Assembly: GCA_027451985.1 (NCBI GenBank)
Contig: DAIDHS010000003.1
Location: 56,532-117,854, forward strand
Direction of reading: 5' to 3'
DNA: 61,323 nucleotides
From: Elusimicrobiota bacterium
GTDB taxonomy: Bacteria; Elusimicrobiota; Elusimicrobia; UBA1565; UBA9628
The notes beneath the pieces were generated by a model, which was not told where the DNA came from, did no database searches, and saw nothing but the letters and a program-made list of their open reading frames with translations. Of the stretch, positions 1-61,323 are shown one piece after another; the stretch's first letter is position 1; every line of letters begins with the position of its first letter. A program made the position numbers and the translations under genes.

Positions 1-488
1 AGAAAATGCTTGCGCAGGTCGGCGCCCAGAGAATTGCTTTGGCCTTGGCCGTAGAGGCTGCCGGAAAGTTTGTAGCCCGGGGGCGTGGTCATGTCCGCGA
101 CGCGCAGGGCGAAGTCGCAGCGGTGGGGAAGCCCGGCGCGCAAGTGCATCACGAGGTTGGGAAAAAGCACATGCGACGGGAAAAAACCCGCGGCATTGAT
201 GTTCTCGCTGGTCAGCGCCGGCGTGGCCGGAAACTTGGCCGTATCGAGCGGCAGGAAGCCCCCACCAAAGCTGATGTCCGGCTGAAGCCGCCGATCTTTT
301 ACTTCCCGCGGCGGGTCAAAAGTTTCCCCGGCGTTGAAGGCCAGGCCTTGCGCGATGTTTTGGCTCAGCCACTGGCTGATATTGGCGAAATCAATATTCA
401 TATTCGGGTTGAGAGAACCGGCGCGCGCCGCAACGGAAGCGAGGAAAACCACCGCGAAAAAAAGCGCGCCCGCCCGGAGCGGGATCAC
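1..488 (-). CDS. Secreted/outer-membrane protein of unknown function, N-terminal part
   Basis: The gene runs off the left edge of the window, so only about 162 N-terminal residues are visible. From the GTG at 488 the product begins with a short basic stretch and a hydrophobic signal peptide ending near ASVAARA-G. A soluble-looking region follows (NPNMNIDFANISQW), then alternating Gly/Ser-rich segments such as LSGSLYGQGQSNSLG that resemble strands of an outer-membrane barrel. A TTG at 521 is an alternative start and would add 11 residues while overlapping the small ORF upstream. I do not recognise a family. An outer-membrane or periplasmic location is inferred from the signal peptide and the composition. 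It is the last visible member of the minus-strand series after smc and the metallophosphoesterase. Confidence 0.6.
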   Translation of the reverse strand, partial: MIPLRAGALFFAVVFLASVAARAGSLNPNMNIDFANISQWLSQNIAQGLAFNAGETFDPPREVKDRRLQPDISFGGGFLPLDTAKFPATPALTSENINAAGFFPSHVLFPNLVMHLRAGLPHRCDFALRVADMTTPPGYKLSGSLYGQGQSNSLGADLRKHF

Positions 489-510
489 TCGGCGCCGAAC
501 GACGGCCGAA

Positions 511-687
511 TCACCGGGCAAGGGATTTTTCCCGGCTTGAGGTCCAGAAATAGGCCTGGATGCGGCGCTCGAAGGACAGCATCGTGCGCCGCGGCGCGGG
601 AGAAAACGCCCGGAGGCGGTCGGCCGCTTCGCCCGATGGAACGAAGCTAGCATCCGGAGCGAACGTCTTTTTCATCTTCTTATGCAT
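511..687 (-). CDS. Small hypothetical protein (58 aa)
   Basis: This short ORF begins MHKKMKKTF and ends SSREKSLAR, with Arg- and Ser-rich composition and no recognisable domain. It fills the gap between the metallophosphoesterase and the partial secreted protein. An extended -10-like sequence (TGTTATCAT on the minus strand, 709-717) ends 21 bases before the ATG at 687, and a second in-frame ATG lies at 675. Its stop codon lies just after the alternative TTG start of the next gene, as expected for coupled genes. The coding evidence is weak, resting on position, promoter and lack of a better reading. It could be non-coding leader sequence. Confidence 0.35.
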   Translation of the reverse strand: MHKKMKKTFAPDASFVPSGEAADRLRAFSPAPRRTMLSFERRIQAYFWTSSREKSLAR

Positions 688-708
688 GAATTGGCCAACG
701 GGCGACTT

Positions 709-717
709 ATGATAACA
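709..717 (-). promoter_or_regulatory. Putative extended -10 upstream of the small ORF
   Basis: The minus strand reads TGT-TATCAT, matching TGn-TATAAT with one change. It would allow transcription of the small ORF and the partial secreted-protein gene separately from smc. No convincing -35 is visible. Confidence 0.35.
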
Positions 718-795
718 TTCGCTCGCGGCCGGAGCATGGGCCGGAGGTCCCAAAAATCGCGAGGCAAAAGGCCCAGCGCGATGAGCCTGCGGAGT

Positions 796-1536
796 TCAGC
801 GGCCCAATTCGAGCCGCTGCGCCAGAAACTCCGGAAGCCCGGCGCGGCGTATTTTTGCCTGCACGGCCGCCACGTCGTAAGATAAACGGACCACGCGGAA
901 GGATCCGGCGCTAGAGTCGTAAAGGGCGCAACAGGCGCGCGGATCGTGGTCCCGCGGCTGACCCACGGATCCGGGATTGAAGACCGCAGCCGCACCGCGC
1001 CGCGCGAGGCGGACTTCCTGGCCCTCTTCCAACATGGACATTTCAGCTTCGCCGTCGGGCGCGGACTTAAAGCAGAGCGGCATGTGGCTGTGTCCCACGA
1101 ACAGAGGCCACGTCTTGACCAGTCCCAAGCTCTGCTTGTACTGCAGGGTGCTTAGGAAATATTCGTCCGCGGGCTTGCGCGGCGTGCCGTGGGCCAGCGT
1201 CCACTCCGGACCGTCGAGCCTGGGCCTAAGCGACGAGAGGTAGCGCAGCGACTCCGGTGAAAGCTCCTGACGCGTCCAGGAGATCGCCTCGCGCGCGTAA
1301 GCATTGAACCAGCCGGGGTCCATGCGGCCGGCGGCGGCCAGATCGTGGTTGCCGCAAACGATGGAGAGACGGGGAAGATTCCGCAGAATCTCCAGGCACT
1401 CGTTCGGGTTGGGGCCGTAGCCGACCAAGTCCCCGCAACAAAGATACGCCTGGGCTCCCGCGGATTTAAAAAATTCCAGGACCCGCTCCAGGGCCTCGCA
1501 GTTGGAGTGGATGTCAGAAAAAACGCCGTAGAGCAT
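796..1536 (-). CDS. Calcineurin-like metallophosphoesterase (YfcE/Metallophos_2 type)
   Basis: The 246-residue protein has the complete binuclear metallophosphoesterase motif set: SDIHSN with D8 and H10, CGDLVGYGP with D36, CGNHD with N63 and H64, a His in AHGTP (H116), and GHSH (H149, H151), followed by NPGSVGQPRD. This is the compact family of phosphodiesterases and serine/threonine-phosphatase-like enzymes, which use two metal ions to hydrolyse phosphoester bonds. The natural substrate cannot be read from the sequence. No signal peptide is present, so it is cytoplasmic. It starts 25 bases after the smc stop on the same strand, so the two are probably co-transcribed. Confidence 0.88.
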   Translation of the reverse strand: MLYGVFSDIHSNCEALERVLEFFKSAGAQAYLCCGDLVGYGPNPNECLEILRNLPRLSIVCGNHDLAAAGRMDPGWFNAYAREAISWTRQELSPESLRYLSSLRPRLDGPEWTLAHGTPRKPADEYFLSTLQYKQSLGLVKTWPLFVGHSHMPLCFKSAPDGEAEMSMLEEGQEVRLARRGAAAVFNPGSVGQPRDHDPRACCALYDSSAGSFRVVRLSYDVAAVQAKIRRAGLPEFLAQRLELGR

Positions 1537-1561
1537 CCCGGGGGCCTGAAGCCGGGCGCGC

Positions 1562-4500
1562 CTAAGCCCGAGCCGGATCCGAAGAAGACACCGCGGAGAT
1601 GGCGGGCGCGGCGGCGGGCTTGCGGCGCAAGTCCACGGATACGATTTGGCTTACCCCCATCTCCTCCATGGTCACTCCGTAGATCACGTCGGCGGCCTCC
1701 ATGGTGCGCTTGTTGTGGCTGACGATGAGGAACTGCGTGCGCTCCTCGAACTCCTTAAGGAGCTGCCCGAAGCGCTCCACGTTGGCGTCGTCCAAGGCCG
1801 CGTCGGCCTCGTCCATCATGCAGAAAGGCGAGGGCTTGACCAAGAAGAAGGCGAAGAGAAGAGCGATGGCCGTGAGCGTCTTCTCGCCGCCCGAAAGCAG
1901 CGTAATGTTCTGCAGGCGCTTGCCCGGCGGCTGGGCCATGATTTCGATGCCGGACTCAAGCATGTTCTCCGGATCGCTCAGGACCAGGTCCGCCTCGCCG
2001 CCCTCGAAAAGGACGGAGAAAAGCCGGCGGAAATGTTCGCGCACCTCGAAGAATGTCTGCCGGAAGTTCTCCCGCGTGGCGCTGTTAATTTTTTGGATGG
2101 CGGACTTCAAATCCTCTTCGGCCTTGTTGAGATCCTCGATCTGCGAGGAGAGGTAGGACTGCCGTGCGGTCAGCGCCTCGTATTCCTCCGGCGCGGCCAT
2201 GTTGACGTTGCCCAGGCTGGCGACCCGGCGCTTTAAAAACTCGATTTTCTCCGGTTCCGCGGTCTGCGAGCCGTACTTGTCTCGCGCCTCGTCCGCGGAG
2301 AGGCCCAGCTCTTCGCTGAGGCGGCGCGCAAGCGCCTCCCGCGTCGCGCGCAGGGAACTGCTCTCGACTTCCAGGGAATGAAGCTTCGCCTGCAAATCCT
2401 CACAGCGTTCGCGCAGTCCGCGCAGGGATTCTTCCTTCTCGGCCACGGCGGACTCCAGGTCCTGCAGGCGCGAGGCCTTGCCTTGAGCCAAGATCTCAAA
2501 CTCCGAGAGCGATTCCACTAGGCCTTGGCGCCGCGTCTCCAAGTCGGCGGCTTTCTCGGCCATTTCCGTCTTTTTGGATTGAAGCTCCGCCCGCTCTCGC
2601 TCGCGGCGGGACAAGGCGTCTTCCAAGTTCGATTTTTCCTGGGTCAGGCGCTGCAAGTCCTTCTCCAGAAACGCGGCCTTTTCCTGCGCCGCCTTGAGCC
2701 GGGAGCGGACCGCCTCCAGCCCGGCGCGAGCCGCAGCAGCCTGTTCCCTAAGGTTTCCAAATTCCTGCGCTGCAGCGGCCTCCTTGGCCTTCGCCTCCGC
2801 CTCAAGGCTTTCGGCCCGGGCGATCTCGCGGTTCTTGGCCGCCATCTCTTCCTTAATAAGGGAAGAACGCTTAAGGCCCTCGGTCGCCTCCGCCTCGGAA
2901 ACGGCTGCGGACTGCCGCGCCGCATCCAAGGACGCCGTCCGCTCCTGAACCTGGGCGGCGGCGATTTTCTCCTCGGCCTCGGCCGTGGCCAGCGCCGTCC
3001 TTGCGGCCGCGAGCGCCTCTTCCGTCCGCGCGATGGCGGCTTCGGCGTCCGCTTTCTCGGCCTCTAGACGCGAAGACTCCGTCTCCTGCTTCGCGACGGC
3101 CTCGCGCAGAAGCCCGATCTGGGCTGGCCCCATGGAGTTCTCCAGCGTCTGCTCCGAACCGCCGTAAACCCAATGATCGGTGAACAACGCCTTGTCGAGC
3201 GAATAGGCCTCGCCCAGCAGGAAGCGCGCAACGCCCTCATGGGCCGGAAGAACGCTCAAACGGGAGAGAAGCGGCAGCCCCTGGGGAGGATAATTGCGTT
3301 CGGCCAAGGCGGCAGAAATCGTGCTGAGCACCAGGAAACGCCCACGGCCGCGGCCGGTCGTGCGCAAAAGCTCCACGCAGGCCTTGGCCGCCACGGAGTC
3401 CTCGCAGACGACGGCATAGAGGCGCTCGCCCAGGACGTCCTCCATCTCGGAAGCGGCCTCCTCCGGCATCCGTAGAAGATCTCCCACCATGCCGATGACG
3501 CCGGGAATTGCGGCGCTCAAAACAGTTTGGGCCCCAGCCCAATAGGGGTTTTCCCGGCCGCGCGTCTCGGCCGCTTCAAGCCGCGCACGGGACAGCGTCA
3601 ATCCCGACTGGCCCGCGGACGCGGCGTCCTCGGCCGCCCGGCGCCGTTCCTTCGCCGCGGAAAACTCCGCCTCCAGCGCCGCCGCGGCATCCCGCTTTCC
3701 GGCGGACGCTGTTTGGCGCGCCTCCAGCGCGGCGCCGGCCGCCTGCAGCTCCTGCCGCAGGGCCTCAACCCGCGCCGAATCTTTTTCCAAATCCCGCAGG
3801 CTTTGGCGGGTCGCGAAATCCTGGTTGGCGAAATCGGACTCCAGGCGGGATCTCTCCCGCCTCAAAGACAGCGCGGACTCCGCGCTTCGCAAAGCCTCCG
3901 CGCGCAAGGTCTCAATTGCGCTTTCGGCCTGGGCGCAGCGCCGGGACAAATCCTCCGCCCGCGCCTCCTCCCCGGAAAACTCTTCGCGGGCCCGGCCTTC
4001 CTCGGCGCGGGCGGCTTCCGCCTCGGCCTGTGCGCGGCCCATCTCGGGGCCCGTCTGCTCCAGACGCGACAAAAGCTCGGCGGCCTCGGTCTCGATGGCG
4101 TCGAGGCGCTTTTGGGCCTCGCCTGCGGTCTCATCGCAAAACGACTTCTGCGTCTGCGCACCGGAAATCTCGGCCTTGGTCTCTGAGATGCGGCTGTTGG
4201 CCGCGATCATCTCATTTTGCGCGTTGGCCTTTTCGAGGTTCAAAGCCGCGATACGCGCGCCCTCCCCGTCCACCTCGACGCGCAGGCGTCCCAAATCCTC
4301 TTCCATCGGCCGGCTCTGCGACGCGACCTCGGCGAGGCGGGCGTCCAAGTCCGACATCTGCCTCAGGATCTGCCCGGCCTCCAGCGCGGCGAGTTCTTCC
4401 TTGTATTTTTGGTAAAGCTTGGCCTTGCGCGCGTCCGAGTCGAGCTTGCGGACTTGTTCGTCAATGAGCGCGGCGGAGTCGCGCAGGCGGGAAATGTCCG

Positions 4501-5056
4501 CCTCGACGCGCTCGAGCTTGCGCAGGGCCTCCTCGCGCTTGGCTTTGTACTTGGAGACTCCCGCGGCCTCCTCGAAAATAGCGCGGCGATCCTCGACGTT
4601 GGAGTTCAAGATGAAGTCCACTCCACCCTGGTCGATGATGGCATAGCCGCCGCCGCCCAGGCCCGTGTCCATGAAAAGTTCGCGGATGTCGCGCAGGCGG
4701 CACTGGGTCTTGTTGAGGAAATAGGCGGATTCGCCCGAACGAAAGAGCCGCCGGGACACGGTCACCTCGGAGAACTGCACAGGCAGGGCGTTCTGGGAAT
4801 TGTCGAAGGTGAGCGTGACCTCGGCCATGGACAAGGGCTGGCGCTTGGCCGTGCCCGCGAAAATCACGTCGACCATCGAGTCGGCGCGCAGGGACTTCCA
4901 GGACATCTCGCCCAAGCACCAGCGCACGGACTCCATGATGTTTGATTTGCCGCAGCCGTTGGGTCCGATGATGCCGGTGATTCCGGGGCCTAAATCCAAG
5001 TGGGTTTTCGCCGCGAACGACTTGTAGCCGACAATGTCTATGGATTTAAGGTGCAT
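1562..5056 (-). CDS. smc: Chromosome segregation/condensation ATPase SMC
   Basis: The 1164-residue protein is the normal length for bacterial SMC. It has the N-terminal Walker A GPNGCGKSN (residues 31-39), long Ala/Glu/Lys/Arg coiled coils (about 170-500 and 680-1000), a central hinge (about 510-660), and a C-terminal head with the signature LLSGGEKTLTAIALL and Walker B CMMDEADAALDD (about 1055-1090). It is the ATP-driven loop-extruding core of condensin, acting with ScpA and ScpB, which are not in this window. The ATG at 5056 is preceded by GGGGAGATC as a ribosome site, with a TATAAT about 70 bases upstream. The metallophosphoesterase gene follows. Antisense frames across the coiled-coil region are long because of the GC-rich codon bias. 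Confidence 0.97.
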   Translation of the reverse strand: MHLKSIDIVGYKSFAAKTHLDLGPGITGIIGPNGCGKSNIMESVRWCLGEMSWKSLRADSMVDVIFAGTAKRQPLSMAEVTLTFDNSQNALPVQFSEVTVSRRLFRSGESAYFLNKTQCRLRDIRELFMDTGLGGGGYAIIDQGGVDFILNSNVEDRRAIFEEAAGVSKYKAKREEALRKLERVEADISRLRDSAALIDEQVRKLDSDARKAKLYQKYKEELAALEAGQILRQMSDLDARLAEVASQSRPMEEDLGRLRVEVDGEGARIAALNLEKANAQNEMIAANSRISETKAEISGAQTQKSFCDETAGEAQKRLDAIETEAAELLSRLEQTGPEMGRAQAEAEAARAEEGRAREEFSGEEARAEDLSRRCAQAESAIETLRAEALRSAESALSLRRERSRLESDFANQDFATRQSLRDLEKDSARVEALRQELQAAGAALEARQTASAGKRDAAAALEAEFSAAKERRRAAEDAASAGQSGLTLSRARLEAAETRGRENPYWAGAQTVLSAAIPGVIGMVGDLLRMPEEAASEMEDVLGERLYAVVCEDSVAAKACVELLRTTGRGRGRFLVLSTISAALAERNYPPQGLPLLSRLSVLPAHEGVARFLLGEAYSLDKALFTDHWVYGGSEQTLENSMGPAQIGLLREAVAKQETESSRLEAEKADAEAAIARTEEALAAARTALATAEAEEKIAAAQVQERTASLDAARQSAAVSEAEATEGLKRSSLIKEEMAAKNREIARAESLEAEAKAKEAAAAQEFGNLREQAAAARAGLEAVRSRLKAAQEKAAFLEKDLQRLTQEKSNLEDALSRRERERAELQSKKTEMAEKAADLETRRQGLVESLSEFEILAQGKASRLQDLESAVAEKEESLRGLRERCEDLQAKLHSLEVESSSLRATREALARRLSEELGLSADEARDKYGSQTAEPEKIEFLKRRVASLGNVNMAAPEEYEALTARQSYLSSQIEDLNKAEEDLKSAIQKINSATRENFRQTFFEVREHFRRLFSVLFEGGEADLVLSDPENMLESGIEIMAQPPGKRLQNITLLSGGEKTLTAIALLFAFFLVKPSPFCMMDEADAALDDANVERFGQLLKEFEERTQFLIVSHNKRTMEAADVIYGVTMEEMGVSQIVSVDLRRKPAAAPAISAVSSSDPARA

Positions 5057-5125
5057 GATCTCCCCGGAACTAAGCGTCCATCTTTTACCATTAATTACTC
5101 AAGAATGCTTAAATCGTATTTCTAG

Positions 5126-5131
5126 ATTATA
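5126..5131 (-). promoter_or_regulatory. smc -10 element
   Basis: TATAAT on the minus strand, 69 bases before the smc ATG. The smc leader is therefore long enough to hold its Shine-Dalgarno site, unlike the divergent thiolase gene next door. Confidence 0.55.
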
Positions 5132-5177
5132 TACGATTTGATCCGGAAAAATCAAGCATTCCCGTCGGTCTTTGTAG

Positions 5178-5183
5178 TAAAAT
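5178..5183 (+). promoter_or_regulatory. -10-like TAAAAT directly before the thiolase gene
   Basis: TAAAAT ends 9 bases before the ATG at 5193. A start site at the usual distance would leave a leader of only a few bases. The sequence around it, TAAAATAGCTT, recurs at the HtrA-like gene (17337). Confidence 0.5.
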
Positions 5184-5192
5184 AGCTTGGAA

Positions 5193-6320
5193 ATGACGCC
5201 GGAAATCCTCATCCTCTCGGGCGCGCGCACGCCTTTTGCGGTCTGGAGCCGCGGCGAAAAGCCGGAAGGAGGCAAAGGCGGCGCCCTGGCCTCCCTGGAC
5301 CCGTTCGACTTGGCCGGGACGGCAGCCTCGGGCGCCCTTTCCCGCGCGGGACTTTCCGCGCGCGATCCCGATTTCATTGTCTTCGGAAACTGCTATCACG
5401 TGGGTCCCCACGCCTGCTACGGCGCGCGCTACGTGGCCCATCGACTCAAGGCGGAGACACGCCTCACCGGCACGACCGTGAATTTGGCCTGCGGCGCCGG
5501 CCTGGAGGCTGTGCGCGTCGCGGCGGAGGAAATCGCCTCAGGCCGACATTCCCTGATCCTGGCCTGCGGCGCGGACGTTTCAAGCCGCGTGCCCTTGAGC
5601 ACCTTCGTCCCGTCTTTCAATGACGTCTGGTGCGGGCGCGCCATCTCGGAGACCTCCCAAGCCGTGGCGAAGGAACTGGGCATTTCACGGCAGGAACAAG
5701 ACGCCTGGGCAGGACAGAGCCACCGGCGCGCCGCGGCGGCGCGCGCGGCGGGACTTTTCCGGGACGAAATCGTGCCCGCAGCGGACGCGGTCCAGGATGA
5801 CGCCATCCGGGAAAATCCGACCGAAGACTATTTCACGAAATCAAAAATCCTATACGAGGGCGGCGACGCCACGAGCGCCAACACGCACGCCATCGTGGAC
5901 GGCGGCTCGGCGCTCGTCCTGGCTAACGGCAAGGCCGCGGCGGGCAAAAATCCGCTGGGCCGCCTCGTTGGAGCCGAGGTCGTGGGCCTGGCGCCCGAGC
6001 GCATGGCCGAGGGCTCCGCGGCCTCCATCAAAAAACTTCTTGCGCGACTCTCTTGGTCCATCGACTCCGTGGATCTCTTTGAAATCAACGAAACTTTCGC
6101 ATCCCAGACCTTGGTCGACATCCAGGAGTTGGGCCTGGATCCCGAAAAAGTCAACGTCAACGGCGGCGCGCTGGCCTTGGGCCATCCGTTCGGCGGAACC
6201 GGAGCGCGCCTGATTCATACGCTGCTTTTAGAGCTTGCCCGGCGCGGCCTCAAACGGGGCGCTGCCGCCATCTGCGTGGGCGGCGGCCTGGGCATCGCGG
6301 CCGCGGTGGAGCGTCTTTAA
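5193..6320 (+). CDS. Thiolase (acetyl-CoA C-acetyltransferase family)
   Basis: The protein has 375 residues from the ATG at 5193; a TTG at 5187 is also in frame, but the ATG fits the -10 spacing better. It has the thiolase landmarks: nucleophilic Cys100 in TVNLACGAGLEAV, INETFA with the CoA-binding Asn, NGGALALGHPFGGTGAR with the catalytic His, and a C-terminal CVGGGLGIA with the second catalytic Cys. It condenses two acetyl-CoA to acetoacetyl-CoA or cleaves 3-ketoacyl-CoA. The 3-oxoacid CoA-transferase genes 3 kb away and the crotonase/dienoyl-CoA-reductase pair at 23-25 kb point to acyl-CoA breakdown or ketone-body-type metabolism. No organism-specific direction can be inferred. Confidence 0.93.
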   Translation: MTPEILILSGARTPFAVWSRGEKPEGGKGGALASLDPFDLAGTAASGALSRAGLSARDPDFIVFGNCYHVGPHACYGARYVAHRLKAETRLTGTTVNLACGAGLEAVRVAAEEIASGRHSLILACGADVSSRVPLSTFVPSFNDVWCGRAISETSQAVAKELGISRQEQDAWAGQSHRRAAAARAAGLFRDEIVPAADAVQDDAIRENPTEDYFTKSKILYEGGDATSANTHAIVDGGSALVLANGKAAAGKNPLGRLVGAEVVGLAPERMAEGSAASIKKLLARLSWSIDSVDLFEINETFASQTLVDIQELGLDPEKVNVNGGALALGHPFGGTGARLIHTLLLELARRGLKRGAAAICVGGGLGIAAAVERL

Positions 6321-6357
6321 CTCCCTTCTCCAAGACATGGAAAACGCGGCGCCTCCC

Positions 6358-6366
6358 TGTTATACT
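6358..6366 (+). promoter_or_regulatory. Extended -10 (TGTTATACT) before the lipoprotein gene
   Basis: TGT followed by TATACT matches an extended -10. It ends 12 bases before the ATG at 6379, predicting a leader of about 5 bases. This transcript would cover the lipoprotein, SRPBCC and rmuC genes. Confidence 0.5.
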
Positions 6367-6378
6367 CACTCCCGCCCG

Positions 6379-7068
6379 ATGAGCCGAAAAACTCCGGCGT
6401 TCCTGGGCGCCGTCCTCCTTCTCGCGTCCATGCTGGCGGGATGCGCGCCCAAATACGCGGCCTACACGTCCGCCAATGGAGACTTTCGCTGCCTCGCCCC
6501 CTGGCGCTGGAAGGTCATCACCGATCACGAAGGAACGCACTACGCGGACACCACGTTCATCGGTCCTTTCGATCCAAACTTCTACCTCGGGGCCCCCAGC
6601 TTGAGCGTCCGCTGGTACCGAGACTACGCGTCGCACCGGCTGGCGGACGGATCTCTGGAAATGTATTCCGGCCCGGACGATTACATCCGGCAGACCCTGC
6701 GCAACGTCTACGGCCCCAAATCCCAACTGGCGCAGCCCATGGACGAGGTCCTAGTATCGGGCCTGCGGGCCACGCATTTCGTCGTGCTCTCCGCGGCCCC
6801 GGCGCCCGCAGGCGCCCGCTGGGGCGTCCTCACCGATCCGCATACCGGCAAGAGGTTCATCCCGCAAAAGCACGCCTACGTGGTCGTGCCGGTCCCGGAC
6901 GGGTTTTACGTCCTCATCTACCCCGCCACGGACCCGGGCTACGCCAAGCACCTCGCTCAGTTCAACACGCTGGTCAACACTTTTTTCCTGGTGAAGGACG
7001 GCCCGGCCGGCCAGACTATGGCCTCGGGTTCTGGATTTTCGGACGCCCACGCAGGTTCGGCGCAATGA
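6379..7068 (+). CDS. Lipoprotein of unknown function
   Basis: The 229-residue product starts MSRKTPAFLG, has a hydrophobic signal segment and a canonical lipobox MLAGC with Cys22, so it should be lipidated and exported. The mature part begins APKYAAYTSANGDFRCLAPWRW and has a mixed alpha/beta look with many aromatic residues, but I recognise no named family. The ATG at 6379 is supported by the lipobox spacing and by the extended -10 12 bases upstream. Its TGA overlaps the ATG of the next gene (ATGA at 7065), so translation is probably coupled. A related predicted export protein of similar style lies at 29648. Confidence 0.75.
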   Translation: MSRKTPAFLGAVLLLASMLAGCAPKYAAYTSANGDFRCLAPWRWKVITDHEGTHYADTTFIGPFDPNFYLGAPSLSVRWYRDYASHRLADGSLEMYSGPDDYIRQTLRNVYGPKSQLAQPMDEVLVSGLRATHFVVLSAAPAPAGARWGVLTDPHTGKRFIPQKHAYVVVPVPDGFYVLIYPATDPGYAKHLAQFNTLVNTFFLVKDGPAGQTMASGSGFSDAHAGSAQ

Positions 7069-7595
7069 GCGCGACCAGGACGCGAGATCTCCGCTTAAGC
7101 CTCGACATCGACGCCAAGGCCGACGACATCTATCGGGCGCTCACCTCGGCCACCCGGTTGTGCCGCTGGTGGCTTGAGGGCGCGGAAACCGACGCGCGCA
7201 ACACCGGCCGCTTCCGCATGGTCTGGCCCAAGCTCCGCGCTCCCGATTCGCGGCAGCCCTTTCCCCCGCACGTCGCGCGAGGAGAAAGCGAGGGCGTGTT
7301 CGTGGACCTCGATCCGGGGCGCAAGGTCGCCTGGCTTTGGAAAGCCTCCCGCCGGAGAGACATTCCCCTTCTGGCCAGCTTCTTCATCCGCCCCAAGCGC
7401 CGCGGCTGCGAGGTGACCCTCATCCACGCCGGATTCTCCAAGAGCCGGGCCGCTGACAAGCGCTACTCCGGCTGCGCCGCTGGCTGGGAGGACTGCCTGG
7501 CCAAACTCAAGCTCTACCTTGAAGCCGGCCACAGCTGCCGCGCGCAGGTTCTGACTTTCGCGGACGTGCCGCGCCTCAAGAAGGCCGCGAAGTGA
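7065..7595 (+). CDS. SRPBCC/AHSA1-like protein
   Basis: The 176-residue protein begins MSATRTRDLRLSLDIDAKAD, followed by the usual start of the Bet v1/START-like fold (ADDIYRALTSATRLCRWWLEG), a GxFR strand, and a C-terminal long helix (YSGCAAGWEDCLAKLKLYLE) typical of the AHSA1/activator of Hsp90 ATPase-1 family. Such proteins bind hydrophobic ligands, or act as cofactors or detoxifying proteins. The exact ligand cannot be predicted. It overlaps the lipoprotein gene by ATGA and rmuC by GTGA, so it sits in the middle of a three-gene translationally coupled unit. Confidence 0.8.
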   Translation: MSATRTRDLRLSLDIDAKADDIYRALTSATRLCRWWLEGAETDARNTGRFRMVWPKLRAPDSRQPFPPHVARGESEGVFVDLDPGRKVAWLWKASRRRDIPLLASFFIRPKRRGCEVTLIHAGFSKSRAADKRYSGCAAGWEDCLAKLKLYLEAGHSCRAQVLTFADVPRLKKAAK

Positions 7596-8881
7596 TCGCC
7601 GCGCTCATCGTTTCCACCGCCGTCATCTTGTCCGCCGCGATTTTCTACGCCGCGCTGGCCTTAAGCGCCCGAAAAAACGCCGAAGCCCAAGCCCTGCGGC
7701 TTGAAGAGGCCGTGCGCCGCGCCCTCGCCGATCCCGCCAAAGCCGCCCAGGAAGACGCCGCGCGAGCGCGCGCGGAGAGTTGGGAACAGAGCCGCGCCTT
7801 GCGCGAGGAGGTTGCGGCCGCGGTGCGCGGCCAGGCGGACTCCGTGCTGGGCCGCATCGCGGAGCTGACCAGAATGCAGGAGCAAAAGCTTGAGTCCGTG
7901 CGCGAAACTGTGCAGCAGCGCCTGCGCGAGATTCAAAAGGACAACGAGACGCGTTTGGAACAAATGCGCCAAACCGTCGATGAAAAGCTTCACGCCACCC
8001 TGGAGAAAAGGCTTGCCGAGTCATTCAAGATCGTCTCGGAGAGCCTCGATCGGGTGCAGAAGGGCCTGGGCGAGATGCAGCAACTGGCCTCCGGTGTGGG
8101 AGATTTGAAAAACATCCTGACCAACGTCAAGACGCGCGGCACATGGGGGGAAATCCAGCTCGGGATGCTTTTGGAGCAGGTGCTGGCCCCGGAGCAGTAC
8201 GCTGCCAATGTGCACCCGCGCAAAGGCTCTGGAGAAACCGTCGAGTTCGCCGTGAGGCTGCCGGGGAAAAATGGATCGGGCGACGGCGTCTGGCTGCCCG
8301 TGGACTCCAAGTTTCCAAAGGAAGCCTACGAGCGGCTACAGGCAGCCCAAGATCGCGCCGACGCTGCAGCCGTGGCCGCGGCGTCCAAGGAACTCGAAGC
8401 CGCGCTCAAAAAAAACGGCCGCGACATCAGGGACAAATACCTCAATCCCCCGGCCACGACGGACTTCGGCGTCATGTACCTGCCTGCGGAAGGGCTTTAC
8501 GCCGAGGCCCTGCGGCTTCCGGGCATGGCCGAATTCCTCCAGCGCGAGTGCCGCGTGGTCCTTTCCGGTCCAACGACGTTCGCCGCGCTCTTGAACAGCC
8601 TGCAGATGGGATTCCGCACCTTGGCCATCGAAAAGCGGTCAAGCGAGGTCTGGGCACTTTTGGGCGCGGTCAAGGCGCAGTTTTCCCAGTTCGGAGACCT
8701 TCTGGACAAGACCCACAAGAAGCTGCAGGAAGCCACGAACACCATCGAGGACGCGGCGCGCAAGTCTCGCGGCATCGAAAAGAAATTAAAAGGCGTCGAA
8801 GCCCTGCCCCACGGCGAGGCCTTGCTTCCCGATGCCGAGGAAGACGCCCCCAAGCCGGCGCCGGATAAACTGCCTCTTTAG
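7592..8881 (+). CDS. rmuC: RmuC-family DNA recombination protein
   Basis: The 429-residue protein starts with GTG at 7592, overlapping the previous TGA. An N-terminal membrane segment (residues about 3-25) is followed by a long coiled coil rich in Glu, Arg and Gln (about 30-165). The RmuC catalytic-like core then has GTWGEIQLGMLLEQVLAPEQY, DSKFPKEAYERL and PATTDFGVMYLPAEGLYAEAL, and ends in a short acidic tail. RmuC proteins are membrane-anchored, nuclease-like proteins that limit inversions at short inverted repeats. The stop TAG shares the tetranucleotide TTAG with the stop of the convergent thioesterase gene. Confidence 0.92.
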   Translation: MIAALIVSTAVILSAAIFYAALALSARKNAEAQALRLEEAVRRALADPAKAAQEDAARARAESWEQSRALREEVAAAVRGQADSVLGRIAELTRMQEQKLESVRETVQQRLREIQKDNETRLEQMRQTVDEKLHATLEKRLAESFKIVSESLDRVQKGLGEMQQLASGVGDLKNILTNVKTRGTWGEIQLGMLLEQVLAPEQYAANVHPRKGSGETVEFAVRLPGKNGSGDGVWLPVDSKFPKEAYERLQAAQDRADAAAVAAASKELEAALKKNGRDIRDKYLNPPATTDFGVMYLPAEGLYAEALRLPGMAEFLQRECRVVLSGPTTFAALLNSLQMGFRTLAIEKRSSEVWALLGAVKAQFSQFGDLLDKTHKKLQEATNTIEDAARKSRGIEKKLKGVEALPHGEALLPDAEEDAPKPAPDKLPL

Positions 8882-9333
8882 GCGCGTCGGCCGCGCCGCG
8901 CCAGGGCTTCCGCGTTGCGCTTTTTGTCTTCAGGCGTTTCCAGAGCGAGGCCCGGCACGGAGGCGGGTCGGCCATTCTTGTCGACCGCGACCATGGTGAC
9001 GAGGCAGGAATTGGTGTGCCGGCGTTCGCCCGCTGCCGTGTCCTCGGCGTAGACCTCGACGCCGATTTCGAGGGACGTGCGGCCAACGAAATTAACCCTG
9101 GCTTCCACGGTCACCAAGTGCCCGATCTGGATGGGCACCAAAAACTCCACGCGCTCCATGGCGACCGTCACGCACTCCCGGCCCGCGTGGCGCATGGCGC
9201 AAACCGCGGCCGCCTTGTCGACCATCTGGAGAATTTTTCCGCCGAACACCGTGCCGCGCATGTTGGCGTCGGGCGGGGACATAAGATCCGCGAGCTGGGT
9301 CAGGGATTCGCGCACGGGCTTGGCCTTGGGCAT
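8878..9333 (-). CDS. Acyl-CoA thioesterase, hotdog fold (YciA/BFIT type)
   Basis: The 151-residue protein has the classic hotdog thioesterase signature: LMSPPDANMRGTVFGGKILQMVDKAAAVCA, with an Asn/Gly-rich turn and catalytic Asp, then VEFLVPIQIGHLVTVEARVNFVGRTSLEIGVEV. It hydrolyses acyl-CoA to free acid and CoA. It is the last gene of a metK-scoA-scoB-thioesterase series on the minus strand, separated from scoB by only 3 bases. Together with the CoA transferase and the nearby thiolase it fits acyl-CoA pool control. Its stop codon overlaps the convergent rmuC stop by 4 bases. Confidence 0.9.
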   Translation of the reverse strand: MPKAKPVRESLTQLADLMSPPDANMRGTVFGGKILQMVDKAAAVCAMRHAGRECVTVAMERVEFLVPIQIGHLVTVEARVNFVGRTSLEIGVEVYAEDTAAGERRHTNSCLVTMVAVDKNGRPASVPGLALETPEDKKRNAEALARRGRRA

Positions 9334-9336
9334 AGG

Positions 9337-10005
9337 CTACGCCGTCGCGAACGCGGCCAAGCGTTCGGACACCGCGAACGCTGGCTCGGTCAAGCGTTTC
9401 AAATCGTCCATCGAGACTCCCGCGGCTTTCTTGCGCAAAACGAGCTTCTTCGGCGTCACCTCGAAGACAGCCAGCTCGGTTACGATGGTGGAAACCACGC
9501 CCTTGCCGGTCAGGGGCAGGGAACACTTCTTTAAAATTTTCGGCTTGCCGTCCTTGGTCGCGTGCTCCATGGCCACTATGACCTTCTTGGCCCCGGCGAC
9601 CATGTCCATGGCGCCGCCCATGCCCTTGACCTTTTTGCCGGGGATCATCCAATTGGCGATGTCGCCGGTCTCGGAAACTTCCATCGCGCCTAAAACTGTG
9701 GCGTCCAGGTGGCCGCCGCGCACGATGGCGAAGGAATCGTGCGAGCCGAAGTAGCAGCAGCCAGGGAGCTCCGTGATGGTCTCCTTGCCGGCGTTGATGA
9801 GATCGGGATCTTCCTCGCCCTCGAACGGGTAGGGACCGTAGCCCAGCATGCCGTTCTCAGTGTGGAGAGTGATTGTAACGCCCGGCGGCAAATAGTTGGA
9901 TACCAACGTCGGAACGCCGATGCCCAGGTTCACATAGTCGCCGTCTTTAAGCTCCAACGCCGCCTGCCGGGCGATGGCGGTTCGCTTGTCCATATCCTTG
10001 GCCAT
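9337..10005 (-). CDS. scoB: 3-oxoacid CoA-transferase subunit B
   Basis: The 222-residue protein begins [15 protein letters not shown]. The ATG at 10005 is chosen because it lies just after the subunit A stop; a longer frame would overlap subunit A. It has [19 protein letters not shown] and the catalytic glutamate E50 in [12 protein letters not shown], which forms the thioester intermediate, then [12 protein letters not shown]-like and [10 protein letters not shown] segments. It transfers CoA between succinyl- or acyl-CoA and acetoacetate-type acids as an A2B2 complex with scoA. Whether the donor is succinyl-CoA (SCOT) or acetyl/butyryl-CoA is not decided by sequence alone. Confidence 0.93.
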
Positions 10006-10009
10006 GGCT

Positions 10010-10723
10010 TTAGGCCGCCACGCCCGCGCGCGGGCGCACGGTGCGCTTCTCGATGGGCTTGACATATTTGGCGCCCTGGAAAATGCGGTCTACGAAGATG
10101 CCGGGCGTGTGCACCGAGTCCGGATCGAGCTCGCCGGGCTCGACCAGCTTTTCAACCTCGGCGATGACGACCCTGGCGGCCGTGGCCATGACCTGGTTGA
10201 AGTTGCGCGCGGTCTTGCGGAAAACGAGATTTCCGGCGCGGTCGCCGCGCCACGCTTTGACGAAAGCAAAATCGGCGCGCAGCGGCTTCTCAAAAACGTA
10301 GTTCCGGCCGTCAATGACGCGGGTTTCCTTTCCCTCGGCCACGAGAGTGCCGTAACCCGTAGGGGTGAAGAAGCCTCCGATGCCGGCCCCGCCCGCGCGG
10401 ATGCGTTCGGCCAGCGTGCCCTGCGGATTCCACTCAACCTGGAGAGTTCCGGCCAGGGCCATCTCCTCGAAGGCTTTGCACTCGCCCCCGTAGGACATGA
10501 TCATCTTCTTGACCTGCCCGTTCTTGATGAGCTGGCCGTTGCCGTGCTCGTCCGTGCCGCCGTTGTTGGAGACAAGCGTGAGGTTCTTGACGCCCTTGGC
10601 CTTGACAGCGGCCAAAAGGTTTTCCGGTGTGCCGCAGAGGCCGAAGCCTCCCACCATGATCACGGCCCCATCGCGCAGATCGGAAAGCGCGTCCTCAGGG
10701 TCCGCGACCACTTTTCCGGACAT
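10010..10723 (-). CDS. scoA: 3-oxoacid CoA-transferase subunit A
   Basis: The 237-residue protein carries the subunit A markers: a [16 protein letters not shown] nucleotide/CoA loop, [41 protein letters not shown], and [18 protein letters not shown]. It forms the CoA-transferase with the adjacent scoB, activating 3-oxoacids by CoA transfer. It starts 7 bases after the metK stop and is probably co-transcribed with metK, which is an unusual partner. No regulatory site is visible between the two. Confidence 0.94.
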
Positions 10724-10730
10724 GGCGCTT

Positions 10731-11945
10731 TTAAACGGCGGCGACCGCCCGGCGCGGAACCTTGGCCGACGCCTTGCCCAAAAGCTCGTCCCGTAAGGTC
10801 TGGGCCTTGTCGGTCTTCTCCCACTCGAAAGACGCTCCCTCGCGGCCGAAATGGCCGTAGGCTGCGGTAGCCTGGTAGATGGGGCGGCGCAGCTTCAAGC
10901 TCTGGATGATGCCCTTGGGCGTCAAGAAAAAATTCCGCCGCACCGCGACCTCGAGCCGCGTCTCGTCAACTTCTCCCGTGTCGTGGAGGTCAAAATAGAT
11001 GCCCACGGGCTCGGCCACGCCGATGGCGTAGGCTAGCTGCACAGTACACTCCTCGGCCAAGCCTGCGGCCACCACGTTCTTGGCGATGTAGCGCGACATG
11101 TAGCAGGCCGAGCGATCGACCTTCGTCGGATCCTTGCCCGAGAAGGCGCCGCCGCCGTGCGGCGCGCGTCCGCCGTAGGTGTCGACGATAATCTTGCGGC
11201 CGGTCACGCCCGTGTCGGAGGCGGGGCCGCCGACCACGAACTTGCCGGTGGGGTTGATAAGAAAGCGAGTCTTGGCGTCGATGAGGCGCTTGCCCAAGAC
11301 CGGGCGAATAACCGCGTCGATGATTTCGTTCTTGGCTTTCTCGGTGATCTGAGAACCGGTCCGGTCCAGAATGTCCTCGGTGTGCTGGGTCGAAAGCACC
11401 ACGGTGTCTGCGCGCAGGGGCCGGCCGTCCAGGTACTCCACCGTCACTTGGGACTTGCCGTCTGGGCCGAGATAGCCGAGGGTCTTGGAGCGGCGCACCT
11501 CGGAGAGCTTGCGCACCAGGCGGTGGGCCAGCATGATGGGCAGCGGCATGAGCTCGGGCGTCTCGCGGCTGGCGTAGCCGAACATGATGCCCTGGTCGCC
11601 CGCGCCGCCGGTGTCGACGCCCTGGGCAATGTCGGGCGACTGCCGGCCGATGGCATTCAATATGGCACAGGACGCCGCGTCAAAACCGTACTTCGGGTGA
11701 TCGTAGCCGATGCCGCGCACGACCCGGCGCACCAGCTCGTCCACGTCCACGAAAGTCTTGGTGGTGATTTCCCCTCCCACGATGACCATGCCGCGGGAGA
11801 CGAAGGTCTCGCAGGCGACGCGACCGGTAGGGTCCTCGGTCAAGACGGCGTCCAAAACGGCGTCTGAAATCTGGTCGCAGACCTTGTCGGGATGGCCCTC
11901 GGTCACGGACTCCGAGGTGAAAAAATAGCGTCCTTGGCGTTGCAT
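10731..11945 (-). CDS. metK: S-adenosylmethionine synthetase
   Basis: The 404-residue protein has all MetK blocks: [25 protein letters not shown] at the N-terminus, [12 protein letters not shown], the ATP-binding [26 protein letters not shown], and [25 protein letters not shown]. It makes S-adenosylmethionine from ATP and methionine as a tetramer. The ATG at 11945 has a GGAGG ribosome site 5 bases upstream. A TGG-TATAAT extended -10 lies 42 bases upstream, so the leader is about 36 bases and has no room for a SAM riboswitch. It heads the metK-scoA-scoB-thioesterase group. Confidence 0.98.
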
Positions 11946-11987
11946 GGAATTCCTCCGGCTTTCGGGAGTTAAATTAGACGGAGCTTG

Positions 11988-11996
11988 ATTATACCA
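11988..11996 (-). promoter_or_regulatory. metK extended -10
   Basis: The minus strand reads TGG-TATAAT, a full extended -10. The short leader downstream contains a GGAGG site. The palindrome at 12026-12048 lies just upstream of where the -35 region would be. Confidence 0.55.
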
Positions 11997-12025
11997 TAGT
12001 TCGAAATCGGCCCGCGCACGACACT

Positions 12026-12048
12026 TTAGACGCCGCAGCGGCGTCTAA
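12026..12048. repeat. Perfect 23-bp inverted repeat between metK and the next gene
   Basis: Two 11-base arms (TTAGACGCCGC and its exact complement GCGGCGTCTAA) flank a single central A. With a one-base spacer it is better read as a protein-binding palindrome than as an RNA hairpin. It lies in the shared intergenic region of the divergent metK and 12087 genes, about 30 bases upstream of the metK -10. A further TTAGACG-like half-site occurs nearer metK (around 11974). Confidence 0.6.
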
Positions 12049-12086
12049 TTTCAATAGCCCATGCGTAAAATCAAAAGGAGACATCA

Positions 12087-12497
12087 ATGAAAAAAGCTCT
12101 GACGGGACTTTTTGTGGCGGCGTTGGCCGCTCTGGCTCTGGCGGGAACCGCTTCGGCCGCTCCGGGCCGCTGGCGCAAGAACCATCCGCGCCAAGCTCAG
12201 GCGCTCCAGCGCACGCGGCGCCAACAAAGAAAGGCCAACAGGCTCTTCAAGCAAGGCAAAATCAGCAAGAGGCAGCGCAACAACATCGTCCGCAATGACC
12301 GCCGCATGCGCCGCGAGGATCGCCGCATGGCCCGCCGGAACGGCGGCTACATCACCAAGGGCCAGCAGCGCGCCTTGAACCGGCAGGAAAACCGCAACCT
12401 GGGCCGGATGCGCCACGCCGCGGGCACTGGAGGAGCCGGCGCGGGAAGCCAAACCGCCAGCCAACCGCAGGCCGCCCAGCCCCAGTCCGGGCAGTAA
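12087..12497 (+). CDS. Small exported, strongly basic protein of unknown function
   Basis: The 136-residue product has a clear signal peptide (MKKALTGLFVAALAALALAGTASA) and a mature part dominated by Arg, Lys, Gln and Asn. It contains repeated helical patterns (RQQRKANRLFKQGKISKRQRNNI, and ITKGQQRALNRQENR) and ends in a Gln/Ser/Gly-rich tail. The charge pattern suggests binding to an anionic partner such as LPS or cell-wall polymer after export, but that is inference; I know no characterised member. The ATG at 12087 has AAGGAG 6 bases upstream. A strong terminator follows, so it is a single-gene unit. Confidence 0.75.
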   Translation: MKKALTGLFVAALAALALAGTASAAPGRWRKNHPRQAQALQRTRRQQRKANRLFKQGKISKRQRNNIVRNDRRMRREDRRMARRNGGYITKGQQRALNRQENRNLGRMRHAAGTGGAGAGSQTASQPQAAQPQSGQ

Positions 12498-12519
12498 TTC
12501 TTCAGCGCCGCACGCAACG

Positions 12520-12552
12520 CGCCCGCCCCGGGGTTCCCGGGGCGGGCGTTTT
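12520..12552 (+). terminator. Rho-independent terminator
   Basis: A 13-bp perfect GC-rich stem (CGCCCGCCCCGGG and its complement) with a 3-base loop is followed by TTTT. It ends the unit of the basic exported protein and insulates it from the convergent sugar-nucleotide gene. Confidence 0.85.
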
Positions 12553-12574
12553 GACTTCGGATCCGGCCCATCGC

Positions 12575-13609
12575 TTACTGCCGGATGTTCAGGACCGCCG
12601 CCTCATAAACCGAAATATTCTCCTTGACGTTGCCGCCCGCACCTAGGATGCAGTTGGACAGGCGCACGCCGCGGCCCACGGTTACGTTGTCAAAGAGGAT
12701 GCTGTTCTCGAGCACGGCCGAGGACGCGACCCGAGCGCGGTCGCCGACCACGGTGTGGGGCCCTATTTCCGCTCCGGCTTCGATGACCGCGCCCTTGCCG
12801 ATGAGGCAGGGCGGGCGCAGGATGGCCTTCGGGGAAACGCTGGCGGCCTCCTCGACCCAGACGCCCTTCTTGATCTCGTGGCCCGGGATGTGGAGGTTCA
12901 CGCGGCCGTCTAAGCAGTCCACCTGGCAGCGCCGGTATTCGGAGAGGTTTCCCACGTCGCACCAATAGGCGCCCGTTTCGTAAGCGTAGATGGGCGCCTT
13001 CATCTTTAGGAGCTTGGGCCAGAGTTCATGCCCGAAGTCGTAAGGGCGGCCCTTGGGGATGAGCTTTAAAATCTCCGGATCGAAAAGGTAGATGCCGGTG
13101 TTGACTTTGTTGGAGAAGACCTGGCTCCAGTTGGGCTTTTCCATGAAGCCTGTGATGCGTCCGCGCTTATCCGAAAGCGTCACACCATAGTCAAAGCGCG
13201 AATCGATGGCCTTCAGGGCCATGGTGGCCATGGCCTTTTTGCGGCGGTGGAAGACCATCATCTCGGTCAAGTCGATATCCGAAATGCCGTCACCCGACAT
13301 GACGAAGAACGGGCCGTCTTTAAAGAAGGATTCCGCCTTCTTAATGGCGCCCGCCGTGCCCATGAGCTTGGGCTCGAAGGAGTAAGACACACCCATGCTC
13401 CAGCGGCTCCCGTCGCCGCAATAGCCGCGCACTTGCTCGGGGTAGGCGTGGAGGTTGACCACGACCTCCGAAACGCCGTGGCGCAGCAGGTTGTCCAGCA
13501 CGTGGTGGATGACGGGCCGATTGACAACCGGCACCATTGGCTTGGGGATTTGATAGGTCAGCGGCCGAAGTCTGGTTCCGGCCCCGGCCGCCAATAGCAT
13601 GGCCTTCAT
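12575..13609 (-). CDS. Sugar-nucleotide pyrophosphorylase with left-handed beta-helix tail (mannose-1-phosphate guanylyltransferase-like)
   Basis: The 344-residue protein starts MKAMLLAAGAGTRLRPLT with the nucleotidyltransferase loop GAGTRLRPL (9-17) and Lys23 in KPMVP. FFVMSGDGISDID carries the metal-binding Asp, and FMEKPNW follows. The C-terminal 90 residues are hexapeptide repeats (CLIGKGAVIEAGAEIGPHTVVGDRARV), a left-handed beta-helix. It should make an NDP-sugar (GDP-mannose or a glucose derivative) from NTP and sugar-1-phosphate. The phosphohexomutase gene just upstream on the same strand would supply the sugar-1-phosphate. The base specificity is not certain. Confidence 0.88.
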   Translation of the reverse strand: MKAMLLAAGAGTRLRPLTYQIPKPMVPVVNRPVIHHVLDNLLRHGVSEVVVNLHAYPEQVRGYCGDGSRWSMGVSYSFEPKLMGTAGAIKKAESFFKDGPFFVMSGDGISDIDLTEMMVFHRRKKAMATMALKAIDSRFDYGVTLSDKRGRITGFMEKPNWSQVFSNKVNTGIYLFDPEILKLIPKGRPYDFGHELWPKLLKMKAPIYAYETGAYWCDVGNLSEYRRCQVDCLDGRVNLHIPGHEIKKGVWVEEAASVSPKAILRPPCLIGKGAVIEAGAEIGPHTVVGDRARVASSAVLENSILFDNVTVGRGVRLSNCILGAGGNVKENISVYEAAVLNIRQ

Positions 13610-13642
13610 GAAAAACGATCGCCCTCCCGTTTTAGGCTTAAA

Positions 13643-15091
13643 CTACGCCGCGACTTCCAGCGCCGCGCCCGCGCCGGCCCACTTGCGGGCCAGGTCCAGC
13701 ATGTCCTGGGTTTTTTGCGGGGAATCGGACTCGGCGTAAATGCGCAGAAGCGGCTCGGTTCCCGAAGGGCGGATGAGAATCCAATGGCCTTCGGCCAAGA
13801 TGATTTTGAGGCCGTCGATGTTCACCAGCTCCTGGATATCGGAGCCGGCGATTTTCTTGGGAAGCTTTTTGGTGATCTTGGCGGCGTAGGCGGCCTTGTC
13901 CGGCACGGGCTTGCTCAAGTGCAAATCCATGCGCTTGAAGCACGAGCGGCCGTACTTGGCCTCGATGCCGCTGAGAATCTGGGATGGCGTCTTCTTGAGG
14001 GTCAGACACATCTCAACGAGCAGAAGGCCGGTCAAGAGGCCGTCGCGCTCGGCAATTCCGCCCTTCCAGGCGTATCCTCCGGACTCCTCGCCGCCGAAAG
14101 CGGCTTCTCCCGCGGCGATGCGCTCGGCCACGTGCTTAAATCCCACCGGCAGCTCCTCGAAATCCAGGCCGTAGGCCTTGGCTTGGCGCTTGGAGAGGTA
14201 TCCCATGGAGACCGACTGCACGATTTTGCCGCGCAGTTTTTTCTTCTCGACCAGGTACTCGATGAGCATGGGGAAAACCTGGCAGGGCGTATAGTATTTC
14301 CCGTTCTCGTCGACCACGCCGACGCGGTCGGCGTCGCCGTCCAAGGCGATGCCGACGAGCGCCTTCTCGCGCTTGACCGCCTCCTTAAGATCCTTGAGAT
14401 AGGTCTCGACCGGCTCGGGGTGGAGGCCACCGAAAAGCGGATCGCGCTCGGCGTGGATGGCGGAGATTTTCTTGGAGTTGACCAGCTCCTCCAGAAGCCC
14501 GCTCGCCGCGCCGTAAAGATAGTCCACCACGACCGGGCGCTTCAAGCGCGCGCGAATCGCCGCCACATTGACGCGGGACTTGATGTAGCTTAAATACGCG
14601 TCGCGGAAGGATTTTTCCTGGAAGCCGCCGGCCTTGACGGGCTGGGTTTTGTCGAGCCAGGATTCCACCGCGGACGTGACGTCCTCCTGGGCCGCGCGGC
14701 CGTCTATCTTGATCTTGATGCCGTTATAGGCCGCCGGATTGTGGCTCGCGGTCACCATGACGCCGGGCCCTTTAAGCTTCTTGGTCAGGAAGCTCAAGGC
14801 CGGAGTCGGGAACACCTCCGTGCTCAGGATGGTCTTGAACTTGTTGCCCTGCATGACTTGAGCCACCTCGCGGGCGAACATCTCCGAAGCGAAGCGCCGG
14901 TCGTAGCCGACGATCACGGGGCCGGCGAGATAAGGCTTGCGCTGGGCGCGGGGTTTGGCGGCTTCCTCCTTGAGGTAGTCCGCGATGGCCTGCGCCGCGC
15001 GGCGCACGTTGCCCATGGTGAAGTCGCGCGCAATGATGCCGCGCCAACCGTCCGTGCCGAACTTGACGTCTTTTTCCGCGTTCTTTTCCAT
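13643..15091 (-). CDS. Phosphoglucomutase/phosphomannomutase
   Basis: The 482-residue alpha-D-phosphohexomutase has the four-domain pattern: KFGTDGWRG near the N-terminus, the catalytic phosphoserine loop VTASHNPAAYNG with Ser116, the metal loop DGDADRVG, the sugar-binding GGEESGGYAW, and the phosphate-binding SGTEPLLRIYAES at the C-terminus. It interconverts hexose 6- and 1-phosphates. It precedes the nucleotidyltransferase gene by 33 bases, and the two probably form an operon for sugar-nucleotide supply, useful for LPS or glycan synthesis. An AAAGGAAG-like ribosome site precedes the ATG, and a TATAAT lies about 36 bases upstream. Confidence 0.94.
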   Translation of the reverse strand: MEKNAEKDVKFGTDGWRGIIARDFTMGNVRRAAQAIADYLKEEAAKPRAQRKPYLAGPVIVGYDRRFASEMFAREVAQVMQGNKFKTILSTEVFPTPALSFLTKKLKGPGVMVTASHNPAAYNGIKIKIDGRAAQEDVTSAVESWLDKTQPVKAGGFQEKSFRDAYLSYIKSRVNVAAIRARLKRPVVVDYLYGAASGLLEELVNSKKISAIHAERDPLFGGLHPEPVETYLKDLKEAVKREKALVGIALDGDADRVGVVDENGKYYTPCQVFPMLIEYLVEKKKLRGKIVQSVSMGYLSKRQAKAYGLDFEELPVGFKHVAERIAAGEAAFGGEESGGYAWKGGIAERDGLLTGLLLVEMCLTLKKTPSQILSGIEAKYGRSCFKRMDLHLSKPVPDKAAYAAKITKKLPKKIAGSDIQELVNIDGLKIILAEGHWILIRPSGTEPLLRIYAESDSPQKTQDMLDLARKWAGAGAALEVAA

Positions 15092-15127
15092 GGGGGTCTT
15101 CCTTTCCCGCCTAGTTTTTCAATCCAG

Positions 15128-15133
15128 ATTATA
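15128..15133 (-). promoter_or_regulatory. Phosphohexomutase operon -10
   Basis: TATAAT on the minus strand, 36 bases before the ATG at 15091. The leader holds a purine-rich ribosome site. Confidence 0.5.
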
Positions 15134-15170
15134 CTAGGATGCTTTTCGCCTTGTCTATCCTCAACAGAGA

Positions 15171-17315
15171 ATGATGGAGAAAAACCTCAGGCGGCGGCTG
15201 ATCTTGGCCGCGGGCCTAGCCGCGCTCGCCATTTTTCTCGGCTGGGAGTGGTTTGCGCTTAAAGCCTATGTCCGGCAGGACAACACGCCTCCGTCCTGGG
15301 ACCAGGCCGATCATCTAAGCGACGCCTGGGATTACCGGCAAGCGCTGGAGCAGGGCCGCTGGTCCGTTCTGTGGACCCTGCCGCCCAAGCCCGGCATGCC
15401 GCCATTCCCGCCGCTCTACGCCCTGTCGATCATGGGATCATATTCGTCGCCCAAACCCGCCCAGGCGGCTTTGCTGGTCAACTGGTTCTACCTGGCCCTT
15501 CTCTGCCTCTCCATTTTCGGCATTGCCTGGGAGTTCCGTCCGGATTTGACCGCCCTGGCCGCGGCGCTCATCTTCGCGGGCGCGCCCGCCGTGCAGGACC
15601 TGTTGTTCACCCAGCTCATGGACTTGGCCGTCGTCGCCCTGGCCGCGGCCGCGTATTGGGCGCTCATCCGTTCGGAGAAATTCAAGCGATGGCCAGGCTC
15701 CCTGGCGTTCGGCGCCGTCTTCGCCCTCGGCATGATGTACAAGTGGAGCTTCTTCAGCTACCTCTTGCCCGCCTTCTGGATCGCGGGCGGCGCGCTACGA
15801 GATCCAGGGCGCCGGCCCAAAGCTCTGGCCGCCGCGGGCGTCGCGCTGGCCGGCTTCGCGCCCTGGTATGTCGCCGAAGCACCGCTGCTTTTTCCCAAAC
15901 TCATCCAAGCCTCCGCGGATCAATCGGTCGCGTTCTGGCGAGGTGGGGCCGTCCTTTCCTATTTCAAGGACAGCATCAACGGCCTTGGCCTGCCGTTTTT
16001 TCTGCTCGGCTGGCTCTCGCTTCTTTCGCCCAGGCACAAGCGCCGCTGGGAAAGCATGCGCCTTCTGCCCGCCTGGATCGCAGCGTCTTATGTTTTTTGG
16101 ACCATCGTGCCCAACCGCCAGATGCGCTTCCTGCTGCCCGGCCTGCCGGCTCTGGCCGTGTGCGCGGCTTCGGCGTGGCCCGACCTCATCGTCTGGCCGC
16201 TGGCGGGCTTCCAGCTCCTTTCCGCCGCGAACTTTCCCGCGGGGGTCATTCCCTCGACCCCCATTCCCCTGCCGCTCGACGCGACGGCGACCCTTTTGCC
16301 CAGCCGACCGCCCTCTTCCGCGGACTGGAAAATTGGGGACATCCTCAAAACGGCAGATAAGCTGCGCGATCGCGCCGAGCCTTTCGCGAATACGACTTTG
16401 GTCGCCAATGCGCCCGAGTTCAACGGCCCGACCTTCGCCTGGACGGATCAGATTCTGGGATTTTCGAGCCTCAAGATGCGCGCGGTCAACCACCGCCTGT
16501 GCGAACTCTCGCAGTTCGTGATTTTCAAAGAAGGATCTCTCGGGCCGCCCGCCGTCATCGCGGGGTTGCCTGAGGCGGCCGCGCAAATCCGGGACCCGCG
16601 CGGGTGGTTTCGGCGCGCCTTCGTCCAGGCCGGGGCTTGGCCCCTGCCGGACGGCAGCCAAGCCGTCTTGTTCCGGCAGCGCCGCTTCCGGCGTCCGCCA
16701 TTGCGCGGCAGAATTTTCAATTTCCAGTTTTATCGGTCCGGCCCGCTCTCCGCAAAAAACATGCGCATTGACCTGGGGCGCTGGGACGCCCGCACGGGGG
16801 ATTATATGCGCGTTCTCGTGTCGGCTCCGCAGATCCTTTTTCGCGGCCTCGCCGTAACCAATTTTAATCTTGAACTAAACGATGTTCTCCTTGTGCCGGT
16901 CAAAGATGAACCCGGGTTGCGCGCGTGGGACGACGTGCGCTTCCTGCGTATCGGCCGGCTCAAAATCGTCTCCGCGCGCCTTTCCGCCGACGATCTGCGC
17001 CTGTTCCTGGAAAACCGCGCGAAAAAACTAGACCTTTATTCGCTGACCATGGAAAACGGCGTTTTGTCCCTGCAGGGACGCTTTTCCGCCATCCCGGTGT
17101 CGGCCAGCGCCCGCATCGTCCTTGGCCGCGCCCCGCCGCAGCTTGATTTCAACGTCCTTTCCGCAAAAGCCGCCGGACTTCCTCTTCCCGTCGGCTGGCT
17201 TGGAAGGATGATCCCCCTGTCGCTGTCCCTGGCGCCCAACCCGGAAACCCCTTTCGCCATCGATGCCGGCTCCCTCACGATTACGGGTGGAGTCCTCCGC
17301 GTAAGCGGCGGTTGA
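15171..17315 (+). CDS. GT-C membrane glycosyltransferase fused to a DUF2993/LmeA-like C-terminal domain
   Basis: The 714-residue protein begins with a membrane helix, then a lumenal/periplasmic loop with the acidic motif WDQADHLSDAWDY (D44, D47) typical of PMT/ArnT-like GT-C enzymes. About ten more hydrophobic segments run to residue about 340, and a periplasmic region follows. From about residue 500 the sequence changes to an all-beta pattern: PLSAKNMRIDLGRWDARTG, LNDVLLVPV, LSADDLRLFLENR, SLTMENGVLSLQGRF. This resembles the lipid-binding DUF2993/LmeA repeats. The N-terminal half would move a sugar from a polyprenyl-phosphate donor, and the tail may bind lipid. The fusion is unusual. ATG at 15171 or 15174 are both possible starts. 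Confidence 0.75.
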   Translation: MMEKNLRRRLILAAGLAALAIFLGWEWFALKAYVRQDNTPPSWDQADHLSDAWDYRQALEQGRWSVLWTLPPKPGMPPFPPLYALSIMGSYSSPKPAQAALLVNWFYLALLCLSIFGIAWEFRPDLTALAAALIFAGAPAVQDLLFTQLMDLAVVALAAAAYWALIRSEKFKRWPGSLAFGAVFALGMMYKWSFFSYLLPAFWIAGGALRDPGRRPKALAAAGVALAGFAPWYVAEAPLLFPKLIQASADQSVAFWRGGAVLSYFKDSINGLGLPFFLLGWLSLLSPRHKRRWESMRLLPAWIAASYVFWTIVPNRQMRFLLPGLPALAVCAASAWPDLIVWPLAGFQLLSAANFPAGVIPSTPIPLPLDATATLLPSRPPSSADWKIGDILKTADKLRDRAEPFANTTLVANAPEFNGPTFAWTDQILGFSSLKMRAVNHRLCELSQFVIFKEGSLGPPAVIAGLPEAAAQIRDPRGWFRRAFVQAGAWPLPDGSQAVLFRQRRFRRPPLRGRIFNFQFYRSGPLSAKNMRIDLGRWDARTGDYMRVLVSAPQILFRGLAVTNFNLELNDVLLVPVKDEPGLRAWDDVRFLRIGRLKIVSARLSADDLRLFLENRAKKLDLYSLTMENGVLSLQGRFSAIPVSASARIVLGRAPPQLDFNVLSAKAAGLPLPVGWLGRMIPLSLSLAPNPETPFAIDAGSLTITGGVLRVSGG

Positions 17316-17342
17316 CAGGGCGGCGCGACGAAGAGATAAAAT
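17312..17342 (+). promoter_or_regulatory. Promoter of the HtrA-like protease gene
   Basis: TTGACA (17312-17317) overlaps the stop codon of the upstream glycosyltransferase gene. After 17 bases come GATAAA and the overlapping TAAAAT, the latter ending 6 bases before the ATG at 17349. The protease mRNA should therefore be leaderless. Confidence 0.65.
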
Positions 17343-17348
17343 AGCTTC

Positions 17349-18374
17349 ATGCTCGCGCTCGCCGCTTTGGCCTGGCTGTGCGCCAGGCCCGCGCGTGCTC
17401 TCCTGCCCTCGGAGCTCAACACCATCGCCGTGGCCCGCGAGGCCTCCCCGTCCGTGGTTTTCGTCACCAACATCGCCTTGGTGCAAAATATTTTTTTAGA
17501 CGAGTACGCCGTGCCGCAGGGCGCGGGTTCCGGCATCGTTTGGGACAAGGACGGCCACATCCTAACCAACTACCACGTGGTCGAGGGCGGCAGCGCCTTC
17601 TTGGTGACCTTCAAGGACCACAAACAGCTCGACGCCCGGCTCGTCGGCGTCGAGCCCCGCAAGGACATCGCCGTGCTCCAAGTCGACGCCCGTAAGGAAA
17701 AGCTGGTCCCCATTTCCACGGGCGATTCCGCCGATCTCCAGGTGGGCCAGAAAACCGTCGCCATCGGCAACCCGTTCGGCTTGGACGACACCGTCACCCA
17801 GGGCATCGTCAGCGCCTTGAACCGCCAGATTGAGGGCGCGGGCGGCGTCACCATCCACGGCATGATTCAGACTGACGCGGCCATTAACCCGGGAAACTCG
17901 GGCGGCCCGCTCTTGGACTCGGACGGGCGCCTCATCGGCATGAACACCATGATTTACTCCAACAGCGGCAACAACTCCGGCGTGGGCTTCGCCGTTCCAG
18001 TCAACGTCATCAAGCGCATCGTGCCGGAAATCATCCGCTACGGCCACAGTATCGAGCCGGGCCTGGGCGTCAACATCCTGAGCGATCGGCAGGCCTACGA
18101 TCTGCTGGGCAGCCAGGCGGGCGTAGTCGTCGCGAGCGTGCGCCCGGACACGCCCGCGGCGCGGGCGGGCCTGCGCGGCATCAGCCGGGACCCGGACACC
18201 GGAAGGCTTGTTTTAGGTGACATCATTGTCGGAATTAACAAGACGCCCATCGCGGACTATGACGATCTCTACAACGCGCTGGATGCCCTTAAGAAGGGCG
18301 ACGTGGTCACGGTCAAGACCCTGCGGGGCGGGCGCAAGCGTTCCTATCGCGTGCGCCTTATAGACGTCGACTAG
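17349..18374 (+). CDS. HtrA/DegP-family serine protease with one PDZ domain
   Basis: The 341-residue protein has an N-terminal signal peptide (LALAALAWLCARPARA), then a trypsin-like domain with the full catalytic triad: His in TNYHVV, Asp in RKDIAVLQV and Ser in GNSGGPLLDS. One C-terminal PDZ domain follows (about 235-335, with AGLRG and LGDIIVGINKTPI). It should act in the periplasm on misfolded or partly assembled envelope proteins. Only one PDZ is present, as in DegS and many plant Deg proteins. The TTGACA promoter gives a leaderless start, and a short hairpin with a T-run follows the stop. Confidence 0.92.
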   Translation: MLALAALAWLCARPARALLPSELNTIAVAREASPSVVFVTNIALVQNIFLDEYAVPQGAGSGIVWDKDGHILTNYHVVEGGSAFLVTFKDHKQLDARLVGVEPRKDIAVLQVDARKEKLVPISTGDSADLQVGQKTVAIGNPFGLDDTVTQGIVSALNRQIEGAGGVTIHGMIQTDAAINPGNSGGPLLDSDGRLIGMNTMIYSNSGNNSGVGFAVPVNVIKRIVPEIIRYGHSIEPGLGVNILSDRQAYDLLGSQAGVVVASVRPDTPAARAGLRGISRDPDTGRLVLGDIIVGINKTPIADYDDLYNALDALKKGDVVTVKTLRGGRKRSYRVRLIDVD

Positions 18375-18395
18375 CCCGCCGCGGGCTTATTTTTT
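18373..18395 (+). terminator. Terminator after the HtrA-like gene
   Basis: A 5-7 bp GC stem (AGCCC...GGGCT) beginning inside the stop codon is followed by TATTTTTT. Its T-run overlaps the end of the convergent M20 peptidase gene. Confidence 0.6.
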
Positions 18396-19784
18396 AAGCG
18401 GCGCCCGCGACAGCGCCTCGTAGAGGTAGATGGCTGAGACGATGGCGTTGGAGAAATCCCCCAGGTGCAGGCTCTCGTTCTCGCTGTGCGGGTTGGTGTA
18501 GGGATCTTCAACGCCGATGAGAAGCGCGGGCGCGCCGCCTAGGGCCGCGGCGAAAGGCCCCACGAACGGAATGGAGCCGCCGCAGCCGATGAAGGCTGCG
18601 GGGTGCCCGTAGCCCTTTTCCAGCGCCTCGGCCGCAGCGACGAAAGCCGGCCCTTCCGGATCGGTGTTCCAGGCGGGACTGGCCGTCTCGTTGGAAAACT
18701 GGACCGAGGCGCCCCATGGCGCGCGCTTAAGCAGATGGGCCTTCAAGCGCTTCAAGACGTCTTGGGGATTCATCCCTCCGGCCAATCGCACGCCCATGTG
18801 GCACCAGGCCGCCTCATTGACGATGTTGGCGCAGTCCTTGCGCGAGGACGCCTGGATGGCGTTGACGGAAAAAGACGGGCGGTACCAAATACGCTCCAAA
18901 ATTTCGCCGCCCTTGCCTAGAATCCTCGTCCGGCGCAGAATCCCGCTCTGTTCGCGGAATTTGGCCTCCGAATAGCGCAGGGCCTTGAGGCTTTTGCGTT
19001 CGGCTGCGGAGGGCTTGCGGACCCGGGATAAAATTCCCGGCACGACGATGTCACCTTTGGCGTCGGTCACGGACGCGATCATCTTGGCCAAGGCCTGCAC
19101 GGGGTCGGGCAGCGGCCCGCCCCACATGCCCGAATGCAGCGGGTGATCGGCCGTGCGCACGGTCACGTCCAGGGACGCCATGCCGCGCAGGGCCGTGGTG
19201 ACGGAAGGCACGCCCACGTCGAAATTGCCGGTGTCGGTCAAGATCATGACGTCGGCCGAGAGCTTGCTCCGGAAGCGGCGTAAAAACTCCTCCAAGTGCA
19301 GCGAGCCGATCTCCTCTTCCCCCTCGATGATGATCTTGACGTTGACGGGCAGGCGGCCCAGGGTTTCCAGACAGGACGCCACGGCGCTCGCGTGCACCAC
19401 GGCGCCGGCCTTGTCATCGGCCGTGCCCCGGCCGTAGAGGCGCCCGCCGCGCTCCGTCGGCTCGAAAGGCGGGCTCCTCCAGAGCTCCTCGCGGCCGGGC
19501 GGCTGGACGTCGTGGTGGGCATAGAGAAGAATCGTCGGCGCCCCGGCCGCGTGAAGCCAATCCCCGTAGACGTACGGATGAGCGCCCGGGAGGGACAAAA
19601 TTTCGACGTTTTCCAGCCCGCTTTTCTTGAGCAGGGCCGCGACGGCCTCGGCCGACGATTCGACATTCTTGCGATCGAAGCCCGGGAAGCTCACGCTGGG
19701 GATGCGCGCCAAATCCTTCAAGTCGGAGACGAAATCCGCAGAGTGCTCGCGTGCGTAGCGGACCGCCTTTTCCGCGTTATCCAT
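18387..19784 (-). CDS. M20-family metallopeptidase (dipeptidase type)
   Basis: The 465-residue protein starts MDNAEKAVRYAREHS; the ATG at 19784 is chosen because a -10 lies 9 bases upstream. It has the M20 zinc ligands and catalytic residues: LYAHHDVQPPGRE, YGRGTADDKAG, the catalytic Glu pair in EGEEEIGSLH, LTDTGNF, and a C-terminal His in NPHSENESLHLGDF. The dimerisation domain lies between (about 190-340). M20 enzymes of this group cleave dipeptides or acylated amino acids in the cytosol. No signal peptide is visible. It is a single-gene unit diverging from lptFG. Confidence 0.9.
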   Translation of the reverse strand: MDNAEKAVRYAREHSADFVSDLKDLARIPSVSFPGFDRKNVESSAEAVAALLKKSGLENVEILSLPGAHPYVYGDWLHAAGAPTILLYAHHDVQPPGREELWRSPPFEPTERGGRLYGRGTADDKAGAVVHASAVASCLETLGRLPVNVKIIIEGEEEIGSLHLEEFLRRFRSKLSADVMILTDTGNFDVGVPSVTTALRGMASLDVTVRTADHPLHSGMWGGPLPDPVQALAKMIASVTDAKGDIVVPGILSRVRKPSAAERKSLKALRYSEAKFREQSGILRRTRILGKGGEILERIWYRPSFSVNAIQASSRKDCANIVNEAAWCHMGVRLAGGMNPQDVLKRLKAHLLKRAPWGASVQFSNETASPAWNTDPEGPAFVAAAEALEKGYGHPAAFIGCGGSIPFVGPFAAALGGAPALLIGVEDPYTNPHSENESLHLGDFSNAIVSAIYLYEALSRAPLKK

Positions 19785-19793
19785 GGCGGTGCC

Positions 19794-19802
19794 ATTATAA
19801 CA
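19794..19802 (-). promoter_or_regulatory. Extended -10 before the M20 peptidase
   Basis: The minus strand reads TGT-TATAAT, a full extended -10 ending 9 bases before the ATG. This predicts a leader of 2-3 bases. Confidence 0.6.
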
Positions 19803-19856
19803 AATCGGGCAATACGCTCCGGTTCCGCGGCCCTTTGGATGTCCGGCGGGAAAAGA

Positions 19857-19862
19857 TAGAAT
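19857..19862 (+). promoter_or_regulatory. -10-like TAGAAT before lptF
   Basis: TAGAAT ends 8 bases before the ATG at 19871. It faces away from the M20 promoter, 54 bases from it. It would give a nearly leaderless lptF-lptG mRNA. Confidence 0.5.
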
Positions 19863-19870
19863 AGCCGGCA

Positions 19871-20956
19871 ATGGGGATTATGAGCCGCTACCTTGTCCGG
19901 CTGTTTTTGCCCGTCTTCTTCGCGGCGTTGGGCGTGTTTCTGGGCATCTTGCTGATGAACCAATTCCTGCGGCTCTTCGCCTTAGCCATGGCCAAGGGCA
20001 TCTCGATTTTCTGGATTCTCTCGTGCTTCGCACGGCTGCTGCCCTTCCTGCTGAGCCTGGCCATCCCCATGGCCTATGTGGTGGCCCTGTTTCTGGTGCT
20101 TGGCCAGCTCTCAGAGAACAGCGAAATTATGGCGCTGCGCGCCTGTGGCTTCTCCTTTCTGGAAACGACTTGGCCATTTTTGGCCACGGCCGTGGCGCTC
20201 TCGGGAATCCTTTTTTACCTTAACCACAAGGCCGGGCCGGACGGCTTCCACGCCTTCCGGGGGCAGTACGACAAAGCGGCGGCGCAGATTTCCCGCGTAG
20301 TCCTGGAGCCGGATTCCTTCGCCGCTGTGGGGCCTTGGCGGCTGCTGGCCAAGAGCGTCGACAGGCGAACGGGCGCCCTGCGCGGCGTTTATCTGGCGCA
20401 GGCCTCTGGCGCCAACGCCGGGCTTGAAATCCGGGCCAAGACGGGGCGCCTCTGGATCGACAAGGGCCGCGCCGTGCACCTGGAGCTTGACGACGGCATC
20501 CTTCAGCTGCCCAACCCCGACCCGGAAAAATACACGGCGGGACGCTTTGACTCGGACCGCATCGACATCCCGCTGGCCGCCGCGCCGCCGCCGCGCGAGC
20601 GAGACATTCCCGAAATTCCATCGGCCATGCTCCGGCGCCTCATCCGCGACCCCAAAACGTCGCCCCAGCACCACATAGAATACACCGTCGAGCTGGCCGT
20701 CCGAAGCGCCGCGGCGATGTCCCCGCTGATTTTCTTCTGGATCGCGGCGCCCATGGGCTTCGCCCTGGGGCGGCGCAGCCGAGCCGCCAACTTCGTCTTC
20801 AGCCTGGGCCTTCTCTTCGCCTACTACGGCCTCATCGCGCTCGGTATCGGCTTGGGCCGCCGGCACGGAAACCTCGCGGCTTTCGCGCCCTGGATGGCCG
20901 ATGCCGCCGGCGCGGCCCTGGGCGCGGGCATGACGCGCCGGGCCTTTAGGATATGA
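19871..20956 (+). CDS. lptF: LPS export permease LptF (YjgP/YjgQ family)
   Basis: The 361-residue protein has N-terminal membrane helices (SRYLVRLFLPVFFAALGVFLGIL and onward, to about residue 110). A periplasmic beta-jellyroll-like part (about 115-275) follows, and three C-terminal helices including FFWIAAPMGFALGRRSR. It belongs to the YjgP/YjgQ family, which with LptG and the ATPase LptB pulls LPS from the inner membrane towards LptC/LptA. Assignment as F rather than G rests on gene order. An ATG at 19880 is an alternative start. lptG overlaps its stop by ATGA. Confidence 0.88.
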   Translation: MGIMSRYLVRLFLPVFFAALGVFLGILLMNQFLRLFALAMAKGISIFWILSCFARLLPFLLSLAIPMAYVVALFLVLGQLSENSEIMALRACGFSFLETTWPFLATAVALSGILFYLNHKAGPDGFHAFRGQYDKAAAQISRVVLEPDSFAAVGPWRLLAKSVDRRTGALRGVYLAQASGANAGLEIRAKTGRLWIDKGRAVHLELDDGILQLPNPDPEKYTAGRFDSDRIDIPLAAAPPPRERDIPEIPSAMLRRLIRDPKTSPQHHIEYTVELAVRSAAAMSPLIFFWIAAPMGFALGRRSRAANFVFSLGLLFAYYGLIALGIGLGRRHGNLAAFAPWMADAAGAALGAGMTRRAFRI

Positions 20957-22029
20957 GGATTTTCACGCGATACCTGAGCCGTCGGCTCTTTGCGGCCTTC
21001 GGCGCGAGTCTGGCGCTTTTCTCCCTCATCATCTTCACGGGCGACGTCTTCGACAAAATGAACGCCCTGGCCAGCACGAAGGCAGGGCTCTGGATCATCC
21101 TACAATTCCTGTGGTTGGACGTGCCGTACTGGGCCGTGCGCGTGGTGCCCATGGCGACCCTTTTGGCCACCTTAATCACGGTCACCCAGTTCACGCAAAG
21201 CGGCGAATGGCTGGCCGTTCAAGCCGCGGGCGTCCCTGAGCGGGAATTTTGGCGGCCGCTCTTGGGATGCGCCGCCCTCATCGCCCTTTTGTGTTTCGTC
21301 GCGCAGGAGACCGTGCTGCCCTTGTGCTACGCCCGCAGCCAGGGGCTCTGGCAGACAAAAATCAGTCCCAATCCGAATTGGTATGGTGCGACTTACAACG
21401 ACATAACGCTTTTGGCCGGACCCAATGAGACAGTGGAAGCGGCGGTGTTCCGTCCCCGCGCCGGGGAAATCGACCGGCCGCTGCTGACCCGCGTCGGCGA
21501 AGAGACGACCGAACTCGACGCCAAGAGGGCCAAGTGGGACGCGCAACGCGGAACCTGGATGTTTTACGACGGCGTCGAGCGCACCCTGAACGGTGCGCAG
21601 ATCGCCGGGGAAAAACCCTTTGCAAAAATCGACTCCGACCTGCGCCTGCCGCCGAAAAGCCTCGTGCCCCGCAGCCAAGATCCCGAGGACATGAGCCTGC
21701 ATGAGATCATCGACTACATGCGCCGGGCCGCTTATCTGGGCGACAACCGCCTGCGTTTGGCTGCGGCGGCGTGGGGCAAGACCGCCTACCCCTTCACCAA
21801 TCTGATTCTTTGCGCTTTGGGCATCCCCTTGGCCCTGCGACTGCGGCGCGCGCCTAAGAGTGTCAGCTTCGGCGCGGCCATGGCCTTGGGGTTTTTATAT
21901 TTCTGGTTCATCCAGGTGGGGCAGGACATGGGCCGCGGCGGCCTCATTCCTCCGTTTCTCGCAGCCTGGATCCCCAACCTTATTTTCGGCGGGGCCGCGA
22001 TCTATTGGCTTAAGCGCGAACTGCGCTAG
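20953..22029 (+). CDS. lptG: LPS export permease LptG (YjgP/YjgQ family)
   Basis: The 358-residue protein begins MRIFTRYLSRRLFAAFGAS with the amphipathic start typical of this family. It has the helices near 10-130, a periplasmic jellyroll region (about 130-270, with PRAGEIDRPLL and AKRAKWDAQRG), and a C-terminal membrane part with FTNLILCALGIPLALRLRR. It pairs with LptF to form the membrane part of the LPS transporter. The start overlaps the lptF stop. Its stop shares CTAG with the stop of the convergent outer-membrane protein gene, leaving no intergenic space. Confidence 0.88.
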   Translation: MRIFTRYLSRRLFAAFGASLALFSLIIFTGDVFDKMNALASTKAGLWIILQFLWLDVPYWAVRVVPMATLLATLITVTQFTQSGEWLAVQAAGVPEREFWRPLLGCAALIALLCFVAQETVLPLCYARSQGLWQTKISPNPNWYGATYNDITLLAGPNETVEAAVFRPRAGEIDRPLLTRVGEETTELDAKRAKWDAQRGTWMFYDGVERTLNGAQIAGEKPFAKIDSDLRLPPKSLVPRSQDPEDMSLHEIIDYMRRAAYLGDNRLRLAAAAWGKTAYPFTNLILCALGIPLALRLRRAPKSVSFGAAMALGFLYFWFIQVGQDMGRGGLIPPFLAAWIPNLIFGGAAIYWLKRELR

Positions 22030-23294
22030 GACGCTTTCCTCTTGGCCGGCGCGCCGCCGAAGAGCACCGAGACCTGCACCATTCCGCCAAAGCTCTCTGG
22101 TATTTTCTTGCTCTGCCCTTGGCTCTGGATGGCGACCTGATCCTGGCTGATGGTGCCCGCGGCGTCGATGATGACGTGCAGGAAGTTCAGACCCGCGCCC
22201 AGGCTCCACTGATAGCCGGAGTTGGACAGGGCCGTGTTCTTGGAAAGGCCCGCGCGCAGCGGGATGTTAATCCACGGGCGGTTGAAAATGTTGATTTCCG
22301 TGCCCAGCGCCACCTCACGCGATGGCAGGCCCGTCACGGTATAGTTCCGAGTCAAATCCGCGTCCGCCGCGATGTTCCACCAATGAAACGGGCTAATCGC
22401 CGCGCCCAGACGAACCTGCCGGCCGACATCAATAGAGTTGGACACGAGGCCGTCGGTGGTGGCGGCCACGGGCTGCTTGAAGGTCGGCGCGTTGATGTTG
22501 CGCGCAACCAAGGCAACGCGCGGACGGAAGGGCAAGAACGGAAGCAGGCGGTTTAAGTCCCATAGGGCGCCCAAGTCAATGCCGGGTTCGATGCTCTGCT
22601 TGGTGTTATTGCTCTGAGAAAAAGTCGGCTTCGTGCCGTCATTAATCGCAAGGCTGCCGTAGCCGGTCTCGCCTACGATGGCCTTCAAGTTCGCGCCGAC
22701 CGAGAGGCCCGGCACCCAAGGAAGCTCGTGCCCGTAGCCCAGGCCGATTTCGGTCATGGAAATGCCATTGAGGTAAACTTTGGATTGGTTACTCTTAATC
22801 GTGGCTATCGTGTTATTGACATTATCAATTGAAGCGCCTTCGCCCGCGTAGAACAAATCGTTAACGAAGAGCACCAAGCGTCCGAGCTTAAGTTCCGCGC
22901 CAACGCCGCCGTCCAGGTTCGCACCGCCGCCACTAAGCTCGCTGAGCGTATTTTGAATGGCCGTGTCGGCTTGAGCCTGACTGGAGTAGCCGCACGCACT
23001 GTAATTGTAAGAACATTGGCTGAGCTGATTGTTGAGCGTATTCAAGTCCTTGACTCCTTGAATCAAGGAGCCGTTGATGCTGGCCTGCGCGCCGACGGGA
23101 AGCTCAAAGCCGGAAGGGTTCTCCACCTGGCCCAAGCCCGCGGGATTCCAATAGGACGCGACGGGGCCTTGGGCGAGGGCCACGCCCGCGCCGCCCATGC
23201 CCATGGCGCGCGGGCCGAAGCTCTGCCACTCGACCGCCAAGGCCGGAGCGCAGGCGGCAAGGATGCAGGAAAAAGCGATGGTTAGTTTTTTCAT
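22026..23294 (-). CDS. Outer-membrane beta-barrel protein (PorV/TraF/FadL-like)
   Basis: The 422-residue protein has a signal peptide (MKKLTIAFSCILAACAPALA) followed by the diagnostic block WQSFGPRAMGMGGAGVALAQGPVASYWNPAGL, seen in PorV/TraF_2/FadL-like outer-membrane proteins. Alternating barrel-like strands follow, and it ends in a strand (FGGMVQVSVLF) near the C-terminus. Such proteins are transport barrels or export scaffolds; the cargo is unknown. The ATG at 23294 is preferred over a longer frame because of the signal peptide and the promoter 10 bases upstream. Confidence 0.8.
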   Translation of the reverse strand: MKKLTIAFSCILAACAPALAVEWQSFGPRAMGMGGAGVALAQGPVASYWNPAGLGQVENPSGFELPVGAQASINGSLIQGVKDLNTLNNQLSQCSYNYSACGYSSQAQADTAIQNTLSELSGGGANLDGGVGAELKLGRLVLFVNDLFYAGEGASIDNVNNTIATIKSNQSKVYLNGISMTEIGLGYGHELPWVPGLSVGANLKAIVGETGYGSLAINDGTKPTFSQSNNTKQSIEPGIDLGALWDLNRLLPFLPFRPRVALVARNINAPTFKQPVAATTDGLVSNSIDVGRQVRLGAAISPFHWWNIAADADLTRNYTVTGLPSREVALGTEINIFNRPWINIPLRAGLSKNTALSNSGYQWSLGAGLNFLHVIIDAAGTISQDQVAIQSQGQSKKIPESFGGMVQVSVLFGGAPAKRKAS

Positions 23295-23304
23295 GGTTGC
23301 CGTG

Positions 23305-23333
23305 AGTTTAACAGACTTGCGCGGGAGCGTCAA
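23305..23333 (-). promoter_or_regulatory. Promoter of the outer-membrane protein gene
   Basis: On the minus strand TTGACG, 17 bases and TAAACT (with TG one base before it) end 10 bases before the ATG. The leader would be about 3-4 bases with no ribosome site. Confidence 0.65.
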
Positions 23334-23366
23334 GACAACTTCGGTCACGCGGCCATCTGGCAGCGG

Positions 23367-24209
23367 CTAAGGGGCCTTCTCCGGCTTGGCGCGGACCGAG
23401 CGCAGCGCGGAGAGCATGTCCAACGCGCCGCGGCCAAGGCTTTGCCCGCCATCCGAGACGATGACCTCTCCCGCGATGTTGCGGCCCAGGTCCGAGGCCA
23501 AAAACAACACCAGCGACGAAACGTCTTGTTCCGAGCCGAAGCGGTCCAAGGGAATGCTGGAAAGAACCTTGGCCCGCATCTCAGGCGTGGGCCAAAGATG
23601 CTCGCGCGTCTGCGGCACATCGATGGGTCCGGGCGCAATCGCGTTGACGAGCACCCCGCGCCTGGCCCATTCCGCTCCCAACGTGCGGGTCATGGCGACG
23701 ACTCCCGCCTTGGCCGCGGCCGAGGGAAGAAGCCCCGGCGCTCCCGTCCAGGCGTAGGCCGCCACGATGCTGACGATGCGGCCGCTTCCTTGCTCCAGCA
23801 TGCGCCGTCCGAACTCCAGGGAGCAGTAAAACGTCCCGTTCAAGACGATGTCCACGATTTTGCGCCAGCGCACGGGCGAAAGCGCCTCGGACGGGCGAAT
23901 GAAATTCGCCGCCGCATTGTTGATCAAAATGTCGACGCGGCCAAGGCGCTCCTGCGCCGCCGCGGCCAACGTCTTGACCTGCTTGTCGTCCGCGATGTCG
24001 CAAGCCAAGGGAAAAATCTCGCCCAGAGCGGAGAGTTCCCGCGCGGTCTCCTCCAGGCGCTCCAAGTTCCGAGAGGCGATGGCCACGCGCGCGCCGTGCC
24101 GGAGCATGTCCTCGGCCACGGCCCGGCCGATGCCCGTGCCGCCGCCGGTTACGACCGCGCCCTTGCCGGCGAGCAGATCCGAACGAAACGGAGAGGGCGT
24201 CACGGCCAC
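23367..24209 (-). CDS. SDR-family reductase, 2,4-dienoyl-CoA reductase-like
   Basis: The 280-residue protein starts with GTG and has the NADPH loop VVTGGGTGIGRAVAEDM, then INNAAANFIRPSEALSP and LPSAAAKAGVVAMTRTLGAEW. The normal catalytic Tyr of YxxxK is replaced by Ser163, with Lys167 kept. This substitution is the mark of the DECR1/PDCR-type 2,4-dienoyl-CoA reductases rather than ordinary 3-ketoacyl reductases. It would act on dienoyl-CoA intermediates in unsaturated fatty-acid breakdown. It overlaps the crotonase gene by 10 bases and follows it on the same strand, so the two are coupled. Confidence 0.82.
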   Translation of the reverse strand: MAVTPSPFRSDLLAGKGAVVTGGGTGIGRAVAEDMLRHGARVAIASRNLERLEETARELSALGEIFPLACDIADDKQVKTLAAAAQERLGRVDILINNAAANFIRPSEALSPVRWRKIVDIVLNGTFYCSLEFGRRMLEQGSGRIVSIVAAYAWTGAPGLLPSAAAKAGVVAMTRTLGAEWARRGVLVNAIAPGPIDVPQTREHLWPTPEMRAKVLSSIPLDRFGSEQDVSSLVLFLASDLGRNIAGEVIVSDGGQSLGRGALDMLSALRSVRAKPEKAP

Positions 24210-24982
24210 CGCGGCTTCCGTTTTTCCGTCATGGCGGAAATTCCTTCCTGCGCTTCGGCGCCCGAAAGAATCTCCTCCAGCTCCCGGCGGCCTTGGGCCC
24301 AGGCGGCGTCTTCATCCGCGCCCATCACGAGAGCCCGGCGGGCGCGCTTGATGGCGGCATAGGCCTTGGGCGCGGCGCCGGCGAGAGCCTTGGCCTCCCG
24401 GCGCGCGGCGAAATCAAAATCCGCCTCCGGAAAGACCTTGTCCGCGAGGCCTGCCGCGAGAGCCTCGGCGGCGTTCAAGGTCTTGGCCTTCAGGATTAAA
24501 TCGTTGACTAGCCCGGGCGAGGCGGAGAGCGCCGCCACTTGGCGCACAATGGGCGAGGTCGGCGAGATGCCTAGACGCAGCTCGGAGAGCGCGACGCGCC
24601 CGCGCTCCGCGCCCAACAGCCGCACGTCGCAGCCTAAAGCCAGGATGAAGCCTCCCAAAAGGGCCGCGCTGGGAATCGCCGCTATGACGGGCTTTGGACA
24701 TTCCGCCAAAGCCCGATGCGCCGCGACCATTGCGGCAAAGGATTCCAACTGGGCTCGAATGCCTCCTGCGGAAAATTCGCTTAATTCGAGGCCCGAGGAG
24801 AAATACTTGGGGACAGCGGAGCTCAAGATAACCGCCCGGATCGCCGCGTCCTGGCCGGCGGTTTTGGCCGCTTCCTTTATAAGACCCAGCAGCCTCTGAC
24901 TTAGGGCATTCGACGGCGGCCGGTTCATGCGGATTTCGCGTACGCCGTCCTGGTCTAAAATCTCAAGCTCGGATTGGGGCAC
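24200..24982 (-). CDS. Enoyl-CoA hydratase/isomerase (crotonase) family protein
   Basis: The 260-residue protein has the crotonase fold markers: a first oxyanion-hole segment [39 protein letters not shown] (second oxyanion-hole glycines), and the LSELRLGI stretch holding one of the two possible catalytic glutamates. It acts on enoyl-CoA thioesters by hydration or isomerisation. It starts with GTG at 24982, and a -10 TATAAT lies only 6 bases upstream. It pairs with the dienoyl-CoA-reductase-like gene downstream. I cannot tell hydratase from isomerase. Confidence 0.82.
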
Positions 24983-24988
24983 GCCTCG

Positions 24989-25002
24989 ATTATAGCTATA
25001 AT
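24989..25002. promoter_or_regulatory. Back-to-back divergent -10 boxes for the crotonase gene and leuS
   Basis: The 14-base perfect palindrome ATTATAGCTATAAT contains TATAAT facing left (24994-24989, ending 6 bases before the crotonase GTG) and TATAAT facing right (24997-25002, ending 12 bases before the leuS ATG). The boxes are separated by only 2 bases (GC), so the two polymerases cannot bind together. Neither side has room for a normal leader. Confidence 0.6.
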
Positions 25003-25014
25003 TCCTTAATCATC

Positions 25015-27540
25015 ATGAGCCTCGAGCGCATCCCCTGGCAGGACATCGCCGACAAGTGGCAGAAACGCTGGGAAGAAGCGGGGCTGTTCAAGGCGCCGCG
25101 CACGCCCAGGCCCGGCAGAAAATTCTACTGCCTCGACATGTTCCCCTACCCATCCGCGGACGGCCTGCACGTCGGGCACCCGGAGGGCTACACCGCCACG
25201 GACATCGTCTGCCGCTACAAGCGCATGCGCGGCTTTGACGTCCTCCACCCCATGGGCTGGGACGCCTTCGGACTCCCCGCCGAGAACTTCGCCATCGCCA
25301 CCGGCACGCACCCGGCCGAGATCACCCGCAAGAACGTTGCCAACTTCAAGCGTCAGATTAAAGCCCTGGGCTTCTCCTATGACTGGAGCCGGGAGATCAA
25401 CACCACCGATCCGGAGTACTACAAGTGCACCCAGTGGATTTTCCTGCGCCTGCTGCAAAAGGGCCTAGCTTACGAGGCCACCGCGCCCATCAACTGGTGT
25501 CCGTCGTGCCAGACGGGCTTGGCCAACGAGGAGGTCTTCGGCGGCAAGTGCGAGCGCTGCGGTTCGCAGGTTGAAAAGAAGAACCTGCGCCAATGGGTGT
25601 TGCGCATCACCGCCTATGCCGACCGGCTGGAAAAGGACTTGGCGGGACTGGACTGGCCGGCCTCGACTCTATCCATGCAGCGGCACTGGATTGGCCGCTC
25701 CGAAGGAGCGGAGGTGGACTTCGCGCTTGAATCCGGCGGCAAGGCCACGGTCTTCACTACCCGCCCCGACACCCTCTACGGCGCGACCTATCTGGCCCTG
25801 GCCCCGGAAAACCCGCTGGTCGCCTCGCTCAAAGTTCCGGCGGACAAGAAAGCCGCGGTCGCGGCTTACGTTGCGGCTACCAAGAACAAAACCGATTTGG
25901 AACGCACGGACTTGGCCAAGGAGAAGACAGGGGTCTTCACCGGGACCTTCGCAATTCATCCCTTGACCGGCGCCAAAATTCCGGTTTGGCTCGCGGATTA
26001 TGTTCTCCCCGGCTACGGATCGGGCGCGGTCATGGCCGTGCCAGCGCACGACGAACGCGACTGGGAGTTCGCCAAGAAATACGATTTGCCCGCGCCGCGC
26101 GTGGTGCGGCCCGCGGACGGCCCCTACCCCGAAGACGGCGCCTTTACGGACGACGGCGTGGCGGTCGATTCCCCCGCCATCGAAGGGCTAAAGACTCCGG
26201 AAGCCAAGCAGAAAATGGTCTCATTCCTTGAGGAGAAAAAGCTGGGCCGGCGCGCGGTGCACTACAAGCTGCGCGACTGGATTTTTTCCCGCCAGCGCTA
26301 CTGGGGCGAGCCCATTCCCGTCATTCATTGCCCAAAATGCGGCATGGTGCCCGTGCCCGAGAAGGACTTGCCCGTACTTCTGCCGGACGTGAAGGACTAC
26401 AAGCCCACCGGCACCGGGGAATCCCCGCTGGCCGCGGTCGAATCCTGGGCGAACACATCCTGCCCTAAGTGCGGCGGCCCCGCGCGCCGCGAGACCAACA
26501 CCATGCCGCAGTGGGCCGGCTCGTGCTGGTATTACCTGCGCTACCTCGATCCCCAAAACCAAGTTCTAGCCTGGGCTCCCGAGGTCGAAAAATCCTGGAT
26601 GCCGGTGGATCTCTATGTCGGCGGCGCGGAGCACGCCGTGCTGCACCTGCTCTACGCCCGATTCTGGCATAAGGCGCTCTACGATCTGGGCGCGGTCTCG
26701 ACCCCGGAGCCATTCCAAAAGCTGCGCCACCAGGGCATGATTTTGTCTTTCTCTTTCCGCGACTCGCGCGGCGTCTACCATGGTCACAACGAGGTTAAAT
26801 ACGGAGAGGACGGCGCGCCCGCCCTGTCCGCGACCGGCGAGGCGCTCGATTCTCAAATCGAGAAGATGTCCAAGTCCAAAAAAAACGTGGTCAACCCGGA
26901 CCAAGTCATCGCTGACTACGGCGCCGACGCCTTTCGGCTCTACGAAATGTTCATGGGGCCCTTCGAGCAGTCCAAGCCCTGGGACATGCGCAGCATCGAG
27001 GGCGTCTCGCGATTTTTGCGGAAAATCTGGATTTTGGTCTGGGACGCCTTGGAAAACCATCGCTTGGCGGACGGCGCCGGGCTGGCGCCTTTGCGGCACA
27101 AGACCGTCAAGAAAATCTCCGAGGACATCGAGTCCTTCGGCTTCAACACCGCGATTTCCGCGCTCATGATCTACGCCAACGAGATCCAAAAGCAGTCCGC
27201 CCTCGCCCGCGCGGACTTGGAAACGTTGCTCGCGCTCCTGCACCCCTTCGCTCCGCACCTGACCGAGGAGCTGTGGGAAAAGCTGGGGCATGAGCGCTGC
27301 CTGGCGCAGGAGTCCTGGCCCGCCTGGGACGAATCTCTTATGGCCGAGGAGAAAGTCGAGTACGCCGTGCAGGTCAATGGCAAGGTGCGGGCCAGCTTCG
27401 AGTTCGGGCGGGATGCGGGCGCTGAAGACGTTCGCCAGGCGGCCTTGGCGCTCGAAAAAATCCGCGAGGCCGTTTCGGGAAAGACCGTGGTCAAGGCCGT
27501 GGTGGTGCCCAACCGCCTGGTGAGCTTGGTCGTCAAATAG
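25015..27540 (+). CDS. leuS: Leucyl-tRNA synthetase
   Basis: The 841-residue class I synthetase has [19 protein letters not shown] (HIGH-like motif), zinc-binding clusters CPSCQTGL...CERCGSQ and CPKCGMVP, an editing domain (about 220-420) and KMSKSKKNV near residue 620. It charges tRNA-Leu and proofreads mischarged products. It is followed by the lptE-like and holA genes, the same order as leuS-lptE-holA in E. coli. The leader is too short for a T-box. Confidence 0.98.
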
Positions 27541-27555
27541 AGAACGGAGGCTGCG

Positions 27556-28185
27556 ATGAAAAAATTTTGGCCGCTCTGGATGGTCCTGGCCGCGGGGCTC
27601 TGCGCCGCCTGCAGCACGGGAGACGTCACTTACAATCCGGCGCCTCAAATCCTGCCCGGCAACGTCAAGAAAATCGCCATCCGACCCATCGTCAACAAGA
27701 CCCAGCAGTTCGGCCTCGAAGATAAGCTCTACATCGCCGTCCGCGACGCCTTCCTGAGCAACGGCCAGTATCCCATCGTGCCCGAATCCGAGGCCGACGG
27801 CGCGGTTTATCTCACCATCACGCGCTACCTTTTAATCCCCATCCAGTACAACGCGAACTTGGTGCCGACCGCCTACAAGCTGACCATCATCTCAGACCTG
27901 CAGTTCATCGACGTCAAGACCAATACCGCGCTCTGGGATCAGCCCAACATCGAGGAAAGCCTGGTCTTCAACGCCGACACGCAGCCGGGGGGGCTCACCG
28001 AAGAGCAAGCGCGCGAGGAGATCTGGCCGCGCCTGGCCAACGACGTGGTGACGCGCGTCATCAAGGGCTTCGGCTCCGTGACCGGAGTGACCCAGCGCCA
28101 GATTTCGCCTAACGCGCCTTCGACCGCGCCCAGCGTCAATCCCGGCGCAGTTCCCCTGACGCCGGTGGCGACGCCGACTTACTAG
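27556..28185 (+). CDS. lptE: LptE-like LPS-assembly lipoprotein
   Basis: The 209-residue protein has a signal peptide ending GLCAACS with a plausible lipobox Cys19. The mature part has KKIAIRPIVNKTQQFGLEDKLYIAVRDAFLSNGQYPIV and a beta-strand run YKLTIISDLQFIDV, matching the LptE pattern. The end is Pro/Thr/Ser-rich. LptE plugs LptD at the outer membrane. The position between leuS and holA supports the call. It has a GGAGG site 6 bases before the ATG. LptE is poorly conserved, so the assignment rests partly on synteny. Confidence 0.8.
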   Translation: MKKFWPLWMVLAAGLCAACSTGDVTYNPAPQILPGNVKKIAIRPIVNKTQQFGLEDKLYIAVRDAFLSNGQYPIVPESEADGAVYLTITRYLLIPIQYNANLVPTAYKLTIISDLQFIDVKTNTALWDQPNIEESLVFNADTQPGGLTEEQAREEIWPRLANDVVTRVIKGFGSVTGVTQRQISPNAPSTAPSVNPGAVPLTPVATPTY

Positions 28186-28201
28186 GGATTTTCAAGAAAA
28201 A

Positions 28202-29209
28202 ATGGAGCTTTCCGGCGCCGAGCTCGCCAAGGACCTGAAGACGGGGCCGCGTCCCGTCTACTACCTCCTCGGCGAGGAGGCAGCCGACAAGGAGGCCGCT
28301 CGGCGCCTCATCGAAAAATCCATGGCCTGCGGTGATTTCAATGCGCGCGCCTTCGCCGGCGATTTGGACGACCTCCTGGGGGACATCCTGGCCGAGCTCC
28401 ACACCCTGCCCGTATTCTCGGACCGCCGGCTGGTTTCGGTCAAGGCGCCCGCGTTTCCCGCGGCGCTGAAAAAAGCCCTGGCCGACTACTTGAAGAGCCC
28501 CTCCCCGCAGACGACCCTGCTGCTCGTCTCCGACGACAAAAAGGCGGACGCGAAAGATCCGCTGATGCAGGCGGCCAAAAGCGCTGGGGCCCTCGCCGTC
28601 TTCGCCCCGCTCCGGGAGGACGCAGCCGAGGCCAGGCTTTGCGCCGCGGCCAGAAAAGCCGGCAAAACCCTGCCCGCGCCCGTCGCGCAGCTGCTGGTGC
28701 GCGAGGCGGGAACGGACTGGACGGCCCTGTCCCAAGAGCTCGAAAAGCTCCTGCTTTTCTCTTCCGGAGCCGAAATCTCCGAGGAGGACGCCCTGGCTTG
28801 TTTGGGTTACCGCAAAGCGGCCGATCCATTCGCGCTTTCGCGCCTCATCCAGGAGCGAAAATCCGGGCCGGTGCTGGCCCACCTGCGTCGCTTCCTGGCC
28901 GACGGCAAGCCGCAGGATCAGGCGTTCCGGGCCCTGGCACAGATGTCCTCCGTCGTGCAAAAACAGCTGCGCGCCAAAATTCTGGCGGGGGCCGGCCGAA
29001 GTCCGCAGGACATCGCCCGCGCCCTGCGGCTGCATCCTTACTGGGACCGCGATTTCGTCGGCCGGGCCGCGCGCTTGGGAGACGGCCGCCTGCGTGAAGA
29101 TATGCTGGTTTGCCTCCGCGCTGAGAAGGCGCTTAAATCGCAGTCCTGGCTGGATCCTCGCGCGGAAGTGGAGGCTACGGCCGCGCGGCTGTGCAGAGGC
29201 GGTAATTAA
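28202..29209 (+). CDS. holA: DNA polymerase III subunit delta
   Basis: The 335-residue protein has the N-terminal region of HolA (VYYLLGEEAADKEAARRLIEK), a weak ATPase-like fold without a functional Walker A, and the C-terminal helical collar domain (SRLIQERKSGPVLAHLRRFLADGKPQDQAFRALAQM). It opens the beta clamp within the clamp loader. It follows the lptE-like gene with a 16-base gap, and rpsT sits just beyond it on the opposite strand, a common neighbour of holA. The beta clamp itself (dnaN) is at 56584-57702. Confidence 0.9.
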   Translation: MELSGAELAKDLKTGPRPVYYLLGEEAADKEAARRLIEKSMACGDFNARAFAGDLDDLLGDILAELHTLPVFSDRRLVSVKAPAFPAALKKALADYLKSPSPQTTLLLVSDDKKADAKDPLMQAAKSAGALAVFAPLREDAAEARLCAAARKAGKTLPAPVAQLLVREAGTDWTALSQELEKLLLFSSGAEISEEDALACLGYRKAADPFALSRLIQERKSGPVLAHLRRFLADGKPQDQAFRALAQMSSVVQKQLRAKILAGAGRSPQDIARALRLHPYWDRDFVGRAARLGDGRLREDMLVCLRAEKALKSQSWLDPRAEVEATAARLCRGGN

Positions 29210-29234
29210 AATCTGGCGATCGAATGAGCGGAAG

Positions 29235-29567
29235 CTATTTAGCGGAAGCAGCGGCGGGAGCAGTCGGGGCGCTCATTCGGGACAACAGGCGAGACTTGCG
29301 GCGGGCGGCGGCTTTCCAGTGAATGACGCCGCGACGGGCGGCCTTGTCCAGAAGCGCGGTCGCGCCGCGCAGAAGCGTCTGGGTCTGGGCATCCGCGGCG
29401 CCTTTGGCTTTGGCCGCGGCCAAAGCTTCGCGCACGGCCTCGCGGATGGCACGCTTAGCCGAGCGATTGCGCAGCCTGTGCGTTTCCGCCTGACGGGCGG
29501 CTTTCAGTGCGGAGGCGTGCCGCTTGGTTTTTTTCTTAGCCGCCGTCGCCGTCGTTGCTCCCGCCAT
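29235..29567 (-). CDS. rpsT: 30S ribosomal protein S20
   Basis: The 110-residue protein begins MAGATTATAAKKKTKRHASALKAARQAETHRLRNRSAKRAI, the characteristic Lys/Arg-rich S20 helix that binds 16S rRNA, with a later GVIHWKAAARRKSRLLSRM segment. The start is set at 29567 rather than the upstream ATG at 29576 because that upstream ATG overlaps the -10 box TCTAAT. It should be leaderless. The length is slightly above the usual 85-95 residues because of both tails. Confidence 0.95.
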   Translation of the reverse strand: MAGATTATAAKKKTKRHASALKAARQAETHRLRNRSAKRAIREAVREALAAAKAKGAADAQTQTLLRGATALLDKAARRGVIHWKAAARRKSRLLSRMSAPTAPAAASAK

Positions 29568-29574
29568 ATCGTCC

Positions 29575-29603
29575 ATTAGACCACTTTACGCTGACGAAGT
29601 CAA
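29575..29603 (-). promoter_or_regulatory. rpsT promoter
   Basis: On the minus strand TTGACT, 17 bases and TCTAAT end 7 bases before the ATG at 29567. It is one of the clearest -35/-10 pairs in the window. Confidence 0.75.
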
Positions 29604-29609
29604 CCGCAA

Positions 29610-29638
29610 TTGACTCGCAGGGGCGATTAAGTTATAAA
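29610..29638 (+). promoter_or_regulatory. Promoter of the 29648 gene
   Basis: TTGACT (29610-29615), 17 bases and TATAAA (29633-29638) end 9 bases before the ATG at 29648. The two -35 boxes, rpsT and this one, lie only 6 bases apart, back to back. Confidence 0.75.
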
Positions 29639-29647
29639 AATCGAACC

Positions 29648-30406
29648 ATGGTCCGGACCGAACTCGTCGATTACCTGAAGGAGAACATCAGCCTTTTCTC
29701 TTCCGAAGAGCTGCGCCGACGCCTCGCCGAAGATGGCGTCTCGGACTTGGACTTCGACGACTCCTTAAAGGCGGCCCTGGCGCCCGCGTCCAAGGCCGTC
29801 AAGAAGCCCCTGGGCCGCAACCGAAAACTCATCTTCCTGGCCTCCGGCGCTCTTTTGTGCCTGGGCGCTGGCCTGATGGTTTTCCAATCGCCGCCTTCAA
29901 GTCCCTCAAGATATCCACAGGAGAAGGAGGACGGCATCGCCCAGGCGCAATCCGCATTCCTTGGCCACTACGGCTACGTCGTCCACCTGCCGCCCGGCTA
30001 CGGCTATGCGCAGGAGTTCACGGACCCGCAAAAGACCGTTGAGCGCGTCTACTTCGCCAAGGCCGGCACCAGCCGCATCGACTTCATCGATACAGGGCTC
30101 TACGGCCAACTGGGCATCGTGCGCCTGGACGCCCAGCCCAACCCCTGGGCGGGCCGCGTCGATGGTCCTCGGCAGCTTGAGGCTCTCGTCCTCTCGCGCC
30201 TGCACGCGCAGGAAAACCAATTCTCGCTCAAAAAACTTCAGGTCGGGACGCTGCGCGGCATCCAAGTGGACTTTCAAGCCCCATTCTCGCATGTCGAAGC
30301 CTATCTCCTGGGTCCCAGGACCATGTTTTCTTTTTACGCGGGGAAGGACGACGCCGTCTACGAATCCATCCTGACCAGCCTGCGCGACGAGGGCTCGGAA
30401 GACTAG
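29648..30406 (+). CDS. Membrane-anchored protein of unknown function
   Basis: The 252-residue protein has a cytoplasmic N-terminus that resembles a small helical domain (MVRTELVDYLKENISLFSSEELRRRLAEDGVSDLDFDDSLKAAL), one membrane segment (about 61-80, LIFLASGALLCLGAGLMVF), and a C-terminal domain likely outside the cytoplasm (about 95-250, with YVVHLPPGYGYAQEFTDPQ and alternating beta/alpha). I recognise no family. The C-terminal part resembles in style the lipoprotein at 6379 (a processed structural/assembly type), but this is only a visual impression. The ATG at 29648 is set by the promoter 9 bases upstream. Confidence 0.65.
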   Translation: MVRTELVDYLKENISLFSSEELRRRLAEDGVSDLDFDDSLKAALAPASKAVKKPLGRNRKLIFLASGALLCLGAGLMVFQSPPSSPSRYPQEKEDGIAQAQSAFLGHYGYVVHLPPGYGYAQEFTDPQKTVERVYFAKAGTSRIDFIDTGLYGQLGIVRLDAQPNPWAGRVDGPRQLEALVLSRLHAQENQFSLKKLQVGTLRGIQVDFQAPFSHVEAYLLGPRTMFSFYAGKDDAVYESILTSLRDEGSED

Positions 30407-30426
30407 CCCGGCGCGACACACACCCC

Positions 30427-30455
30427 TTGAAATTTTCGCGCTTGGGGGCTATACT
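30427..30455 (+). promoter_or_regulatory. Promoter upstream of the 30502 gene
   Basis: TTGAAA, 17 bases and TATACT precede a leader of about 40 bases with GGAGG 10 bases before the ATG. It likely drives the 30502 gene and tatD. Confidence 0.65.
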
Positions 30456-30501
30456 CCCCACGTCGGTGGACATTGACTTCTCATGTGGAGGATTATCGAC
30501 G

Positions 30502-30783
30502 ATGATCGCGAAACGTGCGCGCAAGCCCGTCTTGAAGGCCAAACCCAAAGCCGCCAGATCGGCCAAGGCCGCCAAAAGCAGGACCATCCGGATTCTTGAG
30601 CCGAAACTCAAATTCGAACCCGAATTTCCCCGGACTTTCTCATCGCAGGGAGAGCAGGCTTGGCTCAAGCTCACCCGCGCCGACCACGACGACGACCGTT
30701 GGGGCCAAGTCGAGGAACATTTGCTGGGCCAAGCGCAGGGAAAAGAGCACTCGCTCCGGCGCTGGAAGTATTTCGCTCATTAA
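30502..30783 (+). CDS. Small basic protein of unknown function
   Basis: The 93-residue product has a Lys/Ala/Arg-rich N-terminal tail (MIAKRARKPVLKAKPKAARS), similar to nucleic-acid-binding tails. A short C-terminal part is rich in Asp, Trp and Arg (WLKLTRADHDDDRWGQVEEHLLGQAQG). There is no signal peptide. It has its own promoter and a GGAGG site, and tatD follows 9 bases after. The function is unknown. The tail may bind RNA or DNA, but that is inference only. Confidence 0.65.
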   Translation: MIAKRARKPVLKAKPKAARSAKAAKSRTIRILEPKLKFEPEFPRTFSSQGEQAWLKLTRADHDDDRWGQVEEHLLGQAQGKEHSLRRWKYFAH

Positions 30784-30792
30784 GCTGTCCGG

Positions 30793-31581
30793 GTGCTCGC
30801 ATTTTTCGACACGCACGCCCATTTGGGCGATAGCGTCTTCGAAACCGACCGGGAAACCGTGTTGGATCGGGCGCGCGCCGCCGGCGTTATAAACATCGCC
30901 GAGATCGCGGATGCACCCAAAGAGTGGCCGGGCGCCCTGGCCCTGAGCCGGGCCCGGCCACTCCAGGTGCGGTGCGCCTTGGGGCTTCACCCCTATTACG
31001 TCGCCGAGTTCTCCCCGGCGTTGCTTGGCGCGCTCGCCGCCAAGGCCCGGTTGCCCGAAGTGGCAGCCATAGGCGAAATTGGCCTTGATTACGTCAAAAC
31101 CGACGCGCCCAAGGGCGCGCAGATCGCGGCTTTCCGTGCGCTCTTGGCCGGAAGCCTCTCATGGGGCAGGCCCGCGGTCATCCACTGCCGCGGCGCTTAC
31201 GAAGATCTCCGCGATGTGGTCGGCGCGCTCTGCCCCCATCCGCCGGCGGAGTTCCGTTTTTGGGGCGTGGTGCACTGCTTCTCCGGCGGCGAGGACGACG
31301 CCCGCTTCCTGGTCGAGCGCGGTTTCGCGCTGGGCGTGGACGGCCCGGTCACTTACCCAAAAAACGACGGTTTACGGGCCGCCCTGCGCGGCGCGGGCCT
31401 GGAGCGCATTGTTCTTGAGACCGACAGCCCGTATCTTCCGCCGCAAAGCTCCCGCGGCAAGCGCAACGAGCCCGCGGCTATCCCGGAAATCGCAGCCAAG
31501 GTGGCGGAGGTCTTCGGCCGGACGCTTGAGGACGTGGCGCGGACGACGACGGACAATGCCCGCGCGCTCTACCGGCTTTAG
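30793..31581 (+). CDS. tatD: TatD-family metal-dependent hydrolase/DNase
   Basis: The 262-residue protein has the TatD/PHP-like amidohydrolase set: FFDTHAHLGD at the N-terminus, GEIGLDYV, IHCRGAYED, VVHCFSGGEDDARF, and ETDSPYLPPQSSRGKRNEP. It is a TIM-barrel metallo-hydrolase with reported 3'-5' exonuclease activity in relatives. It starts with GTG at 30793. Its stop shares TTAG with the stop of the convergent aldehyde dehydrogenase gene. Confidence 0.92.
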   Translation: MLAFFDTHAHLGDSVFETDRETVLDRARAAGVINIAEIADAPKEWPGALALSRARPLQVRCALGLHPYYVAEFSPALLGALAAKARLPEVAAIGEIGLDYVKTDAPKGAQIAAFRALLAGSLSWGRPAVIHCRGAYEDLRDVVGALCPHPPAEFRFWGVVHCFSGGEDDARFLVERGFALGVDGPVTYPKNDGLRAALRGAGLERIVLETDSPYLPPQSSRGKRNEPAAIPEIAAKVAEVFGRTLEDVARTTTDNARALYRL

Positions 31582-33062
31582 CGGTCAGAGATAAAGACGT
31601 TCTTGACTTCGCTGTAGAGTTCGAGCGCCTTCATGCCCAGTTCGCGCCCCAAGCCCGAGGCCTTGAATCCGCCGAAGGGCGCCTCGATGTGCACGCTGGA
31701 AGACGAGTTGATGCTCAAGACCCCGCTCTGCACGCGGCGCGCGAGGCGCAGGGCGCGGCCCACGTCACGGGTCCATATGGAGCCCGAAAGCCCGTAGTCC
31801 GTGCCGTTGGCCAAAGCGACCGCCTCATCCTCGGTCTTAAAGGGCGTGGCGCAGAGCACGGGGCCGAAAATCTCCTCTTGGAACACGCGCATGCGCGGCG
31901 CCACGCCCGCGAACACCGCGGGCGTCACGAAAAATCCGCCGCCAAAATCCGGAGCCGCACCGCCGCAGACAAGCTCGGCGCCTTCTTCTTTCCCGGCCGC
32001 GACGTAGCCCAGCACGCGGTCCTTCTGCCTTTGCGAGATGAGCGGCCCCATCTCGGTTTTAGGGTCCCGCGGATCGCCCACGCGCAGCTTCTTCGCGCAG
32101 GCCGCGACTTTTTCCACAAAATCGTCGTAGATTTTCTCGTGCACCAGGGCGCGCGAGCGCGCGCAGCAGTCCTGGCCCGCGTTGGAGAAGACCGCGCCGG
32201 CCGCATCCGGCGCGCAACGGTCTAAATCCGCGTCGTCAAAAACCAGGCTCGGCGATTTTCCTCCCAGCTCCAAAGACACGCGCTTTAAGCTCGGCGCGGC
32301 CAGGGCCATCAAATGCCGGCCCACCGCGGTCGAGCCGGTGAAAGAAACCTTTCGCACCAGCGGATGCTTGACCAACGGTTCTCCAGCCTCGGGGCCAAAG
32401 CCGGTCAACACGTTGACCACGCCCTCGGGGACGCCCGCCTCGGCGCAAATCCTAGCCAAGCGCAGAGCGGTCAAGGGCGTGGCCTCCGCAGGCTTAAGGA
32501 CCGCAGCGTTGGCGCAGGCCAGGGCCGGCGCGAGCTTCCACGACGCGATGACCAGCGGGTAGTTCCAAGGAGTGATGAGCGCGCAGACGCCCACGGGCTC
32601 GCGCAGGGTAAAATCAAGGCCCGAGGCACCCACGGGAATCGTCTCGCCGAAGAATTTAGACACCGCACCGGCGTAATATTCGAAGCACCCGGCCGCGGCC
32701 TCCACTTCCCCGCGCGCCTCGCCGATGGGCTTGCCGGCGTTTTGCGACTCCAGTTCGGCCAAAGACTCTGCGTTTGCCCGGATGAGGCGCGCGATCTCAA
32801 AAAGGGCGCGTGCGCGCTGGCGCGGCGAAAATTTGGACCACGGGCCGCGCAGCGCCGCGTCGGCCGCTTTGGCCGCAGCATCCGCGTCAGCGGCCTGACC
32901 GCGCGCAACGGCAGCCATGTCCAGGCCCGTAGCGGGATTGACGACGGGAAAGGTCTGCCCAGAAATTGAGGGCCGCTCTTTGCCGCCGATCCAATGTCCG
33001 AGCGCCGGACGCGCTACCGCCGTTTTTCTCGCGGGCTTTTTTTCCGCCTTAGGGGACACCAT
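31578..33062 (-). CDS. Aldehyde dehydrogenase (NAD(P)-dependent, betaine-aldehyde type)
   Basis: The 494-residue protein (MVSPKAEKKPARKTAV start, basic N-terminal extension) has the ALDH blocks: PWNYPLVIASWKLAPALA, FTGSTAVGRHLM, the catalytic Glu in LELGGKSPSLVFDDAD, the catalytic Cys in NAGQDCCARSRALV, and EEIFGPVLCATPF. It oxidises an aldehyde to the acid; the substrate is not known, but polyamine- and betaine-type aldehydes are possible. It starts at the ATG at 33062, overlapping the SDR stop as TAATG, so the two are co-translated. Confidence 0.9.
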   Translation of the reverse strand: MVSPKAEKKPARKTAVARPALGHWIGGKERPSISGQTFPVVNPATGLDMAAVARGQAADADAAAKAADAALRGPWSKFSPRQRARALFEIARLIRANAESLAELESQNAGKPIGEARGEVEAAAGCFEYYAGAVSKFFGETIPVGASGLDFTLREPVGVCALITPWNYPLVIASWKLAPALACANAAVLKPAEATPLTALRLARICAEAGVPEGVVNVLTGFGPEAGEPLVKHPLVRKVSFTGSTAVGRHLMALAAPSLKRVSLELGGKSPSLVFDDADLDRCAPDAAGAVFSNAGQDCCARSRALVHEKIYDDFVEKVAACAKKLRVGDPRDPKTEMGPLISQRQKDRVLGYVAAGKEEGAELVCGGAAPDFGGGFFVTPAVFAGVAPRMRVFQEEIFGPVLCATPFKTEDEAVALANGTDYGLSGSIWTRDVGRALRLARRVQSGVLSINSSSSVHIEAPFGGFKASGLGRELGMKALELYSEVKNVFISDR

Positions 33063-33832
33063 TAGAAGTAGTTGGCGGTGATGCCGCCGTCGGCCACCAA
33101 CGCCGCGCCGTTGGTCCACGCCGCCTCATCCGAAGCGAGGTAGAGCGCCAAATTCACGATGTCCTCGGACTTCCCGAAGCGCCCCATGGGGATGCGGTTG
33201 ATGCGCTTGGCTTTTTCCTTGGGCTCCTTTAGGAGCCAGTCCATGAGGAGCGGCGTCTCGATGGGCCCCGGGCAGATCGCGTTGGAGCGCACGCCCTTGG
33301 GTCCGAACTGCACGGCCAGCGACTTGGTCAAGGCGATGACCGCGCCCTTGGACGCCGTATAGGCGTCTTGCGGCACGCTGCAGCCGACGAGCGCAACAAA
33401 GGAAGCCACGTTGATGACCGACCCGCCGCCGGCCTTGATGATTTCGGGAATGGCGTATTTGCACATGAGGTAAACGCCCTTGACGTTGACGGCGTAGACC
33501 TTGTCCCAGACCTTCTCATCCGTGTCCACGACCGAATGGTCGTCGTCCGGGAAGATGCCGGCGTTGTTGTAGAGGACGTGGAGCGCACCGAAGGATTTGA
33601 CCGCGGTCTCCACCGCGCGGCGCACGTCCGCTTCCTTGGAGACGTCCCCGGCCAAAACCGCGATGTCCCCGCCGCTTTTGCGCGCGAGCGCCGCGGTCTC
33701 CTCCAGAGCGTCTTTCTTCCAATCGCACGCAAACACCCTGGCGCCTTCGGCGCAGAAACGCAGGGCGGCGGCGCGGCCCATGCCCGAGCCCGCGCCGGTG
33801 ATGAGGCAAATTTTTCCTTGGAGCCTGTTCAT
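33062..33832 (-). CDS. SDR-family oxidoreductase
   Basis: The 256-residue protein has the classical SDR set: LITGAGSGMGRAAALRF (nucleotide binding), NNAGIFPDDDHS, the INVAS Ser and YTASKGAV with the YxxxK catalytic Tyr and Lys, then AICPGPIETPL. It likely oxidises or reduces an alcohol/ketone; the substrate is unknown. The ATG at 33832 is chosen because a TATGAT -10 ends 6 bases before it; an upstream ATG at 33856 precedes that promoter. It forms a pair with the aldehyde dehydrogenase, which suggests alcohol-to-acid oxidation in two steps. Confidence 0.88.
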   Translation of the reverse strand: MNRLQGKICLITGAGSGMGRAAALRFCAEGARVFACDWKKDALEETAALARKSGGDIAVLAGDVSKEADVRRAVETAVKSFGALHVLYNNAGIFPDDDHSVVDTDEKVWDKVYAVNVKGVYLMCKYAIPEIIKAGGGSVINVASFVALVGCSVPQDAYTASKGAVIALTKSLAVQFGPKGVRSNAICPGPIETPLLMDWLLKEPKEKAKRINRIPMGRFGKSEDIVNLALYLASDEAAWTNGAALVADGGITANYF

Positions 33833-33838
33833 GGCCCC

Positions 33839-33844
33839 ATCATA
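33839..33844 (-). promoter_or_regulatory. -10-like TATGAT before the SDR gene
   Basis: It ends 6 bases before the ATG at 33832 and gives a leaderless SDR-ALDH mRNA. It sits right behind the stop codon of the upstream HAD-like gene. Confidence 0.45.
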
Positions 33845-33852
33845 GTAAAAAT

Positions 33853-34968
33853 TCATGGCCCGAACGCGGGCTGGAGGAGCCAGCCCTCGCGGCGCGCCTT
33901 GGCGTCGAGCTTCTTGTCGCCGTGATCGATGAGAATACGCACGCCCTTGCCGTATCCGAGCAGGTTCGCGTCGTCGGAGGAGGCGCCCACGACCAAGTCC
34001 GGCGCCCGGCCGAAAGCCGCGATCGCGGCGGCCGTCTTGGCGCCCCGCGCGGGCACGTCCCCCTCGATGTCCCCGGTCAGGACGCCCTTGACGATCTTGG
34101 TGCGGATGCCGAGGACATGGGCAGCCGGCACGCCTGCAGGCGCTGTTTCGGCTTCTAGAATGGGCTGGGGGTCTTCATCCATCACCCAGACATCGAAGCC
34201 GGCCGAAAGCAGCGCGGAGACCAGCCCCTGCGCCTCAGGAATCACGCGCAGGCCGTTTTGAATCTTGATCGGCCGTGCGTCCTGCGGCCCCGCGGAGAAA
34301 ACTTCGCCGCCCAGGGGCTGTTGCAGTTCGGTGTTGATGACCGTCGCGGCGTAGTCTCGGGCTTCCTGCGGCGCAAACCCGACGAAGAGCCCGGCCAGGA
34401 ACGCGCGGCACGCGGACCAGCTTTCGTCCTCGCACTGGTTCCGGTAGGATTCGACGAAATACTTGCGGAACTGCAGGTAGGTCGGCTCGTCTTCCCAGAT
34501 GCTCATCGGAAGAAGAGAGAACTGCTCGTACGCCGCGCGGATCTTCTGCCGGCCGTAGGCGATGGGAATCTGTGCCCAAAAATCGGCGCCGAATTTAAAG
34601 CGGGCCGAACGCACCATCTGGAGGAAGACCTGCGCGGCGGCGTCGTGGACGTAGAACACGCCCTCCCACGACAAAACCGCGATGGGCGGCTTCTGGGCGT
34701 CGTAGCCTCTGCTGGAAAACCCTTTCTCCGCGATGAGCTCATCGATGGCGCGGCGCACCGGCGGGGCCCAGCTGCCCGGGCCCAGCACGTCGGGCGCGGC
34801 GAGGTTCTGTCCGGCGCCGGGCTGCGTCGCCGCCCCCATCTTTTTATCTCGCGCGCCGGATTTTTGGCGCGAAGTCTCGCGGTAGTGCGGATTGCGCGGC
34901 GTGTAGTAGGCGCATGCCGGAGCGCATAAGAGCGCGAAAAAAAATCCGAGATTAAAAATCTTTTTCAT
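33853..34968 (-). CDS. Exported HAD-superfamily-like protein, catalytic motifs lost
   Basis: The 371-residue protein has a signal peptide (LGFFFALLCAPACA-YY). It follows the frame of secreted HAD phosphatases (phosphorylcholine-phosphatase type): IAVLSWEGVFYVHD where FDWDGTLY-like is expected, DVWVMDEDPQPILEAE where VVSAS is expected, and LVVGASSDDANLLG where GDSxxD is expected. The motif I nucleophile Asp is Ser100, the second Asp is Glu102, the motif II Ser is Asp and the motif IV Asp is Ala. It looks like a folded but inactive HAD that may bind a ligand or partner. The mature protein has further Tyr/Trp-rich regions. Confidence 0.6.
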   Translation of the reverse strand: MKKIFNLGFFFALLCAPACAYYTPRNPHYRETSRQKSGARDKKMGAATQPGAGQNLAAPDVLGPGSWAPPVRRAIDELIAEKGFSSRGYDAQKPPIAVLSWEGVFYVHDAAAQVFLQMVRSARFKFGADFWAQIPIAYGRQKIRAAYEQFSLLPMSIWEDEPTYLQFRKYFVESYRNQCEDESWSACRAFLAGLFVGFAPQEARDYAATVINTELQQPLGGEVFSAGPQDARPIKIQNGLRVIPEAQGLVSALLSAGFDVWVMDEDPQPILEAETAPAGVPAAHVLGIRTKIVKGVLTGDIEGDVPARGAKTAAAIAAFGRAPDLVVGASSDDANLLGYGKGVRILIDHGDKKLDAKARREGWLLQPAFGP

Positions 34969-35003
34969 TTTCCCCGCCGAAAAAATTGTGGATGTTGCTT
35001 CAA

Positions 35004-35012
35004 TGTTATAAA
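35004..35012 (+). promoter_or_regulatory. Extended -10 upstream of the deoxyhypusine-synthase-like gene
   Basis: TGT-TATAAA precedes a leader of about 40 bases with AAGGGG 5 bases before the ATG at 35059, a conventional layout. Confidence 0.45.
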
Positions 35013-35058
35013 ATATTTCCTCGTTGCCGAATCAAAACAAACAACGCAAGGGGTAATC

Positions 35059-36114
35059 ATGGGGATGAAAAAGACGGATGTGCTGAAGGAACAAATCGTT
35101 CACTTCGACATAACGAAGCACAACACCGTGGCGATGGTGGAGGCGATGTCCAAGATGGCGTTTTCGGCCAGGGACCTCGCCCGCGCCGCCGCCATTTATG
35201 ATCAGATGCTCGCGGACAAGGATTGCAGCGTCATTCTCTGTCTGGCCGGCTCCTTGTTCTCCGCGGGACTTAAGAAAATCGTGTTCGACATGGTTTCCAA
35301 CAATATGGTCGACGCCATTGTTTCGACCGGAGCCAACATCGTGGACCAGGACTTCTTCGAAGCCCTGGGCTTCAAGCACTATAAAGGAAGCAAATGGGTG
35401 GACGACAAACAGATGCGCGCGCTCCGCGTGGACCGCATCTACGACACCTTCATCGACGAGGACCAGCTGGGCATCTGTGATTGGACCATTTCCGGGATCG
35501 CCGGCACCCTGAAGCCCCGCCCCTACTCCTCGCGCGAGTTCATCGAGGAGATGGGCAAGCACTTGGTCAAGAAGTGCAAGGTCAAGGACTCCGTGGTCCT
35601 CTCGGCCTACCAAAAGAGCGTGCCCATTTTCGTCCCCGCCTTCTCCGACTGCTCGGCGGGCTTCGGGCTCCTGCATCACCAGTGGCACAATCCCGACGAA
35701 CACGCCTCAATCGACTCTGCCAAGGATTTCCTAGAACTGGTGCGCGTGAAGCTCGCGGCCAAGGAAACGGGGCTCCTGATGATCGGCGGCGGGGTTCCCA
35801 AGAACTTCGCTCAGGACATCACGGTCGGGCCGGAGATGATCGGCCTTGAAACCACGATGCACAAGTACGCCGTGCAGATCACGGTCGCGGACGAGCGCGA
35901 CGGAGCGCTCTCCGGATCGACCTTGCGCGAGGCGTGCTCCTGGGGCAAGGTGGATACGGTTTATGAGCAGATGGTTTACGCCGAGGCCACCATGGCTCTG
36001 CCGCTCCTGGCTTCCTACGCCTACCACAAGGGATCGTGGAAGAACCGCGCCGCGCGCAAGTGGAGCGCGTTCTTAAACGACGAGAAAGCAAAAATTCCGG
36101 CCGCGCTGCGCTAA
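35059..36114 (+). CDS. Deoxyhypusine-synthase-like protein
   Basis: The 351-residue protein matches the deoxyhypusine synthase fold throughout: VILCLAGSLFSAGLKKIV, VSTGANIVDQDFFEALGF, SVPIFVPAFSDCSAGFG, and the active-site lysine K297 in REACSWGKVD (equivalent to the human enzyme's SWGK lysine). Bacteria lack eIF5A, so this homologue most likely acts on free polyamines, for example making homospermidine from putrescine/spermidine, as reported for DHS-derived enzymes. The agmatinase-like and PuuA-like genes within 10 kb support a polyamine role. Two start ATGs are 6 bases apart (35059 and 35065). A weak hairpin follows the stop. Confidence 0.82.
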   Translation: MGMKKTDVLKEQIVHFDITKHNTVAMVEAMSKMAFSARDLARAAAIYDQMLADKDCSVILCLAGSLFSAGLKKIVFDMVSNNMVDAIVSTGANIVDQDFFEALGFKHYKGSKWVDDKQMRALRVDRIYDTFIDEDQLGICDWTISGIAGTLKPRPYSSREFIEEMGKHLVKKCKVKDSVVLSAYQKSVPIFVPAFSDCSAGFGLLHHQWHNPDEHASIDSAKDFLELVRVKLAAKETGLLMIGGGVPKNFAQDITVGPEMIGLETTMHKYAVQITVADERDGALSGSTLREACSWGKVDTVYEQMVYAEATMALPLLASYAYHKGSWKNRAARKWSAFLNDEKAKIPAALR

Positions 36115-36133
36115 GCGGGATCCGCTCGCCCTT
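36114..36133 (+). terminator. Weak terminator after the deoxyhypusine-synthase-like gene
   Basis: AGCGG-GAT-CCGCT forms a 5-bp stem with a 3-base loop, followed by CGCCCTTTT. It is short, so it is a weak candidate only. Confidence 0.4.
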
Positions 36134-37192
36134 TTAGGCTAACTTTGCCCCGCACGCGGGGCAGAAACGAGCGCTGGCTTCGGCCGGTGCTCCGCATTTT
36201 GGGCAGACGGCCTGCAGCGGCTTGCCGCAGGAAGAGCAGAAGCGCGCTCCCGCCGGGTTCTGCGCCCGGCAGGACGGGCAGATCACCCCGGCCGGCGCCG
36301 GACCGGACGGCTTGGCCGCGCCCGCCGCGGCTTGGCCCATCAATCCGGACATCAGGTTTCCGATGCCGGCCCCGGCGCCTAGGCCCGCGCCCAGGCCCAT
36401 GCCGATGCCCGCGCCGCCGCCCTCGTTGCCCGCGGCCTTCTCCAGGGTGTCGAAAGTGCGCTTGGTGTTGTACGCGTTACCCAAGATGTCGAACTCGGCG
36501 CGGTCCGCCAGGGCCTTTTTGAGGCGCACGACCGTCTCGTCGTCCTCCGGCACGTCCACCGAGTCCAGGAAGAAATTAACCAGCTTGACGCCATAGGCCG
36601 CGAAGTCTCCCGAGAGCTTGGCGCCCATCGCGGCGGACATCTCTTCCAAATGCGCGGAAATCTCCAACACGTTGATTTTGGTCTTGACGATGGTCTCCGC
36701 GATGTAGTCCTTGGTCCGAGCCAGGAGCGCGCCGCGGAAATAATCCTCCAGGGCGTCCAGGGTAAATTCCGGCAGCGTGGCGGAGAGCTGGGTGACAAAA
36801 ACTCGGGCGTCCGCGACCTGCACGCCGAACTGTCCAAAGGCGCGCACGGGTAGGAACACGTTGAACTTAGGATCCTCAATGGGGATGGGCGTTTTAGTCC
36901 CCCACTTGACGTCCAGGTGCGTCGCCTTGTTGACGAAATAGATTTCCGCCGAAAACGGCGTCTGCCCGCCGAAGGGTGCCTCAATAATTCCGCGCAAAAG
37001 CGGCAGGTTCGCTGTTTTAAGCGTATGCGTGCCGGGGCCCAAGACATCCAGTGCTTGCCCCCCTTTGAAGAACACGGCCTCCTGGGCTTGGTTGACGATG
37101 ACCTGGGTGCCCCAGCTTAAATCCTGCGTCGGAAACTTCCAAACAAGGACGTCCGAGGGCCCGTCGTACTTAACGCGATTAATGATGGCCAT
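36134..37192 (-). CDS. SPFH-domain protein with C-terminal double zinc ribbon
   Basis: The 352-residue protein has an N-terminal SPFH/band-7-like domain (about 10-230; VLVWKFPTQDLSWGTQVIVNQ and VFFKGGQALDVLGPGTHTL). A Gly-rich hinge (about 270-300) follows, then two CxxC...CxxC zinc ribbons (ICPSCRAQNPAGARFCSSC and VCPKCGAPAEASARFCPAC). It is the 'virion core/YdjI' type that lacks a membrane segment. It lies directly downstream of the Tim44/TerB protein on the same strand. A TTGACA promoter and GGAGG ribosome site precede it. The zinc ribbons may recruit it to a partner. Confidence 0.85.
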   Translation of the reverse strand: MAIINRVKYDGPSDVLVWKFPTQDLSWGTQVIVNQAQEAVFFKGGQALDVLGPGTHTLKTANLPLLRGIIEAPFGGQTPFSAEIYFVNKATHLDVKWGTKTPIPIEDPKFNVFLPVRAFGQFGVQVADARVFVTQLSATLPEFTLDALEDYFRGALLARTKDYIAETIVKTKINVLEISAHLEEMSAAMGAKLSGDFAAYGVKLVNFFLDSVDVPEDDETVVRLKKALADRAEFDILGNAYNTKRTFDTLEKAAGNEGGGAGIGMGLGAGLGAGAGIGNLMSGLMGQAAAGAAKPSGPAPAGVICPSCRAQNPAGARFCSSCGKPLQAVCPKCGAPAEASARFCPACGAKLA

Positions 37193-37227
37193 GGTTCCTC
37201 CAAAAACGAAGCGCTGGCGCGTTTTTA

Positions 37228-37257
37228 ACTGTAGCCCCGTTGGCGCGCACCTGTCAA
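37228..37257 (-). promoter_or_regulatory. Promoter of the SPFH gene
   Basis: On the minus strand TTGACA, 18 bases and TACAGT lie about 35 bases before the ATG, with GGAGG near the start. The SPFH gene can therefore be expressed separately from the Tim44/TerB gene. Confidence 0.5.
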
Positions 37258-37283
37258 GACCGAACGCTCACAGGACGTTCGTT

Positions 37284-39251
37284 TCATGCCGCGGATGAGC
37301 GGAGCGCGGCCTTGGCGCGCCGGTAGAGCGCGAGCCGCTCGGCGCGAAAAACGAGCCGCACGTCCGCCCTCGAGTAGCCATAGCGGGCCGCGAATTCGTT
37401 TAAGAGCCGCGCCTCCGCCCGCGTGACGGGACCTTCCGTGAGGATGAGGCGCGAGAGCCCGCGCAGGCAGACCCGGGCCTCCTCCCTATTTTGAGGCACC
37501 GGCATTTGCACTTGGCCGTTCCGCGCGGCGACCAAAAGCGCCGGAACTTTTTCGGGCGCGATGCCGTAGCGCCGCGCCAGGGCCGCCATCATGCCCTCGG
37601 TTTCCGCCGTCTGGTGGCCGTTCGCGGAAATGACCAACGCCACAACGGTCAGCGCCTCGGCGGGAGAAAGGTCCTGCGCCCAATCGTCAGCCGACGACGT
37701 GGACGGGGCTTGCAGAGTGCTTTTCGGCGGGGACCATTCGCCGATGGGGCGGATGTCCTCAACGACCCAAAGCCTGGCCCCATCGTTAAACGGCGTTCCG
37801 CAATATTCGCACCGGACTTGGTCCCGCTGAGTCTGCGGCGCGCCGCAGTTGGGGCAGCGCGCGGAGCAAAGCCCGGAGCGCGCCTCGGTCAAGACGCCGC
37901 TCTTGCGCTTTAAGATGAAGACGTGCTGACGCAGGACGTTTTCCTGGAAGACCGCCGCGCCGCCGCGGCCCGCCCAGCGATCGCCGGACCACTTGACCAG
38001 GACATGCGCCCGGTCGAACGGCGCCCCGGTTTCGACGCACTTGACCTCGACGGCGCCCACAGCGGACTCCCGGTAGCTCTCGTTTTTAGCCGCGATATCG
38101 GAGCCCATCGTCGACATGAATTCCGGGGCGGCCACGGCCGCAACCGGGTCCGTTTTTCCTTCGAAAAGCGCCATCTGCCAGCGCCAGAACGCCACCGAAG
38201 CCCGATCTTCAAGAAACTGCGCGTTCAAGGCCGCGTCCTTGGAGGCCAACGCGGAAAATCCCGGGATGTCCCGCTCGGCTCCCCGCGGAGCCCATTCGCA
38301 CTCCTGCGTGATCTCGCAAAGAACCCAATCGTATTCTCCGGAATTGACCCACGATTTGCAGCTCTCGCAGCGCCCCGCGTCCGCCAGGGAGAGCGGCGCG
38401 CCGCAGTTGGGGCAGCAGCCCTCGATGAGGCCGGCGCTGGAGAGCGTCTTCGTGCCTGGCCGGCGCAGGAAGGTCCAAATCTCGAGGAACTCTTGCGCGG
38501 CGGAAGAACCCGAAATCCGGCGGTCGTCACGCAAGGAAACGGTCTGGTCGACTGCCGAAGCCCTGAAGCGGACGTGCATGGCGTCGAAGCACCGGTCGGA
38601 CTCGAGCTCTAAGATGTCCGCGCCCAGGACTTGGACCCGGCTCATGTCGTTGCGTTCGCCGAGGGCTTTCTGCATATCGATTTGAATCAGAAAGCGCTCC
38701 ATCACACCGTCCGAGATGAAGGCTCTAGCCGGAGAAAGGTCCTGCCGGCTCCAGGCCGACTGGATCTTGAGGAACGCGTCCTGCGCGCGCTTCAAGAACG
38801 CCTCCGCATCGAACTTGGGGTCGCGCGCCTTTAAAGCCGCGAGGCTCGCTTCCAAATCCCGCCGATCCTGGAGGTCTTGGCCTTGCGCGATGGCCCGGTG
38901 CATCTGCCCGGTCGTCGCTAAAACCGGATCGGTCTGGCCGTAAATTTGCCAGACGACGTAGCCGATAACGAGCGTAAGAGGGAGGCCAATGATCGGGTCC
39001 TGGGCGACGAAAGCGATGTACCAATACAGAAGGATGCCGAGCCCTCCCCCGCCGCCACCTCCCGAAAAGCCTCCGCCGGAGAATCCACCGCCTCCGAACC
39101 CTCCGGAGTAGCCCCCGCCGCCACCAGCCCGCGCGTAAGCCGCGATCGCACCGAGAAGAAGGATTGCGCCGGCGCCAAAAAAGGAAGCCGCAGGCGCGCG
39201 AAAAGCGCCCGCAGCTCCGGCGGTTCTTTTATTTCCGTCCTTTCGGATCAA
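37284..39251 (-). CDS. Membrane protein with two Tim44-like domains, two zinc ribbons and a C-terminal TerB-like domain
   Basis: The 655-residue protein has an N-terminal signal/membrane segment, a Gly/Ser-rich stretch (GGGGFSGGGFSGGGGGGG), a second membrane segment (LGILLYWYIAFVAQDPIIGLPLTLVIGYVVW), and a Tim44-like domain with FLKRAQDAFLKIQSAWSRQDL. A zinc ribbon (CCPNCGAPL...CESC), a second Tim44-like segment (about 330-440), a second ribbon (CPNCGAPQ...CEYC) and a C-terminal alpha-helical TerB-like domain (about 530-650) follow. The TTG start at 39251 overlaps the preceding TGA (TTGA). Such proteins with SPFH partners are seen in stress/metal-resistance neighbourhoods; the function here is not known. 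Confidence 0.75.
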   Translation of the reverse strand: MIRKDGNKRTAGAAGAFRAPAASFFGAGAILLLGAIAAYARAGGGGGYSGGFGGGGFSGGGFSGGGGGGGLGILLYWYIAFVAQDPIIGLPLTLVIGYVVWQIYGQTDPVLATTGQMHRAIAQGQDLQDRRDLEASLAALKARDPKFDAEAFLKRAQDAFLKIQSAWSRQDLSPARAFISDGVMERFLIQIDMQKALGERNDMSRVQVLGADILELESDRCFDAMHVRFRASAVDQTVSLRDDRRISGSSAAQEFLEIWTFLRRPGTKTLSSAGLIEGCCPNCGAPLSLADAGRCESCKSWVNSGEYDWVLCEITQECEWAPRGAERDIPGFSALASKDAALNAQFLEDRASVAFWRWQMALFEGKTDPVAAVAAPEFMSTMGSDIAAKNESYRESAVGAVEVKCVETGAPFDRAHVLVKWSGDRWAGRGGAAVFQENVLRQHVFILKRKSGVLTEARSGLCSARCPNCGAPQTQRDQVRCEYCGTPFNDGARLWVVEDIRPIGEWSPPKSTLQAPSTSSADDWAQDLSPAEALTVVALVISANGHQTAETEGMMAALARRYGIAPEKVPALLVAARNGQVQMPVPQNREEARVCLRGLSRLILTEGPVTRAEARLLNEFAARYGYSRADVRLVFRAERLALYRRAKAALRSSAA

Positions 39252-40165
39252 AGGCCGAAGTTAAGCCCCGCGCCGATGCCCACGAAGTTCTGGTTCTGCC
39301 CGCCAACCTGGGTGTAGCGCTCATAGAACGCGTGCACATTAAGCATCAGGAGGTTGACCGCGCCGCCGACCACGTACGCGCCGGAGGCGCCCACGCCGTT
39401 CTTGAAGGTCGTGTGCGTATAAGAGATGTACGGCGTTACCAGAGGCAGCAGGCCCATGGCGAGCTTCAAGCTCACCGAGGTGTCCGGAAAGCCCTGGACG
39501 ATGGCGTTGACGCCCTGGATGATCTGGGCCTGGTCCGCCGCGGAGCCCGTCAGGCTGCCGTTATAGACCGACTTGGTGATGTCTAAGGTTAGAATATTGT
39601 CCAAAAACGCCGCGCCGGCCGAGCCGCGCAGGTTGGTTTGGCCGATTTTGGCCAAGCCCACGCCGGAGAGGTTCGCATTGGTCTCGTCGTAATGCATAAT
39701 CCCGGCGCCCAAATCCACGCCGGCCAGGCCCTCGGGGGCGGAGCCCATGTTGGTCAGGCCCGCCGCGCCCTGCGCCTGGTACTGCCGCAGGCGCGAGACC
39801 TTGCCCGTGCCGGGGCCAAAGCTCAGCGTCCCGTCAACGCCGTAGAAATTCTGCTTGAAGTTGGAACCCGCAATCCCCGGGGTCGCGCCGCCGGTCAGGC
39901 CCACGCCCCACAAGCCCGTGTCGTAGGCCGCGCGCAGGGAGTAGGTCTTGTAGGTCTGCCCGCCGCTTAAATCAGAATGGTAGGAGGAGAAGGCCGGCAT
40001 GAGGTGAAAGGCCCCACCGACGTCCACGGATGCCTCGGTGCCGTCATAGCCATGCGATCCGGTCAGCTGAGTGAGCGCGGGCTGGATGAAAAAGGCTGCG
40101 GACGGCGAAGCGGCCAGCGCGACGCTGATCGCAGCGAGGCCTGCCAGGGCAAAAAATTTCTTCAT
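39248..40165 (-). CDS. Exported protein, probable outer-membrane barrel, of unknown function
   Basis: The 305-residue protein has a signal peptide (MKKFFALAGLAAISVALAASPSAA). It then shows alternating hydrophobic/glycine strands (YKTYSLRAAYDTGLWGVGLTGG, VSLKLAMGLLPLVTPYISYTH), and the C-terminus ends NFVGIGAGLNFGL, typical of the last strand of an outer-membrane barrel. I recognise no named family. The ATG at 40165 is preferred over an upstream start because of the signal peptide. It is followed immediately by the Tim44/TerB gene. Confidence 0.7.
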   Translation of the reverse strand: MKKFFALAGLAAISVALAASPSAAFFIQPALTQLTGSHGYDGTEASVDVGGAFHLMPAFSSYHSDLSGGQTYKTYSLRAAYDTGLWGVGLTGGATPGIAGSNFKQNFYGVDGTLSFGPGTGKVSRLRQYQAQGAAGLTNMGSAPEGLAGVDLGAGIMHYDETNANLSGVGLAKIGQTNLRGSAGAAFLDNILTLDITKSVYNGSLTGSAADQAQIIQGVNAIVQGFPDTSVSLKLAMGLLPLVTPYISYTHTTFKNGVGASGAYVVGGAVNLLMLNVHAFYERYTQVGGQNQNFVGIGAGLNFGL

Positions 40166-40199
40166 GTGCGTTTCCTCCTTGAAAATTTTCCCCGCCCGC

Positions 40200-40226
40200 G
40201 CCCTCCCCCGAAGCATGGGGGAGGGC
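40200..40226. other. 10-bp hairpin between the rhodanese and outer-membrane protein genes
   Basis: GCCCTCCCCC pairs with GGGGGAGGGC around a 7-base loop. There is no T-run on either side, so it is not a classical terminator. It could slow transcription from rhodanese into the outer-membrane protein gene, or stabilise a transcript end. Confidence 0.5.
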
Positions 40227-40247
40227 CGGACGAGACTGCGGATGAGT

Positions 40248-40670
40248 TTAAGCGGTCTGCCCTTCGGTCGGGAAGGACTTGCTCTTCCAGTCCGCGATGC
40301 CGCCGGAGAGTTCCTGCACGTTGAAGCCCTTCTGGGCCAGCGTCAAGGCGGCCTTAGGCGCCATGGCGCAGGTGATGTTCCAGCAGTAAGTCACCAGCGT
40401 CTTGTTCTTGGGCAGCGTCGCGATGTGCTTGTCGAGCTCCGTGAGCGGAACGTTCTTGGCTCCCGCGATGTGCTCGGCCGCGTAGGATTGCGGATCGCGC
40501 ACGTCCAAGATGGCGACCTTGCCCTCATCCCAGTCGCGCTTCAACTGGTGCGGGGTGGTTTCGTAAGCGAGCTTGGCGGAAAAATAGGCGGCGGCTTGGG
40601 CCGGCGTCGGAGTATAAGCGGAGGTCCTGGCGGTCTTGGTCGGATGCTTCCTAACGGTGGTCGCGGGCAT
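40248..40670 (-). CDS. Rhodanese-like sulfurtransferase
   Basis: The 140-residue protein has an N-terminal Thr/Ala-rich tail and one rhodanese domain: KVAILDVRDPQSYAAEHIAGAKNVPLTELDKHI, with the catalytic-loop region VTYCWNITCAMAPKAAL and LSGGIADWKSK. The first Cys of YCWNITC is in the active-site position, and the loop has a second Cys. It moves sulfur or binds phosphate-type anions. It has a strong AAAGGAGAC ribosome site and a -10 TATAAT about 60 bases upstream. Confidence 0.82.
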   Translation of the reverse strand: MPATTVRKHPTKTARTSAYTPTPAQAAAYFSAKLAYETTPHQLKRDWDEGKVAILDVRDPQSYAAEHIAGAKNVPLTELDKHIATLPKNKTLVTYCWNITCAMAPKAALTLAQKGFNVQELSGGIADWKSKSFPTEGQTA

Positions 40671-40730
40671 GAGCGTGTCTCCTTTGATTTTGGATTCGGG
40701 AACTCTGTCCCCGTGCCCCCATTATACTAC

Positions 40731-40736
40731 GAAAAA
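40731..40736 (-). promoter_or_regulatory. Rhodanese gene -10
   Basis: TATAAT on the minus strand, 60 bases before the ATG at 40670. The SOD gene diverges on the other side. Confidence 0.5.
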
Positions 40737-40817
40737 CCAGCCGCTGGCTTGCGGCGCGTGCAAAGAGGTATGATCAAGACGGGCCTTGAAAAAATTTTAC
40801 GCCCCGGAGGACGATCC

Positions 40818-41429
40818 ATGGAAAAAACCGCAGAAAAACCGACCGCGAAGTATTCCCTTCCCAAGCTCCCCTACGCTTTGGACGCCTTGGCTCCCGAACT
40901 CTCCAAGGAGGCCCTGGAGTTCCACTACGGCAAGCACCACCAAGCCTACTGTAACAACCTGAACACGCTCATCGCCGGGACGCCTTGGGAGACGATGTCC
41001 TTGGAGGACATTATACGGAAGGCGGAAGGCGGACTTTTCAACAACGCGGCCCAATTCTGGAACCACAACGTCTACTGGGAAAGCCTCACGCCCAAGCCGG
41101 GCAAGGCTCCGGCCGGGGATCTTCTCCAGGCCCTCAACAAGCACTTCGGCTCCCTCGACAAGTTCAAGGAAGCCTTCACTAAGTCCGCCACAACCCTCTT
41201 CGGATCGGGCTGGACCTGGCTGGTTAAAAAACAGGACGGTTCCCTGGCCATCCGTAACACCAACAACGCGGACGATCCACTCAAGTACGGCGAGAAGACC
41301 CTCCTGACCTGCGACGTCTGGGAGCACGCCTACTATATCGACTACCGCAATGCCCGCCCAAAGTACATGGACGCCTACTGGGCGCTGGTCAACTGGGACT
41401 ACGCGGCGAAGAATCTCGCGGCGAGATAG
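40818..41429 (+). CDS. sodB: Fe-type superoxide dismutase
   Basis: The 203-residue protein has the Fe/Mn-SOD metal ligands H36 (EFHYGKHHQAY), H83 (FWNHNVYW), D166 and H170 (DVWEHAYYIDY). The Fe-type glutamine Q79 (NNAAQFWNH) is present in the second coordination sphere. It converts superoxide to oxygen and peroxide in the cytosol. The organism therefore meets oxygen at least at times. The ATG at 40818 has GGAGG upstream. It is followed by the agmatinase-like gene with a 31-base gap. Confidence 0.95.
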   Translation: MEKTAEKPTAKYSLPKLPYALDALAPELSKEALEFHYGKHHQAYCNNLNTLIAGTPWETMSLEDIIRKAEGGLFNNAAQFWNHNVYWESLTPKPGKAPAGDLLQALNKHFGSLDKFKEAFTKSATTLFGSGWTWLVKKQDGSLAIRNTNNADDPLKYGEKTLLTCDVWEHAYYIDYRNARPKYMDAYWALVNWDYAAKNLAAR

Positions 41430-41460
41430 CGGCCTAAGCGGTCCCTCGCCCCGCAAGACC

Positions 41461-42516
41461 ATGCCCGCGGAGCCGGCGTTCGATCCTAATTCGGCGTCGG
41501 CGCCGGATTCGGGGGTTTTCGGCCTTCCTTATATAGAAAAGGACGCAGCCCTAGTCTACGTTCCGGCGCCGTGGGAGGCGACGGTCTCCTACGGCGGCGG
41601 AACGGCGGGAGCCCCGGCGGCAGTGCTCCGCGCCAGCCGGCAGGTCGATCTCTACGACAGGGACGTTGAGAAGCCCTATGCCGCGGGGCTTTTCCTGCGG
41701 CGCGCCGACCCCGAAATCCGCGCTTTGAACGCCCGTGCCCGCGCGGCCGCGCGCAAGGTCATCGCGGCCGGCGGAGCGGACGGCCGCAAATCCCTTCAAA
41801 AGCACGCCGCCCTCGTCAACGCGCTCGGCGCGGAGCTCAACGCGCGGGTGCGAAAATCCGTCGGTAGCATTTTGGCCGCAGGGAAAATTCCGGCCGTTCT
41901 GGGCGGCGACCACTCAGTTCCTTACGGCGCCTTTGCGGCCGCGGCCGAGAAGCACGGGAGCTTCGGGCTTCTGCATTTCGACGCGCACCACGATATGCGC
42001 GCGGCCTACGAGGGCTTCCGCTGGTCGCACGCCTCCATCATGCGAAACGCCCTCGACGACATCCCAGGGATCGCGAAAATCGTTCAGGTCGGCATCCGAG
42101 ATTTCTGCGAGGAGGAGGCGGACTACGCGGCGTCTTTGGGAGGCCGCGCTGCCGTCTTCTACGACGAGGCCCTGCGTCGCCGCATGTTCGCAGGCGAGCC
42201 ATGGGATGAAATCGTCCGCGACGTCGTTTCCGGCCTGCCGGAAAAGGTTTGGATCACCTTCGACATTGACGGGCTCGATCCCTCGTTGTGTCCGCATACG
42301 GGGACGCCCGTGCCCGGAGGGCTGTCCTTTTCGGAAGCGAACCGGATCCTGCGCGAGATCGCCGTCTCAAAACGGCAGATTATCGGCTTTGATTTGGTGG
42401 AGGTTTCCCCTCCGCCGCGCGGCCAAGGAGACTGGGACGCCAACGTAGGCGCCCGGCTGCTCTACAAGCTCACAGCTTGGACGCTGGCGAGCCGGGGATT
42501 AGCGAAAATCCGCTAG
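41461..42516 (+). CDS. Agmatinase/arginase-family ureohydrolase
   Basis: The 351-residue protein has the complete binuclear manganese site: GGDHSVPYG (H151), LHFDAHHDMR (D174, H176, D178), and TFDIDGLDPSLCP (D268, D270). It likely hydrolyses agmatine to putrescine and urea; arginase or formiminoglutamase activity cannot be excluded. The deoxyhypusine-synthase-like gene 5 kb upstream and the PuuA-like glutamine synthetase downstream suggest polyamine synthesis and handling. The ATG at 41461 fits the SOD spacing. Its stop shares CTAG with the convergent aspartic-protease stop. Confidence 0.88.
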   Translation: MPAEPAFDPNSASAPDSGVFGLPYIEKDAALVYVPAPWEATVSYGGGTAGAPAAVLRASRQVDLYDRDVEKPYAAGLFLRRADPEIRALNARARAAARKVIAAGGADGRKSLQKHAALVNALGAELNARVRKSVGSILAAGKIPAVLGGDHSVPYGAFAAAAEKHGSFGLLHFDAHHDMRAAYEGFRWSHASIMRNALDDIPGIAKIVQVGIRDFCEEEADYAASLGGRAAVFYDEALRRRMFAGEPWDEIVRDVVSGLPEKVWITFDIDGLDPSLCPHTGTPVPGGLSFSEANRILREIAVSKRQIIGFDLVEVSPPPRGQGDWDANVGARLLYKLTAWTLASRGLAKIR

Positions 42517-43595
42517 GGCGTTGCGGCTTGGCTTAGCGGCTGAGGCCGCGAAACGGACCATGTCTTCCCTCGCAAATCCAGGTACCAATTGAGCTTGGTG
42601 ATGAAGTTGCCCCCAAGGATGACGCTGACCCCGCGGCGCTGCAGAATGCTGGAGAGATGGCTTAAGTCCATGCCGATGACGTCACCGTCGAAACGATATC
42701 CTCCGATCACAATGCCTTTCACTCGGTAGATTTCGGCCTTTTGCATCACGGCCGCGCCGTCAACGGTGCTGACCGATCCGACTGGAACAAACGCCCCGGG
42801 ACAGCTGCGGATGTACTTGATGTCAACGGCGGTCAGAGACGTGCCCGTATCCCAAAGCGCGGGAACCGTTTCCCCCGCCACGGCGATGGAAACCAGCAGG
42901 TGGCCGGACGGTGTGCGCTGAAGCCGGTTCTCGGCGGAGGAAAACGATGGCGGCCGGTCCGCGACGAGCCGTGGCGATGAGCCGAAATCGAGCTCCAGGC
43001 TGCGTTTCGAGTAAAGGACGTCGATGCCAAGATAGGCCTCCGTCCCATCGACAAAGGGGCTGCCAGCCCCCGGGCGCACGGGCACCCGAAAAATCTCAGG
43101 AGATCCGAAATCGATGCTTCCCGCGCTCAGAACTCCCGGGTATATCACCGCCGTTTGGACCCGGCGCCCCGAGGCGCCGGTCAGCTGGCCGCCGTATTCA
43201 TTATCGAAGCGGCGGGAAAATGCGTCATTTTTGATAAAGGTCGTCGCGTTGCCGCTGTCCATAACGCAGCGGGTCTCATGTCCACCAAAATCACAAGGAA
43301 GCACAATGAGCGCGCCAGAGGTGTCGGCGCCGGGGCCGGTGCGCTCAAGCAGGGTGATTGGCGCGCTCTGCAACTTTGGTGGATGTTTTTTCCAGCCGAA
43401 GAGCGGCAACGGCCGCGCGGCCGGTCGCCGCCAGCGCAATGCCGCCGCCTGAACGCCCGCTAGGCGAACCGTGAAAGCAGAATCGCCGCTCGCCTCAAAG
43501 CCGGAATATCCCGCGCGCGCTCCATGGGCCAACGCCGCCGCAGCCAGAACCGCCAGCGCAGGAACGACGCCAGCCTTCAAGCCCTTGTTTTTCAT
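42513..43595 (-). CDS. Exported aspartic protease with two retropepsin-like lobes
   Basis: The 360-residue protein has a signal peptide (GVVPALAVLAAAALAHGARA). Lobe 1 has the catalytic motif CVMDSGNATTF (D113) and the trailing AYLGIDVLYSKRSLELDF. Lobe 2 has ALWDTGTSLTAV (D249) and the trailing VILGGNFITKLNWYLDL. Each lobe keeps the D[ST]G and the hydrophobic-hydrophobic-Gly motif, so a single chain could form the active site that retroviral proteases form as dimers. It should act in the periplasm or outer membrane. The substrate is unknown. Its stop shares CTAG with the convergent agmatinase-like gene. Confidence 0.7.
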   Translation of the reverse strand: MKNKGLKAGVVPALAVLAAAALAHGARAGYSGFEASGDSAFTVRLAGVQAAALRWRRPAARPLPLFGWKKHPPKLQSAPITLLERTGPGADTSGALIVLPCDFGGHETRCVMDSGNATTFIKNDAFSRRFDNEYGGQLTGASGRRVQTAVIYPGVLSAGSIDFGSPEIFRVPVRPGAGSPFVDGTEAYLGIDVLYSKRSLELDFGSSPRLVADRPPSFSSAENRLQRTPSGHLLVSIAVAGETVPALWDTGTSLTAVDIKYIRSCPGAFVPVGSVSTVDGAAVMQKAEIYRVKGIVIGGYRFDGDVIGMDLSHLSSILQRRGVSVILGGNFITKLNWYLDLRGKTWSVSRPQPLSQAATP

Positions 43596-43683
43596 AAGCC
43601 CATTATGGCGAGAAAGCGCCTCCGCAGCGCGTGTCCAAGGGCCCAGGCGGGGCCGGGAAAAAGGGCCCAGACGGGCTGTCGGC

Positions 43684-45045
43684 CTAAATTCTCTCGAAGT
43701 TCCGCTCGCGTTCCCAGGCAGTCACGCTGCGGTCGAAAGCCGCCTGCTCGGCGCGGGCCGTGCGCAGGTAGTGCTCGAAGGCTTCGTCCCCGAAAATCTC
43801 CCGCGCGACTTTGGAGGATTCCAGGAGCCGGATGGCCTTATATAAGGATTTGGGCACGGCGGGCACGGCCGCGGACTCATAGGCGTTGCCGCGGAACTCC
43901 GCCGGCGGCTCAATTTTCTTTTTGATGCCGTAGAGCCCGGCGCCGATGGCCGCAGCGAACGCCAAATACGGGTTGACGTCCGCGCCCGGGATGCGGTTCT
44001 CAATGCGCAAGGACGCCCCTTCCCCCACCACGCGGAAGCCGCAGGTGCGGTTGTCCCGCGCCCACGCCACGGCGGTCGGGGCAAAAGTGGCGGATTGATA
44101 GCGCTTGTAGGAGTTGATCGTCGGAGCGAAGAAGTAGGCCAGTTCCTTAGCCAACGCCATTTGTCCGCCCAAGAAGTGGCGGAAAAGCCGGCTGGGCTTT
44201 CCCCCCTCCCAGAAAAGATTTTTGCGGCCGGCGGAGTCCCAAAGGCTGGTGTGAATATGGCAGCTCGAGCCCGCCAGACGCGAATCGACTTTGGCCATGA
44301 AAGTCAGGCTCACGCCCTTGGCCATGGCGATTTCTTTGGCGCCATGCTTGTAAATGGTGTGGCGGTCCGCCATCTCCAGGGCGGGCGCGAAGTCGAGGTT
44401 GATCTCGTGCTGCCCGGGGCCCCATTCTCCCTTGGACGTCTCGATGGGAACGCCGGACCTCTCCATCTGGTTCCGAATTTCACCGACGACGAATTCTTCC
44501 TTGGCGCCCTGCAGAATGTGGTAGTCCTCGATATAGGCGCCGAAGTATTCGAGGTTTTGGTAGCCCTTGGCCTTCGCGGACTCGTACGTCTCGCGGAACA
44601 AATAGAACTCCAACTCCGAGGCCGTCTTAACGGAGAAGCCCGCAGCGCGAGCGCGAGCGAGCTGATCCTTAAGAATCTGGCGCGGCGAAACCGCGAGGGG
44701 GCGGCCCTCTTCGTCGGCCACGTCGCAAATGACCAGCGCGCTGCCCGGGCTCCAGGCCAGCGGTCGGATGGTGGAGAAATCGGGAATGAGCGCGAAATCC
44801 TGGTAGCCTTTGTCCCAACTGGTCAGCGCGTAGCCCGGCACAGGGTCCATCTCCATATCCACGGTCAGGAGATACGCGCAGGCGTGCGTGCCGCGGCGGC
44901 GGCAGACCTCCAGAAAATGGCGGCCCGTGGCGCGCTTGCCCATCCAGCGCCCCTGCATGTCCGGAAAGGCCATGACGACCGTGTGGATTTTCCCCGCGCG
45001 AACGGCGCGCGCAAGCTCATTGATAGTCCACATTGTCCGCAGCAT
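43684..45045 (-). CDS. Glutamine-synthetase-family protein, PuuA-like
   Basis: The 453-residue protein has the glutamine synthetase catalytic core: SELEFYLF, GPGQHEINLDFAPALEMADRH, SSCHIHTSLWD, PTINSYKRYQSATFAPTAVAWARDNRTCGFRVVG, and RIENRIPGADVNPYLAFAAAIGAGL. The DNRT...RIENRIPGADVNPYLA form resembles gamma-glutamylpolyamine synthetase (PuuA) and related GlnA3/GlnA4-type ligases more than biosynthetic GlnA. It would glutamylate an amine, possibly putrescine, given the polyamine genes nearby. It starts at the ATG at 45045, 6 bases after a TAGAAT -10; a second ATG at 45033 is possible. Confidence 0.82.
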   Translation of the reverse strand: MLRTMWTINELARAVRAGKIHTVVMAFPDMQGRWMGKRATGRHFLEVCRRRGTHACAYLLTVDMEMDPVPGYALTSWDKGYQDFALIPDFSTIRPLAWSPGSALVICDVADEEGRPLAVSPRQILKDQLARARAAGFSVKTASELEFYLFRETYESAKAKGYQNLEYFGAYIEDYHILQGAKEEFVVGEIRNQMERSGVPIETSKGEWGPGQHEINLDFAPALEMADRHTIYKHGAKEIAMAKGVSLTFMAKVDSRLAGSSCHIHTSLWDSAGRKNLFWEGGKPSRLFRHFLGGQMALAKELAYFFAPTINSYKRYQSATFAPTAVAWARDNRTCGFRVVGEGASLRIENRIPGADVNPYLAFAAAIGAGLYGIKKKIEPPAEFRGNAYESAAVPAVPKSLYKAIRLLESSKVAREIFGDEAFEHYLRTARAEQAAFDRSVTAWERERNFERI

Positions 45046-45051
45046 GTTGCG

Positions 45052-45057
45052 ATTCTA
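45052..45057 (-). promoter_or_regulatory. -10-like TAGAAT before the PuuA-like gene
   Basis: TAGAAT ends 6 bases before the ATG at 45045, predicting a leaderless mRNA. Confidence 0.5.
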
Positions 45058-45175
45058 GCTAAAGCGCCGCCCGTCTGGCAAGATACAATAAAATATGATA
45101 ATAAATAATAATAAATACATAAAAAAGATATTATATAGCAAACGATGCCGCTTCGTGTGGCTTGTATTTTCGCTC

Positions 45176-45204
45176 TTGACAGGATCTCGGGCGTTTTATA
45201 TACT
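45176..45204 (+). promoter_or_regulatory. parA promoter
   Basis: TTGACA (45176-45181), 17 bases and TATACT (45199-45204) form the closest match to consensus in the window. The leader runs about 48 bases to the parA ATG and contains the CACGTG palindrome. The 213-base gap between the PuuA-like gene and parA is otherwise very AT-rich (45090-45140). Confidence 0.8.
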
Positions 45205-45224
45205 AATACCAGTCGCGGTAAAAA

Positions 45225-45242
45225 AGTTTGCACGTGAAAACT
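45225..45242. promoter_or_regulatory. parS-like palindrome in the parA leader
   Basis: AGTTTGCACGTGAAAACT is an 18-base near-perfect palindrome centred on CACGTG, with one mismatched pair. The bacterial parS consensus TGTTTCACGTGAAACA shares the CACGTG core and matches 11 of 16 positions without gaps. This site differs by one extra base in each arm. It is a candidate ParB site or an autoregulatory operator. Confidence 0.4.
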
Positions 45243-45258
45243 CCAATTCGAACGAAAT

Positions 45259-46074
45259 ATGGCTGAAATTCTCGCGATCACCAACCAGAAGGGGGGGGTT
45301 GGAAAGACCACGACAGCGGTTAACCTTGCGGCGGGGCTTTCTGTTTGTGAGAAAAAAACACTTCTTATTGATCTCGACCCGCAGGGGAACGCCACCTCTG
45401 GGGTCGGATTTAATAAGAAAGAATATTCTCCTAGCATCTATCAGGTCCTGCTTGAACTTCTACCCTTAGAAAAAACCATCAAAGAAACGAGCTTAAAAAA
45501 TCTATTTTTAGCCGGGACAGGACAGGAACTCATCGGCGCGGAAATTGAATTAACCCAGGTTATTGGGCGAGAAAACAGGCTAAAAGGGGCGCTAAAAAAT
45601 CTCGGGACACCATTCGATTATATCATCATCGATTGCCCGCCCTCTCTTGGGCTTCTTACCGTGAACGCACTTACTGCGGCGAACCGGCTGCTTTTACCCA
45701 TCCAAGCGGAATATTATGCCCTAGAGGGCTTGGCCCAATTCATCGAAACGTTCAATCACGTGCGCGCCACAATTAACCCGACCCTCAAACTTGAGGGGGG
45801 GATCATCACCATGTTTGACGCGCGCATGATTCTTTCCAATCAAGTCAAGGAAGAAATTTCAAAGTTCTTCGGCGCCAGCCTTTTCCAAACCATGATTCCA
45901 CGCAGCGTTCGCCTCGCCGAAGCCCCCGGATTCGGCCAACCCATTTTCCAGTATGACGCGAAATCAAAAGGGGCCGAAGCCTATCTCGCCTTAGCGAAAG
46001 AACTCATCCAACGATGCGAACCGACCGCCGCCCCAACCTCTGAGCAACCGCAAGAAACAGGAGTTCAACCATGA
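45259..46074 (+). CDS. parA: Chromosome-partitioning ATPase ParA/Soj
   Basis: The 271-residue protein has the deviant Walker A NQKGGVGKTTTAVNLA (residues 9-24), Walker A' DLDPQGNATSGVG, and Walker B DYIIIDCPPSLGLL. It is the DNA-binding P-loop ATPase that moves ParB-parS and helps segregate origins. The codons for GGVG include a run of eight Gs (45291-45298). It is followed by parB with ATGA overlap, and it lies near dnaA, as in many chromosomes. Confidence 0.97.
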   Translation: MAEILAITNQKGGVGKTTTAVNLAAGLSVCEKKTLLIDLDPQGNATSGVGFNKKEYSPSIYQVLLELLPLEKTIKETSLKNLFLAGTGQELIGAEIELTQVIGRENRLKGALKNLGTPFDYIIIDCPPSLGLLTVNALTAANRLLLPIQAEYYALEGLAQFIETFNHVRATINPTLKLEGGIITMFDARMILSNQVKEEISKFFGASLFQTMIPRSVRLAEAPGFGQPIFQYDAKSKGAEAYLALAKELIQRCEPTAAPTSEQPQETGVQP

Positions 46075-46940
46075 GAAAAGCCCTTGGCCGCGGCCTTGAA
46101 GCCCTAATTCCCCAGGTGGCCCCGCAAAACGAATCCGTGCGCGCCCCGCAAGAGAGCGCCGCGAAAAAAATAGCCATTTCAAAAATCCGACCGAATCGCC
46201 TTCAGCCGCGCAAGTTTTTCGACCCGGAAAAACTACAAGAACTGGCGTCATCTATCCGCGAGCACGGCGTCGCGCAACCGATCCTCGTTTCATACGACGA
46301 AATCAGCGAAACCTACGAGCTTATCGCGGGCGAACGGCGCCTTCGGGCCGCCGAATTGGCTGGCCTAAAAGAGATTGAGATTATCGTTAGAAACCAGACC
46401 TCTGACAAAGAGCGGCTTTCCTTGGCCATCACTGAAAACATCCAGCGCGAGGACCTCAACCCCATCGAGACCGCGCAAAGCTACCTCAAGCTCATCGAAG
46501 ACTTCAGCTTTTCTCAGGTGGAGCTCACTAAAATTCTCGGCAAATCAAAGTCCGCCGTGTCCAACACACTGCGGCTTCTAGATCTTCCCGAAGACATGCA
46601 GCAGGCCCTGGCCGAGGGGAAAATCACCGAGGGCCACGCGCGCGCATTGCTGGCCATCGAAGAAGATGCCGAACGGCGGCGCGCTTTTACCGAAATGCTT
46701 GAACGCAAAATGTCCGTGCGCGAAGCGGAGGCGCTATCCCGCGGCGCCAAACCCTCCACGCCGGCGCGGGCCGGAACAGAAAAGCCGGCGGATATCCGCG
46801 CGCTGGAAAATTCTCTTCAAGAGCAGCTGGGAACCAAGGTGGAAATCCGGACCAATGCGCAGCAAAACCGTGGCCGCCTCAGCATCCATTTCTACTCTCT
46901 TGAAGACTTCGACAGGATACTAAAAATCATTAAAAAATAA
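46071..46940 (+). CDS. parB: Chromosome-partitioning protein ParB/Spo0J
   Basis: The 289-residue protein starts MRKALGRGLEALIP. The ParB N-terminal domain has LQPRKFFDPEKLQELASSIREHGVAQPI and the CTP-binding box GERRLRAAE. The TENIQREDLNPIE segment and the HTH (FSQVELTKILGKSKSAVSNTLRL) follow, with a C-terminal dimer region. It binds parS as a CTP-dependent sliding clamp. It overlaps the parA stop by 4 bases and is followed immediately by the 46940 gene. Confidence 0.96.
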   Translation: MRKALGRGLEALIPQVAPQNESVRAPQESAAKKIAISKIRPNRLQPRKFFDPEKLQELASSIREHGVAQPILVSYDEISETYELIAGERRLRAAELAGLKEIEIIVRNQTSDKERLSLAITENIQREDLNPIETAQSYLKLIEDFSFSQVELTKILGKSKSAVSNTLRLLDLPEDMQQALAEGKITEGHARALLAIEEDAERRRAFTEMLERKMSVREAEALSRGAKPSTPARAGTEKPADIRALENSLQEQLGTKVEIRTNAQQNRGRLSIHFYSLEDFDRILKIIKK

Positions 46941-47932
46941 TGATTTTTTTATATATTATCCTTGCGCTTTCTTCGCTTAAACCCGCGGCCGCCCAATCCG
47001 CGCCGCTGGCCGTTTCAACGGACCCAGTTCTGCCGACGTACTTAGCTCTGGAGCCAGACATCCGCCGGTTCGGTAAATTCGCGAATGGCGGTCCCGATTC
47101 GAATTGGTACGTCGGCTTCAACAACGCCTGGATCGTCAAGCTCCCCACGGCGCCGGCGGGGCAATTCAGCCGCGCCTTCATCGGCGCCAAGCTCGGCCGA
47201 GCCAAGACCGCGCCGGACCCGGACGCTCCCTGGCGGCGCGACGTCGTCGACGGCCAAGTCTACATGGCGATTTCGGCCGCGCCCGCGTTCTCTCCGGAAC
47301 AAAGCTATTTTCTGGCGCAGACAGAGGATCTGCCGCGTGAACCGGATCCGCAGTCGAATGTCGCGGGAGTGGGCGCGGCGCGCTGGTTCTGGGCCGAGGT
47401 GCCCCTAAGCCAGGTCAACTTCAACGGGCCCAACTACCTCATCGTGTGGTCGCCCAGCCCGTCCCTCAGCGCGGCCGCGAATTCGCCCATCCTGGCGGCT
47501 TCCGATCGGCCGTCGTCTTCCTGCGATCCTGCCGGCTGCGCGTGGAACAACAATTCCATCCAAGGCGCGCCTCCGCGCCAAGCGGATGGTTCTTTGCAAA
47601 CGCCGCTGAGCAACCTGATGCCCGCCTTGGCCGTCGAGCTCGTTCCCGCGGGAGGGGAACGCAAGGTCGTCGTTTCCGACCTCCGCATCGCGCCCCAAGA
47701 ATCCGGCGCCCTCGTGCGGTTCTCCGTTTCCGGGGCGGACGTCTCGCGCGCCTGGATTGAGACGTCTCCAGACGGTCTCGACTGGCAGCGCGTAGGGACC
47801 TTCTTGGAGGCTCCGCCCTACATCGCCGCCCTGGGCGCGGGTTCCGCCCCAAAATCCGGCCAGTACCTGCGCGCGGCCGCCGAGGACATCTACGGGGACC
47901 GGGGATACAGCGCCGCTTATGCCGCGCCCTAA
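46940..47932 (+). CDS. Exported protein of unknown function with a possible Fn3-like C-terminus
   Basis: The 330-residue protein begins MIFLYIILALSSLKPAAAQSA, a short signal peptide. It contains an N-terminal region with repeated Pro/Ala/Asp segments (NWYVGFNNAWIVKLPTAP). The C-terminal about 95 residues (KVVVSDLRIAPQESGALVRFSVSGADV, IETSPDGLDWQRVGTFL) look like a fibronectin-type III beta sandwich. I recognise no family. It starts at the last base of the parB stop (TAATG) and its end overlaps asd by 14 bases, so parA, parB, this gene and asd form a tightly coupled unit. Confidence 0.65.
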   Translation: MIFLYIILALSSLKPAAAQSAPLAVSTDPVLPTYLALEPDIRRFGKFANGGPDSNWYVGFNNAWIVKLPTAPAGQFSRAFIGAKLGRAKTAPDPDAPWRRDVVDGQVYMAISAAPAFSPEQSYFLAQTEDLPREPDPQSNVAGVGAARWFWAEVPLSQVNFNGPNYLIVWSPSPSLSAAANSPILAASDRPSSSCDPAGCAWNNNSIQGAPPRQADGSLQTPLSNLMPALAVELVPAGGERKVVVSDLRIAPQESGALVRFSVSGADVSRAWIETSPDGLDWQRVGTFLEAPPYIAALGAGSAPKSGQYLRAAAEDIYGDRGYSAAYAAP

Positions 47933-48977
47933 AAAGAAAGCCCCCGGCCTGTGCGTCGGCGTGGTGGGCGCCAGCGGCATGGTCGGGCGGGAGCTCCTGG
48001 CCGTCTTGGAAAAGAGTCGCTTTCCCGTGGGCGATCTCAAGGTTTTTTCCTCGGGGCGGGGCGTCAAAAGCCTCTTGTTTCGCGGCCGCCGGCTCCCGCT
48101 TTCGGCGCCGAGTCTCTCCGCGCTTCGCGGCTGCCGCCTGGCGTTTTTCGTGAGCTCCGATGAGGTTTCCCGGCGCTGGGCCCCGGCCTTGGCCGCAGCC
48201 GGCGTCTGGGTCATCGACGACAGTTCCGCTTTCCGCCTCGACCCGCGCGTTCCTCTTATCATCCCGGAAATCAACGCCGCCGCGCTGCGGCCTCATCGGC
48301 GCCTCATCGCCGGTCCCAACTGCACCATGTCGGGCCTGGGCTTAGCGGCCGCGGCGCTCGACCGCACGGCCGGCCTCAAGGAGGTCCGCGCCGCGTCCTA
48401 TCAGGCCGTCTCGGGCGCGGGGCAGGCCGCTTTGCGGGAGCTTCTATTTCAAGCGCGGTCCGTGACCGGCCGCCTGCGCGCCGAGCGCGCCGACCGCTTC
48501 GCGCCGGCGCTGCGATCTCTTCGGGCCGGCGTCCTGCCGCGCGCCATCGCCTTCAACGCCGTGCCTCAGGTGGGGGGGTTCGCGGCGGACGGATACTCCG
48601 GGGAGGAACTCAAGGTCGCGGCCGAACTGCGCAAGGTGCTTGGCGCGCCGCGTCTTTCGGTCAGCGTAACCGCCGTGCGCGTGCCGACCCTGCGCGGCCA
48701 CGCGCTGGCCGCCTGGCTCGGGTTCAAGCGGCCGCTCTCCGTCGCCCGGGCGCGCGCCGCCCTAAAGAACGCGCCGGGCGTCGTCATGATGAGTCCCTCG
48801 GACTACCCGACGCCCGCTGGCTGCGCCGGACGCACCGAGGCCTTCGTGGGGCGGCTGCGCCGGGGCGCGCGAGCGAACGAGATCGCGCTTTGGGTGGTTT
48901 CCGACAACCTGCTCAAGGGCGCGGCCTCCAACTCCCTGCAAATCGCGCAGGAACTCCTGCGCCGGGGCTGGCTCTAG
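47919..48977 (+). CDS. asd: Aspartate-semialdehyde dehydrogenase
   Basis: The 352-residue protein has the NADP-binding loop VGVVGASGMVGRELLAVLE, FVSSDEVSRRWAPALAAAG, the catalytic Cys in AGPNCTMSGLG, and the C-terminal LWVVSDNLLKGAASNSLQIAQ. It reduces aspartyl phosphate to aspartate semialdehyde for Lys/DAP, Met and Thr synthesis. It overlaps the preceding gene by 14 bases in another frame. No lysine riboswitch is seen. Confidence 0.93.
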   Translation: MPRPKKKAPGLCVGVVGASGMVGRELLAVLEKSRFPVGDLKVFSSGRGVKSLLFRGRRLPLSAPSLSALRGCRLAFFVSSDEVSRRWAPALAAAGVWVIDDSSAFRLDPRVPLIIPEINAAALRPHRRLIAGPNCTMSGLGLAAAALDRTAGLKEVRAASYQAVSGAGQAALRELLFQARSVTGRLRAERADRFAPALRSLRAGVLPRAIAFNAVPQVGGFAADGYSGEELKVAAELRKVLGAPRLSVSVTAVRVPTLRGHALAAWLGFKRPLSVARARAALKNAPGVVMMSPSDYPTPAGCAGRTEAFVGRLRRGARANEIALWVVSDNLLKGAASNSLQIAQELLRRGWL

Positions 48978-48998
48978 GCGCCGCGCCGAAAAATCCGG

Positions 48999-49229
48999 CT
49001 ATTGCGCGCCGGCTTTCTTCAGGTTCTTCTCGAGCGTCTGAGTTTCCACGTTGGCGTTCTGAACCGCGGTTTGGGCGCCCTGGGCCGCCGCCCGCGCGCC
49101 TTGGGCGTCGCCCTTTAAGCCCTGAACGTAGGCCGCGGCCGCCTTTTGAACCTGGTCCACCTGCTTGATGTGGGTATAGACGAACCACGCGCCCACGCCG
49201 ACGGCCGCCAAAAGAATGAGGGTCTTCAC
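48999..49229 (-). CDS. Small membrane-anchored protein of unknown function
   Basis: The 76-residue product has one N-terminal membrane segment (KTLILLAAVGVGAWFVYTH) and a helical Gln/Ala-rich tail (VQKAAAAYVQGLKGDAQGARAAAQ), a coiled-coil candidate. It starts with GTG at 49229, which has AAGGAGG 8 bases upstream, the best ribosome site near it. It follows serS by 24 bases. No family is recognised. Confidence 0.65.
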   Translation of the reverse strand: MKTLILLAAVGVGAWFVYTHIKQVDQVQKAAAAYVQGLKGDAQGARAAAQGAQTAVQNANVETQTLEKNLKKAGAQ

Positions 49230-49253
49230 GCTTGCCTCCTTAATGGTTTTGAG

Positions 49254-50552
49254 TTAAGACAAACTGTCCGCGCCGAAAAACGGGACCAGCACCTTAGGCA
49301 GCCGCACGCGGCCGTCCTTTTCCTGGAAGTTTTCCAAAATGGCGGCGAAGAGTCGGCCTACCGCGACGCCGCTGCCGTTCAAGGTGTGCACGAACTGGGG
49401 CGCCGCCTGCGGCGCGGGCCGAAAACGCGCATTCATGCGCCGCGCCTGAAAATCGCCGCAGTCCGAGCACGAGGAAATCTCGCGGTAGCGGCCTTCGGAC
49501 GGCATCCAGACCTCCAAATCGTAGGTCTTGCGGCTCGAAAATCCCATGTCGCCGGTGCACAGGTGGATGATGCGATGGGGGATTTCAAGGGCCGCCAAAG
49601 CGGCCTCCGCATCGGCCGTGAGGCGCTCAAGCGCCGCCAACGACTCCTCGGGCGTGGTCACCCAGACTAGCTCAACCTTGTCGAACTGATGATTGCGGAT
49701 AAGACCCCGCACGTCCTTGCCGTAGGAGCCGGCTTCCTGCCGAAAACACGGTGTGTAGGCCGTCATCTTCAGCGGAAGCTTATCAGCCGGCAGGATTTCG
49801 CCGCGCACCAAATTGGTCAGCGGAACTTCCGCCGTGGGGATAAGATATAGCGGCCGGCTTTGCTCTCCGCTGCTTTCCGAAGTCTTGTACAAATCGGCTT
49901 CGAATTTCGGGAGCTGCCCGGTTCCCTCCATCACTTCTGGAAGAACCAAATAGGGCGGATGGATTTCCTCGTAGCCCGCCGCGGCGTGGAGATCGAGCAG
50001 AAACGCGGTGATGGCGCGGATGAGCCTGGCGCCCGCGCCGCGCCAAAGGGCGAAACGCGCGCCGGAGAGCTTGGCCGCGGCTGAAAAATCCAGAAGGCCC
50101 AGCTTTTCTCCCAAGGCCTGATGATCAAGCGGCTTGAAATCAAAAGTCCTCGGCGCCAAGCCCGTGCGCACGACAGGATTGTCCGCCTCGCTTTTTCCCG
50201 CCGGCACGCTTTCGTGGGGGAGGTTCGGCAGCTCAAGAGCGGCTTGGCGCAGCGCTGCGGAGACTTTTTCCGCCTCGCCCTCCTCCCCGCCGCCCGCCGC
50301 GGCTTTGGCCTTGGCCACCTCGACCATAAGCGCCGCAGCCTTGGCCTCGTCCTTGGCCGCCTTGGCCTTGCCGATTTCCTTAGAGAGCGCGTTGATTTTC
50401 GCGCGGTTCTCCTCGACGGACTTTAAAATCTCGCGGTGCCGGGCGTCCAGGCGCAGCCACTCCTCCAGAATGGGCAGCGCGGCGCCGCCGCGGCGCTCAA
50501 GGCCCGCGCGCACGGCCGCGGGATCTTTGCGCAGAAGCGCCGGATCGATCAC
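49254..50552 (-). CDS. serS: Seryl-tRNA synthetase
   Basis: The 432-residue protein has an N-terminal coiled-coil arm (about 30-105, ENRAKINALSKEIGKAKAAK) that binds the tRNA-Ser long arm. The class II core has TAEVPLTNLVRG, FRQEAGSYGKDVRGLIRNHQFDKVEL (motif 2) and SSCSDCGDFQARRMNARFR, and the motif 3 region NGSGVAVGRLFAAILENFQ. It charges tRNA-Ser. It starts with GTG at 50552, overlapping the previous stop as GTGA. It is the end of the gyrase-region operon. Confidence 0.97.
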   Translation of the reverse strand: MIDPALLRKDPAAVRAGLERRGGAALPILEEWLRLDARHREILKSVEENRAKINALSKEIGKAKAAKDEAKAAALMVEVAKAKAAAGGGEEGEAEKVSAALRQAALELPNLPHESVPAGKSEADNPVVRTGLAPRTFDFKPLDHQALGEKLGLLDFSAAAKLSGARFALWRGAGARLIRAITAFLLDLHAAAGYEEIHPPYLVLPEVMEGTGQLPKFEADLYKTSESSGEQSRPLYLIPTAEVPLTNLVRGEILPADKLPLKMTAYTPCFRQEAGSYGKDVRGLIRNHQFDKVELVWVTTPEESLAALERLTADAEAALAALEIPHRIIHLCTGDMGFSSRKTYDLEVWMPSEGRYREISSCSDCGDFQARRMNARFRPAPQAAPQFVHTLNGSGVAVGRLFAAILENFQEKDGRVRLPKVLVPFFGADSLS

Positions 50553-51112
50553 GGCTTGAATCCTATCTCGCCCGAGACCGTCTGCAGCGGGCGGTCGTCG
50601 CCGGGCCTGGGCGCAAGCATGGCGTGGAAGCGCAGACGTTCGGCCTCAAATCCCGCGGCTTTAAGCCGCGACAAGGTCTGGCGCAGGATTTCCGGATCAA
50701 GCGGCACGGCCTTGGACTCGCCGGGCAAAAGCCGCGGGATGCGCCATTCGTCCATCATGAACGGGACGGCCCACGCGGCCTTTTTCCGGTCGGCGCGCGG
50801 GGCGATTTGAAGAGCGAAATCGTAGCGGATGAGGATGCCCTCCGCCGGCGCGGTTCCTTTGTTGACGGCCAGAATCCTCGGCCGGATACGCTGCGCGTCC
50901 TGCGGCACCGCGATCTCGATCTCTTGGATTGGGACGAGTTTCGCGCGTCGCAAATCCAGCGTCTTGAGACCGCGCGGCGCCCGTAGAGCGAACCACCCGC
51001 CGCGCGCCAAAACGACGCCGCGCGGCGCGAGCGTCGCCGTCCGCGCCGTCGAAGCGGCAAGGACGGCGGCCAAAACCGCCGCCGCGCAGGTCCGTCCCTG
51101 CTTTCGGGACAA
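50549..51112 (-). CDS. Exported protein of unknown function
   Basis: The 187-residue product starts with TTG at 51112, 3 bases after the gyrA stop. It has a short basic start, a hydrophobic Ala-rich signal segment (CAAAVLAAVLAASTARTA), and then a beta-rich domain (GVVLARGGWFALRAPRGL, PRILAVNKGTAPAEGILIRYDFALQI). The latter resembles an Ig-like or chaperone-type fold, but no family is recognised. It overlaps serS by GTGA. Its placement between gyrA and serS is unusual. Confidence 0.65.
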   Translation of the reverse strand: MSRKQGRTCAAAVLAAVLAASTARTATLAPRGVVLARGGWFALRAPRGLKTLDLRRAKLVPIQEIEIAVPQDAQRIRPRILAVNKGTAPAEGILIRYDFALQIAPRADRKKAAWAVPFMMDEWRIPRLLPGESKAVPLDPEILRQTLSRLKAAGFEAERLRFHAMLAPRPGDDRPLQTVSGEIGFKP

Positions 51113-51115
51113 GAG

Positions 51116-53644
<2,529 letters not shown>

Positions 53645-53663
53645 GGTCTCTTGCTCTCCTTAA

Positions 53664-56581
<2,918 letters not shown>

Positions 56582-56583
56582 GA

Positions 56584-57702
56584 CTACGCCCTCATCGGCA
56601 TAACCACGAAGCGGTAATCGCTTTCTCCCTCGGGCTCAAGAAGCACGGGGTTGGCCGGGACGGTCATGCCAATAGCGACCTTATCGGTATCGATGTGCCT
56701 TAAGGCATCCAAAATAAAATGAGAATTAAACCCGACCTGGATGTCGCCGCCCACATACTCCAATGGCATCTCATCGAAAAACTCCAAGTTCTGGCTCGCC
56801 GCGGAAATCTCAAGGCTTCCTCTTTTAAAAGCAAACTTAACCGACCCGCCTCGTTCAACCGCGCACAAGGCCGCCCGTTTGGTCACCGCGATCAGATCCT
56901 TCGCCCCAATGGAGATGGAAACGTCTTTCTTGGATGGAATGACGTTTTCGTATTGCGGGAAAGTTCCCGTCACTAAGCGCGAGAGAATCGTCGTTTCCTG
57001 GATTTGGAACCAAATCTGGTTCTCCGTAACGCCGACGCGAATTTTTTCGGTCGACGCCGCGTCCACGCCCTGGGCGTTTAGGAGTTTTTGGAGCTCGTTC
57101 AGGGCTTTGGCGGGGACGATGACCTGGAACACCGTTTCGACCGGCACAATGCCGGACTTGGAGGCGAAGGCCAGTCTTCGGCCGTCGGTCGCGACCATCT
57201 CCAAGAGGCCCTTTCTGGCGCGCCAAAAGACGCCGTTCAAGGCGTGGCGGGTCTCGTCCGTGGAGGCCGCAAACACCGTCTTTTGAATCATATCCTTTAA
57301 GACCGCCGCGGAGGCGTCAAAGGCGTTTTTTTGGTTGAACTCGGGAAGCAAAGGGTACTCGGACTTGGGCGCGCCTAGGATATTGAAGCGTGATTTTCCG
57401 CATTTAAGGAGGATGCGGCTTCCATCTTGAACGGTGAGTGTCACGTCCTGGCCGTCCGGAAGGCTACGCAGGATATCCGAGAACTTCTTGGCGGGAATCG
57501 TCACGCTTCCCTCTTCTTCAACCTCAGCTCGGCAGTAGTGCTTGATACCCATCTCCAAATCGGTGGATACGAACTTGATTTTGGAGCGCTCCGTCTCCAT
57601 TAAAAAGTTATAGAGGATGGGAAGCGTGGTCCGGGCCGACATCGCGGATTGGATGGTATCCACGCTTTGCGCCAACTCTTCTTTAGTACAGTGTATTTTC
57701 AT
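56584..57702 (-). CDS. dnaN: DNA polymerase III beta subunit (sliding clamp)
   Basis: The 372-residue protein has the three-domain clamp pattern: MKIHCTKEELAQSVDTIQSAMSARTTLPILYNFLME at the N-terminus, FSDILRSLPDG, ALNGVFWRARKGLLEMVATDGRRLAFAS in the middle, and the C-terminal YRFVVMPMRA. It clamps polymerase III on DNA. It follows dnaA with a 142-base gap containing further DnaA-box-like sequences. A GAGGG-type ribosome site precedes the ATG. Confidence 0.97.
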   Translation of the reverse strand: MKIHCTKEELAQSVDTIQSAMSARTTLPILYNFLMETERSKIKFVSTDLEMGIKHYCRAEVEEEGSVTIPAKKFSDILRSLPDGQDVTLTVQDGSRILLKCGKSRFNILGAPKSEYPLLPEFNQKNAFDASAAVLKDMIQKTVFAASTDETRHALNGVFWRARKGLLEMVATDGRRLAFASKSGIVPVETVFQVIVPAKALNELQKLLNAQGVDAASTEKIRVGVTENQIWFQIQETTILSRLVTGTFPQYENVIPSKKDVSISIGAKDLIAVTKRAALCAVERGGSVKFAFKRGSLEISAASQNLEFFDEMPLEYVGGDIQVGFNSHFILDALRHIDTDKVAIGMTVPANPVLLEPEGESDYRFVVMPMRA

Positions 57703-57780
57703 TCATCCCTCTTATTCAAAGATACCCGTTAGTTAACAACTCAAAAAAAGCAGGCATCCGCCCGTCTTTTTTCTTAAAAT

Positions 57781-57860
57781 CTTTCCACATCATATCAACG
57801 AATTGGCGCTGTGCTAGCCATCCAATAGTCATCCACCGGCAAGTTCAATGGTTTTCCACA
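57781..57860. other. DnaA-box-like sequences after dnaA
   Basis: CTTTCCACA (57781-57789), TCATCCACC (57829-57837) and TTTTCCACA (57852-57860) each match TTATCCACA with one or two changes. The last lies within the final dnaA codons. They are weaker than the upstream cluster and may be part of a two-sided origin or may be chance. Confidence 0.35.
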
Positions 57861-59197
57861 GCCAGAATATCGGATTTTAGCTTGTTCGCCATCTCCAAAA
57901 AAAACGGATCTTCGGCCAGCAGCTTCTTAATTTTTTCCCGGGCGTGGATGACGGTTGCGTGATCCTTGCCCCCGAACGCCCGCCCGATTTCCTTAAGGGA
58001 CAAATCCGTCATGACGCAGGCCAAGTACATCGCCAGTTGCCTCGGCAGGGCCACGGACGCCGAGCGCTGGTGACCCTTGATATCCTTGATGTCCAGGGAA
58101 TATTTATAGGCCACGACGCGCAAAATCGTCTCCGCGCGCACGGGAGAGGCCTCCTCTTGTCCTAAGGAGTCCTTTAAGATGTCCTTGGCCGAGTCGACGG
58201 AGAGTGGCGCGCGGGTCAGAAGGGAAAAGGCCTTTAATCGGATGAGGCAGCCCTCAAGCGTTCGAATATTGGTCTTAACGGCGCTGGCGACAAAAATGAT
58301 GACGTCCTCGGGAACGAAGAAACCCTCCATTTCCGCCTTTTTGCGCAAAATCGCGATGCGAGTCTCCAAATCCGGCGGCTTGATGTCCGCAACGACGCCC
58401 CACTCAAAGCGGGAAATAAGCCGCTGCTCGGTCTGCGTCATCTCCTTAGGCGAGCGATCGGAGGAGATGACGACTTGCTTGCGGGCGTTGAATAGGGAGT
58501 TGAAGGTGTGTAAAAATTCTTCCTCGCTTTTTTCCTTGGAGATGAGGAACTGGATGTCGTCAATGAGCAGGCAGTCGAGATTGCGGAACTTGGCGCGGAA
58601 GCCGTCAGGGTTGCCGTGGCGGATGGAGTCGATGTACTCGTTGACGAACTGTTCGGAGCTGATGTAAAGAACCCGCGCGCGCGCGTTGTTGCCGCGAACC
58701 GCGTTGCCGATGGCGTTCAAGAGGTGGGTCTTGCCCAGACCCACGCCGCCGTAAATGAAATACGGATTGAACTGAGCGCCAGGACTCTTGGCCACGGCCT
58801 CGGCCGTCGCGTGCGCGAAGCGGTTGGAATCCCCGACAACGAAATTGGAAAATGTGTAGCGCGGGTTGAACTCGCTTGATGAAAAATCCGTCTGCGGTCG
58901 CGGCGCAGGAATGGGATCGGCCTGCGGAGCGACTTCGTCGAGATTGCGGGAAATCTCATACTCGAGCCCCACGTCGCCGCAACCCTGGGCCGCGAGAATC
59001 TCCACAAGGCGCTTCTGGTAGTTCTGGCGGATCCAGTTCGAAAAAAATTTGTTGGGTACTTTCAGGCGCAGCACGCAGTCGCGCAACTCCAAGGGCTCCA
59101 CGGGCTTAAACCACAGATCCGCCTGATCCTCTCCAATCTCGGCGCGGATTTGCGCTACGGCGCCTGCCCAGGCGTTTTTTGGATCCTGGATATTCAC
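57845..59197 (-). CDS. dnaA: Chromosomal replication initiator DnaA
   Basis: The 450-residue protein has domain I (MNIQDPKNAWAGAVAQIRAEIG), a linker, and the AAA+ domain with FIYGGVGLGKTHLLNAIGN (Walker A) and LIDDIQFLISKEKSEEEF (Walker B). The DNA-binding domain IV signature MTDLSLKEIGRAFGGKDHATVIHA follows. It starts with GTG at 59197, inside an ATATTCACA DnaA-box-like sequence. It binds boxes and opens the origin. It lies on the minus strand next to the candidate oriC. Confidence 0.98.
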   Translation of the reverse strand: MNIQDPKNAWAGAVAQIRAEIGEDQADLWFKPVEPLELRDCVLRLKVPNKFFSNWIRQNYQKRLVEILAAQGCGDVGLEYEISRNLDEVAPQADPIPAPRPQTDFSSSEFNPRYTFSNFVVGDSNRFAHATAEAVAKSPGAQFNPYFIYGGVGLGKTHLLNAIGNAVRGNNARARVLYISSEQFVNEYIDSIRHGNPDGFRAKFRNLDCLLIDDIQFLISKEKSEEEFLHTFNSLFNARKQVVISSDRSPKEMTQTEQRLISRFEWGVVADIKPPDLETRIAILRKKAEMEGFFVPEDVIIFVASAVKTNIRTLEGCLIRLKAFSLLTRAPLSVDSAKDILKDSLGQEEASPVRAETILRVVAYKYSLDIKDIKGHQRSASVALPRQLAMYLACVMTDLSLKEIGRAFGGKDHATVIHAREKIKKLLAEDPFFLEMANKLKSDILAVENH

Positions 59198-59267
59198 AAC
59201 TTGTCCACAGATGTGTATAGAGGGAGGATGATAAAATTATTATTTATAAATATATATTTTTTAATTT
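59190..59267. other. Candidate replication origin (oriC)
   Basis: Three DnaA-box-like sequences lie together: ATATTCACA (59190-59198), TTGTCCACA (59201-59209) and CTATACACA on the minus strand (59220-59212), each one change from TTWTNCACA. They are followed by a G-rich patch (GAGGGAGG) and 37 bases of pure A/T (59231-59267), a duplex-unwinding candidate. This order of boxes, GC patch and AT-rich tract matches the bacterial origin layout. It sits between dnaA (minus) and hpf (plus), where gene direction flips. Confidence 0.65.
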
Positions 59268-59414
59268 CGAGCAAAAAGCCGCTCCTGCCGCGAATTCAAG
59301 CGGCGGTGACGCAAACATCATAGCTTTTTGAGCCGAGAAAGTCAACGCGGCGCAGCGCTCACGAAATTGACAGGAGGCGGACAAAGTGCTTCAATTTATA
59401 CGGATCATTCGAGT

Positions 59415-59942
59415 ATGGAAATACATCTAAACGCCAAGCAGATCAAACTGACGCCGGCCATCCGGGCCTATGTTGAGGAAAAGGTCAGCCGCGCGCAGCG
59501 CTATTTCGATCACATTATTAACGCGCAGGTTTTCCTTTCGGTGCAGAAGCGCTTTCATCAGGCGGAAATCGTCGTGCATGCGCCGGGGCAGACCATCCGT
59601 GCCCAGGCCCTGGCGGCGGATCTGTATTCCGCCGTGGATTTGGCCGCGGACAAGGTGGATGTTCAGTTGAAGAAGTTTAAGGAGCGGCTTAAGTCCAAGC
59701 ATAAGCCTGCGCGCGTTGCGGCGGCCGTCGAGACGGACGCGGTCCCGGTGCCGGCGGCGCTTCCCGTCATCAAGCAGATCGTCGCCCCGACGACGCCGGA
59801 GGACGCGGCGCGAGAGATGGAGTCCTTGGGGCATGCCTTCCGCGTTTTCCAAGATCGAGATTCCAAGCAGATCCACGTCGTCTTCCGGCGCGACGACGAA
59901 TCCCTGGCCATCCTCCGCCCTGTCCAAAAAAACGGCGGATAA
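59415..59942 (+). CDS. hpf: Ribosome hibernation promoting factor, long form
   Basis: The 175-residue protein begins MEIHLNAKQIKLTPAIRAYVEEKVSRAQRYFDHIINAQVFLSVQ, the S30AE/HPF N-terminal domain. A Pro/Ala linker and the C-terminal dimerisation domain (EDAAREMESLGHAFRVFQDRDSKQIHVVFRRDDESLAILRP) follow. Long HPF joins two ribosomes into a 100S dimer in stationary phase. I chose the ATG at 59415 over a longer frame because it begins the domain exactly. The 217-base gap before it holds the candidate oriC. Confidence 0.92.
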   Translation: MEIHLNAKQIKLTPAIRAYVEEKVSRAQRYFDHIINAQVFLSVQKRFHQAEIVVHAPGQTIRAQALAADLYSAVDLAADKVDVQLKKFKERLKSKHKPARVAAAVETDAVPVPAALPVIKQIVAPTTPEDAAREMESLGHAFRVFQDRDSKQIHVVFRRDDESLAILRPVQKNGG

Positions 59943-60008
59943 ACAAGTGTTTGGGCGCCGCCTAAGCCGGGTTCGGCGCCGCATGCAACGCGGTGCCGGA
60001 GCTGCGCG

Positions 60009-60947
60009 GTGAGCTTCACGGCCGGCGATTTAATCCAAGAGCAGGGCCGCGCGTTGCGCTTGCGCCTGGTCAGTGGGGGCAAGGGCCTTGGGCGCGCCAT
60101 CGCGGTCTCCGATCTTAACCGCCCGGGCTTGGCGCTGGGAGGATTCTTGGAGCACTTCCGGGCCGAGCGCATTCAGATCATCGGGCAGGGGGAGCGCGCT
60201 TACTGCCTCAAGGCGCCAAAAGAAAGCCTCTCGCGGTCCCTTTCCGCCATGCTCTCCTGCCCAGACATCCCCTGCCTCATACTCTCGCATGGAAAGCGGG
60301 CGCCCAAAGCGCTGGTCGAAGCCTGTCGGAGGCACGGCGTGCCACTCTTCGCCTCGGGCCTCGATACCGCGTCTTTAGTCGACGACTTAAGCGACGTTTT
60401 GGAAGCGCGCTTGGCGCCCTCGGCGGCCATCCACGGCGTTTTGGTCGACGTCTATGGGCTCGGCGTCCTCATTCAGGGGGAGGCCGGCACGGGAAAATCG
60501 GAGTGCGCGGTCGAGCTCTTGAAGCGCGGCCATATTCTCATCGCGGACGACGTGGTCAAGGTCCAGCGCCGGCGGGGGGGCGTCCTGCAGGGCTCCTGCC
60601 CGGAAGCCTTGAAGCACCATATGGAGGTCCGCGGCCTGGGCCTCATCGACATCGGGCTCCTCTTCGGCGTGGGCGCCGCGTTGGATCGAACGCGCATCGA
60701 GCTGGCCGTGCGGCTCGAGCCGTGGGAAAAGTCCGCGGGCCTAGATCGCGTGGGCCTCGATCGCGAGGAGACTAAAATTTTGGACGTCGCCGTTCCGCTT
60801 CTGCGCATTCCAGTAAGTCCTGGGCGTAACCTCGCCATTCTCATTGAGTTGGCCGCGCTCAATGAGCGCCTGAAACGGCAGGGATATTTCCCAGCCCAGG
60901 CGTTCAACGAGCGGCTGATCAAAAAAACAAGGACCAAGGCCAAATGA
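60009..60947 (+). CDS. hprK: HPr kinase/phosphorylase
   Basis: The 312-residue protein has an N-terminal domain and the catalytic P-loop IQGEAGTGKSECAVELLKRG (GEAGTGKS 157-164), LIADDVVKVQRR, and the HPrK signature HMEVRGLGLIDIGLLFG. It phosphorylates and dephosphorylates Ser of HPr, linking carbon metabolism with regulation. It starts with GTG at 60009; an adjacent 7-bp hairpin (59955-59981) has no T-run. rapZ overlaps by ATGA. No HPr gene is visible in this window. Confidence 0.95.
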   Translation: MSFTAGDLIQEQGRALRLRLVSGGKGLGRAIAVSDLNRPGLALGGFLEHFRAERIQIIGQGERAYCLKAPKESLSRSLSAMLSCPDIPCLILSHGKRAPKALVEACRRHGVPLFASGLDTASLVDDLSDVLEARLAPSAAIHGVLVDVYGLGVLIQGEAGTGKSECAVELLKRGHILIADDVVKVQRRRGGVLQGSCPEALKHHMEVRGLGLIDIGLLFGVGAALDRTRIELAVRLEPWEKSAGLDRVGLDREETKILDVAVPLLRIPVSPGRNLAILIELAALNERLKRQGYFPAQAFNERLIKKTRTKAK

Positions 60948-61323
60948 GGCCGGGATCCAAGGGCGTCGCGGCCAACGCGCGGAAAATTTTCGTCATCAGC
61001 GGAATCTCGGGCGCGGGAAAAAGCCAAGCCTTGAAAGCCTTCGAGGACCTCGGTTTTTTCTGCGTGGACAACCTGCCGGTCGCGCTCTTGAAAGGTTTTA
61101 CGGCGCTTATGGAAGAGTCCCGCAGCTGGCGCCTTGTCGCCTTGGGCATGGACATTCGCGAGGGCCGGCTCATAGAGACGCTGCCGCAGGTGCTGGGCCG
61201 TCTCAAGCGCCGCGGCATCGATTACCGGATTTTGTTCCTGGAGGCCTCGGACGCGGCCATCATCCAGCGCTTCTCGGAGACCAGGCACCGCCACCCGCTG
61301 GGCTTGAAGCTTCCCGAAGCCAT
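60944..61323 (+). CDS. rapZ: RapZ/YvcJ-family nucleotide-binding protein, N-terminal part
   Basis: The gene runs off the right edge; 126 residues are visible. They start MRPGSKGVAANARKIFVISG, followed by the P-loop GISGAGKS (residues 20-27), ALKAFEDLGFFCVDNLPVALL, and FLEASDAAIIQRFSETRHRHPL. This is the RapZ/YvcJ family: in E. coli an RNase E adaptor for GlmZ control, in B. subtilis a nucleotide-sensing ATPase/GTPase. The hprK-rapZ order is common in bacteria. The ATG at 60944 overlaps the hprK stop. Confidence 0.92.
   Translation, partial: MRPGSKGVAANARKIFVISGISGAGKSQALKAFEDLGFFCVDNLPVALLKGFTALMEESRSWRLVALGMDIREGRLIETLPQVLGRLKRRGIDYRILFLEASDAAIIQRFSETRHRHPLGLKLPEA

Follow-up and report, generated by a model that had tools for sequence, protein, structure and literature searches.

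The window analysed here is a stretch of 61,323 nucleotides from a member of the Elusimicrobiota. It contains a divergent gene pair, in which leuS is encoded on the plus strand and a crotonase gene on the minus strand, and the intergenic region between them comprises 32 bp (24983–25014). Within this spacer lies a perfect 14-bp palindrome, ATTATAGCTATAAT, which presents one TATAAT on each strand with GC between the two hexamers. Six bases separate the palindrome from the crotonase GTG at 24982, and 12 bases separate it from the leuS ATG at 25015. Direct reading thus confirms the arrangement described in the original prediction, including the distances to both start codons and the length of the spacer. 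The features of the locus are as follows.

24200–24982, minus strand: crotonase / enoyl-CoA hydratase family protein, 260 aa, GTG start (PF00378, 143.2 bits).
25015–27540, plus strand: leuS, leucine--tRNA ligase, 841 aa (TIGR00396, 1086.6 bits).
24989–25002, no strand: 14-bp perfect palindrome (direct reading, mismatch scans and genome searches).
24997–25002, plus strand: -10 hexamer TATAAT of the putative leuS promoter; the preceding GC puts a G at -14 (reading and leuS matrix).
24989–24994, minus strand: -10 hexamer TATAAT of the putative crotonase promoter; on the plus strand it fills the leuS A/T block from -15 to -20 (reading and leuS matrix).
25009, plus strand: predicted start of the leuS transcript, 7 nt beyond the end of the -10 box, giving a 6-nt leader, ATCATC (from sequence).
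24982, minus strand: predicted crotonase transcription start on the G of the GTG, leaderless (from sequence).
24974–24979, plus strand: weak -35-like TTGGGG at 17-bp spacing, within crotonase codons (by eye).

The G+C content around the site is about 64% (24001–27000), and exact TATAAT hexamers lying side by side are therefore rare in this region. The exact palindrome occurs once in its own 2.41-Mb genome, at the crotonase/leuS site; a zero-order model predicts 0.0046 occurrences of ATTATANNTATAAT in 2.41 Mb. It was found in two of 97 genomes (its own included), both of the same genus, compared to one of 97 for the reversed-pattern control. Conservation of the palindrome in relatives had been proposed as a check, and in G001, the one other genome of the genus that was searched, the spacer is identical at 32 of 32 positions. 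At fourfold degenerate sites the two genomes agree at 74 of 126 positions in the crotonase gene and at 205 of 253 in the compared part of leuS. Because identical runs longer than 32 bases exist within leuS itself, the identity of the spacer is suggestive but is no proof of constraint.

Could the symmetry be accidental and the reverse hexamer unused? When three mismatches are allowed the window contains one match, and shuffled windows contain 0.21 on average, with at least one match in 19 of 100. The palindrome is unremarkable at this loose setting, and it is the exact form that is remarkable. The low expectation for that form, its occurrence within an unchanged spacer in the two genomes of the genus, and its functional spacing from two start codons together make chance symmetry very unlikely. 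Perfect dyad symmetry between divergent genes would also suit an operator at which a dimeric regulator controls both of them. However, the own genome holds no further copy at 0–1 mismatches, the two further copies at two mismatches equal the reversed control (2), and the back-to-back boxes of relatives keep their hexamers and vary in the middle bases. A regulator operator was rejected, as dispersed regulon copies at 0–1 mismatches are absent from the own genome, and we give this reading hardly any weight.

A simple sigma-70 scan that required at least four of six matches in each box did not report promoters at the palindrome, and by eye TTGACA is matched at no more than three of six positions at 16–18 bp on either side. 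A canonical sigma-70 promoter with a -35 box was rejected, since the scan found none. There is no Shine-Dalgarno sequence ahead of leuS, and the GAGG of the crotonase gene lies just 1 nt from its GTG. If a 7-nt spacing from -10 box to +1 is assumed, the predicted divergent starts at 25009 and 24982 are 27 bp apart. The 6 nt between the crotonase box and its start codon is the commonest spacing among relatives, unlike the 12 nt found at leuS, which counts against the explanation that we favor below. The predicted leuS +1 opens an in-frame ATC ATC ATG (the two ATC codons occupying 25009–25014); a 6-nt box spacing would put the leuS +1 on the first ATC.

We compared the leuS upstream regions of the clade, taken from 69 of the 97 genomes and from nine named records. 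With the duplicates L005 and L034 dropped, this gave 76 regions, in which L148, whose leuS is cut by a contig end, was scored as a miss. The comparison set consists of 72 leuS records not labelled Elusimicrobiota, some of them named 'bacterium' only, and L049 is present in both sets. A -10 box with at least five of six matches is located 2–16 nt from the start in 62 of the 76 clade regions, 48 with an exact TATAAT, and in nine of the 72 comparison records. The commonest distance from box to start codon is 6 nt (23 of 62), at which the +1 would coincide with the start codon's first base. Aligned on the box, the 62 promoters give the columns A-18 A-17 A-16 [T/A]-15 G-14 N TATAAT; A predominates from -18 to -16, 58 of the 62 promoters have T or A at -15 and 52 have G at -14, and the set shows neither a -35 signal nor a -35 consensus. 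The Shine-Dalgarno core is present in 10 of 76 clade leuS regions versus 48 of 72 comparison records. Judged from these sequences, leuS looks leaderless or nearly so across the clade. Moreover, 461 kb of the own genome contain 34 TATAATs close to the starts of long ORFs, and 21 of these sit 0–14 nt before an in-frame start, compared to five of 24 for the ATTATA control. By a crude test, a divergent ORF is found within 300 nt of leuS in 25 of the 76 regions.

In genus g5, the three loci examined have a leuS without a -10 box. A tRNA-Met gene lies about 7 nt before the leuS ATG in two of them (L114, ~1352–1435, in G005 and L032, ~2043–2124, in G013), so that 3' processing of the tRNA could give a leaderless leuS mRNA; in the third (L015) the tRNA-Met is about 80 nt before the ATG. 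A -10-like box 7–8 nt before the start is also seen in a few spirochaete leuS genes (L045, L047, L048 and L052).

Extended -10 promoters have a G at -14 and an A/T-rich spacer that replaces the -35 element, and their TG motif places a T at -15. The sequence at leuS is alike in its G at -14 and in having an A/T-rich spacer instead of a -35, but -15 is an A and the A/T block is the opposing -10 box. Many relatives have AAAAGC or AAATGN ahead of TATAAT; the genus of the window has ATTATAGC. In that sequence the reverse -10 takes up the A/T block while -14 remains a G, and symmetry extends this to the crotonase side, so that almost everything belonging to two extended -10 promoters can fit into 14 bp. 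With a scoring matrix built on 60 leuS promoters taken from other genomes, the two readings of the palindrome tie for the top two places among 122624 window positions; since the source regions were pre-selected for a -10, the ranking alone is informative. A different interpretation of these columns is that the palindrome drives leuS alone, with the reverse TATAAT representing the A/T-rich upstream block of the clade and the crotonase promoter or start lying elsewhere. Most relatives do carry A-rich sequence at -16 to -18, and by eye there is no clear box in the crotonase -35 region. Yet the block is a perfect TATAAT with a G at its own -14, lies at exactly 6 nt from the crotonase GTG and is also present in the second species, while the 32-bp intergenic region has no room for another promoter outside leuS. 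That leuS alone is served by the palindrome is thus unlikely.

Rather, the palindrome probably consists of two divergent, -35-poor housekeeping-sigma promoters placed back to back, each serving a leaderless or near-leaderless gene. The two divergent -10 elements that had been proposed here are well supported by the second species, by the clade-wide leuS box and by the two-sided recurrence described below. From this arrangement we infer the start sites, the two-way activity, its exclusivity and consequences, and the evolutionary order. Each promoter would be composed almost solely of an extended -10, that is, an A/T block, a G at -14 and TATAAT. The central GC would be common to both, and each hexamer would provide the A/T-rich -15 to -20 block of the other. 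RNA polymerase would bind in one orientation at a time, initiating near 25009 toward leuS, with a 6-nt leader, or near 24982 toward the crotonase gene, on the G of the GTG and leaderless. Neither mRNA would carry a usable Shine-Dalgarno site. The leuS promoter would be ancestral in the clade, and in the genus of the window its symmetric half would serve the divergent crotonase gene.

Among the leuS loci examined, the crotonase gene is a neighbor of leuS in these two genus genomes only. Ten crotonase relatives from outside the genus share 42–51% identity with it. In four of them a box with four or five of six matches (GATAAT in one, TGCTATTTT in three) lies exactly 6 nt before a candidate start, and in the other six no box with at least four matches is present at the start. 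Some crotonase relatives may therefore be leaderless too, with weaker boxes, and the symmetric half would have been acquired next to leuS.

The back-to-back layout is found elsewhere. We counted the pattern ATTATA-N(0–14)-TATAAT, with both hexamers exact, in 42 genomes and found 83 pairs versus 54 for the reversed pattern; when the AT-rich genome G058 (36% G+C in its loci) was left out, the counts were 74 and 40. The convergent arrangement gave 48 (40 without G058), with 49 (34 without G058) for its own control. Counted per genome, pairs exceeded the reversed control in 25 genomes and fell below it in seven. Spacing of exactly 2 bp was seen at five sites in four of the 42 genomes (control, 2); neither box is close to a start codon at two of these sites, which are located in G001 and G002.

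Start codons were assessed at a subset of the 83 sites (70 loci with 69 distinct sites, of which four with short flanks were dropped, leaving 65) and at 24 control loci (25 sites) drawn from the 54 reversed-control sites. A start was counted if it lay 4–14 nt beyond the box and opened an ORF of at least 100 codons, or 60 if the ORF ran off the locus. Of the 65 assessable pairs, from the own and related genomes, 17 have starts beyond both boxes, 23 beyond one and 25 beyond none, compared to 0, 2 and 23 for the 25 control sites (Fisher p=0.002, relatedness uncorrected). With the window shifted 34–44 nt away, the same 65 sites gave no double and 14 single cases. The distance from box to start is 6 nt in 24 of the 57 cases in pairs with starts. 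Double-sided sites make up 10 of 18 pairs with boxes 0–2 bp apart versus 7 of 47 at 3–14 bp (p=0.0017, relatedness uncorrected), and their intergenic regions span 24–39 bp.

The 17 double-sided sites correspond to 12 gene pairs, grouped by Pfam (a match was obtained for 16 of the 20 partner ORFs scanned) or else by N-terminal resemblance. They include leuS/crotonase, hemD-inositol monophosphatase/PTS EIIA (four genomes), arginine decarboxylase with a RibD or methyltransferase-like partner (three genomes), and nine single cases. Among 31 hemD loci examined, the PTS gene is present in 18, always in divergent orientation. The hemD/PTS EIIA boxes are 0–1 bp apart in five of five genomes of the search from genera g13 and g14, where the genes are separated by 24–26 bp; the flanking letters have diverged, and one box, in G053, is TACAAT. 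In g19 both boxes are exact and 21 bp apart, with 49 nt between the genes. At 12 other hemD/PTS loci the genes are at least 65 nt apart, and several have TAGAAT or TAAAAT 6–7 nt before hemD. Such a series is as would be expected of repeated shrinkage of the divergent intergenic region.

Three genomes from genus g9 carry the fused ATTATATATAAT at arginine decarboxylase (L195, identified by Pfam; L252 and L253, by N-terminal resemblance). The divergent partner of arginine decarboxylase is RibD in G020 and is methyltransferase-like in G009 and apparently in G015; either one promoter has exchanged its partner or the assemblies produce the difference. The window itself contains a second divergent pair (19794–19862) with leuS-type -10 boxes of 18.2 bits (minus strand) and 17.7 bits (plus strand), located 9 and 8 nt before the starts, with the hexamers 57 bp apart; the plus-strand ORF, at 19871, is presumably LptF/LptG-like. 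Another divergent pair of the own genome (L163, G000:C4) has a 46-bp intergenic region, in which each ATG has a TATAAT before it, at 8 nt on one side and 9 nt on the other, with 17 bp between the hexamers. A crude longest-ORF gene caller missed the crotonase/leuS pair, probably through antisense ORFs, so the 51 divergent pairs that it returned are a sample only. In six of these 51, both starts have a leuS-type -10 scoring 8 bits or more; the hexamers are separated by 17–73 bp in five of the six and cross over in the remaining one.

We also counted pairs with boxes 0–2 bp apart across the phylum, in 284 genomes that are each at least 80% complete. The order of the window shows no excess of such pairs (18 versus 15 for the control, 45 genomes), and we therefore claim enrichment for the 0–14 bp spacing in the 42 genomes only; close pairs in this order are distinguished by the genes attached to them, not by their number. 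Excesses were seen in g44 (111 versus 53, 60 genomes) and g28 (86 versus 48, 15 genomes), and family f12, whose fetched loci have 45% G+C, is above control. Thirty loci were fetched in this search, and their 29 assessable sites comprise two double, seven single and 20 with neither start. Both double sites (L281 and L282) lie outside f12, in other families, and neither is in g44 or g28.

On balance, we lean somewhat toward a broader view, in which one Elusimicrobiota order would have recurrent minimal double promoters. These would be divergent leaderless pairs whose 24–39 bp intergenic regions consist of two -10 boxes and about 6 nt on each side. Boxes that nearly touch would act as each other's upstream element, the arrangement would arise repeatedly by intergenic shrinkage, and transcription would be mutually exclusive at the level of a single polymerase binding event.

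Bidirectional promoters as described by Warman and Grainger (PMC12825309, PMC10268837) share several properties with this site: owing to the symmetric -10, polymerase can bind in either orientation, binding in one orientation precludes the other, and the chromosomal distribution is biased to divergent intergenic regions. At the sequence level, the -10 symmetry at the palindrome is usable on both strands. That class, however, uses one shared -10, whereas two whole hexamers (24989–24994 and 24997–25002) lie side by side here, separate from one another and with overlap confined to their extended parts. Its definition, as given in PMC10268837, is starts 7–25 bp apart, with 18, 10 and 23 favored; here 27 bp separate the predicted starts, and little or no leader is expected for either gene. 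Leaderless genes with an adjacent -10 (Zheng 2011, PMC3160421; Zhong 2025, PMC12340547, on Deinococcus-Thermus) are similar in having a TATAAT-like box about 6–12 nt before the start and no Shine-Dalgarno sequence, but in the passages considered they are treated singly rather than as a divergent pair, and the words 'divergent' and 'bidirectional' are absent from the main text of PMC12340547. Their signature, TANNNT about 12 bp upstream of the start, is found for both of our genes, with the crotonase box at 6 nt and the leuS box at 12 nt, and neither gene has a usable Shine-Dalgarno sequence. Elusimicrobiota appear in the table of anti-Shine-Dalgarno types in PMC10783764, so that Shine-Dalgarno use in this phylum is on record. 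In the open-licence literature, searched by title and abstract opening, we found neither a description of leaderless back-to-back promoter pairs nor an Elusimicrobiota start-site map, which is no proof of their absence. Bidirectional promoters and leaderless -10 promoters are each known; their combination is new.

leuS should be well expressed in growing cells, and repression of the crotonase gene by leuS traffic is therefore a fair hypothesis, although no more than that. The original prediction held that the two promoters cannot be occupied together and that the genes should consequently compete for polymerase. The first part agrees with the steric limits that, according to PMC12825309, prevent simultaneous polymerase binding at bidirectional promoters. 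Competition between leuS and the crotonase gene is not established: in the same study, each of the five E. coli bidirectional promoters that were tested had a basal activity too low for competition, which was seen only when one direction was strongly activated. The present analysis goes beyond that prediction in that both transcripts are predicted to be leaderless or nearly so, leuS appears to be so clade-wide, and the layout recurs elsewhere.

If this reading is correct, about 14 bp would control two complete genes, since leaderless translation needs no leader, and the site would be near the smallest bidirectional promoter imaginable. It would then offer a clean natural test of competition between polymerases in opposite orientations, free of confounding by a -35 element or a leader. 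It would also suggest that leaderless expression is common in this group of Elusimicrobiota.
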